Positions 1 through 64,000 of a stretch of 64,000 nucleotides of DNA are shown piece after piece. The notes below the pieces were generated by a model that had not been told where the DNA came from, made no database searches, and was given only the letters and a program-made list of their open reading frames with translations. The first letter of the stretch is position 1. Each line of letters opens with the position of its first letter. The stretch comes from Vibrio bathopelagicus (lineage in GTDB: Bacteria > Pseudomonadota > Gammaproteobacteria > Enterobacterales > Vibrionaceae). The stretch spans positions 620,001 through 684,000 of the forward strand of contig NZ_CP062501.1 in assembly GCF_014879975.1 (NCBI RefSeq). The letters are read 5' to 3'. Made by a program: the position numbers and the translations under genes.

Positions 1-665
1 ACCTGATTAGCTAATTGAGCCGCCCAGGCTTTTATCATGTCTTCATTAGTCACGTATCGTGAAAAGTCATAACGACGAATGATTTCGCGTAGTTTGGCAT
101 CGTTCTTGTGTTCTAAACCGTACTCATTGGCACGCGCCATAGAGCCAAGAAGGTCAACGCCAAGGTAGAGATATTCCGGCATGTGCTTGGTGATGTTGTA
201 GCGTCGAACACTGCGTTCATCGTCATCGCCCACATACGAAGCCACGCGCTTTTCTGAGTAGAGTACGATCTGTTCCATGGTTTGAACATCATTAGATAGA
301 CGGCTAAGCTTGCTTGATACACGCGCCATGTCACTCCATACCGCGGCAGAATATTTATCGTCTAATGTTTGTCGATACATACGCAAACCATAGTGACCCT
401 CTTTGAAGGCAGGTAGAGTATAAAGTTGGCTTTCGTAGGTTGTGCGAATCAGATTGGCAGATTGCTTGAAAGATTGTTCTTGAGAGTCGAGAGAATCAGC
501 GGGGGACGGAACATTTGGTACGCTTGTTGCTTGTTTGTTCTCTTGTATGTTAGCCGGCTGTTGTGTGTCAAAGGCCGTTTGCGCATCAGACGTTGCTTGA
601 GCGTGAACCGCAACTGCAACGGAGGCTGATAACAATGTGCACAGAGTTAGCGTTTTTAGCTTCAT
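1..665 (-). CDS. Exported protein of unknown function (possibly DUF3541 family), 3' end outside window
   Basis: The frame runs from ATG at 665 to the window edge, 221 codons without a stop, so the C-terminus is missing. Residues 1-23 look like a Sec signal peptide (MKLKT, then a hydrophobic run ending VHAQA). A low-complexity Gln/Ser/Pro linker follows to about residue 60, then a helical, charged region. The mature part resembles vibrio proteins annotated DUF3541, but I recall that family only loosely and give no function. It is divergent from the diguanylate cyclase at 952 across 286 bp that must hold both promoters. Exported location is inferred from the signal peptide. Confidence 0.6.
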   Translation of the reverse strand, partial: MKLKTLTLCTLLSASVAVAVHAQATSDAQTAFDTQQPANIQENKQATSVPNVPSPADSLDSQEQSFKQSANLIRTTYESQLYTLPAFKEGHYGLRMYRQTLDDKYSAAVWSDMARVSSKLSRLSNDVQTMEQIVLYSEKRVASYVGDDDERSVRRYNITKHMPEYLYLGVDLLGSMARANEYGLEHKNDAKLREIIRRYDFSRYVTNEDMIKAWAAQLANQ

Positions 666-951
666 GTTCGTAAGGTACCAAGCTGATTAATGGTGAGTAT
701 AAAATAACACTGATGAATCCTTTAATGTAAGGTTTGGGTCAATACAATGTAAGCTTTATAAGGTTCATTAAGGTTTTTTGATTTAATAATCAGTGTAGTG
801 AACTCACGGTGAAGTGATGAATCGCTCAATAATGAAATGAGACCCGACGCAAAGTATGGATTTTTAATTGCTTGTCGGCATACTGAACGAATTAGCCAGA
901 AATGAGCCGATTTAAGGCAGTAAACAGAACAAATGTGTTAGAGGTTCGTAA

Positions 952-2307
952 ATGCCAAGTCGTTCTAGCAAGCAGTGGCCTGCCAAATTATTATCTTTGT
1001 TGTTGTTCTTGGTGGTGGTAACCGCCATAGAGGTTTTTCATGCCAAGCAATTAACCTTCCTCAAAAATGAATCATACTCTGAGGCAAAAAAGCAGCTTTC
1101 CATCATTCGATCTCGCATAGAAGCTGCGATCGTATCAGATATGTATATCCTCAATAACTTCTCTACTCTGGTGACCATCAACCCTGATGGCGATCAAAAA
1201 GGGTGGGATCAGATTGCGCAAAATATTATTCGAGATGGTTTCCATATTCGACTGATTGGCTTAGCAGAAAATGACGTTCTTAATTTCGTTTACCCAATGG
1301 AAGGCAATGAGCAGATCCTGGGTATTGATTATCGTGATTACCCAAATCAATGGGAGTCGGTTGAGATCGCTCGTAATATCGGCAATACATTTATCGCAGG
1401 CCCATTCGAGTTGTTTCAAGGTGGCCAAGCCTTGATTACGCGCACACCAATCTTTAGAGATCCTCCCTTCAATCAAGATTATTGGGGGGTGTCGAGTGCA
1501 GTGATTGATCTAAATGCGCTGCTTGAAGACGTGGGTGTTGGCAAGATTGAAAACAAATATGAACTCGCGATTCGTGGCGCGAACAGTTCAGGTAAAGAGG
1601 GGCCTATCTTCCACGGTGAACAACATGTATTTACGAATGCGTTTGCCACTGAACAAGTAAATTTCCCTTATGGTGGGTGGTACCTTGCGTTGTCAGGGAA
1701 TGAACATGTGCTTATGGATGTGCCTTGGTATCGTGTCCATGGCGTAAGGCTAGTGGGTTATACTCTAATGCTTATCCTTGCGAGCGCTTACATCATAACT
1801 TATCGGTTGTATCGCATAGCAGACAGTCGCTCCATGCACGATGAACTGACGATGTTGCCAAATCGCCGCTACTTCATGTATAGCCTTAAGCAAGCGTTCA
1901 AAACTGTACAAAAACAGAAAACAAAGACCTTTGCTGTGGTTAACCTCGACCTCGATGGTTTTAAGGTGGTCAACGATACTTATGGTCATGCTGCGGGTGA
2001 TAAAGTCCTAATTGAGTGTGCTAAGCGAATAAAAAATAAGTTACGTACTTCTGATATTGTGGCGAGAATTGGTGGGGATGAATTCTTGGTTTTACTGCCA
2101 CGCATTATCGATGAGCAGCATGTGGCCTCGATTACTAATAAGCTGCAATGTGCGATCTGTGATACGCCGATTGTCTATGAATCGCATTCTATTGACATCA
2201 GAATCAGTGTCGGTTGGGTCATTTATAACAACAGCTACCATGATGTGGACGGTCTATTAAAAGCCGCGGATGAAAGAATGTACCAACAGAAGCGCCAGAT
2301 TACCTAG
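952..2307 (+). CDS. Membrane diguanylate cyclase with CHASE-type sensor and GGDEF domain
   Basis: Synthesises c-di-GMP from two GTP. Residues 11-28 form a first membrane helix, about 40-260 an extracytoplasmic sensor resembling CHASE domains, about 267-285 a second helix, and about 300-451 the GGDEF domain. The active-site loop GGDEF is at 374-378, with an intact inhibitory RxxD (RTSD, 365-368) five residues upstream, so the enzyme should be active and product-inhibited. There is no EAL domain. The ATG at 952 follows a weak GAGG-like site. The gene stands alone, followed 164 bp later by rhlE. The signal sensed is unknown. Confidence 0.88.
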   Translation: MPSRSSKQWPAKLLSLLLFLVVVTAIEVFHAKQLTFLKNESYSEAKKQLSIIRSRIEAAIVSDMYILNNFSTLVTINPDGDQKGWDQIAQNIIRDGFHIRLIGLAENDVLNFVYPMEGNEQILGIDYRDYPNQWESVEIARNIGNTFIAGPFELFQGGQALITRTPIFRDPPFNQDYWGVSSAVIDLNALLEDVGVGKIENKYELAIRGANSSGKEGPIFHGEQHVFTNAFATEQVNFPYGGWYLALSGNEHVLMDVPWYRVHGVRLVGYTLMLILASAYIITYRLYRIADSRSMHDELTMLPNRRYFMYSLKQAFKTVQKQKTKTFAVVNLDLDGFKVVNDTYGHAAGDKVLIECAKRIKNKLRTSDIVARIGGDEFLVLLPRIIDEQHVASITNKLQCAICDTPIVYESHSIDIRISVGWVIYNNSYHDVDGLLKAADERMYQQKRQIT

Positions 2308-2471
2308 ACAGAATCTTAGTTACGATTAGAATTTAGTTGCTGAATGTGGGGAAAAGCCTCAGAATACCGCGCTTTGCTCCGTATCAATCTAATTGATAAG
2401 CAAAAGCAGTAGCAATGCGTCTTCATGAGGTATTGCTCATACTAAATGTTATTCAACTGAGAAAATAATCT

Positions 2472-4097
2472 ATGAGTTTTACCTCCCTTGGCCTTTCTGA
2501 ACCTATCCTTAAAGCTATTGAAGCGCAAGGTTACGATAAGCCATCACCAATTCAAGAGAAAGCCGTACCTGCTGTCTTAACAGGCAAAGATGTTATGGCC
2601 GCTGCTCAAACCGGTACAGGTAAAACTGCGGGCTTCACACTACCTATTCTTGAAATGTTATCGAAAGGTCCTCGCGTACGTCAGAATCAAGTTCGTGCGC
2701 TAGTGTTAACGCCAACCCGTGAGCTTGCTGCGCAGGTGAATGGTAGCGTAGTTAAGTACGGTATCAATCTACCTCTGACTTCTACGGTTGTATTTGGTGG
2801 TGTGAAAATTAATCCTCAGATGCAAAAACTGCGTAAAGGTAGTGATGTGCTGGTGGCAACACCGGGTCGTCTGCTTGACCTATACAACCAAAATGCAGTG
2901 CGCTTTGATCAACTAGAAATCCTAGTGTTAGATGAAGCCGACCGTATGTTAGACATGGGTTTCATTCGCGACATCCGTAAGATCTTGGCTTTCTTGCCTA
3001 AGAAACGTCAGAACCTACTGTTCTCGGCAACGTTCTCTGATGATATTCGTGGCTTGGCTAAGGGGTTAGTAAACAACCCAGTTGAAATCTCGGTAAGCCC
3101 TGCAAACTCAACGGCACCAACTGTTGAACAAAGCATTTATCCAGTAGATAAAAAGAAAAAAGCACCAATGCTAGCTAAGCTGATCAAAGATAATGATTGG
3201 CGACAAGTGCTCGTGTTCAGCAAAACGAAACATGGTGCCAACAAGCTTTCTCACTTCCTTGACGAGCAAGGTATCTCAGCGGCACCTATTCATGGTAATA
3301 AGAGCCAAGGCGCGCGTACTAAAGCCCTAGAGAACTTCAAAACGGGTAAAGTACGAGTATTAGTGGCGACAGATATCGCAGCTCGTGGTATTGATATTCC
3401 GCAACTGCCTCAAGTAGTGAACTTCGACCTTCCAAACGTATCAGAAGATTACGTTCACCGTATTGGTCGTACTGGCCGTGCTGGTGAAGTGGGTAAAGCA
3501 ATTTCATTGGTTTGTGCTGATGAAGTGGGTGAGCTGTTTGGTATCGAACGTCTTATCCAGCAAGTGCTTGAGCGCCGTGAACTTGAAGGTTTTGCACCTG
3601 TAAACAAGTTGCCTGAATCTCGTTTGGATTCGCGCCCGATTAAGCCTAAGAAGCCGAAAAAGACACGTGAACACTCTGATGGTCAACGTTCTGGTGAGAA
3701 TGCTCGCGGGCACAAACCAGCAGGTAAGAACAAGCGCCATGTTTCTGGTTCAGGTTCTGCTCCTAAGCGTAAGCCAAATGCGAACAAGCCTAACTCAGGT
3801 AACAAAGGCTCTGACAGCAACTCTGCAGTTGCTGGTGATGATAAGTCTGTAAGAAACAATGGCAGCAACTACAAGCGTGGTAATGCTGCCGGGGGTGCTG
3901 AGAAGAACACCAATTCAGGCGCTCAAAACGGTGCTGGTAAGCCGAAGAAATCAGGTTACGGTGGTAGTTATGGCCGCCCTGGCCGTTCATCAAACCAATC
4001 AACGTCTAACAAGCCTTCTGGCAACAAACCTTCGACGAACAAACCGTCAGGTAGTAAGCCATCTAGAAATCGTTCTAAGCCTGCTGCTCAAAAGTAA
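2472..4097 (+). CDS. rhlE: DEAD-box ATP-dependent RNA helicase RhlE
   Basis: Cytoplasmic RNA helicase of the RhlE branch, usually linked to ribosome assembly and RNA turnover. Visible motifs are the Q-motif region PSPIQ (25-29), motif I AQTGTGKT (45-52), PTREL (81-85), DEAD (154-157), SAT (185-187), ARGIDIP, and [10 protein letters not shown]. The helicase core ends near residue 380. The remaining ~160 residues are a basic, low-complexity tail rich in Lys, Asn, Ser, Gly and Pro, with repeated [10 protein letters not shown] units, typical of RNA-binding tails in this group. The start ATG is immediately followed by the canonical [13 protein letters not shown]. It is monocistronic, with a terminator at 4215-4251. 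Confidence 0.93.
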
Positions 4098-4126
4098 AGA
4101 CGAGTTCAGTTGAAGTTGATTACCGC

Positions 4127-4155
4127 GAAGGTCGCTTTTTGAGAAAGCCACCTTC
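4127..4155 (+). other. Hairpin in the rhlE 3' untranslated region
   Basis: Arms GAAGGTCGCTTT (4127-4138) and AAAGCCACCTTC (4144-4155) pair over 11 of 12 positions with one C-C mismatch and a 5-nt loop. No T-run follows, so this is more likely an mRNA-stabilising or processing hairpin than a terminator. Confidence 0.4.
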
Positions 4156-4214
4156 TGCAATGAGCAGTTAGAAACTAGCAGCTTTACGTTAGAAGCTTTG
4201 AATCGAACCCGATG

Positions 4215-4251
4215 AAACGCGAATGTTGATACTCAATGTTCGCGTTTTTTT
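4215..4251 (+). terminator. Rho-independent terminator after rhlE
   Basis: A 9-bp stem AAACGCGAA/TTCGCGTTT with a 15-nt loop (which can itself form a small TTGA/TCAA stem) runs directly into a T-tract. Confidence 0.8.
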
Positions 4252-4390
4252 ATGTGTGTCATATAAGGATTTTATGGGTTGTTAGGTTGGAAATAGGCTG
4301 AGTAAATGGGAGATGGCAGGCTCTGAGAGGATTAATCGAACGTTAATCATTATTTAATAACAACATAATCACTAGCGTTTTTGTTTTATT

Positions 4391-4403
4391 TTGCAATTTG
4401 CAA
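4391..4403 (+). promoter_or_regulatory. LuxO binding site upstream of qrr copy A
   Basis: TTGCAATTTGCAA is a perfect match to the LuxO motif TTGCA-N3-TGCAA described for qrr promoters. A second half site TTGCA begins at 4411. The site is about 75 bp upstream of the sigma-54 elements, a normal enhancer distance for an NtrC-type activator. Confidence 0.85.
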
Positions 4404-4477
4404 TTCCACTTTGCAAAATAAACAGCAATTCGTGTCTAATACGTGTTCAGATGCGTAGTAAATACGTAGGTGAGAAG

Positions 4478-4494
4478 TTGGCACGTATGCTGCA
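4478..4494 (+). promoter_or_regulatory. Sigma-54 promoter of qrr copy A
   Basis: TTGGCAC (4478-4484) and CTGCA (4490-4494) place the invariant GG and GC doublets 12 bp apart (4480 and 4492), the exact -24/-12 spacing. The predicted start is about 4505, where the RNA begins TGACCC as known Qrr RNAs do. Confidence 0.9.
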
Positions 4495-4504
4495 TTAGTA
4501 ATGG

Positions 4505-4612
4505 TGACCCTTCTTAAGCCGAGGGTCACCTAGCCAACTGACGTTGTTAGTGAACCCATATTGTTCACACAAAATATATGACCAATCGCCTTTATTGTGA
4601 TTGGTTTTTTTT
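4505..4612 (+). ncRNA. qrr: Quorum regulatory small RNA Qrr (copy A)
   Basis: This is a Hfq-dependent sRNA that, at low cell density, represses the LuxR/HapR master regulator and controls aphA and luxO by base pairing. The first hairpin pairs TGACCC with GGGTCA. It is followed by the hallmark Qrr core TAGCCAACTGACGTTGTTAG and a spaced region. The terminator is ACCAATC...GATTGGT (4581-4604) plus nine T. The first 52 nt are identical to copy B at 12137-12245. LuxO and sigma-54 sites lie upstream. It sits between rhlE and the DUF3612 regulator. I cannot assign a Qrr number. Confidence 0.93.
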
Positions 4613-4728
4613 TGCCTGAATTTTGAGTTCTATTGGTTATTTTTACCAAGCTCATGAATCGAACATAGCAAACGAATTCACTATGTTCTTATTTGAGAGC
4701 GTGTTGTTGCTTTGCTGCATTAGACTCG

Positions 4729-6246
4729 CTAATCCCCACCACACTTTGAATAGCAGCTTGGTTGGCGTGGGCATTCTCCACCTCTGGAGCAGATAAGCCT
4801 CGCCTCTGTTTCGATCCCACGTTCAATCCAATTTATATTTAGAATCTTGGCTACTGTCGTGAGATCTTTCTTGATGTTACGCGGTATTGCTACCGAGCCA
4901 CCATTGCTGACGCATGACGCCTTAAGCTGCTCTGCGATGTCTCTCGAATTACCACCTTGAGCATCAATCGCCGGGTTTAAGTCTATACCAGCACACAACA
5001 CACGATTGTTACCCGCAGGATCCGTCATATTGATGGATTCACAGCAGTAGATTCTTGGCTCATCTCCCACATTTAAAATGGAGATCTGAGCTGAGCTACC
5101 CGCTCGAGGCTCTGATAATCGACGGAACACAGCCCAATGTTGACATGGGTCGGCGACCGTTCTCATATTCCCCCAAGGCAGTGGAATCCCGTTCCCGCGG
5201 TATACCGCCTTGAGTTTCCCCGGCCCATAAGCATCAAAGTAGTGCCAGTGAGGGTAGGGCGATACTACCGTCATTCGGCGCATCGCAACAGAGGGGGAAA
5301 CCCCCGCTCTTTTATGAACGTCGATTTCATAACCAGTACGATCAAGCAGCTGTCTAAATGGAACTTTAGGACACAGTAATGCGCCAGCAAAGAAGCTGGA
5401 TTCGAAGTCTCGCCATGCCTGAAGAATGTCTTGAGAGTTCAGCTGAGAAGAGCCCGATATTTGGTTATCGTCCCATGTATTGTTGTTACCGACCGACAAC
5501 ACACTCTTAAGCCCTTCCTTGCTGTGCAAAATGCAATGGCCAATATAAACCGATAAATCGTATTTCAGTCGAGTTGGGTACTCTTTGAGAATTTCGTTCA
5601 AGAAAATTGTACCCGGTGGTTCGAAGAACGAAGTCACCAATTGCTTGGCATTGATTCCTAGTTCATCTACCACGTCTTGGGGCGTGCGTGTTACCCAGCG
5701 AATTTGAATGCCTAAGTTTCTCGCGATGTCGATAAGGTCTTCGACGCCAAGGTTGAGGCGTTTCAAGCCAACTTCTTCTGCTGCTCGCTCTAGATCAGGG
5801 AAGTGGTTTTGATTGCTCTCTTGGTGAGCTCGAATCAAGAGGTGGGCGAACTGACGGCCAGAAATACCGGTTTGCGACAACATCTCTGGTATCGCAATTT
5901 GCAGGATGTCGTTGGAGAAGAGAAAGCTAGGCTCAAGCGCCATGCCACTTATCCCACCACGATTCCCTTTGTCAGGAGCGATGGCTTGTTGTTCTGATTC
6001 ATCGTCGAGGAACCATGTGGGGTTCTTCTGAAAGACCTGCGCAATGACTTCCAGCATATCGATGCTTGGAACCCGCTTTCCACGTTCAATCATTGAAAGG
6101 TAAGAAACGGAAGGTGCGTACTCTGGGTTGATTCTAATACAACGCGCAGACAGATCTTCCATGGTTAAATGGTTACGCTTCCTTAGGTTACGGATCTTAG
6201 TACCTAGGAAATGTGACTGACGAACTAAACTTTTTGACAAGGCCAT
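4729..6246 (-). CDS. XRE-family transcriptional regulator with DUF3612-type effector region
   Basis: The N-terminal ~70 residues are an XRE helix-turn-helix (KIRNLRKRNHLTMEDLS, then SYLSMIERGKRVPS). A long central/C-terminal region resembles the short-chain fatty-acyl regulators (PrpR/RamB-like, with DUF3612 in vibrios), and the tail is Cys-rich (CSRGGECPRQPSCYSKCGG) and may hold a metal. The family usually controls short-chain fatty acid or C2 carbon use, but the target here is unknown. A GTG at 6261 is possible. I choose ATG at 6246 because MALSKSL fits the family start. It is divergent from the 6432 gene, with operator-like repeats between. Confidence 0.75.
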   Translation of the reverse strand: MALSKSLVRQSHFLGTKIRNLRKRNHLTMEDLSARCIRINPEYAPSVSYLSMIERGKRVPSIDMLEVIAQVFQKNPTWFLDDESEQQAIAPDKGNRGGISGMALEPSFLFSNDILQIAIPEMLSQTGISGRQFAHLLIRAHQESNQNHFPDLERAAEEVGLKRLNLGVEDLIDIARNLGIQIRWVTRTPQDVVDELGINAKQLVTSFFEPPGTIFLNEILKEYPTRLKYDLSVYIGHCILHSKEGLKSVLSVGNNNTWDDNQISGSSQLNSQDILQAWRDFESSFFAGALLCPKVPFRQLLDRTGYEIDVHKRAGVSPSVAMRRMTVVSPYPHWHYFDAYGPGKLKAVYRGNGIPLPWGNMRTVADPCQHWAVFRRLSEPRAGSSAQISILNVGDEPRIYCCESINMTDPAGNNRVLCAGIDLNPAIDAQGGNSRDIAEQLKASCVSNGGSVAIPRNIKKDLTTVAKILNINWIERGIETEARLICSRGGECPRQPSCYSKCGGD

Positions 6247-6248
6247 AT

Positions 6249-6328
6249 TTGTAAAATTCACATTGTAAAATTTTTGTTGTGAAATTGTATGTAAAAAAGC
6301 GCTAATCTACAAACTAAGCAATTCACAA
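6249..6328. promoter_or_regulatory. Divergent promoter region with repeated TTGTRAAATT elements
   Basis: TTGTAAAATTCACA begins at 6249 and ATTGTAAAATTT at 6262. TTGTGAAATTGT is at 6277-6288, with a near-inverse CAATTCACAA at 6319-6328. The repeated half site between a regulator and its divergent neighbour suggests an operator for the DUF3612 regulator. The binding itself is inferred. Confidence 0.4.
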
Positions 6329-6431
6329 AATGACAAATAAATTAAACGTTAGTTTGGAATAATTGCTCTAGGACACATTTTTGCTTTAAAAATCGGTGAA
6401 TGTTCACCGGGTTAGTCAAGAGGGAAAGACT

Positions 6432-7034
6432 ATGAATATGCTTACATTCGATAAAACAGAAATCCAAAAACAAACAAAACCATTTATCGCTGAAGCTGTC
6501 TTTGCCGTGGAGACTATCAGTGCCAAACAGCAAACTGAGAAGCAAATCAAAGCGAAGCAACTGCTAGACCGATTGTTCCCACTAGAGAACGGCTCACATC
6601 AAGATGTAACGAGCTACGTAGTTGATTACCGCCATATCATGGCTTACTTCAAAGATGGCCAACACAGCGGCCTAAAGCATCCTAAGCAGTTTGTGGCTTA
6701 TATGGGGGAGAAGTGTGACCCAGACTCAATCTTGTTCCGAGATAGCAGTGGAAGCCACTTAGAAGTGATGTTTGGTTGTCACAAAGGGACGGGTTGCATT
6801 GAATTGGTCGATATCGATGATATTCAGTTAGAGTCGTGCACTACTTTTGGCCAGTCACCAATGGAAGCGGTACAAACGAATACTGAGCGTGAAGGAATCA
6901 CTACAGCAATACGTCACTGGATCAGCCTAGTTCAAGGTGATGAGAAGGGTAAACCAAAAGCATGCAGCGAAGACAAAGAGTTCAGAGCTAAGAGTGGTGA
7001 GGATTACTGTCTTAACTACTGTTACGCCCTTTAG
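6432..7034 (+). CDS. Conserved protein of unknown function, divergent from DUF3612 regulator
   Basis: A 200-residue soluble protein with no signal peptide or membrane segment. The ATG at 6432 has a good AGAGGGAAAG site; an ATG at 6396 in the same frame lacks one. The central part has a compact mixed alpha/beta look with FGCHKGTGCIEL near residue 117. The C-terminus is Cys-rich (SGEDYCLNYCYAL). I do not recognise the fold. Shared promoter space with a fatty-acyl-type regulator suggests it is that regulator's target. It ends at a strong terminator. Confidence 0.6.
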   Translation: MNMLTFDKTEIQKQTKPFIAEAVFAVETISAKQQTEKQIKAKQLLDRLFPLENGSHQDVTSYVVDYRHIMAYFKDGQHSGLKHPKQFVAYMGEKCDPDSILFRDSSGSHLEVMFGCHKGTGCIELVDIDDIQLESCTTFGQSPMEAVQTNTEREGITTAIRHWISLVQGDEKGKPKACSEDKEFRAKSGEDYCLNYCYAL

Positions 7035-7135
7035 TTCTGCAGCTACCCCTTTGGTATTTATGAAAGATGCAGAGTCATGGGGTAGACACTCTGATTTTAT
7101 TTAGCATTAAACACTGACGACTGCCCATAAACGAC

Positions 7136-7179
7136 AAAGCCCCAATGATTAACCTATTGGTTATTGATTGGGGCTTTTT
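7136..7179. terminator. Bidirectional terminator between convergent genes
   Basis: AAAGCCCCAAT (7136-7146) pairs with ATTGGGGCTTT, with runs of T on the plus side and of A upstream, so it can serve the gene ending at 7034 and the one ending at 7268. Confidence 0.75.
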
Positions 7180-7267
7180 GCTTTTCGATGGTAACTGCGA
7201 GTCTATTTTAGAGCTTAGAGCTTAGAAAGCAGGCCGCTTAACGGTAACCTGTTTAGATAATTACAGA

Positions 7268-8284
7268 CTACAGCGGCATTACTCTATTTCGGCCTAGAGA
7301 TTTCGCCTCGTAGAGTAGCTTATCAGCACGCTCGATCAGTGATTCTGCTGTTTCACCAGGTTCAAGCTCTGCAACGCCAAATGATGCGGTGATGCTACCG
7401 ACCTGTTGTCCACTGCGACGATCTTTGATCGACAGTTTTTCCAGAGAGCGTCTATTGGTATCAGCAAGTTGACGTGCGATGCGTAATGACTTGTTTGGAA
7501 CGATGAGCGCGAACTCTTCACCACCGAATCGGTAAGCAGAAATACCTTCGCGACACATTTGTTTTAACTTACGCGCAATGCCTTTAAGAACCATATCGCC
7601 AAATAAGTGGCCATAGGTGTCGTTGAAGTTTTTAAAATGGTCGATATCGAGAAGGATCAGACATAACGACTGTTTGGCTTCGCACAATGTTTCCAAATCG
7701 CGGTCCAGAGAGCGTCGATTGTAAAGTGTGGTTGTGCTATCAAATAGTGCGTCTTTCTGCACTTCGACAAGCTGTGTTTTAAGCTTGCTGATTTCTGACG
7801 TTGCAGAGTTCAGTTGAGAGCTTAAGAATTGAGTCGAATGTCGAATATTGCGAGATTCTGAAACCAGCTGACGAACCAACGACATCACTTCATCGATAGA
7901 CAAACTTTCATTGTCGACTCGAGACAAGTCTTCGAAGCTCTTATCGATCATCTCAGAGAAAGCTGAAGTGTCGGTGAGAGTATCGTTCATCGAGTTAGAA
8001 ACCTCAGAAACTAACAGTTCTAGGTTTGCTCGTAAGTCATTGATATTGGTTTCGGATTTGCTTGCAACGTAGTTGTTGTAGAGCTGTTCACCTACCGCAG
8101 GAGGGCAGATACCGTAGTGTTCTAACACACCATCCATATCTTTAGTGAGCTGCGGAATAGCGTTGTCGACATAGGTGTACCAAAGTGCGTAATTTGCAGG
8201 TGTTGTCGACACTCTATTCTTCATCATAAGAGGCACCGCTTTTTTCAAATTAGCGGTGGATTTCTGAAATTCATCTTTGTTCAT
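7268..8284 (-). CDS. Soluble diguanylate cyclase (GGEEF)
   Basis: 338 residues from ATG at 8284 (MNKDEFQKS). A GTG at 8320 would add 12 residues but is less typical of the family. There are no membrane segments. Residues ~1-160 form a helical N-terminal region ending in a coiled coil (~140-180), followed by a GGDEF domain with signature GGEEF at 254-258, expected to make c-di-GMP. The position five residues before the signature reads REGI, so the RxxD inhibitory site is absent, unlike the enzyme at 952. The coiled coil may drive the dimerisation needed for catalysis. It is a single gene. Confidence 0.87.
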   Translation of the reverse strand: MNKDEFQKSTANLKKAVPLMMKNRVSTTPANYALWYTYVDNAIPQLTKDMDGVLEHYGICPPAVGEQLYNNYVASKSETNINDLRANLELLVSEVSNSMNDTLTDTSAFSEMIDKSFEDLSRVDNESLSIDEVMSLVRQLVSESRNIRHSTQFLSSQLNSATSEISKLKTQLVEVQKDALFDSTTTLYNRRSLDRDLETLCEAKQSLCLILLDIDHFKNFNDTYGHLFGDMVLKGIARKLKQMCREGISAYRFGGEEFALIVPNKSLRIARQLADTNRRSLEKLSIKDRRSGQQVGSITASFGVAELEPGETAESLIERADKLLYEAKSLGRNRVMPL

Positions 8285-8669
8285 TATTTTTACTACAGAT
8301 ACCAAACCAACTAAAGCCACTTGCGAACAAGGTTAGCGGATTTTGCATGTATTTGCTTTAAAAATTATATAATTAATGGATAAGGGTTGGATAAATCAAT
8401 CATTTTTATTATGGACATCGATTGCATATTTATATCGAACATTAAATAGAGTGTTCTTTGACCAAAAGGAGAAGGCCAGACTTGGCGTTTCATTAAGTCG
8501 ATTGGTTTGGGTTCAGTGAAAAGTTGGCAACTGCCAAGAAGAATCGCTATGTTTTTGATAGATTGATTGGCTGTCTTCTCGGTGCTTTAAGAGTCAGTAG
8601 AAGATGAGCTTTGATAGGTAAGTTGAGAGAGTAGGAGGAAAAGGATAGCTGGAAGTTTTGTTTCAGGCA
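8285..8669. other. Intergenic region, no gene recognised
   Basis: 385 bp between the GGEEF gene start and the cold-shock gene terminator. It is AT-rich near 8340-8460, consistent with the minus-strand promoter. A small palindrome TTGGCAACTGCCAA lies at about 8524-8537. I see no coding sequence or RNA signature. Confidence 0.4.
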
Positions 8670-8700
8670 TAAAAAAGCGCCGATAAAAATCAGCGCTTTA
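8670..8700 (-). terminator. Terminator of cold-shock gene
   Basis: On the minus strand AAAGCGC and GCGCTTT flank a 12-nt loop, followed by further T residues. Confidence 0.75.
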
Positions 8701-8724
8701 AAATTCTTTTTAGCTAAAAGCTAA

Positions 8725-8937
8725 TTATTGAGCAACAACGTTTGCTGCTTGTAGGCCTTTTTGACCGTTTTCAACTTCGAAAGAAACCTTTTGGCCTTCT
8801 TTCAGAGTTTTGAAACCTTCTGAAGCGATTGCACGGAAGTGAACGAATACGTCAGCACCGCCGTTGTCTTGAGAAATGAAACCGAAACCTTTCTCTTCGT
8901 TAAACCATTTTACAGTGCCAGTATTTGTGTTAGACAT
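8725..8937 (-). CDS. CspA-family cold-shock protein
   Basis: A 70-residue single cold-shock domain that binds single-stranded RNA/DNA and melts RNA structure. RNP1-like KGFGFIS and RNP2-like VFVHF are both present. ATG at 8937 follows AAGGGA at a normal distance; the in-frame ATG at 8955 lacks one. The predicted 5' leader upstream is long (up to ~250 nt), as in cold-inducible csp genes, which suggests post-transcriptional thermoregulation. That is inferred from family behaviour. Confidence 0.93.
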
Positions 8938-9252
8938 AATTTGTCCCTTATTCATAAATTTTCTAAATTGTTGATTGCATTACTGCAATGCGCTGATAAT
9001 TGAATTATTTAATATTGCTAAGAAATAAGGAAAAACTACTTACAAAAACGGGTAACGATTTTACATGTCATTTTTTACTATTTATCTAACTTAAATAACT
9101 CCGGCTAACAGAGCGAGTGCATGTTAACACAGTCTTTCCGGTTGTACACTCATTGATTGAGAAATCAGCGAGTTTTTTTGTCATGTTGTGCTCGTTAACA
9201 AAACTACCCTTAATAGCTGATAGTTTTATAAAGTCACGCGCCATGACAAAGT
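8938..9252. other. Cold-shock gene leader and promoter region
   Basis: 315 bp with no gene. The part nearest the start codon (8938-9100) is AT-rich and probably the 5' untranslated leader. A hairpin with a T-run on the opposite strand is listed separately at 9149-9179. Confidence 0.4.
9149..9179 (+). terminator. Terminator-like hairpin on the plus strand opposite the csp leader
   Basis: CTCATTGATT (9149-9158) and AATCAGCGAG (9163-9172) pair over nine of ten positions including one wobble, around a GAGA loop, followed by seven T. No plus-strand gene is annotated before it. Confidence 0.4.
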
Positions 9253-9279
9253 AAAAAGGAAGCCTGTAGCTTCCTTTTC
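9253..9279 (-). terminator. Terminator of codBA
   Basis: The stem AAGGAAGC/GCTTCCTT with a 5-nt loop is followed on the minus strand by TTTTT, 20 bp after codA. Confidence 0.75.
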
Positions 9280-9298
9280 TTCATCAGTATAGACGATA

Positions 9299-10576
9299 TT
9301 AACGCTTGAAGTTGATATCTTCTGTCTGATCTAAGTTAATTTTTGTTTTCGCAGGTTGCGTTTCAGCGATCACCTTGCCGTGTCGTACCGAGTATTGAAC
9401 TGGCACTTGGCGACGTACTGCGTCAAAACCATTGTCTGCAGGCAGGATCAATAGGCTACCAGGCTTCCCTTCTTCAATACCGTAGTTGTCTTGAATGTTC
9501 AGAGTGCGAGCTGAGTTCTTGCTGATCAAATCAAGCGAGGTGTTGATTTGGTCGTAGCCCATAACTTGTGTTACATGCAGCCCCATGTGCAGAACTTGAA
9601 GCATATTCGCTGTACCCAGTGGGTACCATGGGTCAAACACATCATCATGGCCGAAACACACGTTGATATTAGCCGCTAGCATCTCTTTAACACGAGTCAC
9701 GCCACGACGCTTCGGGTAGTCATCGAAACGGCCTTGTAAGTGAATGTTTACTAACGGGTTCGCGACGAAGTTAATGCCCGACATTTTTAGCAAGCGGAAT
9801 AGGCGAGATGCGTAAGCACCATTGTAAGAACCCATAGCTGTGGTATGGCTTGCCGTTACCTTTTCACCCATGTCGAATTTATGAGCAAGAGCCGCTAGTG
9901 TTTCAACGAAGCGAGATTGCTCGTCATCGATTTCATCACAGTGAACGTCGATCAGGCAGTCGTACTTGCGTGCAAGCTCGAACGCATAGTGCAGAGATTC
10001 AATTCCGTACTCACGAGTGAATTCGAAGTGAGGGATAGCACCAATAACGTCAGCGCCGATCTTCACAGCTTCTTCAAGCAATTCTTTGCCGTTAGGGTAT
10101 GAAAGAATGCCTTCCTGAGGGAATGCAACGATCTGGATGTCGACCCACTCTTTCATCTCTTCACGAACTTCAACCATCGCTCGTAATGCAACTAACGTTG
10201 GATCAGATACATCAACGTGAGTACGCACGTGTTGAACACCGTTAGCAATCTGCCATTTCAGTGTTTGTTTCGCACGAGACTTTACGTCTTCGATTGATAA
10301 CAATTCTTTACGCTCAGCCCAACGCTCAATACCTTCAAACAAAGTGCCAGAGATGTTCCAGTTAGGTTCTCCAGCTGTTTGCGTCGTATCTAGGTGAATA
10401 TGCGGTTCACAGAAAGGAGAAACTGCAATGCCACCTTCAGCATCAAGGATCTCACCTTGATGATCGATTGGCGCGTCATTATCGAGAATGCGAGAAAATT
10501 GACCATTTTCAATCAGGATTTGTTTCAAGCCATCTTGGTCTTGAAGCTTCGCGTTCTTGATTAATAAGGTTGTCAT
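9299..10576 (-). CDS. codA: Cytosine deaminase
   Basis: Hydrolyses cytosine to uracil and ammonia for pyrimidine salvage. It is a 425-residue amidohydrolase, as in E. coli CodA. Metal ligands are visible: EPHIHLDTT near residue 60, [14 protein letters not shown] near 212, SHTTAMGSY near 243, and [18 protein letters not shown] near 312. ATG at 10576 follows AAGGA. It lies 9 bp after codB and is surely co-transcribed, with a terminator at 9253-9279. The last ~20 residues are charged and not conserved with the core. Confidence 0.95.
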
Positions 10577-10585
10577 AGTGTGTCC

Positions 10586-11824
10586 TTAAGCGGCCTGAGA
10601 TTTCAGAGCGTTTTTATTCAATAGAGGGTTAAGCACGAGGTAACTGATCGCACCACCAAACACGGCGTTCAAAGGAACGATGCCAGGAAGGAAGTGACCA
10701 GCGGCTACGCCTGTTGCTACCGCGATAATGCCAGCCCAGTTAACGGTTTGGAACTCTGCTTTTGCAAAATCTTTGTAACGTTTACGGTTCGCAAAGAAAT
10801 CGGCGATGATTACGCCACCAATTGGTGGAATTGCCAACGAAAGGAAGGTTAACCAGCCGACGAAGTTGTTGTACAACCAAAGCGCGAAAATCGTACCTAC
10901 GATACCGTTAATGATAGACATTGTAGTACTTGAGCGACCAGTGATGTTGGATAAACCAAGACCTGACGCATAAAGTGCGTTTTCATTGGTTGTCCAGATG
11001 TTCAAGCCTAGAACGATGATGGCAGGAAGAAGTAGTCCTTGCGCAATCATCACATCTGAAATGTCAGAGAGACCCGTCGCTGCTGCACCTGCCGCGCCAA
11101 AGATAAACATCAGTGAGTTACCGATGAAGAATGCGACCATTGTAATTAACACTGCGCTCGCTGGCTTTTTACCAAAGCGGACGAAATCGGCAGTCAACGT
11201 ACCCGCACTAACGAACGAACCGACAACCATGGCAAGCGCCATTGAGAAGTCCATTGGTGTTTCTGGCTCGATGAGTTGTAACTGTTCTAGCCCGCCAACA
11301 CTGTCTACCGCAGTCAGTACAGAGTAACCACCCAGAATTGCAATTGCAGGAACAGCAATAGCTGAGAGTACCATTAGCGCTTTAATACCGAAGTACACCG
11401 TACCGGTCATCAACAAGCCTGATACAACAATTAAGGTGTTGGTATCAATGCCCGTGGCTTTCTGTACCGGAATCGCAAACATGGCAACGCCTACACCAAA
11501 CCAACCGACTTGTGTACCACCAAGTAGAGCAGAGGGAAGCCATGAGCCTTTAGTACCGAAAGAGAAACGAGCAAGGAGGTGAGTAGAGAGGCCAGTAGAT
11601 GCGCCGATGTAGCCAAGAAAAGAAGTGTAAATACCGAGGATTAGGTTACCGATGAGAACGGCGAGGAAGAAATCGTTGAATGAAAGACCTGTCCCGAGTG
11701 AACCACCGGTCCACATACTTGCAGAGAAGAAAGTGAGTCCAAGCATTACCATGGTGAGTGAAGCAACTCCTTTCCTAGCCGATGTAGGAACCGGCCCTAG
11801 ACTGTAGTTATTATCAGCAGCCAT
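10586..11824 (-). CDS. codB: Cytosine permease
   Basis: A 412-residue NCS1-family transporter with about 12 membrane helices that imports cytosine with a cation. The length and the N-terminal TMVMLGLTFFSASMWTGGSL segment fit CodB. ATG at 11824 has a strong GGAGGT site. It is first in the codBA operon. A PurR-like box at 11875-11890 and a perfect LacI-type palindrome at 12015-12030 lie upstream, in line with purine/nitrogen control of codBA in enterobacteria. Confidence 0.95.
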   Translation of the reverse strand: MAADNNYSLGPVPTSARKGVASLTMVMLGLTFFSASMWTGGSLGTGLSFNDFFLAVLIGNLILGIYTSFLGYIGASTGLSTHLLARFSFGTKGSWLPSALLGGTQVGWFGVGVAMFAIPVQKATGIDTNTLIVVSGLLMTGTVYFGIKALMVLSAIAVPAIAILGGYSVLTAVDSVGGLEQLQLIEPETPMDFSMALAMVVGSFVSAGTLTADFVRFGKKPASAVLITMVAFFIGNSLMFIFGAAGAAATGLSDISDVMIAQGLLLPAIIVLGLNIWTTNENALYASGLGLSNITGRSSTTMSIINGIVGTIFALWLYNNFVGWLTFLSLAIPPIGGVIIADFFANRKRYKDFAKAEFQTVNWAGIIAVATGVAAGHFLPGIVPLNAVFGGAISYLVLNPLLNKNALKSQAA

Positions 11825-11874
11825 TTTTTACCTCCGCAAATGATCAAAATTAAAATTAACGGTCGCCGTATTGC

Positions 11875-11890
11875 AGGCAAACGTGCGCAT
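11875..11890. promoter_or_regulatory. Candidate PurR box upstream of codBA
   Basis: AGGCAAACGTGCGCAT matches the PurR consensus (ACGCAAACGTTTGCGT) at 12 of 16 positions, including the core GCAAACGT. E. coli codBA is a known PurR target. It is 51 bp upstream of the codB start. Confidence 0.55.
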
Positions 11891-12014
11891 TATGGTGATA
11901 TAAATCACATAGTCAATGCTAGTTTTGTCAATAAGTCCGCCATTAAGACAGCTTTGTTGAAAATAGACATTTAAAACATGAGGTTACTTTTTGTATTTAT
12001 TTTTTAAAAATAAT

Positions 12015-12030
12015 TAGAAAACGTTTTCTA
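12015..12030. promoter_or_regulatory. Perfect 16-bp palindrome with central CG (LacI-family operator type)
   Basis: TAGAAAACGTTTTCTA is fully self-complementary with the central CpG typical of LacI/PurR-family operators. It lies 191 bp upstream of codB and about 107 bp beyond the end of qrr copy B. No other gene is close, so codBA is the likely target. Confidence 0.5.
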
Positions 12031-12136
12031 TGGCGTTGATGATGAGTCAGGACTTAGCTTCACTATGAATCCTAGCGATTATGATCGTGAATGGGTGTCT
12101 GTATATTAGATGGACGATGTTTCTTAAATTGCAGGC

Positions 12137-12245
12137 AAAAAAATGGCCAATCGCAATATTCGCAATTGGCCTATATATATCGTGAACAAGAAAGGTTCAC
12201 TAACAACGTCAGTTGGCTAGGTGACCCTCGGCTTAAGAAGGGTCA
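12137..12245 (-). ncRNA. qrr: Quorum regulatory small RNA Qrr (copy B)
   Basis: A second Qrr RNA, transcribed toward codBA. Reading the minus strand, the RNA starts TGACCC at 12245. It has the same 5' hairpin and core TAGCCAACTGACGTTGTTAG as copy A (52 nt identical), then a divergent spacer. The terminator is GGCCAATTGCGA/TCGCGATTGGCC-like (12144-12171) with seven T. A sigma-54 promoter and LuxO-like sites lie upstream. Qrr copies act additively or redundantly in vibrios. An apparent 124-codon frame over this locus is not a gene. Confidence 0.93.
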
Positions 12246-12255
12246 ATATATACAT

Positions 12256-12272
12256 TGCAGATAGCGTGCCAA
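12256..12272 (-). promoter_or_regulatory. Sigma-54 promoter of qrr copy B
   Basis: The minus strand reads TTGGCACGCTATCTGCA, with GG and GC doublets exactly 12 bp apart. The predicted start, 12245, coincides with the TGACCC start of the RNA. Confidence 0.9.
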
Positions 12273-12332
12273 CTTTTAAACCTGCGAATTGGGCTGTTTT
12301 ACAGCAATTTGGTGCGTATTTGAATGGTGTTT

Positions 12333-12358
12333 TTGCATTATGAAAATGCATTTTGCGA
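12333..12358. promoter_or_regulatory. Two adjacent LuxO-like sites upstream of qrr copy B
   Basis: TTGCATTATGAAA (12333-12345) and ATGCATTTTGCGA (12346-12358) match TTGCA-N3-TGCAA with one and two mismatches. They are about 60-90 bp upstream of the sigma-54 promoter. Confidence 0.6.
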
Positions 12359-12422
12359 ATTGTTGATGCTCTGCAACCAATTTTACATTTTGTCAGTAAG
12401 GAAATTTGAGTATTTTCAAGTG

Positions 12423-12492
12423 TTGTAATGTTGTAATGTTGTAATGTTGTAATGTTGTAATGTTGTAATGTTGTAATGTTGTAATGTTGTAA
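12423..12492. repeat. Octanucleotide tandem repeat (TTGTAATG)8 plus partial copy
   Basis: Eight perfect copies of TTGTAATG (12423-12486) plus TTGTAA. A looser ACTAAA-type repeat follows at about 12522-12572. The array is intergenic, upstream of the LuxO sites of qrr copy B and downstream of the HlyD-family gene. Length variation between strains is likely. Confidence 0.9.
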
Positions 12493-12573
12493 GTAAGCGA
12501 TAAAGACAAGAAGCCAGTTTGATACTAAAACTAAAACTAAAACAGAGACTAAAACTAAGGCAAGCACTAAAAC

Positions 12574-12606
12574 AAAAAGCCCGCATGACATCGGTCTATG
12601 TGGGCT
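12574..12606 (-). terminator. Terminator of the YibIH-like operon
   Basis: The stem AGCCCGCAT/ATGTGGGCT (one G-T pair) with an 11-nt loop is followed on the minus strand by TTTTTG. Confidence 0.7.
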
Positions 12607-12636
12607 TACGATTGGTTTTAATTTATTGAAGTCGTG

Positions 12637-13860
12637 TTATATCGAATAGAAGAAGTAGAGTTGCGACTTCATTCTGATAATGATTCCACGGATAACATCT
12701 AAGAATGCCATAAAGCTGATTGGTTTTTCGCCGCTCACCCATGCCAGTCCAACAGAGCCTACGGGGATATCATAGCCTTCTGTTTCTTCGATCTTCAGTC
12801 TCACGAAGTGGTGTTTGTTTTGAAGGTTCCGTCCGGTTGTGACGCGAACCTGTTCATCAATACCAAGCAAACTGGCTTGTGCCTCACCTGTCGCTTCGAC
12901 AATACCTTCGACGGTTGCAGAGAAAACCTTTCCTGGATAAACAGGTGTTGCAAACTCAGCAGGCTGGCCCACTTTTACGTTACGAATTGCTTGGTGATTA
13001 ACCCGCATTAGCACGTACTTCTCTTCTGTATACATCTGGATACGAGGCATCATTGAGACTCGTTGCCCTTCACGAAGAATAAAGTTAGTCACAAAGCCAT
13101 CTGTTGGGGCGGTGACTTTGGTGCTGTTAAGGTCCCATTGCGCTTGGGCTAATGTTGCCTTTGCAGAGTCGACTTCAGTTTGCTTTTTACTGACGTTTGT
13201 TTCTGCTTTGTGAATGTTTAACTTTGCGTTCTCGGCATCAACTTCTTTCTTACTCAGTTGAGATTCTAACGTCGTGACATTATGAGTCGCTAAATCTACT
13301 GCTGCAGTTTGTTGATCAATGTCTGACTCTGTAATCGTATGCTCAACAACACTGTTTTGTCTCTGGTAACGAGAGAGTGTCTTCGATTGAAGGACTAAGT
13401 CTGTTTTTGCTGATTCAATTTGTGCGATAGACGCTTTGATGTCTTCAAGCGCAGACTGATGGCTGACCTTTGCGATGTTGACTTCTTGGCGAGCGGTATC
13501 TAAGGCAACGTGAGCAGATTCAAGTTGAACGCTCGCTTTATCTCTCGCGATGACATATTTGGTGTCATCAATCTCGTAGATTAGCTCACCTTTCGTCACA
13601 TCTTGGTTTGGACTGATGTAAACCTTGGTGGTTTTGCCGGTGACCGATGTTGAGTCTGGACGCAGCTGAATATGCGGAGACTGTACAACCGACCCGCCAG
13701 ACAGATCCATTGGGGTAAAGTTGACCAATCCAACCCAGACGAACAGTAACCAAGACGTACCACCTAAGTAAGCAAACGCCTTAGTACCTTTGTTCCACGG
13801 CATGCCCACTAAGCGCAGCAAATAAATAAAGAGTGCCCATACAGCCAAACCTTCTAACAT
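12637..13860 (-). CDS. HlyD-family membrane fusion protein (YibH-like)
   Basis: A 407-residue inner-membrane periplasmic adaptor for efflux or secretion. Two N-terminal hydrophobic stretches (~3-15 and ~29-47) precede the first lipoyl/barrel half (GKTTKVYISPNQDVTKGELI), a long coiled-coil hairpin (~110-235), then the second half (TKVTAPTDGFVTNFILREGQ) and a beta-barrel. It overlaps the DUF3302 gene upstream by 7 bp, the same pairing as E. coli yibI-yibH. No transport ATPase or RND pump is adjacent, so its partner is unknown. The divergent AraC gene may regulate it. Confidence 0.85.
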   Translation of the reverse strand: MLEGLAVWALFIYLLRLVGMPWNKGTKAFAYLGGTSWLLFVWVGLVNFTPMDLSGGSVVQSPHIQLRPDSTSVTGKTTKVYISPNQDVTKGELIYEIDDTKYVIARDKASVQLESAHVALDTARQEVNIAKVSHQSALEDIKASIAQIESAKTDLVLQSKTLSRYQRQNSVVEHTITESDIDQQTAAVDLATHNVTTLESQLSKKEVDAENAKLNIHKAETNVSKKQTEVDSAKATLAQAQWDLNSTKVTAPTDGFVTNFILREGQRVSMMPRIQMYTEEKYVLMRVNHQAIRNVKVGQPAEFATPVYPGKVFSATVEGIVEATGEAQASLLGIDEQVRVTTGRNLQNKHHFVRLKIEETEGYDIPVGSVGLAWVSGEKPISFMAFLDVIRGIIIRMKSQLYFFYSI

Positions 13861-14246
13861 GCTGGGTTCTCCTTATTATCAACCGATTGGGTGCTGTTTA
13901 CGTCGCCGACAGTATTCGCATTATTATTACTCGTACTATCTGTGCTGGTGTTGCTTGGCGCACGCCATGTATCCCTAAGGTTGATAATGGCTTTTTCCAT
14001 ATCAACAAACGATACGATTACTGCGAGTACCCACACCCAGTGCCATATGAAGCCAATCCACGTTAAAGCGGTGATTAAACCGAGCTGGTGATGCTCTTTA
14101 CTGTGAGCTTTATTGATTGGTAATTCATGAACACGCCAAAAGCCGTAACATGCTGCTGCGATTGTTGCGACCAACACAACACCTGCTACAACGTGTAATG
14201 CGGTGTCTGCGCCTGTTCCAACAAATGGGACACTTAGTAAACTCAT
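13854..14246 (-). CDS. DUF3302 small inner-membrane protein (YibI-like)
   Basis: 130 residues with two clear membrane helices (~18-38 and ~57-78). The cytoplasmic tail is Asn/Ser/Thr-rich and low complexity from ~95. DUF3302 proteins are paired with HlyD-type adaptors, and here the reading frames overlap, implying translational coupling. The function is not established; it may assist the fusion protein in the membrane. ATG at 14246 follows an AGGGTT-type site. Confidence 0.8.
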   Translation of the reverse strand: MSLLSVPFVGTGADTALHVVAGVVLVATIAAACYGFWRVHELPINKAHSKEHHQLGLITALTWIGFIWHWVWVLAVIVSFVDMEKAIINLRDTWRAPSNTSTDSTSNNNANTVGDVNSTQSVDNKENPAC

Positions 14247-14380
14247 TGATCAACCCTAAGTAAAATTTGAACGCCGAGTGTGATGGAATGCAAATTTACA
14301 GGTTGTAATTTCACAGATTACGTTAATAATCGATATTAAATGACGTGATTAGTATTTGTGGTGTAAGGAAAGACGCTCAT

Positions 14381-15388
14381 ATGAATAATTCTAACTTCCT
14401 AAGAGCATTAGGTATTTGGGGAATATACCAGTACGCAGTTGCTTACGATGGTGTTGATGCCGAACAATTGGGTATTCCAAACTCGGTATTCAAGAACCCG
14501 ATGAACCTCATTCCCGTACGTGAAGTAGACCGTTGGTTTGTGGGCCTTGAGCAACAAACCAACGATCCTGACATCATATTAAAGCTTGCTGACCGTGTAG
14601 AAATTGAAAAGCTTGGTCCGTTATCGAATTGGATTTTCTCAGGACACGATTTGGCCTCGACGATCCGCCGAGTGAACACCGGTCTACATTGCTTACAGTC
14701 GGGTGCTTACTTGTATGGGGCTCAAGTGGGGAACCTTATCAAGTGGTGCTATCACAACCCATCTTACTCGGAGGCGGGGAAGGTTCATGATTCGGTTCGA
14801 GTCGCTATCTTCATGATGAAGATATTGCGTTGTTACCTAGGCGAGGACTTTAAGCCAGCAGCAGTGACAATTGCAGGGCGTCGAGAAAATGTTGCACTTT
14901 ATCAGGAGTACTTTGGTTGCAATATCCAGTGGGACAAACCGAGAACCGAGGTGTGGTTGCCAAGTAAGTTAAGGCTTTCAACCAATCAATCTCCGTCGGT
15001 CAGCAAAATGAGTCTGGCTATGAATTTTCATGATTTGGATAACTATCTGAATATGCCTGATGCCGCCGATGACCATAAAGTCACCTATGAAATGATCAAT
15101 TATAGCCGTCACTTTGGCTTGCCCACCTTAAGTAAGGTATCCAGTTTATTGGGTTTGTCTGAGCAGCAGTTTCAGCGTCGGTTACACGACCTAGGCGTTA
15201 ACTTTTCAACCATCACTGGCTACGTACTCAGCAATATAGCGGTTGAGTTGTTGAGGTATTCATTGCCCATTGAAGAGGTAGCAAAACGTTTAGGTTATAC
15301 CAACGTGGCGAGCTTCAATCGTATGTTCAAAAAGCATCGAGGTTTGACGCCCAAGCAATATACAGAGCGCTTTCAGTTAGATAGTTAG
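14381..15388 (+). CDS. AraC-family transcriptional regulator
   Basis: 335 residues from ATG at 14381, which has AAGGAAAG before it; a GTG at 14345 is less likely. The N-terminal ~200 residues resemble the ligand-binding region of OruR/ArgR-like AraC proteins. The C-terminal ~100 residues carry two helix-turn-helices, ending with the family signature EEVAKRLGYTNVASFNRMFK and GLTPKQYTERF. It is divergent from the YibIH-like operon (134 bp between start codons), its most likely target. The inducer is unknown. Confidence 0.88.
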   Translation: MNNSNFLRALGIWGIYQYAVAYDGVDAEQLGIPNSVFKNPMNLIPVREVDRWFVGLEQQTNDPDIILKLADRVEIEKLGPLSNWIFSGHDLASTIRRVNTGLHCLQSGAYLYGAQVGNLIKWCYHNPSYSEAGKVHDSVRVAIFMMKILRCYLGEDFKPAAVTIAGRRENVALYQEYFGCNIQWDKPRTEVWLPSKLRLSTNQSPSVSKMSLAMNFHDLDNYLNMPDAADDHKVTYEMINYSRHFGLPTLSKVSSLLGLSEQQFQRRLHDLGVNFSTITGYVLSNIAVELLRYSLPIEEVAKRLGYTNVASFNRMFKKHRGLTPKQYTERFQLDS

Positions 15389-15440
15389 CTTCATTGCCAG
15401 TAAATCAAGTCGTTAACTATAAATATGACCATAAGCATGA

Positions 15441-16367
15441 TTATTTAGCTGGAGTCGATCTTGTATTGGCCGCCCCTTTCTTTCTAAGCAGGCTGGCAAA
15501 ATAAACCATGCCCCACGTGCTTAAAATGAATGGTGCGGTAAGGGGAACGAGCTGCAACTTGTGAAAGCCCAAAGTGACCAAGCAGCTTAGTAACATAGAT
15601 AGGATAATGAGCGGCCAAGGGATACGTTGGTAAAGCACAAGCGCTAAGGTCGCAAGTACAGCATTGTAGCCATACAGGCCTTGTTGGATCAGTTCGTCGG
15701 AGACACCGATTAAATAGCTGAAAGCCGTGCTGACAATCACCGCAAGCACGACCCATAACGCATGTTTGATATTGTTAAATGCAATCGCAGCCAAGATAAC
15801 CAACCCCGATAACTCATTGTTGATGAAGCTGACTTGGCTGATGCCTTTTAACAACGTTATGGCAATGCTTGGTAGGTTCAACCAATCGTTGAATGCTAAA
15901 AACGCTGTCGACTGCAGCGTAGTGTTTGAGGGGCTGAAAAAAGGGAGGTTCAAGCCTGATTGAAACATGTAGATAAACCAAGAGGTGACAATAAAGGCAC
16001 TTGTGTAACCGCGATACTTTTTAAAGCTAAACACAATCTTGGCGATGGGTACGGTAATCAGCGAACCGAGAGCGACGACTGAAATCAGCCACGCATTCAC
16101 ATCAAAAAAACTTCCGATGAATAAAGCAATCAGCGCGCCATTTAACCCATACATACCATTATCAATATCTTGAGACGGTTTATTGGTATACAGGGCAAAA
16201 CTGTAGCTGCAACTCGCACCGAATAAGGTAAGAAAAGCCAGTGGCAGAGAGTCAATTGAAATAGCGAGCAATAGCAGAAGGGAAGTCACGACAGATGACG
16301 TGAAATAGACTTGCCCAATACCATTGAGCAAGCCTTGAAGAGGGAGAATGTCCTTATTCTTTTGCAT
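15441..16367 (-). CDS. Urea transporter (UT family)
   Basis: A 308-residue membrane protein with about ten helices and internal two-fold symmetry. The paired UT signature is visible as GMYGLNGALIALFIGSFF (~77-94) and GLYGYNAVLATLALVLY (~234-250). It should form a channel for urea across the inner membrane. No urease or urea-amidolyase genes lie within the window, so urea use, osmotic balance or efflux cannot be told apart. It is convergent with the AraC gene and not in an operon. Confidence 0.87.
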   Translation of the reverse strand: MQKNKDILPLQGLLNGIGQVYFTSSVVTSLLLLLAISIDSLPLAFLTLFGASCSYSFALYTNKPSQDIDNGMYGLNGALIALFIGSFFDVNAWLISVVALGSLITVPIAKIVFSFKKYRGYTSAFIVTSWFIYMFQSGLNLPFFSPSNTTLQSTAFLAFNDWLNLPSIAITLLKGISQVSFINNELSGLVILAAIAFNNIKHALWVVLAVIVSTAFSYLIGVSDELIQQGLYGYNAVLATLALVLYQRIPWPLIILSMLLSCLVTLGFHKLQLVPLTAPFILSTWGMVYFASLLRKKGAANTRSTPAK

Positions 16368-16437
16368 TTTCTGACTATGTTAAATTTTTGATACGTCAGA
16401 TTGTATACAATTTTATCGCGTTGACCATTATAGAATA

Positions 16438-17097
16438 CTAATTCTGATACCAACGTTCGCCATAGGCTGCTTGATAGTCCGGCTTATCGACAAGGCCTTC
16501 TTGTTCTGGAACTGTCTCTAATGGCCCAACAACGGTGCGATAAGGTAATACGCCAGCCCAAACAGGGGTATCCATGTCGGCCTTATCATCATTCACACCA
16601 TGCTTACCAATTTTTACAGACGCTTCCGTTAACGGTATTGCTAATAACTCGGTCGCGGTGAGCTCCTTCTCATTACTGAGCCTGACTTCATCGGTTCTGC
16701 CCGGTGCGATTTGCTCAATGAAGATGTTCAATAAGCGATCTTTTTCTTGGTTATCATCAATTACAGAGAAAGACCCAAATACCACTGCTGAACGGTAATG
16801 AGCACTATGATGAAAAGCAGAACGTGCTAACACCCATCCATCAAATAAAGTAAATGTTAGGCAGGTAGGGTTTCCCTTTTTTAAGCCTTTCAGAAGACGA
16901 CTGTTTTTAGCGCCATGGATATAGACCATGTCATCCACTCGCCATGCGAGCATTGGGATAACCATCGGGCCTTGCTCACCTTCTAGTGCAATGTGTGCGA
17001 TCAAGCTTTCATCAATGATTTGATGCAGTTTTTCTGGTTCAAATTCGGCCTTGTGAGCCCCTTTCTTAATCGTGGTTCTTTTCGTGTTAGATAACAT
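16438..17097 (-). CDS. Pyridoxamine 5'-phosphate oxidase-like FMN-binding protein
   Basis: 219 residues of the split-barrel flavin-binding family (Pyridox_ox_2 type). The stretch GPMVIPMLAWRVDDMVYIHG and the LARSAFHHSAHYRSAVVFG segment are typical. ATG at 17097 follows AGGAGC. It is divergent from a GntR/aminotransferase regulator across 90 bp, a common genomic pairing that implies regulation by that protein. True PNP oxidase activity is not shown; many members are FMN or F420 proteins of unknown substrate. Confidence 0.8.
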   Translation of the reverse strand: MLSNTKRTTIKKGAHKAEFEPEKLHQIIDESLIAHIALEGEQGPMVIPMLAWRVDDMVYIHGAKNSRLLKGLKKGNPTCLTFTLFDGWVLARSAFHHSAHYRSAVVFGSFSVIDDNQEKDRLLNIFIEQIAPGRTDEVRLSNEKELTATELLAIPLTEASVKIGKHGVNDDKADMDTPVWAGVLPYRTVVGPLETVPEQEGLVDKPDYQAAYGERWYQN

Positions 17098-17187
17098 AAT
17101 CGCTCCTTAATCATTGCCTTTTGGTCAATGTAGCGATTAACTGGTCTATTAAATAGAGCCACTTTAAAACACTATTTGGATCCAGTT

Positions 17188-18648
17188 ATGCAGCCTATTG
17201 ATGTCGGTGACCTACAGTTAGACGATCAACACGACACGCGTCAAACCGCTTTGTTTCATGCGATAAGAGAAAAGATTGTCCAAGATTTATGGAGTAAAGG
17301 CAGTAAGTTACCCTCAACACGCAAGTTGGCTGTGGAATTGTCAGTAAGCCGAAATACAGTGATTTACGCGTATGAGCAACTGGTCACCGAAGGCTATATC
17401 GAGAGTAAGAAAGGTTCAGGCTTTTATGTGTCGGTTGAGCAGCCAGAGCATTTCTTGAGTTTATCTCAATCGAGCAGTATTCAGAGTTCACATGATTTGA
17501 GCGCAGAGGTTGATACACTAAGTAGCGCGCGAGTGACCCTCAATGATATCAACCGAAGTTTTGCTCCGGGTGTCCCCGATCTGGATGCATTCCCTTTTGC
17601 TAAGTGGCAAAGGTTGCTGCAGCGACACGGAACGCGTCAGAACATCGCGGGTAATCAAGACGTTCAAGGCAGTTTTGCCTTGAGAGAAGCACTAAGTGGT
17701 TACCTCGCGAGTAGCCGTTCAGTTCTGTGTCATGCAGACAGAATCATCATCACGGCAGGCGCGCAGCAAGCGATCTCAATTGGCTTAATGGCCACGTTGG
17801 TGATGGGTGACCAAATTCTCATGGAGGAACCTGGTTATCGACAGGTCCATAAAATTGTCGATATGTTAAAGCTCGATCTTGATGGTGTTAGTGTGCGTGA
17901 AAAAGTGGGGCTGGATATTGGAAAAATTCTCGCAAGTGATGCCAAAGCTTTGTATGTGACTCCAAGTAATCAATATCCAATGGGGACAACACTCAACACT
18001 GAGCAACGCCTGAAACTGATTGATTGGGCCAACAAACATCAGTCTTGGATCATTGAGGATGACTACGACAGTGAGTTTCAGTTTGCTCATCGCCCTTATA
18101 CCAGCATGCAAGGATTGGCGGGCAAGCTAGGTTTTGACGACCGAATTATCTATGTCGGCTCACTGAGTAAAGTCATGTTTAACGGCTTACGCTTGGGATA
18201 CTTGGTCGTGCCTGAACATTTGGTCGCAAGGTGTCTCGAGATTAAAGACGCGCTCACCGGAGACACGGCGTCCCATACACAAGAAGCGCTGGCTGATTTC
18301 GTCCATGAAGGCGACTTGCTGCGACATATCAGAAAGATGCGTCGTTCATACAAACTCAAATATGAAGCGATGATTGACGCCATTGAAAGTGAGTTTAACG
18401 GTGATCTTGAAGTGATAAGCCAAGCCGCAGGATTACATGTGACGGTGAAGTGGTACCAAGGGATATCTGAACACGAGTGGAGCCGACGGGCTGAGCTGGA
18501 AAATATCGTAATCAGGCCTTTTGATTTCTACGAGTATGGATCAACCAATATTCGCGATTGGAATGGCGTGATACTCGGCTTTGGCAATATCCGATTGGTT
18601 GACATAAAGCCGAAGATCAAACAGATCGCTCGGCTTTTCTATCAATAA
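17188..18648 (+). CDS. MocR/PdxR-like GntR-family regulator with aminotransferase domain
   Basis: 486 residues. A winged helix at ~15-80 (LPSTRKLAVELSVSRNTVIYAYEQL) is linked to a fold-type I aminotransferase-like domain (~115-486). The PLP-binding lysine lies in the VGSLSKVMFNGLRLGYLV segment, and EDDYDSEFQF is the expected Asp/Tyr region. Such proteins sense PLP or related amines and usually regulate vitamin B6 or GABA genes. It is divergent from the flavin-binding gene, the likely target. I choose ATG at 17188 over TTG at 17176. Confidence 0.88.
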   Translation: MQPIDVGDLQLDDQHDTRQTALFHAIREKIVQDLWSKGSKLPSTRKLAVELSVSRNTVIYAYEQLVTEGYIESKKGSGFYVSVEQPEHFLSLSQSSSIQSSHDLSAEVDTLSSARVTLNDINRSFAPGVPDLDAFPFAKWQRLLQRHGTRQNIAGNQDVQGSFALREALSGYLASSRSVLCHADRIIITAGAQQAISIGLMATLVMGDQILMEEPGYRQVHKIVDMLKLDLDGVSVREKVGLDIGKILASDAKALYVTPSNQYPMGTTLNTEQRLKLIDWANKHQSWIIEDDYDSEFQFAHRPYTSMQGLAGKLGFDDRIIYVGSLSKVMFNGLRLGYLVVPEHLVARCLEIKDALTGDTASHTQEALADFVHEGDLLRHIRKMRRSYKLKYEAMIDAIESEFNGDLEVISQAAGLHVTVKWYQGISEHEWSRRAELENIVIRPFDFYEYGSTNIRDWNGVILGFGNIRLVDIKPKIKQIARLFYQ

Positions 18649-18663
18649 TGTTTATGGTCTGGC

Positions 18664-19929
18664 TTACAATTTGTCGATAGAGACGGTGGGTTTACCTAAC
18701 CATTTTCGCCAAGGGAGTGACAATGTCACAAACACAGTCACAGCATAGAGCATTGACAAACTTAGGCAGATGAACACCAGGGTACAGATGACCAATGAGA
18801 TCATGGCTGTGTATCTAGATGCGCCAGTCAGTAATCGGCAGGCTGCTAACATCGCCAGTAGATAAACCAAAACAAAAATACCATTGGCGAGTTTAAGAAA
18901 GAATTCGAGATCCAAATTAGACAGCTCGCCGATTACACACGAGATAAGCGCAATAAAGCCAATAGCCAAGGTTGGATAAAGTGGTACGCCACGGCTATTA
19001 AGTTGCGCCATTTTACTTGTCGGAGTGTGTTGGCGAGCCTGAGCCCAAATCATGCGAGATAAGCTTTGGGTATAAAGATTTAGGCTAGCAAAACAAGCGA
19101 AGAAGCCAAGCACACTGATGACGGTTTTAAAGCCATTGCCAAACAGTTGCTCTGTCACCCACGGGATAGAGGCAGCATCAAATTCTGGTGAACCATAAGC
19201 CCCTAGCTTGATTATAACCACCGAACAAGCCCAGTACACCAAGCCTGCGACGAAACACCCTGCAATGATGGCGATTGGGAAGTCACGCTGTGGATTTTTA
19301 AATTCCTCTCCCATGTGAGCAAAGGCTTCTATTCCGACAAAGCACCAAAACATGACTGCCAGTGCAGCACCAATAGACCACATTGAATCGGATGAAATAG
19401 CGGGAATCGCGACATCTGCTACCGTGATGTCTGCTTTCCAAACAAAAGCGCTAACTAAGGCAAAGATAGACAAAGCAATCACGGTTTGCAGTCGGCCAGA
19501 AGACTTACTGCCCATCAGATTGACGGCAATAAGCAGAGCTACGGTAAAGGACTGAGCACCCAGAGGTGTGTCGAGTGGTGCCGGTAACAGCTGTTGAGCA
19601 AAGCCGCCTGCTAATGCAATCGCAGCGGGAATGCCGACAGGAATAACACTAACAAACAACCAAGCAACGCTCGTTTCTAATCGCTCGCTGAACGCTTGGC
19701 GCACAAAATAGGCAGTGCCGCCTGCATTCGGGTAGCGTTTTCCCAATGCAGCAAAGGTTAGGGCGATCGGGCAAATAGCGATAAACAGGATTAACCACGC
19801 GAGTAATGACAACTGCCCTGCGATACCAGCCGCAATAGCGGGAATCATAAAGAGCCCAGTACCAAGCAAGGTCGTAGAGAGTTGTCCAATTCCGGACATT
19901 AGCGTGATTTCTTGTTTGAGTTGTGACAT
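18664..19929 (-). CDS. yjeH: APC-family amino-acid exporter (YjeH-like)
   Basis: 421 residues, about 12 membrane helices, opening with MSGIGQLSTTLLGTGLFMIP, the APC-superfamily substrate segment. It is closest in form to E. coli YjeH, which exports methionine and branched-chain amino acids. ATG at 19929 follows AGGAGAGCGA. It is divergent from an Lrp-type regulator at 20195, which would suit an amino-acid exporter. The upstream leader contains a GAGACT hexamer repeat. It ends 15 bp from the convergent regulator at 18648. Confidence 0.85.
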   Translation of the reverse strand: MSQLKQEITLMSGIGQLSTTLLGTGLFMIPAIAAGIAGQLSLLAWLILFIAICPIALTFAALGKRYPNAGGTAYFVRQAFSERLETSVAWLFVSVIPVGIPAAIALAGGFAQQLLPAPLDTPLGAQSFTVALLIAVNLMGSKSSGRLQTVIALSIFALVSAFVWKADITVADVAIPAISSDSMWSIGAALAVMFWCFVGIEAFAHMGEEFKNPQRDFPIAIIAGCFVAGLVYWACSVVIIKLGAYGSPEFDAASIPWVTEQLFGNGFKTVISVLGFFACFASLNLYTQSLSRMIWAQARQHTPTSKMAQLNSRGVPLYPTLAIGFIALISCVIGELSNLDLEFFLKLANGIFVLVYLLAMLAACRLLTGASRYTAMISLVICTLVFICLSLSMLYAVTVFVTLSLPWRKWLGKPTVSIDKL

Positions 19930-19980
19930 TCGCTCTCCTAGCTATTGGCTGTGCTGTCGGTTTTATCGTGCCGTCTTGCG

Positions 19981-20010
19981 AGACTGAGACTGAGACTGAG
20001 ACTGAGACTG
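19981..20010. repeat. Hexanucleotide tandem repeat (AGACTG)5
   Basis: Five perfect AGACTG units lie 52 bp upstream of the yjeH start, in its leader or promoter. Confidence 0.9.
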
Positions 20011-20050
20011 AAAGCATACATTGTCGACATCAATAATACAGCTAGCGAAA

Positions 20051-20132
20051 CGTCTTAAGACGCCGCCAATTTAACGGTATTAATCTGATTAAACGTGAAA
20101 GTGTCGGCTGTTATAAACGTCGACTGTTATAA
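20051..20132. promoter_or_regulatory. Palindrome and direct repeats between yjeH and the Lrp-type gene
   Basis: CGTCTTAAGACG (20051-20062) is a perfect palindrome. TCGGCTGTTATAA (20104-20116) and TCGACTGTTATAA (20120-20132) are direct repeats with 16-bp spacing. These are candidate operator sites for the Lrp-type protein. Binding is inferred. Confidence 0.4.
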
Positions 20133-20194
20133 GCAGGGAAGTTGTGTCAAATTAGGTACTATAAATAGAACAATAAGTGGAAAGAATCAGAAGC

Positions 20195-20656
20195 ATGGAT
20201 AAATTTGATCGCCAGATTTTGGATATTCTCAAAACCAATGCACGTTGCTCAGTGAGCGATATCGCCCGAGATGTCAGCCTTTCGCGCTCGGCGGTGAATG
20301 CCAGAATCAAGAAACTGGAAAGCGACAAAGTGATTACGGGTTATTGCGCTCAAGTGGCGGAGCCTAACCAAACGAAGAATGTGTGCGCTTACATCTTGTT
20401 GAAGTTCGACATGTCGAGCAGCGACCATAGCTGTGAGTCTTATGCGAAACGAATCCAGAGCATTGATGGTGTGCAATGGTGTCACTCTATCAGCGGTGAG
20501 ACAGATATGATGTTGTACGTTGAAGTGGAAAGCATGGAGCATTTAAACCAAGTTCGCGATCAACTGCAAAGCTATCCAGATCTGCGCCACCTAGTGACTC
20601 ATACAGTATTGACTGAGTTTTTTAACAAACAAAATTCATCAGGTCGTTCATGTTAG
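20195..20656 (+). CDS. Lrp/AsnC-family transcriptional regulator
   Basis: 153 residues. An N-terminal AsnC-type helix-turn-helix (DRQILDILKTNARCSVSDIA, then LSRSAVNARIKKLE) is followed by a RAM ligand-binding domain (~65-145). ATG at 20195 is preferred because MDKFDRQIL is the standard start; a GTG at 20177 would add six residues. It is divergent from yjeH and followed by a mini-ORF whose ATG overlaps its stop, then by lysR. The effector is probably an amino acid. The C-terminus beyond the RAM fold is short (NKQNSSGRSC). Confidence 0.87.
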   Translation: MDKFDRQILDILKTNARCSVSDIARDVSLSRSAVNARIKKLESDKVITGYCAQVAEPNQTKNVCAYILLKFDMSSSDHSCESYAKRIQSIDGVQWCHSISGETDMMLYVEVESMEHLNQVRDQLQSYPDLRHLVTHTVLTEFFNKQNSSGRSC

Positions 20657-20757
20657 GAGCGATCAATTTCGCTAGGGGCGTCAATTTGGCTAAGAGCTTC
20701 AACCTCGCTAGAAGCCTAAGTTTTGGTAGGAGCTTAAATTTTGCTAGGGAATATTAA
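20650..20757 (+). CDS. Putative 35-aa mini-ORF made of hexapeptide repeats
   Basis: ATG at 20650 overlaps the stop of the Lrp-type gene (ATGTTAG), and the frame ends at TAA 20755-20757, inside the lysR start region. The DNA is about five degenerate 18-bp units (each beginning TAG/TAA-GAGC), so the peptide repeats an N-F-A-R-S-L-like hexamer: INFAR, VNLAK, FNLAR, LSFGR, LNFAR. It is amphipathic and basic. It may be a translated leader coupling lrp to lysR or only a minisatellite. I know no homologue. Confidence 0.35.
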   Translation: MLGAINFARGVNLAKSFNLARSLSFGRSLNFAREY

Positions 20758-21661
20758 TTTAAATCTGCTGCGCTCGCTGCATGTGCTTCTTGAAGAATGC
20801 CATGTAAGCCGCGCAGCACAGCGCCTTCATATCACGCAATCGGCTGTCAGTCGCCAGCTCAGTCAACTACGAGACTTGTGTGGCGATCCTCTGTTGGTTC
20901 GCGATGGCAACAAACTGGTACCTACCAATCGTGCTCTGCAGCTTACAGACAAGCTCGATGACTTGCTTGGGGAGTTTGACCACCTATTAGATGATAAGCC
21001 GTTCGAACCGAAAGATTGGCAAGGTGAGTTGGTGTTGTCTTCGAGTGACTATGTGGCTCAGTATATTCTGCCAGTGATTGTTGCAGAGGTGTCTGCCGAA
21101 GCGCCGAATATCAATTTAGCGTATCGTTTGTGGCAGCCAAACTACCTTGAAGCTCTGAACGAGTCAGGTATTCACTTGGCTTCGAGTATTTTCCCTAAGA
21201 AACCAGAACATGTTTCTAGTACCAGACTTGGCGAAGATAAGTCGGTGTGTTTGATGCGCAAATCTCATCCATTAGCTCTGCAATCGACTTTGAGTACAGA
21301 AGATATCGTCAGTTACTCACACATCAAAGTGACAGGTGGGGGAGACAAAGACAGTTATTCGGATATTGCGTTAAAGAAGTTGGGGCATAAGCGCAGAGTT
21401 GCTTTGCAGGTTCCGTTCTTTTCATCCGCTGGTACCGTGTTAATGCAAGACGATTATCTGATGATCGTTCCTGAACATATCGCCTATAACTTAGGTAGAC
21501 ACCTTGAAACGACCTACTTTTCTTTGCCATTTGAAACGGAGATGCACACCTATTGGTTAATGTGGCACCCTAAGTATGACAACGATTCTGCTCACAAATG
21601 GGCGCGAGAGAAAGCATTCCAAGCGATGCAGAAGTCGAGTTACAATATTGGTATGACTTAA
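20741..21661 (+). CDS. LysR-family transcriptional regulator
   Basis: 306 residues. The winged helix at ~6-65 includes VSRAAQRLHITQSAVSRQLSQLRDL, and a periplasmic-binding-like effector domain covers ~92-300. The only usable start is TTG at 20741, since the frame is closed by TAA at 20735. It is supported by AGGAG 8 nt upstream, a site that belongs to the last repeat unit of the mini-ORF. A LysE-type exporter follows at 21775, a typical LysR target. The effector is unknown. Confidence 0.85.
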   Translation: MLGNINLNLLRSLHVLLEECHVSRAAQRLHITQSAVSRQLSQLRDLCGDPLLVRDGNKLVPTNRALQLTDKLDDLLGEFDHLLDDKPFEPKDWQGELVLSSSDYVAQYILPVIVAEVSAEAPNINLAYRLWQPNYLEALNESGIHLASSIFPKKPEHVSSTRLGEDKSVCLMRKSHPLALQSTLSTEDIVSYSHIKVTGGGDKDSYSDIALKKLGHKRRVALQVPFFSSAGTVLMQDDYLMIVPEHIAYNLGRHLETTYFSLPFETEMHTYWLMWHPKYDNDSAHKWAREKAFQAMQKSSYNIGMT

Positions 21662-21774
21662 AATCATAGGCATGATGATAATCTTTGATTTCAAATAATA
21701 CCTATAGCGAATTATTGTAAGCAGCAAGTACAAGGCGTTCACTCGGAACGCATGGTTTTATTAGGAATGGAATA

Positions 21775-22389
21775 ATGACAGTAACAATTTGGTTTTCTTT
21801 ATTAGCTATTTGCTTGTTGGGTGCAATGTCTCCGGGCCCAAGCTTGGCGATGATCGCTAAGCATAGTTTGGCTGGTGGTCGTATGAACGGGCTTATCGCG
21901 GCTTGGTCACATGCGGCTGGCATAGGTATTTACGCGTTCGCAACTATTGTCGGTTTAGCGGTGTTACTTGAGCAATCGCCAATGATATTTAAAGGGATCA
22001 GTTTGGCGGGTGCAGCATATCTACTTTACCTTGGAGTGAATGCGTTACGCTCAAAAGGTGGGGTTGCTGCGAAATTGGAAGCGGGTGAACAGATGAGCTA
22101 CATGCAGTCTGCTCGCGAGGCCTTTTTGATCTCTATCTTGAGCCCTAAGATCGCGCTGTTCTTTATCGCTCTATTTAGCCAATTTGTGGCTTTAGGTAAT
22201 GAACTTAGTAATCGAGTGATCATTGTCTCAACGCCACTGATTGTTGATGGCCTTTGGTATACCTTTATTACTTTGGTGCTCTCTAGCCCGCTTATCGTAG
22301 AGCGCATTCGAGCAAAAGCGCAGTTGATCGATCGATTGTCAGGTGTGGTTTTAATCCTGCTTGCCGTTCGTGTGGTGTGGACGATATAG
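21775..22389 (+). CDS. LysE/RhtB-family amino-acid exporter
   Basis: 204 residues with about six membrane helices. The family opening LGAMSPGPSLAMIAKHSLAGG is near residues 15-35, and FLISILSPKIALFFIALF is in the middle. It exports amino acids or related small molecules; the substrate cannot be read from sequence. ATG at 21775 follows AGGAATGG. It lies 113 bp after lysR on the same strand and ends before a strong terminator. Confidence 0.87.
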   Translation: MTVTIWFSLLAICLLGAMSPGPSLAMIAKHSLAGGRMNGLIAAWSHAAGIGIYAFATIVGLAVLLEQSPMIFKGISLAGAAYLLYLGVNALRSKGGVAAKLEAGEQMSYMQSAREAFLISILSPKIALFFIALFSQFVALGNELSNRVIIVSTPLIVDGLWYTFITLVLSSPLIVERIRAKAQLIDRLSGVVLILLAVRVVWTI

Positions 22390-22425
22390 CGGCAGTCCAT
22401 ATACTGGTAAGAAACGATATCCACT

Positions 22426-22463
22426 AAAAAGGCTCACTAGACGTTATCTAGTGAGCCTTTTTT
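22426..22463. terminator. Bidirectional terminator
   Basis: AAAAAGGCTCACTAGA and TCTAGTGAGCCTTTTTT form a near-perfect stem of about 15 bp around ACGTTA-type loop bases. It serves the LysE gene and the convergent lipoprotein gene. Confidence 0.88.
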
Positions 22464-22484
22464 GTTTTTCGTCGAAGCGGCTTT

Positions 22485-23648
22485 TTAACCTTCCGAATTC
22501 AGTACAGTATCGAGCTTTTTCATCGAGTCGGAAAAATATGGATTGTAGGTCAAGCGCGCATGGTTTTTACCTTCTTCACGATATCCCCACGCCGAGTACC
22601 AAACTTCACTTGTCGCGTTACACTCGGCTTCAAAGCCTTCAGCCTGACCATTAGAGCATATCTTCTCGCTACCATTGATTCCGTAATACGGATTGCTTGG
22701 CGAGAACAACAAGCCCATGTGAGAGCCATTCGAGATTCGTTGCTCTGGGATCTTCATGCTGTATTGAACCGCGCGAGGATCGTCAAGTGTGGCTTCCCCT
22801 TGCCAAACCAACACATTGTTTGGGTTTGGCATAGACTCAGTAAACGCTTGTTGCACGAAGTTGGTGTCAATGACACTGTCGCCTTCACTCATCATAATAA
22901 ACACCGGCTTATCGAAGTGTTGATCTTGTAAGTCTTCGCGAACCACTTCTGATGTCTCGTAGTAAACCGAGGCGCCATTCATTGGTAGTGAGTTGTAGCG
23001 AAGTACATTGTCTTCAGGATCTTGATCCGCCCACGTAACAAAGTAGCTTGCTAGCCCTGCATATTGAACTGCAGACGAACTCGGTTGGAACGCAGGAGAG
23101 AACAGAAGTAATCCAGAGATCTTAGGATCGTTCATCGCCTGTGAAGTCACGAGGTTCGCACCTGTTGAATAACCGCCAAGCCACACCGAATCATATTCTT
23201 GTTCTAGTAACTTAGTGTGGTGAGCCACCACACCCTGCCAATCTTCTAAGTTTGGCTGCATTAAGTCACCAACACGACTGCCGTGACCGGGTAGTAACAC
23301 CGTTCTCACTAGGTAACCTTGTTCTGCTAAATGTGTCGCGATGTCTTTAAATGAGTAGGGTGAATCCCCCAATCCATGAACCAGTAGAACTGCCTTACCG
23401 TTCGGTGTCGCAGGTTGATATTCGGTAGGTGAATTGAGTTGAATCTCTAGCTGCTTGTCTTTGGTCATGAACACACGGTTTTTCAGTAACCAATCTTGAG
23501 TGTCGTTCACGTAGGCGTCAAAGCTGTCTTGCTGATAGCTAGGCAAATCTGGAGAAGTTTCGTAAGCGGGTGCAATGGTCTCGTTGGAGCAACCAACGAG
23601 ACTTAAAGTCGTTATGGCCAGCAGTGCTAGGAGGAGCTTTCTTTGCAT
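22485..23648 (-). CDS. Lipoprotein alpha/beta hydrolase
   Basis: 387 residues from ATG at 23648. The signal peptide ends in lipobox LVGC (Cys ~20), so it should be lipid-anchored. The hydrolase core has the oxyanion strand VLLVHGLGDSPYSF, nucleophile elbow GYSTG, an acid in MSEGDSVIDTNFV, and a His in ISNGSHMGLLFSP. It is probably a carboxylesterase or lysophospholipase-type enzyme of the envelope; the substrate is unknown. An upstream in-frame start at 23678 would spoil the signal peptide. It is followed by nothing on its strand. Confidence 0.82.
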   Translation of the reverse strand: MQRKLLLALLAITTLSLVGCSNETIAPAYETSPDLPSYQQDSFDAYVNDTQDWLLKNRVFMTKDKQLEIQLNSPTEYQPATPNGKAVLLVHGLGDSPYSFKDIATHLAEQGYLVRTVLLPGHGSRVGDLMQPNLEDWQGVVAHHTKLLEQEYDSVWLGGYSTGANLVTSQAMNDPKISGLLLFSPAFQPSSSAVQYAGLASYFVTWADQDPEDNVLRYNSLPMNGASVYYETSEVVREDLQDQHFDKPVFIMMSEGDSVIDTNFVQQAFTESMPNPNNVLVWQGEATLDDPRAVQYSMKIPEQRISNGSHMGLLFSPSNPYYGINGSEKICSNGQAEGFEAECNATSEVWYSAWGYREEGKNHARLTYNPYFSDSMKKLDTVLNSEG

Positions 23649-23701
23649 TATGTAATGTTGTCTCTGTTGTGCGTTCACTAGGTCTGAAACTAAAGTTTAG
23701 G

Positions 23702-23932
23702 TTATTTTTTGCTTGAAAGGTCTTCGTATTCACCTTCAATAACACCGGCATCACTGGTAGATGATTGACGTGTGTTCATGTGAGCTGCGAAACCCTGTTT
23801 TTTCATTTGATTCTGAATGCGCTTGCCAGTGATTAAAGCTGCAATAGCTAAAGGAATAGCAAGAATCAAGCTCGTGAATAACGCCAATAGGCCAGTAAAC
23901 AACGCAACAATCGTAACTAATATATTTTTCAT
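23702..23932 (-). CDS. Small membrane protein of unknown function
   Basis: 76 residues. One long hydrophobic stretch (~4-36) could form a hairpin of two helices, followed by a basic segment (GKRIQNQMKKQG) and an acidic tail (EGEYEDLSSKK). ATG at 23932 has AGAGGA at good spacing; ATG at 23938 is too close to it. It sits upstream of the lipoprotein hydrolase (53 bp), possibly one operon. Confidence 0.6.
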   Translation of the reverse strand: MKNILVTIVALFTGLLALFTSLILAIPLAIAALITGKRIQNQMKKQGFAAHMNTRQSSTSDAGVIEGEYEDLSSKK

Positions 23933-24013
23933 ATTCATTCCTCTTTTTCTATGTTGTCACTATATCGCTTCTATTCTGAACGAAACATGAACACCGTTAA
24001 TAAATATCAGAGA

Positions 24014-24067
24014 GTCACTATGACACAGGCGTGTGTGGATTGAGAGTTTATATGTAGTCATATTCAC
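24014..24067 (+). promoter_or_regulatory. Candidate NorR binding sites upstream of hcp
   Basis: GTCACTATGAC (24014-24024) is a perfect palindrome of the GT-N7-AC type recognised by NorR, and GTCATATTCAC (24057-24067) is a second, imperfect match. They lie 55-110 bp upstream of the sigma-54 promoter, as expected for this enhancer-binding nitric oxide sensor. Confidence 0.6.
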
Positions 24068-24119
24068 GCACTAAAAACATGGAGTTTATTTAAGTTTATA
24101 AAAATCAACAGCTTAAAAG

Positions 24120-24136
24120 TTGGCACGCTTGATGCT
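24120..24136 (+). promoter_or_regulatory. Sigma-54 promoter of hcp-hcr
   Basis: TTGGCACGCTTGATGCT has the GG (24122) and GC (24134) doublets 12 bp apart. The predicted start is near 24147, giving a leader of about 60 nt. Confidence 0.8.
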
Positions 24137-24207
24137 CTATAGGGTTTGGAATAAGTCACTGTAAGCAAAGTACTTACAGCTAATAAAAAATTACTGGAGC
24201 CCCTTAT

Positions 24208-25869
24208 ATGTTCTGTATTCAATGTGAACAAACAATTCAAACCCCAACCGTAAAAGGCTGTTCTTTCGCACAAGGCATGTGTGGCAAAACGTCAGAAGTA
24301 TCTGACCTTCAAGACGTGTTGGTGCATTCTCTTCAAGGTGTCTCTTTTTGGGCAAATTTAGGTCGCACTTGCGATGTTATTGATACTGAAATTGATGAGT
24401 GGGCGCCAAAAGCGTTTTTCGCAACTCTCACCAACGTTAACTTCGACCCTGCTCGTATCATCGAATTTGGACAACAATCTCACGAATTCAAACAGCGTTT
24501 AGAGCAACAAGTTCGCGCAGCAGCGACTTTGATTGGCTTTGAAATCCCAACGCTTTCTGCAGCAGCGCAGTTCGATCTTCCAACTGATTCTTCAGAGCTA
24601 TTGGCACTTGCACCACAAGCCGCGGTTAACCGTGGTCACGATTCTCAACATGAAGATGTGATTGGCCTTCGTCTTCTTTGCCTATACGGTCTAAAAGGCG
24701 CTGCAGCTTACATGGAGCACGCTCGTGTTCTTGGTCAAACTGATAACGCTATTTTCGCTGAATACCATGAAATCATGGCGTTTCTAGGTACAGACCCATC
24801 AGATCTAAAACAGTTACTTGATACATCAATGCAGATTGGCTTGATGAACTACAAAGTAATGGAAATGCTAGACAAAGGCGAGACAGATACATTCGGTCAC
24901 CCGCAACCAACAACGGTCAATGTGAAGACTAAGCAAGGTCACTGTATCCTTGTTTCTGGCCACGACTTGCATGATCTAGAAAAGATCCTTCAACAAACCG
25001 AAGGCAAGGGCATCAATGTTTACACTAACGGTGAGATGTTACCTGCACACGGTTACCCTGAGTTAAACAAGTACCCACACCTTGCGGGTAACTACGGTAG
25101 CGCTTGGCAGAACCAACAGAAAGAATTCGCTAACTTCCCTGGCGCAATTGTAATGACGTCTAACTGCCTGCTTAACCCAGATGTAGGTTCTTACGCAGAC
25201 CGTCTATTTACACGCAGCATCGTGGGCTGGCCGGGCGTTGATCACCTTGAAGGTGACGATTTCAGCGCAGTAATCGATTGTGCACTAGCGCAAGAAGGCT
25301 TCAAACACGACGAGATCGAGCAAATGATCACTGTTGGCTTTGGTCGTAACGCACTGATGGAAGCGGCACCTGCGGTTATTGAGCAAGTGAAAGAAGGCAA
25401 CATCAAACACTTCTTCCTAGTCGGTGGCTGTGACGGTGACAAATCTGAGCGTAGCTACTACACAGACTTCACAGCTCAAGCGCCAGAAGATTCAGTTATC
25501 CTGACTCTTGCATGTGGTAAATTCCGTTTCAATAAGAACCAATTTGGCGATATTAACGGTATCCCACGTCTGCTAGATGTTGGCCAATGTAACGATGCTT
25601 ACTCTGCGATTCAGCTTGCTATCGCACTGTCTCAAGAGTTTGATTGTGGCATCAACGAACTTCCGTTAACGCTGGTTCTATCTTGGTTCGAGCAAAAAGC
25701 GATCGTTATCCTGCTTACTCTGTTTGCTCTAGGTGTGAAAGGTATTTACACAGGCCCAACAGCACCTGCGTTCCTAACTGAGAACCTACTTAAGATTATG
25801 CAAGACGAGTTCGACATGCGTTCTATCTCAACGCCAGAACAAGATCTTAAAACAATCTTAGCGGCTTAA
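24208..25869 (+). CDS. hcp: Hybrid cluster protein (hydroxylamine / NO reductase)
   Basis: 553 residues. It reduces nitric oxide or hydroxylamine and takes part in protein S-nitrosylation in enterobacteria. The N-terminal Cys pattern C3-x2-C6-x11-C18-x6-C25 is that of the facultative-anaerobe class with a 2Fe-2S-type cluster. Later ligands for the hybrid cluster appear in [25 protein letters not shown] and [13 protein letters not shown] precedes the ATG. hcr, its electron donor, follows. The NorR-type sites and sigma-54 promoter indicate induction by nitric oxide. Confidence 0.96.
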
Positions 25870-25884
25870 TTTAAGCCCACTCCT

Positions 25885-25935
25885 AAGCCCCTTTGTTGCT
25901 GTTCTTTTAGAGTTGGTAACGTCGGGGCTTTTTAG
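25885..25935 (+). terminator. Possible attenuating terminator between hcp and hcr
   Basis: AAGCCCC (25885-25891) can pair with GGGGCTT (25924-25930), followed by TTTT. The loop is long (~32 nt), so it may only lower read-through into hcr. Confidence 0.4.
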
Positions 25936-25971
25936 ATTTTAATCTTTAGTCATCAGCAAGGTGTGTGAACT

Positions 25972-27030
25972 ATGTATGCATGGTCGGATAGCGATTCAAT
26001 CAATTTAGTGTGTTTAAAGAAATGGCACGAGACGCCAGATACGGTCAGCTTTGAGCTTGGCAGTATTCCACAAGACCTACATTTCAACTTTAAGCCCGGC
26101 CAGTTCATTACGCTGGGTTTGGATATGCCGACAAAAACCGATTACCGCGCATACTCTGTAGCCTCTTGCCCTGAAGACAACCGCATAAAGCTGACAGTAA
26201 AGCGTGTGGAAGGTGGGTTGGTTTCTAACTTTATTGTCGACGAGCTTGATGAAGGTGATGAGGTTGTTGTTTTAAAACCGGCTGGTGGCTTTAACTGCAT
26301 TGATTGTATGCCTACTACTAGTAAAAAAGTGACATTAGTCAGTGCGGGCTGTGGGATCACACCGGTCATGGCGATGGTGAAATATTGGTTGTCTCAAGAT
26401 AGCGAGATGGAAATAGATTTCGTTCATATGGCACGTAATAAGCTCGAGACAATCTACTTTCAAGAACTTCATCAGCTCGACGAAACACACGCTAATTTCA
26501 ACCTAAAACTGTTGCTGAAAGATAATGAAGGAACAACCGCGCCTGAAGGCCGATTGGATAAGAATTGGTTGGTGAAACTGAGCCCAGATATTTTAGACAG
26601 AACCGTTTATCTTTGTGGACCGGTTGGGTTTATGCAAGACATAGAAAGCTATCTGAAAGAACTTGAGTTCAACATGGATAACTTCTATCAAGAGAGCTTC
26701 ACCCCAGCGACCCTGAGCAATACTTCATCAGAAGAATCACAGGCAGAAGCGTCTGCGGATTCAAATGGTGCTGTTAAGGTGTTTGTTCCTGCATTTGGTA
26801 AAGAAGTGGAAGCTGACGTGGGCACGCCATTGGTGGATTCATTAGAAAGCGCAGGCGTTCCCATCATCATTGCTTGTCGTAGCGGTATTTGTGGTTCGTG
26901 TAAATGCAAAGTGACCAAAGGTTCGGTGGAATCAAGCAGCCAAGAGACACTGACAACTGAAGAAATTGAGCAGGGATACGTGTTGGCGTGTTCAAGCACG
27001 ATTCAGTCAGATGTTGAGGTTGAGTTGTAG
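25972..27030 (+). CDS. hcr: NADH oxidoreductase Hcr, electron donor to Hcp
   Basis: 352 residues. An FAD-binding ferredoxin-reductase domain (RAYSVAS near 56) is followed by an NAD-binding domain (SAGCGITPVMAM near 124, YLCGPVGFMQD near 207). An Ala/Ser/Glu linker (~245-260) leads to a C-terminal plant-type 2Fe-2S domain with C-RSGI-C-GS-C (CRSGICGSCKC) and the fourth Cys in LACSS. It passes electrons from NADH to Hcp. It is 102 bp after hcp on the same strand and presumably co-transcribed. Confidence 0.94.
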   Translation: MYAWSDSDSINLVCLKKWHETPDTVSFELGSIPQDLHFNFKPGQFITLGLDMPTKTDYRAYSVASCPEDNRIKLTVKRVEGGLVSNFIVDELDEGDEVVVLKPAGGFNCIDCMPTTSKKVTLVSAGCGITPVMAMVKYWLSQDSEMEIDFVHMARNKLETIYFQELHQLDETHANFNLKLLLKDNEGTTAPEGRLDKNWLVKLSPDILDRTVYLCGPVGFMQDIESYLKELEFNMDNFYQESFTPATLSNTSSEESQAEASADSNGAVKVFVPAFGKEVEADVGTPLVDSLESAGVPIIIACRSGICGSCKCKVTKGSVESSSQETLTTEEIEQGYVLACSSTIQSDVEVEL

Positions 27031-27154
27031 CCGTCTTATACAAGAAGAATGAAGCACGATGGGAACGAGGTTCGTTCGTGTGGAAGATGCAATGTGTGGA
27101 AGGTACAGCGTTTAGACGAAATAGCGTGTGACGGATATAACCCGTGACAGATAT

Positions 27155-27199
27155 AAAAAGGCCACTTAGATCGTTAGAGAGAGCAGACCTAAGTGGCAA
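27155..27199 (-). terminator. Terminator of the GAPDH gene
   Basis: CCACTTAG and CTAAGTGG form the stem (minus strand) with CC then TTTTT following. The loop is long. Confidence 0.5.
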
Positions 27200-27320
27200 C
27201 CCTATTGTTTATACGGGGGAGCAAAACAAAAGGGGTTGCGAAGCCCATAATAGACTTCGCAGATATAGTTATTATGTTGTGGAGCTGGTTACGCTGAATT
27301 AGTTACAAGATCGAAGTCGT

Positions 27321-28757
27321 TTAAACTTCAGGGTATGTCTTGTAACGAACACCCATCATCTGTTCCATACAGTGAACAACTTGGCAGCTGTAGCCAAATT
27401 CGTTGTCGTACCAAATGTAGAGAACAGCGCGGTTGTCTTGCGCGATAGTTGCAACACCGTCAACCACACCAGGGTGACGAGAGCCAACTAAGTCTGTAGA
27501 TACAATCTCAGTTGAGTCGGTGTAATCAATCTGTGCAGATAAAGTCGAAGATAGCGCCATTTCACGCAGGTATTCGTTCAACTCTTCTTTGTTTGTGCCT
27601 TTCTCAAGGTTTAGGTTTGCTACCGCCATTGAAACGTTTGGCGTCGGCACGCGAATCGCATTACCCGTTAACTTACCTTCCATTTCTGGCATCGCTTTTG
27701 ATACTGCTTTTGCAGCACCAGTTGATGTCAGTACCATGTTCAATGAAGCAGCACGACCACGACGATCACCTGAGTGGAAGTTGTCGATCAGGTTTTGGTC
27801 ATTGGTAAATGAGTGAACCGTTTCGATGTGACCCGACAGGACACCAAATTTGTCGTGAACCGCTTTTAATACTGGCGTAATTGCGTTTGTTGTACAGCTT
27901 GCAGCAGAGATGATCGTATCTTCTGGTTTAATGTCATTTTGATTCACACCAAATACGACGTTCTTGATCTCACCTTTACCTGGCGCAGTCAGTAGAACCT
28001 TCTTCGCACCATTACACGCAACGTGTTGGCTTAGGCCTTCAGCGTCACGCCACACACCTGTGTTATCAACTACAAGTGCATTCTCGATACCGTAAGCGGT
28101 GTAATCCACTTCTGCTGGCTTGTTTGCGTAGATAACTTGGATGAAGTTACCATTAACAATGATCGCTTTACGTTCTTGGTCTACAACAATGCTGCCGTTG
28201 AATTGGCCATGAACTGAGTCACGACGTAGCAAACTTGCACGTTTTTCTAAGTCACCGTCTTTACCGCCACGAACAACAATTGCACGTAAACGTAGTGGGT
28301 AACCTGGGCCACTTTTTTCGATCAATAGACGAGTCAGCAGGCGGCCAATACGACCAAAACCGTACAAGACAACATCGCGAGGTTCTGTCATCGCATCGCC
28401 TTCAAGCGATTCTAAAAGTGCAGTCTGTAGGAAATCATCCAACCCGTTTGTGTCTTCGCGATCTTGCCAGAATGTATGAGCAAGGCGACCAACATCGATA
28501 CGACATGGAGACAAGTCCATAGAGAGAAGGTGTTGAATGATTGGTTGAGTCTGTTCTGCTGTAAGCGGAGAACCTGTGTAACGTTTTGCGATGCGGTGAG
28601 CTTTGATGATGTCGATAGTTGTCGCGTTAACCAGTGTTTTACCGAACAGGATAACTTCAACGCCTTTTTGGCGGTACAACTGACCTAAAGTAGGAGCGAT
28701 TGATTCAGCAATAGTTTGACTAGTTTGCCAGTCTAGGAGGTGCTTTTCGGGACTCAT
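27321..28757 (-). CDS. Long-form glyceraldehyde-3-phosphate dehydrogenase
   Basis: 478 residues, against about 330 for housekeeping GapA. The NAD-binding Rossmann motif GFGRIGRLLTRLL starts near 131, the catalytic Cys288 lies in AASCTTNAITP, and the glyceraldehyde-phosphate loop TGAAKAVSKAMPEM follows. An extra N-terminal domain of ~125 residues, helical and without a recognised motif, is typical of a GAPDH subgroup in vibrios and shewanellae. It should oxidise G3P with NAD, but a role in gluconeogenesis or a specialised condition is possible. ATG at 28757. It is monocistronic. Confidence 0.88.
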   Translation of the reverse strand: MSPEKHLLDWQTSQTIAESIAPTLGQLYRQKGVEVILFGKTLVNATTIDIIKAHRIAKRYTGSPLTAEQTQPIIQHLLSMDLSPCRIDVGRLAHTFWQDREDTNGLDDFLQTALLESLEGDAMTEPRDVVLYGFGRIGRLLTRLLIEKSGPGYPLRLRAIVVRGGKDGDLEKRASLLRRDSVHGQFNGSIVVDQERKAIIVNGNFIQVIYANKPAEVDYTAYGIENALVVDNTGVWRDAEGLSQHVACNGAKKVLLTAPGKGEIKNVVFGVNQNDIKPEDTIISAASCTTNAITPVLKAVHDKFGVLSGHIETVHSFTNDQNLIDNFHSGDRRGRAASLNMVLTSTGAAKAVSKAMPEMEGKLTGNAIRVPTPNVSMAVANLNLEKGTNKEELNEYLREMALSSTLSAQIDYTDSTEIVSTDLVGSRHPGVVDGVATIAQDNRAVLYIWYDNEFGYSCQVVHCMEQMMGVRYKTYPEV

Positions 28758-29605
28758 CTTTACTCGGGACCTTTCACGTTAATTTCTGCAATCATAGCGA
28801 ATGTAGGGTAGCCATGAGAGCATGGGGGAGTTGAGCTATCTAAGCTTTGGTGGTCTTTAATGCCACTTAAAATGCGCTTGATATGCCTTGTGTGTAACTT
28901 GTAATTTTTATGTGGCAGGATTGTAAGGTACGACGGGTTATTCTGCTAGGAAAAATAAATGCAGGTAAATTATCTGAAACTTGGCTCTATATTAGTCATA
29001 AACCAAGGTTTTAGCGTCAATAAAGGCTATTGACTTTAATAATCTGTAGCACTTAATTTTCGCCAAAAAATACTCAACTCAAAATATAATATGTAATACA
29101 GGTCATAATGATCATTAAAGATGTGATCATTAACTCAAGTTACACGTAAATGGTAAACAACAGATAAGCAAATTGACCGTTTTTCCTGTTCGACCTCGGT
29201 ATAAGCTAAGGTTGAGTGCGAAAAGTGCATGACGCAAACGATTAGATCTCACAAATTTCACCTAATTGTCGACTTTATTAATGTCTAGAGTTGTTACTTG
29301 CTGCCTTGTAGAGCCGATAAGCTGTCTTTTTCACTTGTTATGCGACCGATAATAACTTGATAAGTCTTATTTCATTTCACTTGTATAAACCTCTCTTACC
29401 TAAACCTCATGGGTTTACATCTCATTTACTCAAATAAATGCCTCCCACTCTTAAAGTACCGAAAGCGATGTCAGTTGATATAAATGTCTATTTTGGGCTC
29501 AGAGTATCGTCAGCTCATATCCAATTTGATCAATAACCTCTGTTAATGTCCTATCCTTAACTTGGGCTAGGTAAAATTACTTTCGGGAAGGGAGTCGTTA
29601 TAAAA
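28758..29605. other. 848-bp intergenic region without a recognised gene
   Basis: It separates two divergent genes. A 10-bp direct repeat TGATCATTAA (29109-29118, 29124-29133) contains a TGATCA palindrome at 15-bp spacing. A small hairpin TAAACC-TCATG-GGTTTA lies at 29401-29417. No open frame has a ribosome site and no RNA family is recognisable. It is AT-rich throughout. Confidence 0.5.
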
Positions 29606-32230
29606 ATGATAAATATGTCAATTAGATGGCGTCTTATTTTTCTTTCCACGGTTTCTGTTCTCATTATGTTTGGGGTCACAGTCAATGAAGTGCTTAAGAA
29701 TAATGAGAAGATGAATCACCTTGAAACAACGCGTATTAAGGTCGAAGCGCTTCAATCTTTTAATACGGTTTCAAGTGGTGCTTATCGATGGTTGGTGCTG
29801 TCTAATGACTCCCCTGAGAAAGGTCAGCTGCTTTTAACGTTGCAATCAGAACTGGATAGACTTACTCAGTATGGAATGCGACTTCAACAATTCGACAGTA
29901 ATTGGAGTATTGATCCTCAGTTAGCTGAATTGAAAAAGCTGTTGATGGGTCTTGCTAGTACACCGGAAACCACAGACAGCAAGCAATTGACAGAACGCGC
30001 TTTCGACTTATTAAAAGACGTTTTAATGGAGCTGTCTGAATATCGCATGGCTTTAGTTGATGAAAATATTGGTCAAGCGGATGCGATGTTTATCAATCTT
30101 ACTCATTACGTGTTTTGGACTCAGAGGGAAGCGTGGTTAAGCTACAGTTTGTATCGTTCTCCAGAGTTGAAGAGTCAATATCTATTGAGCTATGTTGGTG
30201 CTTTGGAAAGACAACAGCAGTTATTAGACACGTTTTTTCGTTCGGCCACTCGCTCTTCAAATATTAGACAATTGTTAGACACTGTCTCCAAAGATGAATT
30301 TCAAGACAAATTTACATCGCGAATCCTCAAAGGTGACTTTTCATCGCCAGAAATCTATCAACATTTGAATGACTTAGAGCTGAAAAAACGTGCTATTTCA
30401 CAAGCGATTGGTGCTTATACCAAGCAATTACAATCTGATCTGACAAAGAACATCGCGTTACAAAAACGACAAACCTTGGTCATAACACTATTAATTCTGG
30501 TCGCTTCAGGCGCTCTGTTATGGCTCAGTATCGCCACCTCTCTGCGCTTAAATCGAAATCTATCATCGATCCTAAAAGGGGTGTCGGAATGTGCAGTTAG
30601 CTATGGAAAGCCCAAGGTGATTCACATTCAAGGGAACGATGAGCTCGCTGAATTTACTGAAACTCTAAATCGAGTGATGGAACGTAACTATCATCACAAC
30701 AAAGAGTTAATAAAAGCCAAAGAAGATGCGATTTCGGCCAATAAAGCCAAAAGTGCCTTTCTAGCGAACATGTCCCATGAAATACGTACGCCGCTCAATG
30801 GGATTATCGGTATGGCCGAGATATTATCTCAGAGCCAACTGAGTGCTAATCAACAAGAAGTGCTGGGCGATATCGAGTCGTCTTCCCACTCCTTGTTAGT
30901 TCTACTAAATGACATTCTCGACCTTTCTAAAATAGAGTCGGGTAACTTGATGCTGTCGCCACATAACGCTGACCTTAGAGAAGCGGTGTATGACTCTGTG
31001 AGCGTGATTTTGTCGAAAGCGATGAGCAAAGATATTGAACTCGATATTAATATTGACCCACAAACTCCACCACAACTCTTCTTTGATGAGTATCGTGTTA
31101 GGCAGGTGCTTACTAACCTATTATCGAATGCGATTAAGTTTACGTCTAAAGGCTCAATCACTACCGATATTGCTTATACGCCCATGTCACTAGGTCGAGG
31201 AAAGCTTGATTGCACCGTGACTGACACCGGTATCGGGATTGAACCAGAGAAACTAGAATCGATCTTCGAACCTTTCACACAAGAAGATGGCAGTATTACT
31301 CGACAGTTTGGAGGCACAGGTTTAGGGCTTGCGATTTGTCGCCAGCTTGTTGATTTGATGGGTGGATATATCAGCGCACAATCGGTGAAAGGCGAGGGGT
31401 CTACGTTCTCGTTTTGTTTGTACGTCGATACTATAGAATGCCATGTTCAAACCTTTGAGAACCTAAGCCATGCAACGATAGTCTCAAATTCTTTCAGCTA
31501 TTTAGATCAGTTGGTCAAAGAGTGTGACCGTTTTAGTATTCGAGCGCAGGTGGTTCCATCCATCTCTGAGCTAGATGCGAGTATCACTGAGAGTGACCTA
31601 ATATTCTATTGCCACACGTTACACCACTCTATGGACAAAGATCTTGCTGCGCTTAAGGAGCTCTATCCTCTTTCTCGTGTGATCGTGTGCCAACACCACC
31701 TATTTAAGACCAACTTGATCACGGAGCCAGTTCATTTCACGCATACTTTACCCTTCTTAGGTAAGCGATTTTTAAATAGCCTATTGTCGCTCGACATTGG
31801 CGAAGAAGAGGTTGAGCAAGAGGAGTTTGAAACGGAAGAGGTTCGGTCGTTAAATCGACGTATATTGATCGTCGAAGATAACTTGATGAACCAAAAGATA
31901 GCGAGTTTCTTTCTTGAGAAAGCGGGTTATGAATATCTGATTGCCAGCAATGGCCAAGAAGCGGTCGATGTGATTACTCAAGGCGCTCAGTTTGATGCGA
32001 TTCTAATGGACTGCATGATGCCTGTCATGGATGGCATTACCGCGACTCGAGCTATCCGAGATTGGGAAACAGAGCAGGGCGTTACGCCGCTACCGATTAT
32101 TGCCCTGACAGCCAGCGTGTTGGACGAGGACATTAAAGATTGCTTTGAAGCTGGTATGAATGCTTACTTGCCTAAACCTTATAAATCCCACCAACTGTAT
32201 GATCTTTTTAGTAGCTTAGATATCGTATAA
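29606..32230 (+). CDS. Orphan hybrid sensor histidine kinase
   Basis: 874 residues. Membrane helices (~9-25 and ~292-312) frame an all-helical periplasmic sensor of ~265 residues. A HAMP-like linker, then a kinase core with phospho-acceptor His391 ([12 protein letters not shown]) and ATP-binding boxes NAIKFT, DTGIGI and GGTGLGLAI, follow. A degenerate segment (~610-740) leads to a C-terminal receiver domain with Asp802 ([11 protein letters not shown]). It has no Hpt domain and no adjacent response regulator, so its partner lies elsewhere. The signal is unknown. ATG at 29606 follows AAGGGAG. Confidence 0.88.
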
Positions 32231-32240
32231 GCCAACTTAC

Positions 32241-32282
32241 ACCTCTTTGATGAAGTCGTTGAGCGTACTTCATCAAAGAGGT
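32241..32282. other. Perfect 16-bp hairpin after the kinase gene
   Basis: ACCTCTTTGATGAAGT (32241-32256) and its exact reverse complement (32267-32282) surround a 10-nt loop. No T-run follows, so this may be an RNA-stabilising structure or a weak terminator. Confidence 0.6.
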
Positions 32283-32307
32283 ACGTGGAATTTGACTTGT
32301 GCTGTTA

Positions 32308-32482
32308 CTAGGGCGTGTTGATCTTTCGAGCTGATTTTTGCAGCGAGTTGCTGGGTACTTATACAAGGCAGAGGCTTCGATGTGTAGCTAGCCTACATGA
32401 GAAGCCGATAACGTAGTAGGAATGACCAGCAAACGCTTTTATCTCGAACAAAATTTAACCGCGAAAGAGCAACACGCCCTAG
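32308..32482. mobile_element. MITE-like element with 21-bp terminal inverted repeats
   Basis: Both ends read CTAGGGCGTGTTG followed by TCTTTCG-type bases; the inverted repeat matches at 20 of 21 positions. Inner segments also pair (TTGCTGG/CCAGCAA, GGCTTC/GAAGCC, TGTAG/CTACA), so the element folds on itself. It has no reading frame. The outer CTAG may be a target duplication. It lies between the kinase gene and a small membrane-protein gene. It probably moves with a transposase in trans. Confidence 0.65.
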
Positions 32483-32496
32483 TTGTTGTTTTATTC

Positions 32497-32733
32497 CTAT
32501 CTAACTTCTAGCCCAAGATTATATTGAGCAAGACAGCGTCCGACGTAGCTTATCTTTAATAAGGCTGCCACCAATATTGTGCTGATGTGCGCAACAATTT
32601 GGATTGGCAGTGAAAAATGATCGGCCATAGGATAAGCCACTATGATGCTGAGGAGCATAACCAGAGCGGTTATTGCTAAACTGAAGTTTGAAACAGAAAG
32701 TAGAGTCTGGAAGCGTTGAGTCATGTTCTTCAT
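32497..32733 (-). CDS. Small membrane protein of unknown function
   Basis: 78 residues with two hydrophobic helices (~15-34 and ~44-62) and basic ends. ATG at 32733 follows AGGAA at good spacing. No family recognised. Its 3' end is 14 bp from the MITE-like element, which may provide its terminator. Confidence 0.55.
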   Translation of the reverse strand: MKNMTQRFQTLLSVSNFSLAITALVMLLSIIVAYPMADHFSLPIQIVAHISTILVAALLKISYVGRCLAQYNLGLEVR

Positions 32734-32899
32734 GTTGTATTCCTATTAATAATTATGCTGATTAGTTATTAATAGCAATTAGCGTTCCAGTTTTATTTAT
32801 TATTATCTTACAGTGGCTTAGTTTATTTCCCCGTGGTTTTGAGTCAAAAAGACGTGTTGATTTATGGCGTCCAATTGACTCTTTGGTGTCCTTTTGTTC

Positions 32900-33526
32900 T
32901 TACCATTGTCTAAAGCCACAAGTGTCGATATGGAATCGCACGCCAGCGTATAAGCCCAGTCCGACGTTATGTTTTTGTCCAAATTCGGCATGAACTTTTT
33001 TGAGTTTAGCGTGTAGGTCTTCTCGAGAAATACCGTTGGCAGGAACAAGGTCTAAGGCACAAAATTCTAAGTGCTTACTTCGCAGTGCACCGCCAGCTTG
33101 TTGGTTATAAATCTGAGTTCTTTCACCAGATACAGGAATCACGACACCGATTTCAGGCTCAATGTATTGTTGAATGTATTTCAAGGTGTTGATCATATTC
33201 GATACATTCTTTTTGTCCGGAAGGGTAAATAAAGTTGTGTTACTCATTGCCCAGTCCGTTCCTTGCAACAGCACCAGATGTAAGGGCATGCTCTGGGTTA
33301 TGCCCGCATCTTTTAGTTGCTGCCCTATCTCTCTTACTCTCTCTTCTGCGCGGTTGAGCAGCATCCAGCCACGAAATGCTGAACGAGTCGGAACCTTGTA
33401 ACCATGAACGTCCACCACGAGGTCGTCGTAAGTGATTTCTGTTTCTTCGGTATACAGTCTTTCAAATTCTTCTGGATAGGGTTGAGTCGTTGATAGCGCT
33501 AAGGTAATCAGAATACTTGCGTACAT
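32900..33526 (-). CDS. Peptidase M15-type (D-Ala-D-Ala endopeptidase-like) exported protein
   Basis: 208 residues with a short N-terminal hydrophobic signal (ASILITLALSTT). The C-terminal ~110 residues show the M15 arrangement: SGERTQIYNQQAGGALRSKH, then H...ALD (HLEFCALDL) and the terminal FHIDTCGFRQW, giving a His/Asp/His zinc site. It probably cuts peptidoglycan peptides in the periplasm. GGAGTGA precedes ATG at 33526. The N-terminal half has no recognised domain. Confidence 0.7.
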   Translation of the reverse strand: MYASILITLALSTTQPYPEEFERLYTEETEITYDDLVVDVHGYKVPTRSAFRGWMLLNRAEERVREIGQQLKDAGITQSMPLHLVLLQGTDWAMSNTTLFTLPDKKNVSNMINTLKYIQQYIEPEIGVVIPVSGERTQIYNQQAGGALRSKHLEFCALDLVPANGISREDLHAKLKKVHAEFGQKHNVGLGLYAGVRFHIDTCGFRQW

Positions 33527-33615
33527 AGGTCACTCCATTGCTTAGGTTCACCTAGTTAGTTTTACAGATGCTCAGTCTTACGTTCGCTTAAGTATAGACG
33601 CTAGAATTTGGGTAT

Positions 33616-33643
33616 AAAAAAACCCACTACTAAGAGTGGGTTA
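33616..33643 (-). terminator. Terminator of the yeeX-like gene
   Basis: The stem AACCCACT/AGTGGGTT with a 6-nt loop is followed on the minus strand by TTTTTTT. Confidence 0.8.
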
Positions 33644-33677
33644 CTAACATTGTTACAAGTAAATTCGCGAGGTTAGA

Positions 33678-33992
33678 TTACTTCTTACCTTGGATTTGCT
33701 TATCTTCTTCTGTCAGTTCACGAATGCGACGGCTGATGTCACGGCGAGCTTTAGAAATCTCTGCGCTCTTGATGATGTGGTCATCAACACGGTCTTCGTA
33801 GTCAGCTTTCATATTTTTGATAATGCCTAGGATCTCGTCATGAGTCATTTCTGGCTTGACGTAGTCAAGTAGGTTATCAAGAAGGTCGACACGCTTACGG
33901 TTGTCACGAACTTTCTTTTCGTTGTCTAAAAGTTCACGCTTAAGTTTGTTCTTACGTCGTGCTTGGTTAACAATTTCAAATACGCTGCTCAT
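33678..33992 (-). CDS. yeeX: DUF496 family protein (YeeX-like)
   Basis: 104 residues, almost entirely charged alpha helix (coiled coil ~1-45 and ~60-100). It matches the UPF0265/DUF496 family at its usual length (opening [20 protein letters not shown]). It is cytoplasmic; its function is not firmly established. ATG at 33992 follows AAGGAA. It is a single gene with its own terminator. Confidence 0.85.
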
Positions 33993-34187
33993 AGATTCCT
34001 TTTCCTAATCGTCAAATACGTTGTCTGGTTCTGATTAAAGCACATCAGTTGGTGTTGTAACAGTCTTTAGATCAAAGCAAAAGTAAGGTTGTATAATTAT
34101 TCGGCACTCTCGCTTAAGTGCGATTGTTTTTATCTAAGAGTTCAAGTTAGTATCCAGTATAGATACTTCATTGATACGAAATGTGAA

Positions 34188-34388
34188 ATGAATCAACAAC
34201 AATTAGAAACAGACGATCTGGTAGAGAGTGTTACCGAATCTTCAGCAGAACAGAGCAAGCTTCGTAAGGCGTATGTGAAAGAGCGTACTTACCTTGAAGT
34301 CGTGGAAATAGAGCTAAACCGTTCTAAAATCATAATGATTGATGAACAAGGCCGAAAGAAAAGAGTACCTATTTTGTCTGAGCACTAG
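34188..34388 (+). CDS. Small conserved hypothetical protein
   Basis: 66 residues from ATG at 34188; upstream in-frame starts give an unlikely N-terminus. An acidic N-terminal half (DDLVESVTESSAEQ) precedes a basic strand-like segment (KERTYLEVVEIELNRSKIIMIDEQGRKKRVPIL). No signal peptide or membrane segment. It sits 60 bp before yceH on the same strand, possibly co-transcribed. Function unknown. Confidence 0.6.
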   Translation: MNQQQLETDDLVESVTESSAEQSKLRKAYVKERTYLEVVEIELNRSKIIMIDEQGRKKRVPILSEH

Positions 34389-34448
34389 CCATCATTGGCT
34401 GCATTCTTCAGTGTTGAGACGGAGCAATCAAAATAATAAAAAGGAAAA

Positions 34449-35108
34449 ATGATGAACACAGTACTTTCCCTAATTGAAGCGAGAATTATCGGTTGTTTGA
34501 TCGAGAAAGAAGTCACCACTCCTGATCATTATCCGTTAACGTTAAACAGCTTAACGACGGCATGTAATCAAAAGAGTAACCGTGAGCCTGTGCTCTCTCT
34601 TTCTGAATCTGAAGTATTAGATGCCGTTGATGGATTAATAGCACGTCGTCTAGTGAGTGACGAAAGCAGCTTTAATAGCCGCGTGAATAAGTATCAACAC
34701 CGCTTCTGCAATACTGAATTTGGTGACTTACAATTCACTGAACAAGAGCGCGCGATCATCTGCTGTATGCTTCTTCGCGGCGCACAAACACCTGGCGAAC
34801 TGCGCACAAGAACAGGTCGTCTTGCAAATTTCAGTGATGTTAAGGAAGTGGAAGCAACACTAGATAAATTAGCTGTAAGAGAAGCGGGTGCTTTAGTGGT
34901 GAAGCTGCCACGTGAAGCGGGTAAACGTGAATCTCGTTACCAACATTTACTGAGTGGTGAAGTGGATGTTGAGTCATTGGCAACTGCGTCTGTAGGAGCT
35001 TCTCAACCAACCGCGAATAGCGGAAGACTTGAAGAGCTGGAAACCGAAGTCGCGAGCCTAAAGGCGGAAGTTGCAGAACTTAAAGAAATGGTTGAATCAC
35101 TACTTTAG
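34449..35108 (+). CDS. yceH: YceH/UPF0502 family protein
   Basis: 219 residues of the DUF480 family, with two tandem winged-helix-like domains. The signature LIEARIIGCLIEKEVTTPD (~7-25) and CCMLLRGAQTPGELRTRTGRL are clear. A coiled coil (~195-219) closes the protein. It is probably nucleic-acid binding, but no biochemical role is established. Two ATG codons in tandem (34449, 34452) follow AAGGAAAA. The stop touches the next start. Confidence 0.88.
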   Translation: MMNTVLSLIEARIIGCLIEKEVTTPDHYPLTLNSLTTACNQKSNREPVLSLSESEVLDAVDGLIARRLVSDESSFNSRVNKYQHRFCNTEFGDLQFTEQERAIICCMLLRGAQTPGELRTRTGRLANFSDVKEVEATLDKLAVREAGALVVKLPREAGKRESRYQHLLSGEVDVESLATASVGASQPTANSGRLEELETEVASLKAEVAELKEMVESLL

Positions 35109-35423
35109 ATGTCTACCTTAGATAACAATGCGGGTTGGGTGGTGTACTTGATCCGCAATCGACACAATGCCCTTTATTGCGGTGTAACGAACAATTTAGA
35201 ACGTCGATTTGAACAACATCAAACCGGTAAAGGTGCAAAAGCCCTTAAAGGCAAAGGCCCACTTGAGCTGGTTTGGAGTTTTGATGTTAGATCAAAAAGT
35301 GAGGCATTGAAAACCGAATACGCGATCAAACAATTACCGAAGCCTCGCAAAGAAAAACTGGTATCACTCAAACTAATTATTGAGTGGCAAGAAGACCAAA
35401 TTCAATATATCGAAGTCTCATAA
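35109..35423 (+). CDS. GIY-YIG nuclease-like protein (UPF0213)
   Basis: 104 residues. The motif appears as VVYLIRN...LYCGVTNNLERRFEQH, with the conserved Arg in ERRF and Glu in LKTEYAIKQL. Family members are small YhbQ-like endonucleases linked to DNA damage. The ATG directly follows the yceH stop with no gap, so translation is coupled. No ribosome site of its own is evident. Confidence 0.85.
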   Translation: MSTLDNNAGWVVYLIRNRHNALYCGVTNNLERRFEQHQTGKGAKALKGKGPLELVWSFDVRSKSEALKTEYAIKQLPKPRKEKLVSLKLIIEWQEDQIQYIEVS

Positions 35424-36825
<1,402 letters not shown>

Positions 36826-36826
<1 letters not shown>

Positions 36827-39402
36827 TGAAGAAAAGTTACGCCAGTACACCAAGAAACACTCTAGCCAAATTAATTACCCGTATCGTTATTTTAGTTATA
36901 GGGGTTATGGCGCTTGGCGTGCTTATTCATAATTATGAAACCAGTAGTCGCATTGTAAAGCAAGAAACGAATCGGACGGTTCAGCAGACTTCTAGCTTGA
37001 TACAGAACATGTTTGATTACCGTTTATCGGTATTACAGATTCACCAAGATAGCAGTTCGCACAGTGCGGTGTTGAGACAGTACTTTGATACCAATGACGA
37101 AGAAGCGCTGAGTTATTTTTTCTTTGGTGTTGACCAGCGTGAACCTAATCACGCCCCAGATATGCGCTTTGTCGCGACTCACGATGGTGTCGTTTGGGAC
37201 GATGGTAATGGTCAGTTTTACGGTTTGGATTACACCAATCTGGAAAAAATTTCTAATGAGGTCGCATTCAGCAGTAATTGGCATTTTTTAAAGTTGACGA
37301 CGGAGATTGGAGAGCGTCATCTATTAGCTCGACGCACGCCAGTTGTTGATAACGAAACGGGTGAGGTTCTGGGCCAGCTGTATATCGCCATAGTGCTGGA
37401 TAATAACTTCTCTCTCGCGGAATCGATTCAACAGGGAAGCAACTGCGAAAACATTGTAATAGAGGCGCACGGTACGCCTGTTACCTCTACATTCAGTGGG
37501 GATGAAAGTTACACGATCACGGATATCCTCAATTACAAACAGCATGATCAACTACTAAGTCACTTTGTGACCATTGCGACGATTAAGATTAATGCGGTCG
37601 ATACGCCACTCATTATCCGCGCCGTGCAAAAGAACACTAACTTTATTGCGTTAGAAGAAAACTATGAACGCGCGATCATTGTCGTCGTTGTCGTGATCAT
37701 ACTCGTATCCTTCTTTGCAAAAGCTTGGATTCAGAGAAAGGTCGCGGCTGAACTCGATAAGTTAATGGACTTTACTCGCTCAGCAAGTGGCAACGAAGAC
37801 TACAACAAATTTGATGGCTCCAACATCTTCGAATTCCACCATATTGGCTGTACGTTAGAAGATACTTTTGAACGATTGTCTGAACAAAATCAAAAATTCC
37901 AAGACCTGTTTAACTTTGCTCATTCACCTATATTGGTTTGGTCTGACAAAGGCGATTTGATCCAGATGAACCCGGCAGCTCGAATGGCTTTGTTTGATGA
38001 AAATGATAACTATGGTGTGATTGCTCAGGAATTTGAGCAACGAATGCTACCTAATATTCAAATGGTGGTTCAAGGGTCAAAGCTGACGGGTATTAACGTG
38101 CCAATCGGAGATAAAGTGTTTCGTTGGAACATATCGGCAATCAGAGTTGAGCACGGCATTACGGGAGTGGTCGTTCAAGGGCAAGATATTACCAAGCTTA
38201 TCGAAGCGGAGCGACAAGCCGATCGTGCCCGTGAGGAAGCTGAACACCTTGCGAATGTGCGCGCAGATTTCTTAGCTAAGATGAGCCACGAGATCCGTAC
38301 ACCGTTAAACGGTATTCTCGGCGTCTCTCAGCTAATGAAACGCTCTATACAGAGTGAAGACAATCGAGACCAGATCGATGTACTTTGTAACAGTGCGGAA
38401 CACCTACTTGCGGTACTTAACGATATTTTGGATTTCTCAAAAATAGAGCAGGGACAGTTCAATATTCAAAAGAAAAACTTCCGTTTGGTTGAGCTCGTTA
38501 ACACGCTAGACAGCATTTATCGTCCGTTGTGTGAAGATAAGTCGGTCGTTTTTGCCATCGATAATCATTTGGCGAGTGATATCGAAATAAGCACAGACCA
38601 AGTGCGCCTTAATCAGATCATGTTTAACTTGTTGAGTAATGCCCTTAAGTTTACTCATCAAGGACGTATTTCGGTGAGTTTCGAACTTGAAAGCATTTTT
38701 AATTCAGACCAAGCCAGCTTGATTGTTCGGGTTAAAGATACCGGTATTGGAATTGATGGCAGTAAAATTGATGCTGTTTTTGAACCGTTTGTTCAAGAAG
38801 ATGAGACGACGACTCGAGAGTATGGCGGCACAGGTTTAGGGCTTACTATTGTTAAGAACCTTGTCGAGATGCTGGAAGGTGATATTCAAGTTCGAAGTGT
38901 TAAAGGAGAAGGTTCCGAGTTTGTTATCGAGATCCCTGTAGAGTTATCTTCACAACCCTTACTAGGTTCTTCGCAGCAACCTCACATTGATCCTCAAGCG
39001 CTGTTTAGCCACTCCCTTAAAGTATTGCTGGTGGAAGACAATCACACGAACGCGTTTATCGCACAAGCTTTCTGTAAGAAGTATGGGATGGCCGTGACTT
39101 GGGCTAAAGATGGTTTAGAAGCGATAGAGTTGGCGAAAGCAGAGACGTTTGATCTTATCTTGATGGATAACCAGCTGCCTAACTTAGGTGGCGTAGAAAC
39201 GACTCAGCAATTAAGAAGCGAAATTGGAATATCAACACCGATTTATGCCTGTACAGCCGATGCACAACAGTCGACCCGAGACAGCTTTATGGCAGCTGGT
39301 GCCAACTATGTAATAGTTAAGCCGATCAAAGAGGAATCGTTGCACCAAGCTTTTGTACATTTCAAAAATGTATACTCGGGTGACATGGAACAACCGATCT
39401 AA
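36826..39402 (+). CDS. luxQ: Autoinducer-2 hybrid sensor kinase/phosphatase LuxQ
   Basis: 858 residues. Two membrane helices (~13-35 and ~280-302) bound a periplasmic double-PAS region that contacts LuxP. A cytoplasmic PAS (~350-460) precedes the kinase with His488 ([12 protein letters not shown]) and boxes NALKFT, DTGIGI and GGTGLGLTI. The receiver Asp781 lies in LMDNQLP. Both sites correspond closely to V. harveyi His492 and Asp785. Without AI-2 it phosphorylates LuxU and thus LuxO; with AI-2 it acts as a phosphatase. luxU and luxO are outside the window. Confidence 0.95.
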
Positions 39403-39497
39403 TCAATGAAGCTAACCAACCTAAGCAAAGTTGCGTTTCTCATTACGATGAAAGTGAGATTGTGATAAAGACAGGAGCGAATAGAGCGTTCTTGTTT

Positions 39498-40157
39498 TTA
39501 TAAAGAACCAGCAGTAAAGGCTTGCTCCAACAGTAACGTTCTCAATTCGTCATTCATCTCTATGTGTTCAGGGAACTGTATTCCCAACAACCAACCTTGG
39601 TCTTGTCTTTTTTTACTCACTACCTTGTAGACAAGTTCGCTATTTAAGTACTCACTCAAGATCGAGTTGGCCTTAATCTTCCAGCCGATATCTATATCCG
39701 ATTGCTGGGTAAGATAGATACCGCAGCCTGATGCAGAAAAATCCACTAAGGTTGCATCTAATGACAAGGTGTCAAAGGTGACTTCACATTCGAGTCGTAC
39801 CTTGTATCTTTCATGCTCGCGAATAGGTTTTGTTGCAAAGCTTGAGGGTGGACGAAGGAATATAAGGTGTGCAGGCGATGTGATGTGAGCCAGTACATTG
39901 GTCTTAAATGCGACAATGTGACCAAGTTCAGTATCGGTAATAGCACGAACAATGATATGGACATTATTAAGCTTTCTTAGCGTTAGTGCTTCCGTGGCTT
40001 TTTGTGAAAGCTCAAGAATCAAGTACTGATCTTGCTTGTGTCCGATGTAAAGCGTACTTATCTGAATTGAGTCATCCGGGCCAAATTCCAACACACCTGC
40101 TGTTCTTGTACCGGGTTTTAGGTATCTGAACAGTTCTAAGTTTTTATCTTTATGCAT
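39498..40157 (-). CDS. PilZ-domain c-di-GMP-binding protein
   Basis: 219 residues from ATG at 40157 (a TTG at 40166 is possible). An N-terminal YcgR-N-like barrel (~10-100) and a C-terminal PilZ domain (~110-215). Both PilZ signatures are present: RxxxR as REHER, and DxSxxG as DFSASG. It should bind c-di-GMP and, by analogy to YcgR-type proteins, act on flagellar motor or surface functions. It is a single gene, convergent with luxQ. Confidence 0.83.
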   Translation of the reverse strand: MHKDKNLELFRYLKPGTRTAGVLEFGPDDSIQISTLYIGHKQDQYLILELSQKATEALTLRKLNNVHIIVRAITDTELGHIVAFKTNVLAHITSPAHLIFLRPPSSFATKPIREHERYKVRLECEVTFDTLSLDATLVDFSASGCGIYLTQQSDIDIGWKIKANSILSEYLNSELVYKVVSKKRQDQGWLLGIQFPEHIEMNDELRTLLLEQAFTAGSL

Positions 40158-40354
40158 ATTCTTCAATGAACAATGTTAATCATCTGTTCAAATAATATAA
40201 CGTCCTGATAAATGTATGTCATTAGTTTCATTTAAGTAATTGTAAAAGTTGAGTCAAAAAGTGAATGGCTTTCCAAAACTAAAACTCAGCTTACTCTTAC
40301 CTCAAAACACGATACACTGATGTCGTTAATCATGTACTGATGGAGAAATATTAA

Positions 40355-40705
40355 ATGGAACTGGAAACTTTACTAAACACGCTGACGCAAACCCCAGAAA
40401 GCATTCAATTTGAAGATACGATGCAGGTGATCGAGGCGAACTATGACTTTTCTGAGAGTGAGTTTCGCAATGGTGATGTAGTGAATATGGCGGGACAGAA
40501 CAATGGTTCGTGTAAGATTTTTGCTTTTGGTTTAGCTCAAGATCTTTCTCCCGAACAAACACTGGCTTGTTTTGGGCAGTTTTATCGCAACGATGTATTA
40601 GGTTTTCCTGAGAATACCGACCATCAAAACATTCGTAATTTTATGATTCATGGTTGGAGTGGTGTACAGTTTTCTCAATCTGCACTGACGGTAAAAGCGA
40701 AGTAA
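40355..40705 (+). CDS. HopJ type III effector family protein
   Basis: 116 residues covering the full HopJ family domain, with typical IEANYDFSESEFRNG and QNNGSCKIFAFG. The family name is historical: free-living vibrios carry it without evidence of secretion, and its role is unknown. No signal peptide. GGAGA precedes the ATG. A perfect 9-bp hairpin terminator follows. Confidence 0.85.
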   Translation: MELETLLNTLTQTPESIQFEDTMQVIEANYDFSESEFRNGDVVNMAGQNNGSCKIFAFGLAQDLSPEQTLACFGQFYRNDVLGFPENTDHQNIRNFMIHGWSGVQFSQSALTVKAK

Positions 40706-40748
40706 ACACTGACCAGGCGAACATTCGTATTCTGAAGCATTACTATCT

Positions 40749-40777
40749 GAAGCGAGAAATGGCATCTCGCTTCTTTT
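40749..40777 (+). terminator. Terminator after HopJ-family gene
   Basis: Perfect stem GAAGCGAGA/TCTCGCTTC, 7-nt loop, then TTTT. Confidence 0.75.
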
Positions 40778-40807
40778 ATGTTTTAGGTGTTGAGACAGGT
40801 TTACTCT

Positions 40808-41116
40808 CTATTGAATAGGCAATGCAGACAAGCACTTGCGACACATACAAACACTGCCTTTAGGGATACTGCTAGTATCACGTTTCTCTAGCTCGAAGCA
40901 CCAGCAGGTTTCTTTACCCGCGCTGATATCACAATGAGCAGGCGCATTACACTGTGGGCACTGATGAGTTGAATTCGAACCGCTAAGGCTATCCATCACT
41001 GAACCTCTTTCGCTTTCAGTTAAGTCTTTCCAACTTATAATCTCATCCATCGTTCTGTGGCAGCCGCTGCATATGCCACCATTATTTTTACAAGCCGCTA
41101 AGCAAGGTGTTTTCAT
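40808..41116 (-). CDS. DUF1289 and cysteine-rich CWC double-domain protein
   Basis: 102 residues with 15 Cys. Residues ~1-45 form a DUF1289 unit (PCLAACKNNGGICSGCHRTMDEI, then SWKDLTESER), and ~50-100 match the cysteine-rich CWC pattern (CPQCNAPAHCDISAGKETCWCFEL, then CMCRKCL). Both halves are likely metal-binding. The fused form is seen in some gammaproteobacteria. Function unknown. No signal peptide. Confidence 0.75.
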   Translation of the reverse strand: MKTPCLAACKNNGGICSGCHRTMDEIISWKDLTESERGSVMDSLSGSNSTHQCPQCNAPAHCDISAGKETCWCFELEKRDTSSIPKGSVCMCRKCLSALPIQ

Positions 41117-41275
41117 CTATCTGACCCGTCATTCATTTGTGCTGAAATGTAGCATATTTGTTTCTTCTTGAAGAGCCAGAAAGCTAAGAAATTACTCAGG
41201 TAAATTTAGAAATGACCTCGTAATTTTTAGGCTTTTCATGTAGCATCTCGCCCCTTTTGTTGAGTGGGGGATATT

Positions 41276-42628
41276 ATGTTTATTGGATTTGATTATGGAA
41301 CAGCTAACTGTTCCGTTGCAGCTATGGTTAATGGAGAGCCAAGCTTGTTGCAGTTAGAAGGTAAGAGTCATTATATTCCCTCAACCGTGTTTGCACCGAC
41401 CCGAGAAAGTGTTTCTGAGCATCTATTTCGTCACTTAAACATCAAGCCCAGTGATGCTATCGGTGAACAGGTGTTGCGACGCGCTATTGCATTGAACCGT
41501 GAAGAGAGTATCGATCTGGTGCCGGAAGACATGGCATTTGGTCAGGCTGCGTTGAACCTCTATTTAGAAGATCCACGTGACGTTTATTATGTTAAGTCTC
41601 CTAAGTCTTTCCTTGGTGCTAGTGGTTTACATGATGTTCAGGTGAGCTTCTTCGAAGATTTAGTGTGCGCCATGATGGCGAATATTAAAAATCAAGCCGA
41701 GCTGACGACTCAAGAGCAGATCAAACAAGCCGTTATCGGCCGACCAATCAACTTCCACGGGCGTGGTGGGGAAGAAGCAAACAGACAAGCTGAACATATT
41801 TTGTCTCGCGCAGCTAAGCGTGCTGGCTTCCAAGATATTGCGTTTCAGTTTGAACCCGTTGCTGCGGGACTTGACTATGAAAGTACACTGACTCGAGACC
41901 AAACCGTATTAGTTGTCGATATTGGTGGTGGTACGACAGATTGCTCATTACTTGAAATGGGACCGACCTGGTCGGGTAAATCGGATCGAACTCAAAGTCT
42001 ACTGGCACACAGTGGCCAGCGAGTTGGTGGTAATGACCTCGATATCTATCTTGCTTTCAAACAATTGATGTCACCTTTTGGTATTGGCAGTAAAGGGACT
42101 TCTGGTATCGATATGCCGTTGACCCAGTTCTGGAACCCGATCGCAATCAATAACGTCGAAGCTCAGAAGAATTTCTATTCTCGAGAAAACCTTGCGGCTT
42201 TGAAGCTACTTCGTAAAGAAGCAGCTGAGCCACAAAAGTTGGATCGCTTGATGAAGGTTTATCACGACACGCTAGGCTACAGCATTGTGCGCAGAGCGGA
42301 AGAAGCTAAGATTGCGTTGGCAGAGTGCGCTCAGTATCGAGCTGCGATTAATGTCGCTTCTGAGCTAGTTGAAGTAGACATCTCAGTTGAGCAGATGGTG
42401 GATGCTATCGAAACTCCGAAATCAAAAATGATTGAGTTGGTAAAAGAAGCAATCCAACAAGGCCAGAAAAAACCAGACGTTATCTATATGACGGGTGGTT
42501 CTGCTCGTTCTCCAATACTGCGTGAAGCTGTAGAGCAAGCGGTGCCGAATGTTCCAATCGTAAGTGGAAACTATTTTGGTTCGGTAACGGCAGGTTTGGC
42601 GCGTTGGGCTGAGGTTTGCTTTAAATAA
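41276..42628 (+). CDS. yegD: Hsp70-family protein YegD
   Basis: 450 residues. An actin-like ATPase fold with phosphate-1 DYGTANCSVA, phosphate-2 VVDIGGGTTDCSLL and adenosine motif TGGSARSPILREA. It lacks the DnaK substrate-binding domain, as usual for YegD. It is thought to be a chaperone-like ATPase without a defined client. ATG at 41276 follows GGGGGA; a GTG at 41264 is less likely. It is monocistronic. Confidence 0.9.
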   Translation: MFIGFDYGTANCSVAAMVNGEPSLLQLEGKSHYIPSTVFAPTRESVSEHLFRHLNIKPSDAIGEQVLRRAIALNREESIDLVPEDMAFGQAALNLYLEDPRDVYYVKSPKSFLGASGLHDVQVSFFEDLVCAMMANIKNQAELTTQEQIKQAVIGRPINFHGRGGEEANRQAEHILSRAAKRAGFQDIAFQFEPVAAGLDYESTLTRDQTVLVVDIGGGTTDCSLLEMGPTWSGKSDRTQSLLAHSGQRVGGNDLDIYLAFKQLMSPFGIGSKGTSGIDMPLTQFWNPIAINNVEAQKNFYSRENLAALKLLRKEAAEPQKLDRLMKVYHDTLGYSIVRRAEEAKIALAECAQYRAAINVASELVEVDISVEQMVDAIETPKSKMIELVKEAIQQGQKKPDVIYMTGGSARSPILREAVEQAVPNVPIVSGNYFGSVTAGLARWAEVCFK

Positions 42629-42664
42629 ATCCGTTTAATAAAACAATAAGTTAAGTGATTCATT

Positions 42665-42698
42665 AGGGTAATTGGTCTTTGGCTGATTACCCTTTTTT
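42665..42698 (+). terminator. Terminator after yegD
   Basis: GGGTAAT and ATTACCC flank a 13-nt loop, followed by six T. Confidence 0.75.
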
Positions 42699-43135
42699 AT
42701 ATCCAGTATTTGTCTGGGTACTTAAAGGTCTACTTTGCATTAGAAGTAGGGGGCTTATTTCACGCCTTTAAAGATTTCTAGTGGGCTCTAAGTGTTACAA
42801 GATGTTTCATTTTCTACCATGGCTTATTTGATGGTCTGATGAGTCTATTTTTAATTTGACTTTTAATGCTCTTATTATGACTTTAAAAACAAAAAATCAT
42901 TTTGATGGATGTAAATAAAACACAAAAATCACCGTTTTGAATAATATAAGTGCTTGTTTGAAATGTCTTTTTTGTTTTTTATAGTATTGTTTTTGTTATT
43001 TTATATATTTTAATGCAACTTTTTCGACATTCATAGATTAGTGTTTTCCTACTTGTTAAACGCAGGTAACAACTTCTCCCTAAAGCACGGAGGTTGTTAG
43101 TGAATAACTCACCCAGTTACATAATGGATATGACA
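42699..43135 (+). other. Long AT-rich leader of the porin gene
   Basis: 437 bp with no gene. Very AT-rich from 42880 to 43020, typical of strongly regulated vibrio porin promoters. A GGAGG site lies at 43087-43092, and GTTGTTAGTGAA at 43093-43104 repeats a Qrr core sequence in the same sense. Confidence 0.4.
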
Positions 43136-44173
43136 ATGAATAAGAAACTTTTAGCGCTAGCAATTTCTGGTGCGGTATTTGGTACACAGGCAGTTGCAGT
43201 AGAACTTTATAACGAAGACGGCACAACATTCTCTGTTGGCGGTCACGTGTCAGTTGCGGTTGGTGATGTTAACAGCGATGACCGTCTAGGTAGTGATGAT
43301 ATTGGTGTTGAGTCTGTTTCTCCACGTATCAACTTCGGTGCAACTCATGATCTTGGTAACGGCTTTACTGCTGATGCTAAAGGTGAATGGGCGCTAAACA
43401 TGCTTGACGGCGGTGATGAGTCATTCACAACTCGTCTTGGCTACATTGGTCTAACTCACGAAGACTTCGGTCGTGGTGTTGTTGGTACTCAATGGGCACC
43501 TTACTACAACGTTGCTGGTGTAGCAGATATGCCAATCGCATTCGCGAATGACTTCATCTACGAAGATCATGGTAACCTAGGTACTGGTCGTGGTGAAGAG
43601 ATGGTGAGCTACGGTAACGCTATCGACTTCGGAAACGCAGGTTCTCTAAGCGCAGCTGTTGCATGGCAAGGTCGTAAAGCTGATGTAAATGATTACGGTA
43701 ACCGTGGTCAAGTTGCATTGAACTACGCAATTGCTGATTTCACTGCAAACTACGCGTACAACACAGGTGATGTTGACTACGTTGGCGTTGCTGGTTCAAA
43801 AACTGCTGATTCTCATGTACTGAGTGCAACATACGGTTCATACGGCGCTGAAGGTCTATACCTTGCGGGTGTTTACGCAATGAACAACTACATGAACTCT
43901 GGCAACAGCCAGATTCTTGAAGAGTCAGTTGCTATTGAATTACTAGCGTCTTACGCACTTTCTAACAGCCTTAACCTAAGCGTTAACTATGAAGCTGTAG
44001 AAGATGATAAGAAGAGCGAAACTGTGTACAGCACTACTGCTCTACAAGCTGAATACAACTTCACATCTCAGTTCGTAGGCTTTGCTGGTTACCAGTTCGA
44101 CCTACAAGGTTCTGGCGTTTACAAAGAAAAAGCTGACGACCAATGGCTACTTGGTGCTCGTTACTACCTGTAA
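43136..44173 (+). CDS. Outer-membrane porin (Gram-negative porin family)
   Basis: 345 residues. The signal peptide (MNKKLLALAISGAVFGTQAVA) is followed by a 16-strand-type beta barrel with alternating aromatic and polar residues and a terminal YYL ending in Leu, a form seen in vibrio porins. The acidic first loop (DVNSDDRLGSDD) suggests cation preference. OmpU/OmpT/OmpL relation cannot be settled. I choose ATG 43136 because it gives a canonical signal peptide, although GTG at 43100 has the better ribosome site. High-expression codon use. Confidence 0.85.
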   Translation: MNKKLLALAISGAVFGTQAVAVELYNEDGTTFSVGGHVSVAVGDVNSDDRLGSDDIGVESVSPRINFGATHDLGNGFTADAKGEWALNMLDGGDESFTTRLGYIGLTHEDFGRGVVGTQWAPYYNVAGVADMPIAFANDFIYEDHGNLGTGRGEEMVSYGNAIDFGNAGSLSAAVAWQGRKADVNDYGNRGQVALNYAIADFTANYAYNTGDVDYVGVAGSKTADSHVLSATYGSYGAEGLYLAGVYAMNNYMNSGNSQILEESVAIELLASYALSNSLNLSVNYEAVEDDKKSETVYSTTALQAEYNFTSQFVGFAGYQFDLQGSGVYKEKADDQWLLGARYYL

Positions 44174-44526
44174 GCCGAAAACTAATTTAGCATAGTGTTT
44201 ACTCCTTAAACTTACCTTTTAGGATACTGTCCTAGGCACAATGCTAAGCCCTCTCTGATCTTTTGATTGGAGAGGGCATTTTTCGTTCTGTTCTACGTAA
44301 AATGTAACCCTGTGATTAGACCTCTCAATTTATCGAGTTGTTCGAAACTAATGGTTTCTCCCCTCGAATATTAGATGTCCCTTGACATCGATAACCGTCT
44401 AAAATTAGCCAAATCAACAAATTGAGCTCAAGATCAGAAATTTGAACTTCGCCACCATCTTGTCAAAGATTCTGTCTTTATGATGCGTTAAACTCTGAAC
44501 TCCTAAAAATAGTTCAGGGATAAACT
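44174..44526 (+). other. Porin 3' region and next promoter
   Basis: 353 bp with no gene. It contains the porin terminator (44248-44283) and then the promoter region of the FAH gene. Nothing else recognised. Confidence 0.4.
44248..44283 (+). terminator. Terminator after porin gene
   Basis: Perfect stem GCCCTCTC/GAGAGGGC with a 14-nt loop, then ATTTTT. Confidence 0.82.
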
Positions 44527-45159
44527 ATGAGCAGCGTTGTAGATCAAGAACAGTTGATGAACTCCAAACGAACGGCAGTACCAACAAAAGTCTTATGTGT
44601 TGGGCGCAATTACGTGGATCATATTGAAGAACTCAACAATGCTATCCCTGACGCTATGGTTGTTTTCAACAAGCCGAGTACCAGCGTTACCTCCTCTCTA
44701 AGTTCCTTCCACCAAGAAGCCCTGCATTACGAAGCTGAGATCTGCTTCATTGTTGAAAACGGTGAATACTCTGCAGTAGGGTTAGGTTTAGATCTCACTA
44801 AGCGAGAGTTACAAAGCCATTTAAAAGCGAAGGGCTTGCCTTGGGAACGCGCAAAAGCATTTGATGGTTCGGCTGTCTTGAGCCGTTTCGTACCGACTGA
44901 TGGGTTGGATTTGTCGGATCTAAATCTAGAACTCTTCATTAATTGCGTTCGAGTCCAAAAAGGACACGTAGAGCAAATGCTGTACTCACCTTCGACTATC
45001 TTGGAAGAACTCTCGTCTTATACCACGCTGCTAGACGGTGATGTGGTGATGACGGGCACTCCAAAAGGGGTTGGATCCGTACACCGAGGTGACATATTCC
45101 TTGGTCGTCTAAAGTGCGGTGAAGCTACATTGATTGAGATCGAGTGGGTAGCGAGCTAG
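44527..45159 (+). CDS. Fumarylacetoacetate hydrolase-family protein
   Basis: 210 residues, the small single-domain FAH form (YcgM/FAHD1-like). The start KVLCVGRNYVDHIEELNN, metal ligands in HYEAEICFIV (Glu), and the signature VVMTGTPKGVG near residue 175 are visible. It is probably an acylpyruvate hydrolase or decarboxylase of 2-keto-acid catabolism; the substrate cannot be assigned. AGGGAT precedes the ATG. It stands alone. Confidence 0.85.
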   Translation: MSSVVDQEQLMNSKRTAVPTKVLCVGRNYVDHIEELNNAIPDAMVVFNKPSTSVTSSLSSFHQEALHYEAEICFIVENGEYSAVGLGLDLTKRELQSHLKAKGLPWERAKAFDGSAVLSRFVPTDGLDLSDLNLELFINCVRVQKGHVEQMLYSPSTILEELSSYTTLLDGDVVMTGTPKGVGSVHRGDIFLGRLKCGEATLIEIEWVAS

Positions 45160-45309
45160 TTAGCCTAATTTTTATAGTTAATAAGTTGGCTTTGTTGACT
45201 GATTGTGGTGTTTAATTCGAAATAATTAACTCATGACAACTGATTGCATCTGGAAGGGTGTAGGTAATTGATATAAAATCCGCCTCCGTTTTTATCAATA
45301 CTGAAACCC

Positions 45310-45939
45310 ATGATCGATTTAGCTATATTACCCGTCTACCTTACTGCCGTTGTTGCACTTCTTCTTTTACCTGGCCCAGATATGTTACTTATTGCCAGTT
45401 CTAGTATGAGTTATGGCCGAAAAGTCGGTGTATTTGCAAGCCTAGGCAATGCAACCTCTGGGATTATTCTGACGGTATTGGCAGCCATGGGTGTATCGGC
45501 GTTGATCGCCATGAGTCCTGTTGCCTTAAAAGCCCTGAATTTGTTGGGTGGCGCTTATCTATTAAAGATGGGTTGGGATTGCCTGCGAACTGAGCAGGGG
45601 AATGCGCCTGAACTCAGCGATAATTCTGCCGCGAAAACCTACTACCAAAGAGCATTGATTAGTAACTTACTTAATCCGAAGGCTCTGATTTTCTTCGTTA
45701 TGTTCTTACCTCAGTTTGTGTCTACGAATATTGAAGCGACTTCGGGTGAGCAGATGTTGATGCTGGGCTTATTATTGAATGTTCTTGGTTTGACATTCAA
45801 TTTCTTGTTGGTTGCTTTAGTGGGTACGGTTGGTAAGTCTCTTGTTGAAAACGCAAAGTTTCGTACCTATCAACAGAAAGTGATGGGCGCTGTGTTCATC
45901 GTTTTAGCGATTTGGATGCTATCTTCCTTCATCGGTTAG
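45310..45939 (+). CDS. LysE-family amino-acid exporter
   Basis: 209 residues, about six helices, with family opening LLLPGPDMLLIASSSMSYGR and the middle ALISNLLNPKALIFFVMFLPQF. It exports an amino acid or homoserine-lactone-like compound; the substrate is unknown. It is the second LysE-type exporter in the window and not closely similar to the one at 21775. No strong ribosome site. A terminator follows. Confidence 0.86.
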   Translation: MIDLAILPVYLTAVVALLLLPGPDMLLIASSSMSYGRKVGVFASLGNATSGIILTVLAAMGVSALIAMSPVALKALNLLGGAYLLKMGWDCLRTEQGNAPELSDNSAAKTYYQRALISNLLNPKALIFFVMFLPQFVSTNIEATSGEQMLMLGLLLNVLGLTFNFLLVALVGTVGKSLVENAKFRTYQQKVMGAVFIVLAIWMLSSFIG

Positions 45940-45958
45940 TTGCATTGTAAATAAGACG

Positions 45959-45988
45959 AAAAATGGACGCTCATTAGCGTCCATTTTT
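45959..45988. terminator. Bidirectional terminator
   Basis: AAAAATGGACGCT and AGCGTCCATTTTT form a perfect 13-bp stem with a 4-nt loop; A- and T-runs allow function on both strands. Confidence 0.88.
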
Positions 45989-46064
45989 GTTTTGATGGTT
46001 TGTATGTTCAACTGGCTACTTTATCTCATCAGATATAAGCTTCACACTGAACTGAACTGCACGC

Positions 46065-47789
46065 TTAAGCACTGAGTTCTTGCTGGTGTTGTTCAATCAA
46101 GTTATTTGTATACTCTTCTCCACGTTGACGAGCTTCATCGTACGTTTCTGAACCCTCAAACTTTGTCACCGTCTCATAATAGACTTTTACTTTCGGTTCT
46201 GTGCCAGAAGGTCGAACGATAATTCGAGATCCATCCTCCAAGTGATAAATTAATACGTCACTCGTTGGTAAGTTAATGGTTTCAGTATCTCCACCAACGA
46301 TGTATCGTAAAGAAGATTGCAGATCTTCAATTACCGAGACAGTTACGCCACTAATAGTTTTAGGTTGTGCCGATCTAAGTTTTGAACCTATCGACGGTGA
46401 ATCCGGATCAAGCGCGATACTGCGTTGAGCGTTGGTATGTACACCATGTTCCAACGAAATTTGAGCAAGAAGATCCCAAACAGTTCGACCTTGAGACTTC
46501 AACTCTTCAACCAGTTGAGCAAATACTACCAATGCAGAAAGTCCGTCTTTGTCGCGAACTTGAGTACCAATCGTATAGCCCAGCGCTTCTTCATAGGCAA
46601 ACAAGAATTCATTCTGTTCATCTTCCAGCTGCATCCCGATATTCGCTAACCATTTAAAGCCAGTCAGTGTTTGGAAATAGGTAGCGCCATGAGAGTTGGC
46701 GACTTTTTCGAGCAAGGTCGAAGAGACAATACTGTTGCCGACTAATTGGTTTTTGGTATGAGGCTTCGATAGTAAGTAATGAGCAAACAACACACCGACT
46801 TGATCACCGGTAAGCATCTTATAGGAAGCATCATTGGTTCTAGCTGTATCGTCAGTTCTAACGGCAACGGCAAATCGGTCTGCATCCGGATCGTTGGCGC
46901 AAGCGATGTCGGCATCGACACTTTTCGCCAGATTGACGACGAGATCCATCGCCCCTTTTTCTTCTGGGTTGGGGAAGTTAACCGTCGGGAAGTGACCATC
47001 GGGCTCTCTTTGTTCCGCAACGCTGAATACTTTATGGAATCCAACATCGTGCAGAAGATCTTCTGCCATTTGTGCACCGACACCATGCATTGCTGTGTAG
47101 GTCACAGTTGTATGCGCTGAATCGATGTCGTTGCGCACATAAGGGCTTTGATTTATCGCAGCGCGGTAGGTTTGATAGTAACCCTCGGTTAACCAAACTA
47201 AGCTTCCTTGCTTTTCTGCGTCACTGAGGCTGATTAGTGGGATTGGTTTGGTTGACGCGACGTCAATCTCATCGGCGATGCCTGCATCGTGTGGTGGAAT
47301 GATTTGAGCACCATTCTCCCAATAGACCTTAAACCCATTATATTCAGGTGGGTTGTGGCTGGCTGTCACAACGACAGCGGCTGCTGCGTTGAAGTGTTCG
47401 ATACCAAAGGCAACAATGGGTGTTGCTGCGACGTTTGCAGTTAAATAAACCTTAATACCTAAAGCCGTCAGTACCGAAGCGGTATCGATGGCGAATTGTT
47501 TAGAATCAAGACGTCCGTCATAACCAACAACCACACCACGAATAGTTGCATTGGCGATATGTTCAATTAAGTAATGGCCAAGTCCTGTCGCCGTTTCTTG
47601 TATCACCAAGCGGTTCATTCTATTTGGGCCACATCCTACTTTGCCGCGCAGGCCAGCAGTACCGAACTCCAATCGCTGTGTAAAACGATCTTCTAGCTCG
47701 GCATGCATTTTCTTATCGATGAGATGTTGAAGCTCTTCGCGAGTTCTTGGATCTGGGTCTCTCGCTAACCAGTTCATAGCATCTTGCAT
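46065..47789 (-). CDS. Phospho-sugar mutase (PGM2-type phosphoglucomutase/phosphomannomutase)
   Basis: 574 residues from ATG at 47789 (GTG at 47795 possible). Alpha-D-phosphohexomutase superfamily: substrate loop EFGTAGLRGKVG (~41-52), phosphoserine loop TASHNP (142-147), metal loop NDPDADRFAV, sugar loop EEALGY, and C-terminal phosphate-binding RPSGTEPKVKVYY. Length and motifs fit the PGM2-like branch that interconverts hexose- or pentose-1- and -5/6-phosphates. Distinct from the manB product at 61915. It is divergent from the cytochrome oxidase operon. Confidence 0.9.
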   Translation of the reverse strand: MQDAMNWLARDPDPRTREELQHLIDKKMHAELEDRFTQRLEFGTAGLRGKVGCGPNRMNRLVIQETATGLGHYLIEHIANATIRGVVVGYDGRLDSKQFAIDTASVLTALGIKVYLTANVAATPIVAFGIEHFNAAAAVVVTASHNPPEYNGFKVYWENGAQIIPPHDAGIADEIDVASTKPIPLISLSDAEKQGSLVWLTEGYYQTYRAAINQSPYVRNDIDSAHTTVTYTAMHGVGAQMAEDLLHDVGFHKVFSVAEQREPDGHFPTVNFPNPEEKGAMDLVVNLAKSVDADIACANDPDADRFAVAVRTDDTARTNDASYKMLTGDQVGVLFAHYLLSKPHTKNQLVGNSIVSSTLLEKVANSHGATYFQTLTGFKWLANIGMQLEDEQNEFLFAYEEALGYTIGTQVRDKDGLSALVVFAQLVEELKSQGRTVWDLLAQISLEHGVHTNAQRSIALDPDSPSIGSKLRSAQPKTISGVTVSVIEDLQSSLRYIVGGDTETINLPTSDVLIYHLEDGSRIIVRPSGTEPKVKVYYETVTKFEGSETYDEARQRGEEYTNNLIEQHQQELSA

Positions 47790-48251
47790 AATCACTAAAC
47801 CTTTTAATGTCGGGATGACTTACTGTTGATTTAATTTAAATGATATTGATTATTATTTCTATTAAGGCAATCGTAAAACTCAATTTAAAATAAATTCCAA
47901 CTGCAAGGGAAGAGGAAGGGCTTATAGGTCAAGCGACTTCAAATAATTGACTGTTTAGTAAGTAAACTTACCTTGAACAATTGGATATCACTAACTAGCC
48001 TTTTACATAAATATAACAAAAACTAACAATTTCGTCGTATTTGAATCTTTGGTTAAAACCTTAAACGTTTTTGAACCGTATAAGTTCGTATGGTTTTTTG
48101 ATACGAACCGGCGAATTAAGGTTAAACGCTATGTGATGTGTAGCTTCGGATTCAGCCTTTCATGTGTAGTCGGATTAACAATGAGTGTCGTTAGATAAAC
48201 AACGACATATAGGTCGCAAGTATCCAATTAGGATGGGTGAGGAGAGATCTT
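47790..48251. other. Divergent promoter region before cytochrome oxidase operon
   Basis: 462 bp with no gene. An 8-bp inverted repeat GTTCGTAT/ATACGAAC (48084-48091, 48101-48108) may be an operator. The 3' end carries the GAGGAGA ribosome site of the first operon gene. Confidence 0.4.
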
Positions 48252-49454
48252 TTGAAGAGATTACTGGTCAGGCTAGCGTGGCTGTTGAATAGTTTTGTTA
48301 TGGCTTTTGTTTCCCCTTTAGTAAGCGCAAGTAGCGAATACAACATGACGCGTGGGGTGACAAATATCAGCGGTCAGGTGTATGAACTTCATATGTTGAT
48401 CTTCTACATCTGTTGCGCGATAGCGTTCATTGTATTTGGCGTCATGTTCTATTCCATTCTTAGGCATCGAAAGTCGAAGGGCGCGGTTGCTGCCCATTTC
48501 CACGAAAGTACGAAAGTAGAAATCCTTTGGACCGTCATCCCCATCATTATTCTTATCGCTATGGCCATTCCGGCAACGAAAACCTTGATCGCGATGGAAG
48601 ACACCTCTCAATCAGATCTAACAATCAAAATTACCGGCTCACAATGGAAATGGCATTACAACTATTTTGGTGAAGATGTTGAGTTTTTTAGCTTACTTGC
48701 AACCAGCGATAAAGAGATTGAAGGGATAGAGACCAAAGGCGCTCATTACCTGCTTGAAGTGGATAAGCCATTGGTATTGCCGATTAATCGCAAAGTTCGC
48801 TTCTTGATGACATCAGACGATGTAATTCACTCGTGGTGGGTGCCAGCGTTTGCGGTTAAGAAAGATACGGTTCCCGGATTCATTAATGAAGCGTGGACCA
48901 AAATAGATGAACCGGGTGTATACAGAGGTCAGTGTGCGGAGTTGTGTGGTCGGGCGCACGGATTTATGCCGATAGTGGTACATGCAATGGAAGAGCAAGA
49001 ATTTGATTCATGGTTAGCTGAGCAGAAAGAATTGCAATTAACCGCACAGCAGGTGGCGAAAGATGCATTAGACGCGTCACTTTCTTTGGACGAGTTGAAT
49101 GTTTTAGGTGAAGACGTTTATAAAACTCGATGCGCGGTTTGTCACCAAGTGAACGGTGAAGGTATCCCAGGGGCATTTCCTGCCATCAAAGGAAGCCCAG
49201 TTGCGCTTGGTGATGTTGGCGTTCATATCGATACCATCGTCTATGGTCGTGGAGGCACGGCGATGCAAGCATTCGATAACCAGTTAACAGAGAAAGAGAT
49301 TGCGGCGGTTGTGACGTACCAAAGAAATGCTTGGGGTAATGATACTGGTGATGTTGTTCAGGCTTCAGATATTAACGCTTACAAGGTTAAACAGTCAGGC
49401 GGATCAGAAAGCTCAACGGATGAAGCACAAAGTGATGTTAAGGAGCAGTTATGA
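48252..49454 (+). CDS. ctaC: Cytochrome c oxidase subunit II with fused cytochrome c (caa3 type)
   Basis: 400 residues. After a signal and two membrane helices (about 42-65 and 84-104) comes the CuA cupredoxin domain with ligands in DVIHSWW and [12 protein letters not shown]. The C-terminal cytochrome c domain has heme site CAVCH (~297) and axial Met in GTAMQAF. It receives electrons from cytochrome c. The start is most likely TTG at 48252, six bases after GAGGAGA; GTG at 48237 overlaps that site. It overlaps ctaD by 4 bp. The Ser/Asp-rich tail (~380-400) is low complexity. Confidence 0.92.
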
Positions 49455-51112
49455 GTTCACCAATCGATAAACCTGTAAAATCGGCTCCCGCTGACGAGCA
49501 AACGTTGAGTCATGTAAGCGAAGGCGTTTTAGGTGACACCGATACCATCATTGATGATCATGACTCTCACGCGGCACCCAAGGGCTGGGCTCGCTGGTTG
49601 TACTCTACCAATCACAAAGACATAGGCACCCTTTACCTGTGGTTCAGTTTTGCGATGTTCTTAACGGGCGGCGCTATGGCGATGGTGATCCGAGCTGAGC
49701 TATTCCAACCGGGATTGCAGCTTGTTGAGCCAGACTTCTTTAATCAAATGACCACAGTACACGGTTTGATCATGGTATTTGGTGCCGTGATGCCTGCATT
49801 TACGGGTTTGGCGAACTGGATGATTCCGATGATGATTGGCGCGCCGGATATGGCGTTACCCCGTATGAACAACCTGAGTTTTTGGATCCTACCTTTTGCG
49901 TTTTTGATCTTGATTGGCTCTTTGTTTACAGAAGGTGGTGGGCCGAACTTTGGTTGGACATTCTACGCGCCGCTTTCTACAACTTACGGCCCAGATAGCA
50001 CCGCTCTCTTTGTTTTCTCTGTGCATATTATGGGGATCAGTTCGATCATGGGGGCGATTAACGTGATCGTCACCATCGTGAATATGCGCGCGCCGGGAAT
50101 GACTTGGTTCAAGCTTCCTATGTTTGTTTGGACTTGGTTGATTACGGCTTTCTTGCTTATCGCCGTCATGCCCGTGCTGGCTGGCGCGGTCACTATGGTA
50201 TTAACCGACAAATATTTTGGAACAAGCTTCTTTGATGCTGCGGGTGGTGGGGATCCGGTGATGTTCCAGCACATATTCTGGTTCTTTGGGCACCCCGAAG
50301 TGTACATCATGATATTGCCATCCTTCGGTATTATCTCTGCGATCATTCCTGCATTCAGTGGCAAGCGTTTGTTTGGCTACCACTCGATGGTGTACGCGAC
50401 TTGTAGTATCGCATTGCTGTCATTCTTGGTTTGGGCGCACCACATGTTTACCACCGGAATGCCCGTATTTGCTGAGTTGTTCTTCATGTATTGCACCATG
50501 TTGATCGCGGTGCCCACTGGGGTGAAAGTATTCAACTGGGTAGCGACGATGTGGCGGGGGGCTTTGACGTTCGAAACACCAATGCTGTTTGCCATCGCGT
50601 TTATTGTCCTATTTACGATTGGTGGTTTATCTGGGTTGATGTTGGCGATAGTGCCTGCTGATTTCCAATATCACGATACCTATTTTGTGGTTGCTCACTT
50701 CCACTATGTGTTGGTGACGGGTGCTGTGTTCTCCATCATGGCTGCGGCTTATTATTGGCTGCCGAAATGGACGGGGCATATGTACGACCACAAACTCAGC
50801 TTGTGGCATTTCTGGACATCAGTCATATCGGTCAATGTACTTTTCTTCCCAATGCACTTTTTAGGCTTAGCGGGCATGCCTCGCCGAATCCCTGACTACG
50901 CGATTCAGTTTGCTGACGTTAACCAAGTGGTGTCGATTGGTGGCTTCGCCTTTGGTTTATCGCAATTGATTTTCTTATGGTTAGTTATCAAGTGTGTCAG
51001 AGGCGGAGACCCTGCACCAAGCAAGCCATGGGACAGAGCTGAAGGCCTTGAGTGGACGGTTCCAAGCCCAGCGCCTCATCACACGTTTACCCATCCACCT
51101 AAAATTGATTAA
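49451..51112 (+). CDS. ctaD: Cytochrome c oxidase subunit I
   Basis: 553 residues, twelve membrane helices, catalytic subunit of the heme-copper oxidase reducing oxygen to water and pumping protons. Ligands and channel motifs seen: [11 protein letters not shown] (low-spin heme His), [10 protein letters not shown] (CuB His, cross-linked Tyr region), WAHHMFTTG (CuB His pair), and VAHFHYVLV (heme a3/low-spin His). An N-terminal extension of ~45 residues is Asp-rich. The GHPEVYI motif places it in type A oxidases. ATG overlaps ctaC by 4 bp. Confidence 0.96.
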
Positions 51113-51123
51113 GGGGAAGGAGT

Positions 51124-51744
51124 ATGAGCGATAACAAAAACCATCAACAAGACGCCGATAACCAGCCGTCACCCAAACGTTCGACAAAGACGTTGACGGG
51201 CTACTTGGTGCTGAGTGTGATTGGTATGTTTGGCTTTGGTTTCGCTCTGGTTCCTCTGTATGACGTGATGTGTGAAGCCTTGGGGATCAACGGGAAAACC
51301 AACACGGTTTCAGCGGTTCAGCCTCAAGGAATGCAACCTGATTATTCTCGCACGGTTCGAGTGGAGTTCATGTCGCACATCAAGCCAGATATGCCTTGGC
51401 AGTTTGTGCCTGAAACTCGAGTGTTAGAGGTTCACCCTGGGGAAGTGGTTCAAACGAATTACATTGCGAAAAACTTATCGGGTCTTTCGCTAGTTGGGCA
51501 AGCTGTGCCATCGGTATCTCCCGGAAATGGAGCGACATATTTTAATAAAATGGAGTGCTTTTGCTTCAATCAGCAGCCTCTGGATGGACACAAAAGCGCA
51601 GAGATGGGGCTGATCTTCTACATTGAACCTGAGATCCCAGAATCGATTCATACGCTTACTCTCTCTTACACCTTGTTTAATATCACGAGTGATGTTGGCT
51701 TGAACAAGAGTCAACCTCAAGCTGAAACACTCGCAAGTAACTAG
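51124..51744 (+). CDS. ctaG: Cytochrome c oxidase assembly protein CtaG (Cox11)
   Basis: 206 residues. A single membrane helix (~25-45) anchors a periplasmic immunoglobulin-like domain with the copper-binding motif CFCFNQQ (~145). It delivers copper to the CuB site of subunit I. ATG follows AAGGAG 11 bp after ctaD. Its place between ctaD and ctaE is the usual proteobacterial order. Confidence 0.95.
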   Translation: MSDNKNHQQDADNQPSPKRSTKTLTGYLVLSVIGMFGFGFALVPLYDVMCEALGINGKTNTVSAVQPQGMQPDYSRTVRVEFMSHIKPDMPWQFVPETRVLEVHPGEVVQTNYIAKNLSGLSLVGQAVPSVSPGNGATYFNKMECFCFNQQPLDGHKSAEMGLIFYIEPEIPESIHTLTLSYTLFNITSDVGLNKSQPQAETLASN

Positions 51745-51782
51745 GGATTTACAGAACCAGTATCAACATAAGGAGTTGAGCG

Positions 51783-52667
51783 ATGAGTTCTAAAAAGGAA
51801 GTTTATTTCGTTCCACATCAAAGCCACTGGCCTCTAGTCGGAGCTATTGCTCTGTTTCTTGTCGCGGTTGGCGCTGGCTTGACGGTACAAAACATGGGTA
51901 CCGACGCGGCTGGTGGTGTGTTTGGGAAAGCAGTGCTGTTCGTTGGCTTTGCTGTGCTGCTGTATATGCTTGCCGGTTGGTTTAGCAACGTCATCACGGA
52001 ATCGTTAAGCGGTCTCTATTCCGAGCAAATATCTCGCTCTTTTAGACAAGGAATGAGTTGGTTTATCTTTTCTGAAATCATGTTCTTCGGTGCTTTCTTT
52101 GGCGCGCTTTTCTATGCTCGGATGATTTCTGTGCCTTGGATTGGTGGTGCGGGCAATAATGAAATGACCCATGAGGTATTGTGGCCGATGTTCCAATCAA
52201 TGTGGCCGCTAACAACCACACCTGATGGCGTAACGACGGAGGCGATGTCTTGGCAAGGCATTCCGTTAAAGAACACCATTATTCTGTTGCTTTCCTCTGT
52301 GACGCTACACATGGCACATATCAGTCTTGAACAAAATAAACGCATGGCATTGATCGTATGGCTAGAAATCACCATTGTGCTGGCTGGGTTCTTCCTATTC
52401 TTCCAAGTGGAAGAGTATGTTCATGCTTATCAAGAGATGGGGCTAACACTCCAGTCTGGGATTTATGGCAATACCTTCTTCTTACTGACGGGTTTCCACG
52501 GTCTGCATGTGTGTTTAGGTACCATATTTTTGATTGTGCTATTGGCGAGGGTCGCTAAAGACCACTTTTCTCCGAAAGACCATTTTGCATTTCAGGCAGG
52601 GAGTTGGTATTGGCACTTTGTTGATGTGGTTTGGTTAGGTTTGTTCGTGTTTGTGTACGTGCTGTAG
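51783..52667 (+). CDS. ctaE: Cytochrome c oxidase subunit III
   Basis: 294 residues with seven predicted helices, ending in WYWHFVDVVWLGLFVFVYVL, the family's C-terminal signature; QGMSWFIFSEIMFF and GFHGLHVCLG are further landmarks. It stabilises the proton-pumping core. AAGGAG precedes the ATG. The next gene on the plus strand (SURF1) is separated by a minus-strand small gene. Confidence 0.95.
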   Translation: MSSKKEVYFVPHQSHWPLVGAIALFLVAVGAGLTVQNMGTDAAGGVFGKAVLFVGFAVLLYMLAGWFSNVITESLSGLYSEQISRSFRQGMSWFIFSEIMFFGAFFGALFYARMISVPWIGGAGNNEMTHEVLWPMFQSMWPLTTTPDGVTTEAMSWQGIPLKNTIILLLSSVTLHMAHISLEQNKRMALIVWLEITIVLAGFFLFFQVEEYVHAYQEMGLTLQSGIYGNTFFLLTGFHGLHVCLGTIFLIVLLARVAKDHFSPKDHFAFQAGSWYWHFVDVVWLGLFVFVYVL

Positions 52668-52707
52668 TGAGAACCCGAATTTGGTAATCACTTGAGCATA
52701 AACCGAA

Positions 52708-52938
52708 TCAATAAGGGCGAGGGTTAGGAGTGATGACCCCAGAAGCCAAAGCAAGCAGAAGTAACAACACGACAATGGCTGATAGCATGACTCGGCGACC
52801 CAAGAAGTGACTCAGTCGCTTTCCATTGTGCTTACCTGACGCGATTTGGATAAGCGCTTTCATTAGATTGAAAACAATAACCAGCAACAGAACAACGAGA
52901 ACCACTTTAAATAACAAGACAAAGGTTGATGACATCAT
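52708..52938 (-). CDS. DUF2909 small membrane protein
   Basis: 76 residues with two membrane helices (~7-27 and ~50-68) joined by a basic loop (GKHNGKRLSHFLGRR). DUF2909 proteins are typical neighbours of cytochrome oxidase genes, with unknown role. GGAG precedes the ATG. It runs against the operon, and its start lies only 2-30 bp from the SURF1 start on the other strand, so the promoters must overlap coding sequence. Confidence 0.75.
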   Translation of the reverse strand: MMSSTFVLLFKVVLVVLLLVIVFNLMKALIQIASGKHNGKRLSHFLGRRVMLSAIVVLLLLLALASGVITPNPRPY

Positions 52939-52957
52939 AGTGCTAACTCCAAACCGC

Positions 52958-53755
52958 TTGATTCATGATGAAAAAAAATTCCGCAGTACAGGGCTTTGGG
53001 TTGCGGCTATTTTAACTGTGGTTTCAGTCGGCCTTTTAATCAAGTTGGGTTTTTGGCAGTTAGACCGAGGTAACGAGAAACTGCAATATGAACAACAATT
53101 GTTAGAAAGAGCTCAGCAATCGCCTAAGGATTTGGAGTTAGTGATCAGCGACTGGCAACGGGACAACACACAAACTCAAGTTGATTTAACCCGTCAGATT
53201 TGGAATGGGAAAAAGGTCAACGTCACTCTGGCAGAGCCAAATGGCTTAGTCCTCTTATTAGATAATCAGATCAATCAAGGTGTCGTCGGTTATGTGATTT
53301 ACATGCTGGGCAATATTCAGTCGCAAGGCGTAGATAAACGGATTTTGGTCGATCTTGGTTTTGTTGCTGCGAGTAATGACAGAAAAGAGTTACCGGAATT
53401 AGGTGACATGGTATTACCAACCACGATGTCTGGGCGTTTGTACACACGGTCGATTAACCCTCTGAGTCAAACATTGGGTTTAGAGGAAACGATACCGAAA
53501 CGCATTCAGAATCTTAATATCGATGAGCTATCTCAATACACTAAACAAGAAGTTATGCCCTTTGTTTTTCAACCGCAGAACTTAGATTCATGGCCTTATG
53601 AGTTTCTATGGAGGCCAACGGCAATGAAATCTGAAAAGCATTTTGGTTACTCGGTTCAGTGGTTCGTAATGGCTGGGGTATTGCTGTTTTTGATGGTGTT
53701 AATTGGTTATCGGTATATGAAAGGGACAGCCAAGGTAAGGGACGAACATGGATAA
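52958..53755 (+). CDS. SURF1-family cytochrome oxidase assembly protein
   Basis: About 265 residues. Membrane helices near each end (~15-36 and ~235-254) bound a periplasmic domain; the SURF1 signature LGFWQLDRGNEK follows the first. It assists heme a insertion into subunit I. The start is unsure: in-frame options are GTG 52940 and TTG 52958, none with a good ribosome site. ATG codons at 52965 and 52968 are in the wrong frame, separated by an eight-A run, so nine A would give MMKKKFRSTG. It overlaps the next gene by 8 bp. Confidence 0.8.
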   Translation: MIHDEKKFRSTGLWVAAILTVVSVGLLIKLGFWQLDRGNEKLQYEQQLLERAQQSPKDLELVISDWQRDNTQTQVDLTRQIWNGKKVNVTLAEPNGLVLLLDNQINQGVVGYVIYMLGNIQSQGVDKRILVDLGFVAASNDRKELPELGDMVLPTTMSGRLYTRSINPLSQTLGLEETIPKRIQNLNIDELSQYTKQEVMPFVFQPQNLDSWPYEFLWRPTAMKSEKHFGYSVQWFVMAGVLLFLMVLIGYRYMKGTAKVRDEHG

Positions 53756-54347
53756 ACCTCAAGCTTTAAGCAAAACAGAAGAAGAGACGCGATTATTGCA
53801 GAAGCGTCGCTCGAAAGGTCGTCTGATGTTGATAGGGCTGATTCTGATTTTTGCTTTGCCCGCCATTATTGCTAAAACCGTGCTGGATCAGCATTGGTAT
53901 ACAGCAGGCGTTACCAATTCCGGAGAACTCGTTGAACCAAGGGTGACCTTGCAAGATTTTGGTATCACGTTGCCTGTAGTGGAAGAAGGTTGGTTGGTTG
54001 GATATATCGCCCCGACAGAATGCGAAAGCTTATGTGAACAACAACTACATTATCTCAATCAAAGTTACTTGGCTTTAGGTAAGAATAAAGAGCGAGTCAC
54101 TGCGGTGGTGTTTGTTGCTGAGGGTGTTTCTTTAAAGGGAACCATTAACAAGCCTGATTTAGAGTTTCTCGCTGGTGGAGATCAATTGAGAGGAGAATTT
54201 GCTCCCGCGTCGATTGTGATTATTGACCCACTGGGCCAACTTGTTATGGAGTATAAGAGCGTTTCTGAGCCGTCTCAATTAGTTAGCCAATCCAAAGGGA
54301 TGATCCACGATCTAAGGAAGTTACTCAAATTATCGCGTGTGGGTTAA
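53748..54347 (+). CDS. Membrane-anchored protein of cytochrome oxidase cluster, unknown function
   Basis: 199 residues. One membrane helix (~25-45) and a periplasmic domain that looks thioredoxin-like, with C-x3-C as CESLC (~92-96) in place of a classical CxxC or Sco CxxxC copper pair. The CxxxC spacing is that of Sco copper chaperones, but the rest of the Sco fold is not obvious. The position between SURF1 and ctaA suggests an assembly or redox role. AAGGGACG precedes the ATG. Confidence 0.65.
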   Translation: MDKPQALSKTEEETRLLQKRRSKGRLMLIGLILIFALPAIIAKTVLDQHWYTAGVTNSGELVEPRVTLQDFGITLPVVEEGWLVGYIAPTECESLCEQQLHYLNQSYLALGKNKERVTAVVFVAEGVSLKGTINKPDLEFLAGGDQLRGEFAPASIVIIDPLGQLVMEYKSVSEPSQLVSQSKGMIHDLRKLLKLSRVG

Positions 54348-54445
54348 TAAGTGGTAATGCTGACTAAATAGACAAATAAACAGATATTGGGATTAGCGAA
54401 GATGTGATGATTCGTTGTCAGTGATTCGAGATAGGGAGATAAGCG

Positions 54446-55501
54446 ATGCAAAATGGAGCGCCCAAGTTACTCATGATAATCATGAGGCTGACTGTTTTAC
54501 TGACACTCACCGTTATTGTGCTCGGCGCTTATACTCGTTTGTCGGATGCTGGTCTTGGCTGCCCTGATTGGCCAGGCTGTTACGGTAATCTGGCCGTGCC
54601 ATCGAATGCCACAGCAATCAGTGAAGCTAACCTCCAATTCCCAGAACGAGCTCTCGAAGCAGACAAGGCATGGATAGAGATGATACATCGTTACTTTGCT
54701 GGTTCACTCGGGCTGCTTATCTTCGTTGTTGTCGCTTGGTGCATCAAAAAGAACATCACCTCTGTCGGACTTCCTTTGCTTATTTCCGCCACTGTGATTT
54801 TTCAGGCCCTGTTGGGTATGTGGACAGTTACTCTAAAGCTGATGCCTGTTGTGGTGATGGCACACCTTATGGGCGGGTTCACGCTACTGTCGCTGCTCTG
54901 TTTACTCTATTGTCGCCTGTCTAATTTCCAACATCGCTTTGGTGAGCTTGTTTCTCACTCATCTCTTAAGGCCTGGGCATTGTTTGGATTAATCGTTGTG
55001 GTTGGACAGATATTGCTTGGTGGATGGACATCGTCTAATTATGCCGCTCTGGTGTGTACCCAGTTACCCATCTGTGAGGGGAATTGGGCAAGCTATTTAG
55101 ATTTCAAGAATGCCTTCGATTTTGCTCAACACGGCCATGATAACTATGAGTTTGGTGTGTTGGAATATCCCGCGAGGTTAACCATACATGTCATGCACAG
55201 GTTCGGGGCTATTGTCGCAACACTAACGGTGTTGATGATTGTGTATCAACTTTGGAAGCTTGAGAAAGGAGCGCAGAAAAAGCTGGCTCTCACTCTGGCG
55301 ACGGTGTTGTTTTCACAGGTCAGTTTAGGGATCAGCAATGTATGGTTTCACCTACCGATATCGGTAGCCGTTTTACATAATTTGGTGGCTGCTCTATTAC
55401 TTGTCACCATGGTTGTTACAAACTTTGTGGTTTGGCAACGTCAACCGAGTGCGTACTTGATGAAGAACGATGTATTACAAGGAGGTAATCATGGTCACTA
55501 G
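54446..55501 (+). CDS. ctaA: Heme A synthase (CtaA/Cox15)
   Basis: 351 residues with eight predicted helices. It oxidises the C8 methyl of heme O to a formyl, giving heme A. Family signatures are the N-terminal [21 protein letters not shown] (~27-47), [18 protein letters not shown] and VMHRFGAI with heme-ligand His residues. GGGAG precedes the ATG. It overlaps ctaB by 11 bp. Confidence 0.93.
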
Positions 55502-56465
55502 AACATCAACACAACATGGAGTGGTAATTCAAGATGCAGCTTCAAGCCAAGAGATAGCTGCCAACAGTGAAAGTGCTCTAAAAAATCAGCTGGCCTCGAA
55601 AAACAAAGCCACTTGGAAAATCTACTTAACGCTGACCAAGCCCAAGGTGGTGGCGTTAATGCTGCTTACAGCATTGGTTGGGATGTGCTTAGCCGTACCT
55701 AATGGGTTGCCTTTGCAGCAAGCGTTATTCGGAATGATAGGGATAGGGTTAATGGCAGGTTCAGCCGCTGCATTTAACCATTTGATCGACAAGAAGATCG
55801 ATGGACAGATGTCTCGAACCAATCGACGCCCTTTACCATCGGGTGATCTGAGTAGTGTACGTGTATTCGCCTTTGCTGCGGGTATCGGATTACTAGGGTT
55901 CGCCACGTTGGTGTTATGGGTCAATCAACTAACTGCGTGGTTAACCTTTGCAAGCTTATTGGGCTACGCGGTGATTTATACCATGTACTTGAAGCGAGCG
56001 ACGCCCCAGAACATTGTCATAGCAGGGATAGCAGGTGCAATGCCTCCATTATTGGGTTGGACGGCGGTCACCAATGAACTGCATTCAAACGCTTGGTTGT
56101 TGGTGATGATCATCTTTATCTGGACGCCTCCGCACTTCTGGGCATTGGCAATTCATCGTCGTGATGAATACGCTAAGGTGAACATTCCGATGTTGCCTGT
56201 GACCCATGGTATTGCTTACACCAAAACATCGATTCTACTCTATACCTTGCTGCTAAGCATCGTATGTATCTTGCCAGTGTTGGTCGGCATGAGTAGCTGG
56301 ATATATTTGAGCGCTTCTTTGGTGCTAAACGGCGGGTTTGTTTATCACGCTTGGGTACTTAAATATCGTGACGAGCCCAATATGGCCATGAAGACCTTCA
56401 AGTTCTCCATTTATCATCTCATGATCTTGTTTGTCGCTCTGTTGGCGGACCACTATCTACTTTGA
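55491..56465 (+). CDS. ctaB: Protoheme IX farnesyltransferase (heme O synthase)
   Basis: 324 residues from ATG 55491, which has a perfect AAGGAGGT site inside the ctaA end. UbiA-family membrane enzyme with two Asp-rich motifs: [20 protein letters not shown] (~95-114) and the second [14 protein letters not shown] region. It attaches farnesyl to heme B for ctaA. An N-terminal ~40-residue polar extension precedes the first helix. Last gene of the operon; a terminator follows. Confidence 0.94.
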
Positions 56466-56497
56466 TAACTGATGTTTCAGCTATTGCAGAACAAGAA

Positions 56498-56524
56498 AAC
56501 GGATGCGCTAGGCATCCGTTTTTG
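56498..56524 (+). terminator. Terminator of the cytochrome oxidase operon
   Basis: Stem AACGGATGC/GCATCCGTT, 5-nt loop, then TTT and further T. Confidence 0.82.
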
Positions 56525-56576
56525 TTTGGTTGATTACTAGAACGTACCTACTAGAAAGTAAGTTACTGGCTAGTAA

Positions 56577-58043
56577 TTAGTCCACTTTGTTCCAAGCATC
56601 TTGCCAGTGTGAACCGACACCTGGTTCGTACTGAGTTGCTGTTGGAGCCCATTGAATACAGTAACCAGAGTATGGGAACTCTTTACATTGATAAACGCCG
56701 CCGTCGCTGCTCAGTACCTTAGTACCTGCTGTGTAAGACTCAATGCTCTCAGGGAATACGAAGTCGTAATCGCCAGCGGGTGGAGGTGTTTGCTCGTCCA
56801 TTAGGTGGAAATCAAGCGTGTTCTGATCCACTAAGTTGCCTTGGTCATCTTTTGTCACAACCACAAGCATGTGGTGGCCAGCTTCAGACTTAGACAGGGT
56901 GAGTTGAACATCTTCAACTTGTCCGTCTACTAGTTCGGATTTCTGAGAAGCAAGTGCTTCGCGGTGATGGTTGTACACAGTCAGTTCTGCTTGAATATCG
57001 CCAGTTGCCGCTAATGTCAGATCAAGCTGTGTAGGCTGGCTTTCATCAATAATGTATTCAGACTCTAGACCTGTCACTGCTAGCTCATGATCCGGTTCTG
57101 GAGTATCAATCTTGTAACCGATCTCGACGCTATTAAAGCCAGAGCCGGCTTTTAGATACACAGGGTTCGTGCCGTAAATGGGTGCGAAATCGCCTTGGTC
57201 GTTCAGCTGACCTGCTTTGATTTGTGTTTGTTCTTTGTTGATCTTAGAGGCAAGCGCGTAAGACCAGTTATTCGCTTTACCTTGCTCGTTGCTCTCAATT
57301 ACGAGCTCAGTGCTGTATGAAGCGTTCTCACCCGATTGATCGAAGACACGAGTGTAAACAGCATCACCAATGTTTAGATTTTGAGTTGGGTTGATTTGAC
57401 CGCCTTGATCCCAATCAGGAATGATAGGGCCGTCGCCATCAAATTTCACGTCGATAACGTTGTAGAAAGCCATTGCTGTGTCACCCACATCCCATACAGC
57501 AAGGATCACTTGATAACCTTCGCGTTCTGGCACATTACACAAGTGACTTACTTGCATAGGCGGTTGTTCTCCATTTCCTTCAACAACACAAAATGGTGTT
57601 AAGTCAAAAGAGCTGCGCGCCAAAGGTTGGTTTGGGTTCCAGTCTGGTTGAGTAATGTAGTATTTCCAGTCGTTAGTCTTGTGGTTCGCTGTGAACGTCC
57701 ACTCAAAGTATTGAGAACCAGACTTGATAGGGCGTTTAACCCAGCGATCTGCAGTCTGTTCGTCTAACGCTGCCGCTAAAGACGATTGCGCACTGGCGAT
57801 TTTTCCATCGGCAGGGCCGACTTCAGGGAAGCCTTCAGGGCCTTCTACACTCTGTGGTTCGTATTGGATACCACCACAGTTGGTGTTTTTCTCTTGTGTA
57901 TCATTCGCTGGGAACTTACATAGCGCCACACGGCTTTCAGCTACGCCATTATTGTATGCCGAGACATAACCGTGACCGAAGCTTGCACCGCTAACACTAA
58001 GTAGCGATAGTGCGATAAGTGATTTTTTTGGGAGTTGTTTCAT
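56577..58043 (-). CDS. gbpA: GlcNAc-binding protein A, chitin-active lytic polysaccharide monooxygenase
   Basis: 488 residues. After signal cleavage before His24 ([11 protein letters not shown]) the N-terminal His forms the copper brace of an AA10 LPMO with a second His in TANHKTNDW. Middle domains (~205-410) are flagellin- and pili-like. A C-terminal CBM5/12-type chitin-binding domain (~435-488; [20 protein letters not shown]) ends the protein. It binds chitin and mucin GlcNAc and aids attachment. ATG 58043 follows AAGGAC. A c-di-GMP-I riboswitch precedes it. Confidence 0.96.
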
Positions 58044-58112
58044 TATTTGTCCTTACTGTATTTGGCCGACAAAAAGAGAACACTCCGGCATGCATTTGCA
58101 CTTAAATCCTAT

Positions 58113-58208
58113 TAAGTGGCGGCCCCGCTATCATAGACAGAATATTTGTCGACAGACCGGTGGCTTTGCGTCCTATTCTTTCAAATAGTTTGCCAGAAGT
58201 GCGTTTGA
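58113..58208 (-). ncRNA. c-di-GMP-I (GEMM) riboswitch upstream of gbpA
   Basis: On the minus strand: GGCAAAC (58195-58189), a P1b stem closed by a GAAA tetraloop (CTATTT-GAAA-GAATAG), GGACGCAAAGCCACCGG, and the second-half TAGCGGGGCCGCC (58132-58120). These are the hallmark conserved blocks of class I c-di-GMP aptamers. V. cholerae gbpA has the same arrangement (Vc1). A short hairpin CACTTAA/TTAAGTG directly after may be part of the expression platform, ~75 nt before the ATG. Confidence 0.92.
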
Positions 58209-58526
58209 GCAAGCGAAATGTAGCCAACCAGTTTTATAAATGCGAATCAATCGATTGAAATGTGGAATGCCAATCTCGAACTTTTAATTCTTAATACAAA
58301 TTAACTTGCTATATGTTTAGTTAATTAACGTATAAATTATTGATATAAATGAAGAAAGTATTTGCTCTAATTGTTTATATGAATGCTTTTGATTGTTGTG
58401 CTTTGTTCAGTACGACAATTGCGCGCATATCAAAACCAAACCTTTGGTTTCCACTAACCAAACCCTGACACGCCATGTATGAAAAGCCGGACAATTGATT
58501 GGTATGAATTATATAAAGGAGCCGGT
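58209..58526. other. Divergent gbpA / XRE-gene promoter region
   Basis: 318 bp, AT-rich, no gene. It holds the gbpA promoter on the minus strand beyond the riboswitch and the XRE-gene promoter on the plus strand. Confidence 0.4.
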
Positions 58527-58880
58527 ATGGAATTCACAGAACTAGACAGAGACGCGTTGTATCAAACCTGGATGTCACAAAAATCGAGAATGCGAATTAC
58601 GCAGATGGAGTTTTCAAAAAAGCTAGGGATGAACCAACTTGATTTCTCAAGAGTGCTAAGAGGGGAGACGCCATTAACCATGTCTTTCATTAGTCACTTT
58701 TGTCGTTTACTTCATTTAGAACCAAGGAATGTCTTCCCGTCGTTGAAAGAAGGTCGAGAGAATGGGCCTAAAGTGGTGTATTTGAAAAGCCGAATGAGTG
58801 TAGATGGTGAGATTCAAAATGCATACATTGAAGGTAATCAAGTGATTGTCGAGTATGCACACACTGTTCAACATGATTGA
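58527..58880 (+). CDS. XRE-type helix-turn-helix protein
   Basis: 117 residues from ATG 58527 with AAGGAG; the longer frame from 58479 has none. A helix-turn-helix covers ~20-70 (ITQMEFSKKLGMNQLDFSRVLRGE, then ISHFCRLLHLEPRNVFP). The C-terminal ~40 residues form a short strand-rich extension (VVYLKSRMSVDGEIQNAYI). Its target and ligand are unknown; it is divergent from gbpA, which might be a target. Confidence 0.7.
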   Translation: MEFTELDRDALYQTWMSQKSRMRITQMEFSKKLGMNQLDFSRVLRGETPLTMSFISHFCRLLHLEPRNVFPSLKEGRENGPKVVYLKSRMSVDGEIQNAYIEGNQVIVEYAHTVQHD

Positions 58881-58980
58881 TTTTTGAGTGAGCTCTGATT
58901 TTTACCCCCCTTTTTCTACAACCTTTTTACATAGGGTATGGCATACTTAGTCGGATTCCTAAATTTAACCGAAGTGCGCT

Positions 58981-59652
58981 ATGACACCTTTAAAACTTCT
59001 CTTGCTTGTTGCAACCAGCATCTTTTTGTTTGGTTGTGCAGGCGGCCCAATTAAAACCGCAACCAAATTCACCAGTTATGAAGATTTTAGCGCCGGTCCT
59101 GATGGAGGCGTCGATCTTGTATGGGCAAGGATAGGGTTACGTGATTCAAAACGCCTGAAAGCTAAACTCGATGAGTATGATTCAGTGGTGATCGACCAAA
59201 TTTTTGTACTGGCAGAAGAAGGGTCGTTAGAGCAGGAAGACATTCAGGAACTCACTGATCACATGGTTGCGCGCTTGAAAGAGAAAATATCGCCCCATAA
59301 AACAATTGTCGATGAGCCTACCGGGAATACGCTGCGCCTAAGCATTGCCTTGAGTAACGTTGAAACACCCAACCCCATCTTAGCCGTGACCAGTAGTGTA
59401 CTGCCGTTTGGTCTTGCGATGTCTACCATATCTAAGGTCACGACCGGTGAGCACACCAATGTGGGAAGCGCCAGTGTTGAGCTCTTGGTAAGCGATGCTC
59501 AAGAGGGCACACCATTGTTTGCAGCCATAGATCGCGAAGCTGGCAATAAAGATTTCTCGACAATGATTGATTCACTGGATGATGCCAAAGATGCAATCAA
59601 CTATTGGGTTGAGCGTTTAGGTGATACTCTACAGCACATAGATGACGCATAG
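58981..59652 (+). CDS. DUF3313-type lipoprotein
   Basis: 223 residues. Signal peptide with lipobox LFGC (Cys19), followed by GGPIKTATKF. The body has alternating strands and an amphipathic GLAMSTISK segment (~140-155). It matches the DUF3313 family of unknown function. ATG 58981. The next gene starts 12 bp after its stop, suggesting an operon. Confidence 0.75.
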   Translation: MTPLKLLLLVATSIFLFGCAGGPIKTATKFTSYEDFSAGPDGGVDLVWARIGLRDSKRLKAKLDEYDSVVIDQIFVLAEEGSLEQEDIQELTDHMVARLKEKISPHKTIVDEPTGNTLRLSIALSNVETPNPILAVTSSVLPFGLAMSTISKVTTGEHTNVGSASVELLVSDAQEGTPLFAAIDREAGNKDFSTMIDSLDDAKDAINYWVERLGDTLQHIDDA

Positions 59653-59664
59653 AAAGACCGAATA

Positions 59665-59880
59665 ATGCTAGAGAAAGAGAACTTGATTAAGTTGGCTCGA
59701 ATGCAGATGCCATTTGGAAAGTACGCGGGTCGTACACTTATTGACCTGCCTGAAGAATATTTGCTGTGGTTCGATAAAAAAGGCTTTCCCTCTGGTGAGT
59801 TAGGTGACTTACTCAAGCTCTGTTTGGCATTAAAAATTGAAGGGCTTGATAGCGTTGTCAAGCCATTGAAAAGAATGTAA
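59665..59880 (+). CDS. DUF3820 family protein
   Basis: 71 residues with the family pattern MPFGKYAGRTLIDLPEEYLLWF. Small cytoplasmic protein; some relatives are fused to exonuclease domains, which hints at nucleic-acid work, but this one stands alone. Preceded by the lipoprotein gene (12-bp gap) and ended by a terminator. Confidence 0.8.
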   Translation: MLEKENLIKLARMQMPFGKYAGRTLIDLPEEYLLWFDKKGFPSGELGDLLKLCLALKIEGLDSVVKPLKRM

Positions 59881-59886
59881 TTAGTT

Positions 59887-59918
59887 AAAAGCTCACGTTA
59901 ATCACGTGAGCTTTTTTA
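59887..59918 (+). terminator. Terminator after DUF3820 gene
   Basis: AAAAGCTCACGT and ACGTGAGCTTTT-type arms form a stem of about ten pairs followed by T6. Confidence 0.82.
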
Positions 59919-60005
59919 TTTTCAAGTTCTGCATAATTTTACATGTATGGTGACGCTTGAAGTATAACCGTTCTTAACCTGTCATAAATTACGCAATCGA
60001 TAGCG

Positions 60006-60023
60006 TGTAAATAATGGTATACA
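60006..60023. promoter_or_regulatory. Candidate TyrR box upstream of aroG
   Basis: TGTAAA-N6-TATACA matches the TyrR consensus TGTAAA-N6-TTTACA at 11 of 12 fixed positions. TyrR controls aromatic synthesis genes in enterobacteria. It is 171 bp upstream of the ATG. Confidence 0.5.
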
Positions 60024-60089
60024 AGGTGTTTTGAATATAAAACACAAAAAAAATTGCGTTTATTTTCAATTAGTGATTGAAACTAGAGT

Positions 60090-60108
60090 TTTTACTAGTT
60101 AAGTTACA
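60090..60108. promoter_or_regulatory. Possible TrpR-like half operator upstream of aroG
   Basis: TTACTAGTTAAGTTACA keeps the left half (ACTAGTTAA) of the TrpR operator GTACTAGTTAACTAGTAC; the right half is degenerate. Confidence 0.35.
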
Positions 60109-60193
60109 GGGAACAAGAAGATTAGTGCTGATAGAAAGTGACGTGAGACAACGTACATTCAGCTCAAGGATAGAAAAAAGGAAGAAGTAAGCG

Positions 60194-61246
60194 ATGTTCC
60201 AGACTGATGATGTAAGAATTAACAAAGTAAAAGAGTTATTACCCCCTGTTGCTGTTTTAGAAAAGTTTCCAGCGACAGAAGTTGCTTCTTCTACAACCTT
60301 TGAAAGCCGCAAAGCGATCCACAATATTTTAGAAGAAAGTGATGACCGCTTGCTTGTTATTGTAGGTCCATGTTCTATTCATGACACCGAAGCTGCGCTT
60401 GAGTACGGTAAGCGTTTGAAAGTGTTGCGCGACGAACTTGGTGATAACCTTGAAATCGTCATGCGAGTTTACTTTGAAAAGCCACGTACAACCGTTGGTT
60501 GGAAAGGTTTAATCAATGACCCGTACATGAACGATACGTTCAAGCTAAATGATGGTCTTCGTTTAGGACGTAAGCTACTGCTTGATCTCACTGACATGGG
60601 AATGCCAACGGCAAGCGAATTCCTAGATATGATCACGCCTCAATACGTTGCTGACCTAATCAGCTGGGGCGCAATCGGTGCACGAACTACTGAATCTCAA
60701 GTTCACCGCGAACTGGCTTCTGGCCTATCTTGCCCAGTTGGATTTAAGAATGGCACTGATGGCAACATCAAGATCGCAACAGATGCAATTCGTTCGGCGA
60801 GTGCTTCGCACCACTTTTTATCGGTAACTAAGTACGGTCACTCAGCTATCGTTGAAACAGCAGGTAACCCTGATTGTCATATTATCCTACGTGGTGGTAA
60901 AGAGCCAAACTACAGCGCAGAGCATGTTGGTAAGATCAAAGAAGAGCTAGCAGCTTCAGGTCTTCCACAAAAGGTGATGATCGATTTCAGCCACGCAAAC
61001 AGCTCTAAGCAGTTCAAACGTCAAATGAATGTATCTGATGATGTGAGCGCACAAATTTCTGGCGGCGACAAAGCTATCTTCGGTGTGATGATTGAATCTC
61101 ACCTGGTTGAAGGTCGCCAAGATCTTGTTGATGGTAAAGCTGCAACTTACGGTCAATCTGTTACTGATGCATGTATTGGTTGGGAAGATACTGAAACAGT
61201 ACTGCGCCAACTGGCAGGCGCTGTTGAAGCTCGTCGCAACAAGTAA
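60194..61246 (+). CDS. aroG: 3-deoxy-7-phosphoheptulonate synthase (DAHP synthase, AroG type)
   Basis: 350 residues, class I-alpha. First step of the shikimate pathway from PEP and erythrose-4-phosphate. Motifs include LLVIVGPCSIHD (Cys metal ligand, ~62), RVYFEKPRTTVGWKG, GARTTESQ, VGFKNGTDG, and IDFSHANSSKQ (His metal ligand). The start MFQTDDVRINKVKELLPPVA is closest to the phenylalanine-sensitive AroG isoenzyme, but the feedback amino acid is not certain. Probably regulated by TyrR through the upstream box. Confidence 0.93.
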   Translation: MFQTDDVRINKVKELLPPVAVLEKFPATEVASSTTFESRKAIHNILEESDDRLLVIVGPCSIHDTEAALEYGKRLKVLRDELGDNLEIVMRVYFEKPRTTVGWKGLINDPYMNDTFKLNDGLRLGRKLLLDLTDMGMPTASEFLDMITPQYVADLISWGAIGARTTESQVHRELASGLSCPVGFKNGTDGNIKIATDAIRSASASHHFLSVTKYGHSAIVETAGNPDCHIILRGGKEPNYSAEHVGKIKEELAASGLPQKVMIDFSHANSSKQFKRQMNVSDDVSAQISGGDKAIFGVMIESHLVEGRQDLVDGKAATYGQSVTDACIGWEDTETVLRQLAGAVEARRNK

Positions 61247-61292
61247 GTTGGTTTGCTTTAATTAGCTTTTAAAACGACTTAGATTATTGAAG

Positions 61293-61326
61293 GCCCTTAC
61301 TCGCTTTTGTGAGTAAGGGCTTTTTT
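61293..61326 (+). terminator. Terminator of aroG
   Basis: Perfect stem GCCCTTACTC/GAGTAAGGGC, 8-nt loop, then six T. Confidence 0.88.
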
Positions 61327-61429
61327 ATACGCCCCTCATTTTAAGGTTTGCTATCCCATAAAAATATTTACTTATCGTATGCTGAATGGTTAAATGGTGT
61401 GGTGTTCCATAAACTGAAGAGTCGTACCA

Positions 61430-61837
61430 ATGAAAGTAGTATTGGCGAGTGTAGTATTAATTGCGATAAACACGTTTTCTATATCAAATGCACAAGCAGC
61501 AACTGGGCCCAACGCAGAGCAACTATGTAAAGCTGGCCTTGCACTAGCGATTGACAAGCAACCTCGTGGTATTAAAGCGACGTCAGGAAAAAGCAATCAG
61601 CGTATTCTACTTAGTTTGAAAGATGGCAATAACGATTGGGATTACCGTTGTGATGTAAACCGCGGAAACAAAACGATCAAGTTAGAAGCTCGAGAACTCA
61701 AACGTAATGATAAGTTCTTAGGCCAAGCGATTCGCTATGATGTTGCTGATGCTAAACGCTCTGTAAAAGTAACGATGAAAAAGCGCAAAGGCTCTGGTGT
61801 GATCAGTGAAACTTATACGTCTCGCCAGCTCAAATAG
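61430..61837 (+). CDS. Exported protein of unknown function (DUF3718-like)
   Basis: 135 residues. The signal peptide (~1-23, ending NAQAA) precedes a basic domain with two Cys (~32 and ~75, likely a disulfide) rich in Lys/Arg and beta-prone (IKLEARELKRN). Possibly a DUF3718-type vibrio secreted protein, though my recognition is weak. ATG 61430 follows GAAGAG. Its own terminator follows. Confidence 0.6.
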   Translation: MKVVLASVVLIAINTFSISNAQAATGPNAEQLCKAGLALAIDKQPRGIKATSGKSNQRILLSLKDGNNDWDYRCDVNRGNKTIKLEARELKRNDKFLGQAIRYDVADAKRSVKVTMKKRKGSGVISETYTSRQLK

Positions 61838-61856
61838 TACAGTTTTCTTATATGGG

Positions 61857-61882
61857 AAAGCCGCAATTATTTACGGCTTTTG
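61857..61882 (+). terminator. Terminator after the 61430 gene
   Basis: AAAGCCG and CGGCTTT flank a 10-nt loop, followed by TGTTT. Confidence 0.6.
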
Positions 61883-61914
61883 TTTATTAAGGAAATGGTA
61901 GGAACAGGACAAGT

Positions 61915-63339
61915 CTATTTTATGAGGCTAAGCAGCTCGGTGACCTTTTGTGAGAGCAATGCTTTATCTCGTTTGGTTTCTACGTTAAGCCGGATTAATG
62001 GTTCGGTATTAGACTTTCTTAAGTTAAAACGCCACGTGTCCATATCAATACTGATACCGTCGGTATGATCGATGCTTACAGCACTATTTTGGTAGCGTGA
62101 TAGTACACTAGCCATAACCTGTTCAGAGTCTGTTACCTTACGATTGATCTCTCCCGAAGAAGGGAACCTATCCATACTCGAATTGGTCAATTGATGAAGA
62201 GATTGTTGAGTCTCGCAGAGCAGTTCAATCACTAAGAGCCAAGGAATCATCCCAGAGTCGCAATACCCAAAGTCACGGAAGTAGTGATGCGCGCTCATTT
62301 CTCCACCATACACTGCATTCAGTTCTCGCATCTTCTCTTTAATCAGAGCATGCCCAGCTTTGACTCCAACAGCGTTCCCACCGAGTTTATCTGCGATCTC
62401 TATCGTATTCCATGTCATACGCATATCGTGCAACACAGTGGCGTTAGGCTCTTTAAGTAAGAATGCTTCGGTGAGCAGACCAACGATATAGTAACCCTCA
62501 ATGTAATTGCCTTGTTCATCAAAGAAAAAGCAACGGTCGAAATCACCATCCCATGCGATACCAATGTCGGCGGAATGAGCTAAGACAGCTTCTCGTGTCG
62601 CAATCTGGTTTTCTTTGATTAAGGGGTTAGGAATACCGTTTGGGAATTTTCCGTCTGGAGTGTGATGAATCTTGATGAAGGTGATAGGAACATTGAGTTC
62701 ATTGAAACGATTTTCTAAAGCATCGATAACATGTCCAGCAACACCGTTTCCTGCGTTAACCACAATCATCATTGGTGATAACTTTGACGGGTTTATATAC
62801 GAGAGTAAGTGATCGACATAAGGAACGAGAATGCTGGTCGATCTGCCAGAGTCATTTGGTTGTACATGACCTATAGGTAAGTTGTTGTTCAGCTCTTGAT
62901 CTAGTATTTGAATTCGTTGTTTGATCTCATTCAAACCACTGTCTTTGCTGATCGGGCTAGCCCCCGAACCTACCAGTTTCATCCCGTTGTAATTGATTGG
63001 GTTATGGCTTGCCGTAATTTGAATTCCGCCAATCGCTTTTAGGTGACGAGTCGCAAAGTAGACTTCTTCAGTGCCTGTCATACCTAGGTCGATGACTTCT
63101 ACCCCAGACTCGATTAAGCCTTTGGTCATGGCTTCTTGTAATGAAAGGGACGTTTCTCGGTTATCATGACCAATCACCACTTGAGTCAAGCCATCAAATG
63201 AAGTTTCAGGTGTCGCGGATAGGACGTATTCGCCAAATGCCTTGCCGAGCAGGTACGCAAAATACCCATTGATTTGGTCACCAATGATGCCGCGAATATC
63301 GTTGTTCTTAAAGCAGCTAAGGTCTAATGTTGGTTTCAC
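61915..63339 (-). CDS. manB: Phosphomannomutase (ManB/CpsG)
   Basis: 474 residues, interconverting mannose-6- and mannose-1-phosphate for GDP-mannose. Substrate motif NDIRGI (~13), phosphoserine loop TASHNPINYNGMK (from ~109, Ser111), metal loop WDGDFDRCFFF, sugar-binding GGEMSAHHYF, and the C-terminal RKSNTEPLIRLNVE. Start is GTG at 63339. It follows manC by 15 bp and is co-transcribed. Such pairs feed exopolysaccharide or O-antigen clusters, which presumably continue beyond the window. Confidence 0.92.
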   Translation of the reverse strand: MKPTLDLSCFKNNDIRGIIGDQINGYFAYLLGKAFGEYVLSATPETSFDGLTQVVIGHDNRETSLSLQEAMTKGLIESGVEVIDLGMTGTEEVYFATRHLKAIGGIQITASHNPINYNGMKLVGSGASPISKDSGLNEIKQRIQILDQELNNNLPIGHVQPNDSGRSTSILVPYVDHLLSYINPSKLSPMMIVVNAGNGVAGHVIDALENRFNELNVPITFIKIHHTPDGKFPNGIPNPLIKENQIATREAVLAHSADIGIAWDGDFDRCFFFDEQGNYIEGYYIVGLLTEAFLLKEPNATVLHDMRMTWNTIEIADKLGGNAVGVKAGHALIKEKMRELNAVYGGEMSAHHYFRDFGYCDSGMIPWLLVIELLCETQQSLHQLTNSSMDRFPSSGEINRKVTDSEQVMASVLSRYQNSAVSIDHTDGISIDMDTWRFNLRKSNTEPLIRLNVETKRDKALLSQKVTELLSLIK

Positions 63340-63354
63340 TTGATTGTCGCCGCT

Positions 63355-64000
63355 CTATTTCGATTTGTTGCTTTGAGATGAATCAGCTTGTTGGTTTCGA
63401 ACGTCTCGTCCATAGCTGTCTTGATATCGAATGATATCGTCTTCACTTAAATGGCTGCCGGTTTGAACTTCGATCATCTCGAGAGGTACTTCTCCGGGGT
63501 TCTCTAGGCTGTGAACATGACCTAGCGGAATGTAAGTGGATTGATCTTCTTTGATTAGATACGTTTTATCGTCATTGGTTACCTTTGCAGTCCCTGCCAC
63601 TACCACCCAATGTTCAGCTCGATGGTGATGCATTTGCAGCGAAAGCCTATGACCCGCTTTGACGGTAATACGCTTTACTTTGTCACGCTTACCTAGGTCG
63701 ATTACATCGTATTTACCCCAAGGTCTAAACACCTCTCGGTGATGAACATGTTCTGTGCGACCAGTTTGATTTAGCTGACTAACAATCGATTTAACACCCT
63801 GAACTTTGTCTTTATTCGCAACCAATATTGCATCTTTGGTTTCGACAATAATTAGATTATCGACGCCTACCGTCGCGACCAGCTTATTTTCCGCATGAAT
63901 GTAGTTGTGTTGAGAGTCGACGGTTAACACATCGCCCTCAATGACGTTGTTATGCTCATCTTTTTCACTGACATCCCAGATAGCAGACCACGAGCCAATA
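63355..64000 (-). CDS. manC: Mannose-1-phosphate guanylyltransferase / mannose-6-phosphate isomerase, C-terminal part
   Basis: The frame continues to the window edge (215 codons visible); the N-terminal nucleotidyltransferase domain lies outside. Visible is the end of that domain (IGSWSAIWDVSEKD, left-handed helix-type repeats DNLIIVETKDAILVANKD) and the C-terminal cupin isomerase domain (RPWGKYDVIDLG, VKAGHRLSLQMHHHRAEHWVVVAGTA) with conserved His metal ligands. It makes GDP-mannose. manB follows by 15 bp. Confidence 0.93.
   Translation of the reverse strand, partial: IGSWSAIWDVSEKDEHNNVIEGDVLTVDSQHNYIHAENKLVATVGVDNLIIVETKDAILVANKDKVQGVKSIVSQLNQTGRTEHVHHREVFRPWGKYDVIDLGKRDKVKRITVKAGHRLSLQMHHHRAEHWVVVAGTAKVTNDDKTYLIKEDQSTYIPLGHVHSLENPGEVPLEMIEVQTGSHLSEDDIIRYQDSYGRDVRNQQADSSQSNKSK

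Follow-up and report, generated by a model that had tools for sequence, protein, structure and literature searches.

Does the gap between a DEAD-box helicase gene and a DUF3612 regulator gene in Vibrio bathopelagicus hold a functional quorum-sensing RNA gene, and which regulators would act on its promoter? We addressed these questions within a 64,000-nucleotide stretch of the genome, hereafter called the window. The initial annotation, made from the sequence alone, had placed a Qrr small RNA locus in this gap. The placement was right: the helicase gene, called rhlE at that stage, ends at 4097, and the convergent HTH/DUF3612 gene occupies 4729-6261 on the minus strand. Assignment to the Qrr family was borne out as well, since the Rfam Qrr model (RF00378) matched 4505-4614 on the plus strand at 110.7 bits (E 1.6e-20), far over the gathering score of 50. 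The match is full length, spanning model positions 1-108 of 108. We call this gene copy A. The features considered below are the following.

4355-4374, minus strand: predicted LuxR/HapR/OpaR-type operator, TAGTGATTATGTTGTTATTA (matrix score 13.7)
4391-4403, plus strand: LuxO-P enhancer dyad, exact TTGCAATTTGCAA (0 mismatches)
4404-4416, plus strand: second LuxO dyad, TTCCACTTTGCAA (one mismatch to TTGCANNNTGCAA)
4439-4458, plus strand: conserved dyad resembling an AphA box, ATACGTG-N6-TGCGTAG, between enhancer and promoter (conservation 0.93 at 4440-4464; binder uncertain)
4479-4494, plus strand: sigma-54 -24/-12 promoter, TGGCACGTATGCTGCA (one mismatch to consensus)
4505-4614, plus strand: Qrr small RNA copy A, orthologue of Harveyi-clade qrr4, with Rho-independent terminator (RF00378, 110.7 bits)
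12137-12245, minus strand: Qrr copy B (RF00378, 108.4 bits), facing copy A at a distance of about 7.5 kb

The copy A RNA and its promoter

The boundaries of the RNA were examined first against the model. Its beginning at 4505 stood, and the match places its end at 4614 instead of 4612. The Rho-independent terminator consists of a terminator-like stem at 4580-4606 followed by a T run. The transcription start had been said to agree with the promoter to the base. It is indeed predicted at 4505; however, 4506 is also possible, because the V. parahaemolyticus qrr starts determined by primer extension are reported to lie 1 bp downstream of the prediction. Folding of 24 Qrr sequences with RNAalifold recovered the expected stems and the terminator. 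Five of the 31 consensus pairs changed on both sides with pairing kept, all of them in the terminator stem, while the first stem and the core are nearly invariant and covariation is uninformative there. The broken pairs seen in the first stem come from two rows of the alignment (L073 and L079) whose 5′ ends are misaligned.

Upstream of the RNA, the LuxO site at 4391-4403 is perfect, as had been claimed, and it is the sole exact TTGCANNNTGCAA of the 64 kb window, where 0.07 would be expected by base composition. To this one perfect dyad must be added the imperfect dyad that adjoins it at 4404-4416; a second imperfect dyad right after the first is also present in most Splendidus-clade rows. The -24/-12 element is likewise present at 4479-4494, but calling it exact was slightly strong, its one mismatch being counted against TGGCACGNNNNTTGCW, which we take to be the sigma-54 consensus. 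A LuxO dyad and a sigma-54 element at suitable spacing were matched once in the window and never in 100 shuffles. With a slightly wider pattern applied to the whole genome (5.67 Mb), the exact dyad followed by a sigma-54 element gave three matches and a control pattern gave none. All three matches precede Qrr genes, namely qrr1, the Qrr gene at C2:456632 and copy A.

By analogy with the known family, expression of copy A would depend on LuxO-P and RpoN, and its product would use Hfq and act on the family's targets. At low cell density, phosphorylated LuxO would bind the two dyads at 4391-4416 and activate sigma-54 RNA polymerase at 4479-4494. The product would be an Hfq-type small RNA of about 110 nt, which informs the cell that neighbours are few.

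Copy A is the orthologue of Harveyi-clade qrr4

DUF3612 loci were fetched from named genomes, and the best 80 of 166 matched loci were compared; the closest relative among them is V. lentus, at 99%. In 73 of these best 80 of 166, a Qrr gene lies just downstream of the DUF3612 gene, the two being oriented to each other as in the window. Two search patterns found no Qrr within the fetched stretch at two Vibrio loci (L036 and L103) and at five Aliivibrio loci. Promoters were counted for 72 of the 73 loci, as one (L048) has a Qrr gene and no promoter sequence on its contig. The V. thalassae locus (L057) has two Qrr copies 0.9 kb apart on the minus strand, at 11690 and 12583, downstream of the DUF3612 gene, and the second was left out of the copy A set. 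Within this sample drawn from the best 80 of 166 loci, the LuxO dyad is exact in 61 of the 72 orthologous promoters, and all 72 have, within 170 bp, a dyad with no more than one mismatch. TGGCAY-N6-TGCW stands at the right distance in 72 out of 72.

The V. harveyi orthologue (L100) carries a LuxR-type box, TGCTGACAAAGGGATTAGTA, at -167 and an AphA-type box, ATATGCCACAACATGCATTG on the reverse strand, at -146. These positions and near-sequences are those published for the LuxR/OpaR and AphA boxes of qrr4 in V. harveyi and V. parahaemolyticus. The matrix scores of the two boxes are partly circular, because published qrr4 sites from the same clade went into the matrices; the sequences and positions of the boxes are not. 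Thus, the Qrr gene adjacent to the DUF3612 gene of V. harveyi bears the published qrr4 boxes, and copy A is therefore the orthologue of Harveyi-clade qrr4.

Copy A shares with the qrr4 genes of V. harveyi and V. parahaemolyticus (VIBHAR_06697; VPA0199-0200 intergenic) the Qrr RNA, a LuxO dyad near -114, the sigma-54 promoter, a LuxR-type box upstream of the LuxO sites and, as seen in the V. harveyi locus, the DUF3612 neighbour. Two differences were observed. The LuxR-type box lies at -150 in copy A as compared to -167 in the other two species. Moreover, the AphA operator found at -146 (-146 to -127 by the V. parahaemolyticus position) is absent in copy A, where the best AphA-type match is instead the dyad at -66. 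An AphA operator at -146 to -127 is not family-defining.

The number given to the gene may not always be transferable. In the V. furnissii orthologue (L073) the LuxO dyads are 17 bp apart, a spacing that is listed for qrr2, not qrr4, of its relative V. fluvialis. The qrr4 numbering may therefore not hold outside the Harveyi clade, and the same place may be called qrr2 in V. fluvialis numbering. V. splendidus has previously been stated to have Qrr1-4, so that the copy A locus itself was expected.

Two further conserved blocks in Splendidus-clade qrr4 promoters

To describe the conservation of the promoter, 25-bp means were computed over 15 Splendidus-clade sequences, the window included. Three blocks upstream of the -24 element reached 0.92-0.93 in these 15 sequences: 4355-4379, 4390-4414 and 4440-4464. 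The middle one corresponds to the LuxO pair. Conservation was 0.84-0.86 between the first two blocks and 0.76-0.77 at 4415-4444. Further upstream it was 0.57-0.66 at 4250-4339, and near 4215-4264 the upstream gene's terminator was also conserved (0.74-0.81). Splendidus-clade qrr4 promoters keep two conserved blocks in addition to the LuxO pair, at the putative operators 4355-4374 and 4439-4458. This is the new point of the analysis, and these blocks may show how feedback control differs in the Splendidus group. A literature search covering titles and abstract openings found no report of an AphA or LuxR box at Splendidus-clade qrr4. The qrr, LuxR and AphA literature drawn on here is listed by accession (PMC8043402, PMC2680268, PMC11443567, PMC2628434, PMC3440409, PMC3323551, PMC8630636, PMC3828260, PMC3262071, PMC6262261).

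Plain counting against a LuxR consensus showed nothing clear: in the window, 42 of 200 shuffles did equally well. A matrix built from published LuxR/OpaR sites did resolve the box. The score of 13.7 at 4355-4374 has a per-position frequency of 4.9e-5 over 1,624,550 positions, and a matrix lacking any qrr site still gave 11.0 (frequency 1.4e-4). In the window, one of 500 dinucleotide shuffles reached 13.7. The best LuxR-type score was reached by 2-21 of 500 shuffles in 12 of the 15 relatives; the box is weak in the three others (L044, L049 and L050, with 120, 121 and 174 of 500). Box scores for LuxR or AphA across these relatives are not independent tests, because the relatives are close kin. 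Overall, a predicted LuxR-type operator at 4355-4374 is well supported. As at V. harveyi qrr4, it would probably feed back positively on the gene.

The spacer block and the question of its binder

The second of these two additional blocks, between enhancer and promoter, would be the site of a further regulator, possibly AphA. The AphA matrix scored 8.8 at 4439-4458 in the window and 11.0 in 8 of the 15 relatives. In the window, 62 of 500 shuffles reached the score, as compared to 13-37 of 500 in 12 of the 15 relatives and 68, 209 and 128 of 500 in L041, L049 and L050; in L049 the best match lay elsewhere. AphA is thus a weakly supported candidate for the protein that binds this block.

The first 52 nt of copy B are identical to those of copy A, and it too has a sigma-54 promoter. 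It differs in having imperfect LuxO dyads only (one with one mismatch, one with two), a different spacer block and no support for a LuxR-type box. The copy B clade nevertheless keeps a conserved spacer block of its own, ATACGCACCAAATTGCTATA, similar-looking to that of copy A. On copy B, the published LuxR and AphA matrices gave no support in the window or in most of 13 relatives, the exception being an AphA-type match in L050 that one of 500 shuffles reached. Upstream of copy B, at 12427-12490, stand eight head-to-tail copies of an 8-base unit, ACAACATT as read on the minus strand, in a stretch that differs in relatives.

One reading, evenly balanced in our judgement, is that copy A is the qrr4 orthologue and that the block at 4439-4458 serves a regulator other than AphA (LuxT-like, Fis or unknown), maybe shared with copy B. 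This would fit a block that is conserved and yet shows only a modest match to the AphA matrix, as well as the similar conserved block in copy B that the AphA matrix does not support. A pattern built from both spacer blocks matched these two places only in the genome, which is weak evidence because the pattern was designed around the two and we estimate that about 0.7 matches would arise by chance. LuxT is described as binding -76 to -27 of V. harveyi qrr1. Against a different regulator stand two properties of the dyad itself: it has the spacing of ATATGCA-N6-TGCATAT, and the substitutions found in relatives keep the AphA score (10.5-12.8 in L042, L044, L046 and L047).

We also consider, more tentatively and as the less probable course, that Splendidus-clade qrr4 was rewired. 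The direct LuxR-type feedback operator would have been kept and the AphA operator moved from about 100 nt above the promoter into the enhancer-promoter stretch, where AphA, or another qrr-specific regulator also serving copy B, could block enhancer looping. In published work, direct AphA control of qrr4 is predicted in five other species only, and the mechanism is called highly unusual on account of a site placed about 100 nt above the promoter. It would be simpler for the operator to lie between enhancer and promoter. If true, a moved AphA operator would contradict the published prediction that direct control is confined to those five species. Whichever protein binds it, the conserved block in the spacer is a specific candidate for the site of an extra qrr regulator, and the locus offers a testable case of which extra regulators tune single, otherwise redundant qrr genes.

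The quorum-sensing circuit and predicted Qrr targets

Four Qrr genes were found in the genome: copy A, copy B, the gene at C2:456632 and a shorter qrr1 at C1:2539756. Like copy A, qrr1 has a LuxO dyad, a sigma-54 promoter and the Qrr core. It differs from copy A by its position beside luxO, its length of 93 nt, a shortened first stem and a score of 76.9 bits. LuxO and LuxU are encoded around qrr1, a LuxR/HapR homologue at C1:3034507 and AphA at C1:3345233, these four names resting on a reading of translated frames. At C1:3034365 there is a perfect match to the AphA box that has been published for luxR of V. splendidus and others.

The conserved Qrr core would repress luxR (hapR-type) by pairing with its mRNA and activate aphA by pairing with its leader. 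In the luxR leader, GTTGGCAAGG lies just before the start codon and is complementary, but for one mismatch, to CCTAGCCAAC of the Qrr RNA; the best duplex, at -19.7, was reached by 2 of 60 shuffles. In the aphA leader, a 9-nt match was found about 139 nt upstream of the ATG, where the best duplex was -22.0 (5 of 60 shuffles). Published work places the Qrr-aphA pairing at about 130 nt. No Qrr pairing signal was detected in the proximal aphA leader, where 23 of 60 shuffles were as good. The leaders of eight window genes served as comparison and gave 0 of 60 for a GGDEF gene, 3 of 60 for the gene at 6432, 10 of 60 for a CHASE-GGDEF gene and between 17 and 26 of 60 for each of the five remaining genes. 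The duplex test alone is therefore not decisive, because the GGDEF and 6432 leaders did as well as luxR. Copy A is complementary to the luxR/hapR and aphA leaders of the same genome, and pairing in the cell is predicted.

The strongest duplex raised the possibility that copies A and B have their main effect on the c-di-GMP gene situated between the two (7268-8284, minus strand), in the manner of V. cholerae Qrr on vca0939, a known GGDEF target. The leader of this gene, at 8300-8329 on the minus strand, forms a near-continuous predicted duplex with the Qrr core at -26.3 kcal/mol, reached by none of 60 shuffles. However, the duplex is not conserved: at most one of 40 shuffles reached the energy in only 6 of 43 rows, the window included. 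Three of the 45 matches (L047, L083 and L104) stopped short of the gene start and were excluded, and in 10 of the 43 rows the assumed start misses the real one by no more than a few codons. We rejected the gene as a Qrr target, and a main action of the two RNAs on it appears improbable.

Activity of copy A

Copy A could also be intact in sequence and contribute little, as a redundant or nearly silent qrr gene. Since Qrr genes are largely redundant, it could be silent without effect, and V. harveyi Qrr1 and Qrr5 are described as made at a low level. We consider this unlikely: copy A has the only perfect dyad of the window together with strong conservation, and its V. harveyi orthologue, qrr4, is reported to show the highest expression among the copies of that species. 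The remaining reading, a chance resemblance or a decayed relic, can be dismissed, as it is refuted by the E-value of 1.6e-20, by the failure of all 100 shuffles to give the promoter architecture and by a core identical or nearly so across the aligned relatives, with nothing found in its favour.

Copy A is an intact, conserved and mostly ordinary member of a known family, whose activity we infer from that family. The gene, its promoter elements, its synteny, its conservation and the presence of the circuit genes were observed directly, and we hold with high confidence that the locus is a functional-looking qrr4 gene, in Harveyi-clade numbering, of a Splendidus-clade Vibrio. The annotation of a central quorum-sensing RNA is thereby fixed in the V. 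bathopelagicus genome. Small-RNA sequencing of V. splendidus LGP32 has been published, as cited in PMC6262261.

Qrr genes across Vibrio and other features of the window

A Qrr match was found in 185 of the 196 Vibrio genomes searched, most of them with several copies. Nine genomes (G132, G068, G085, G111, G073, G112, G156, G157 and G155) have 6-9 matches each, 5-8 of them above the gathering score, which exceeds the copy numbers of 1, 4 or 5 stated in PMC3262071. Among 41 distinct Qrr promoters examined in these high-copy genomes, 14 are without a LuxO dyad within one mismatch. A new class of Qrr genes devoid of the dyad was considered and rejected, as 13 of the 14 align, by eye, on a degenerate LuxO-like TTGCAAAATG / CATTTTG pair.

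Three further features of the window were recorded. The gene at 6432-7031 on the plus strand encodes a small stand-alone protein that matches only the malate synthase G insertion domain (PF20658). A cspA thermoregulator leader at 8670-9117 and a c-di-GMP-I riboswitch at 58115-58204, both on the minus strand, score above their Rfam gathering scores.
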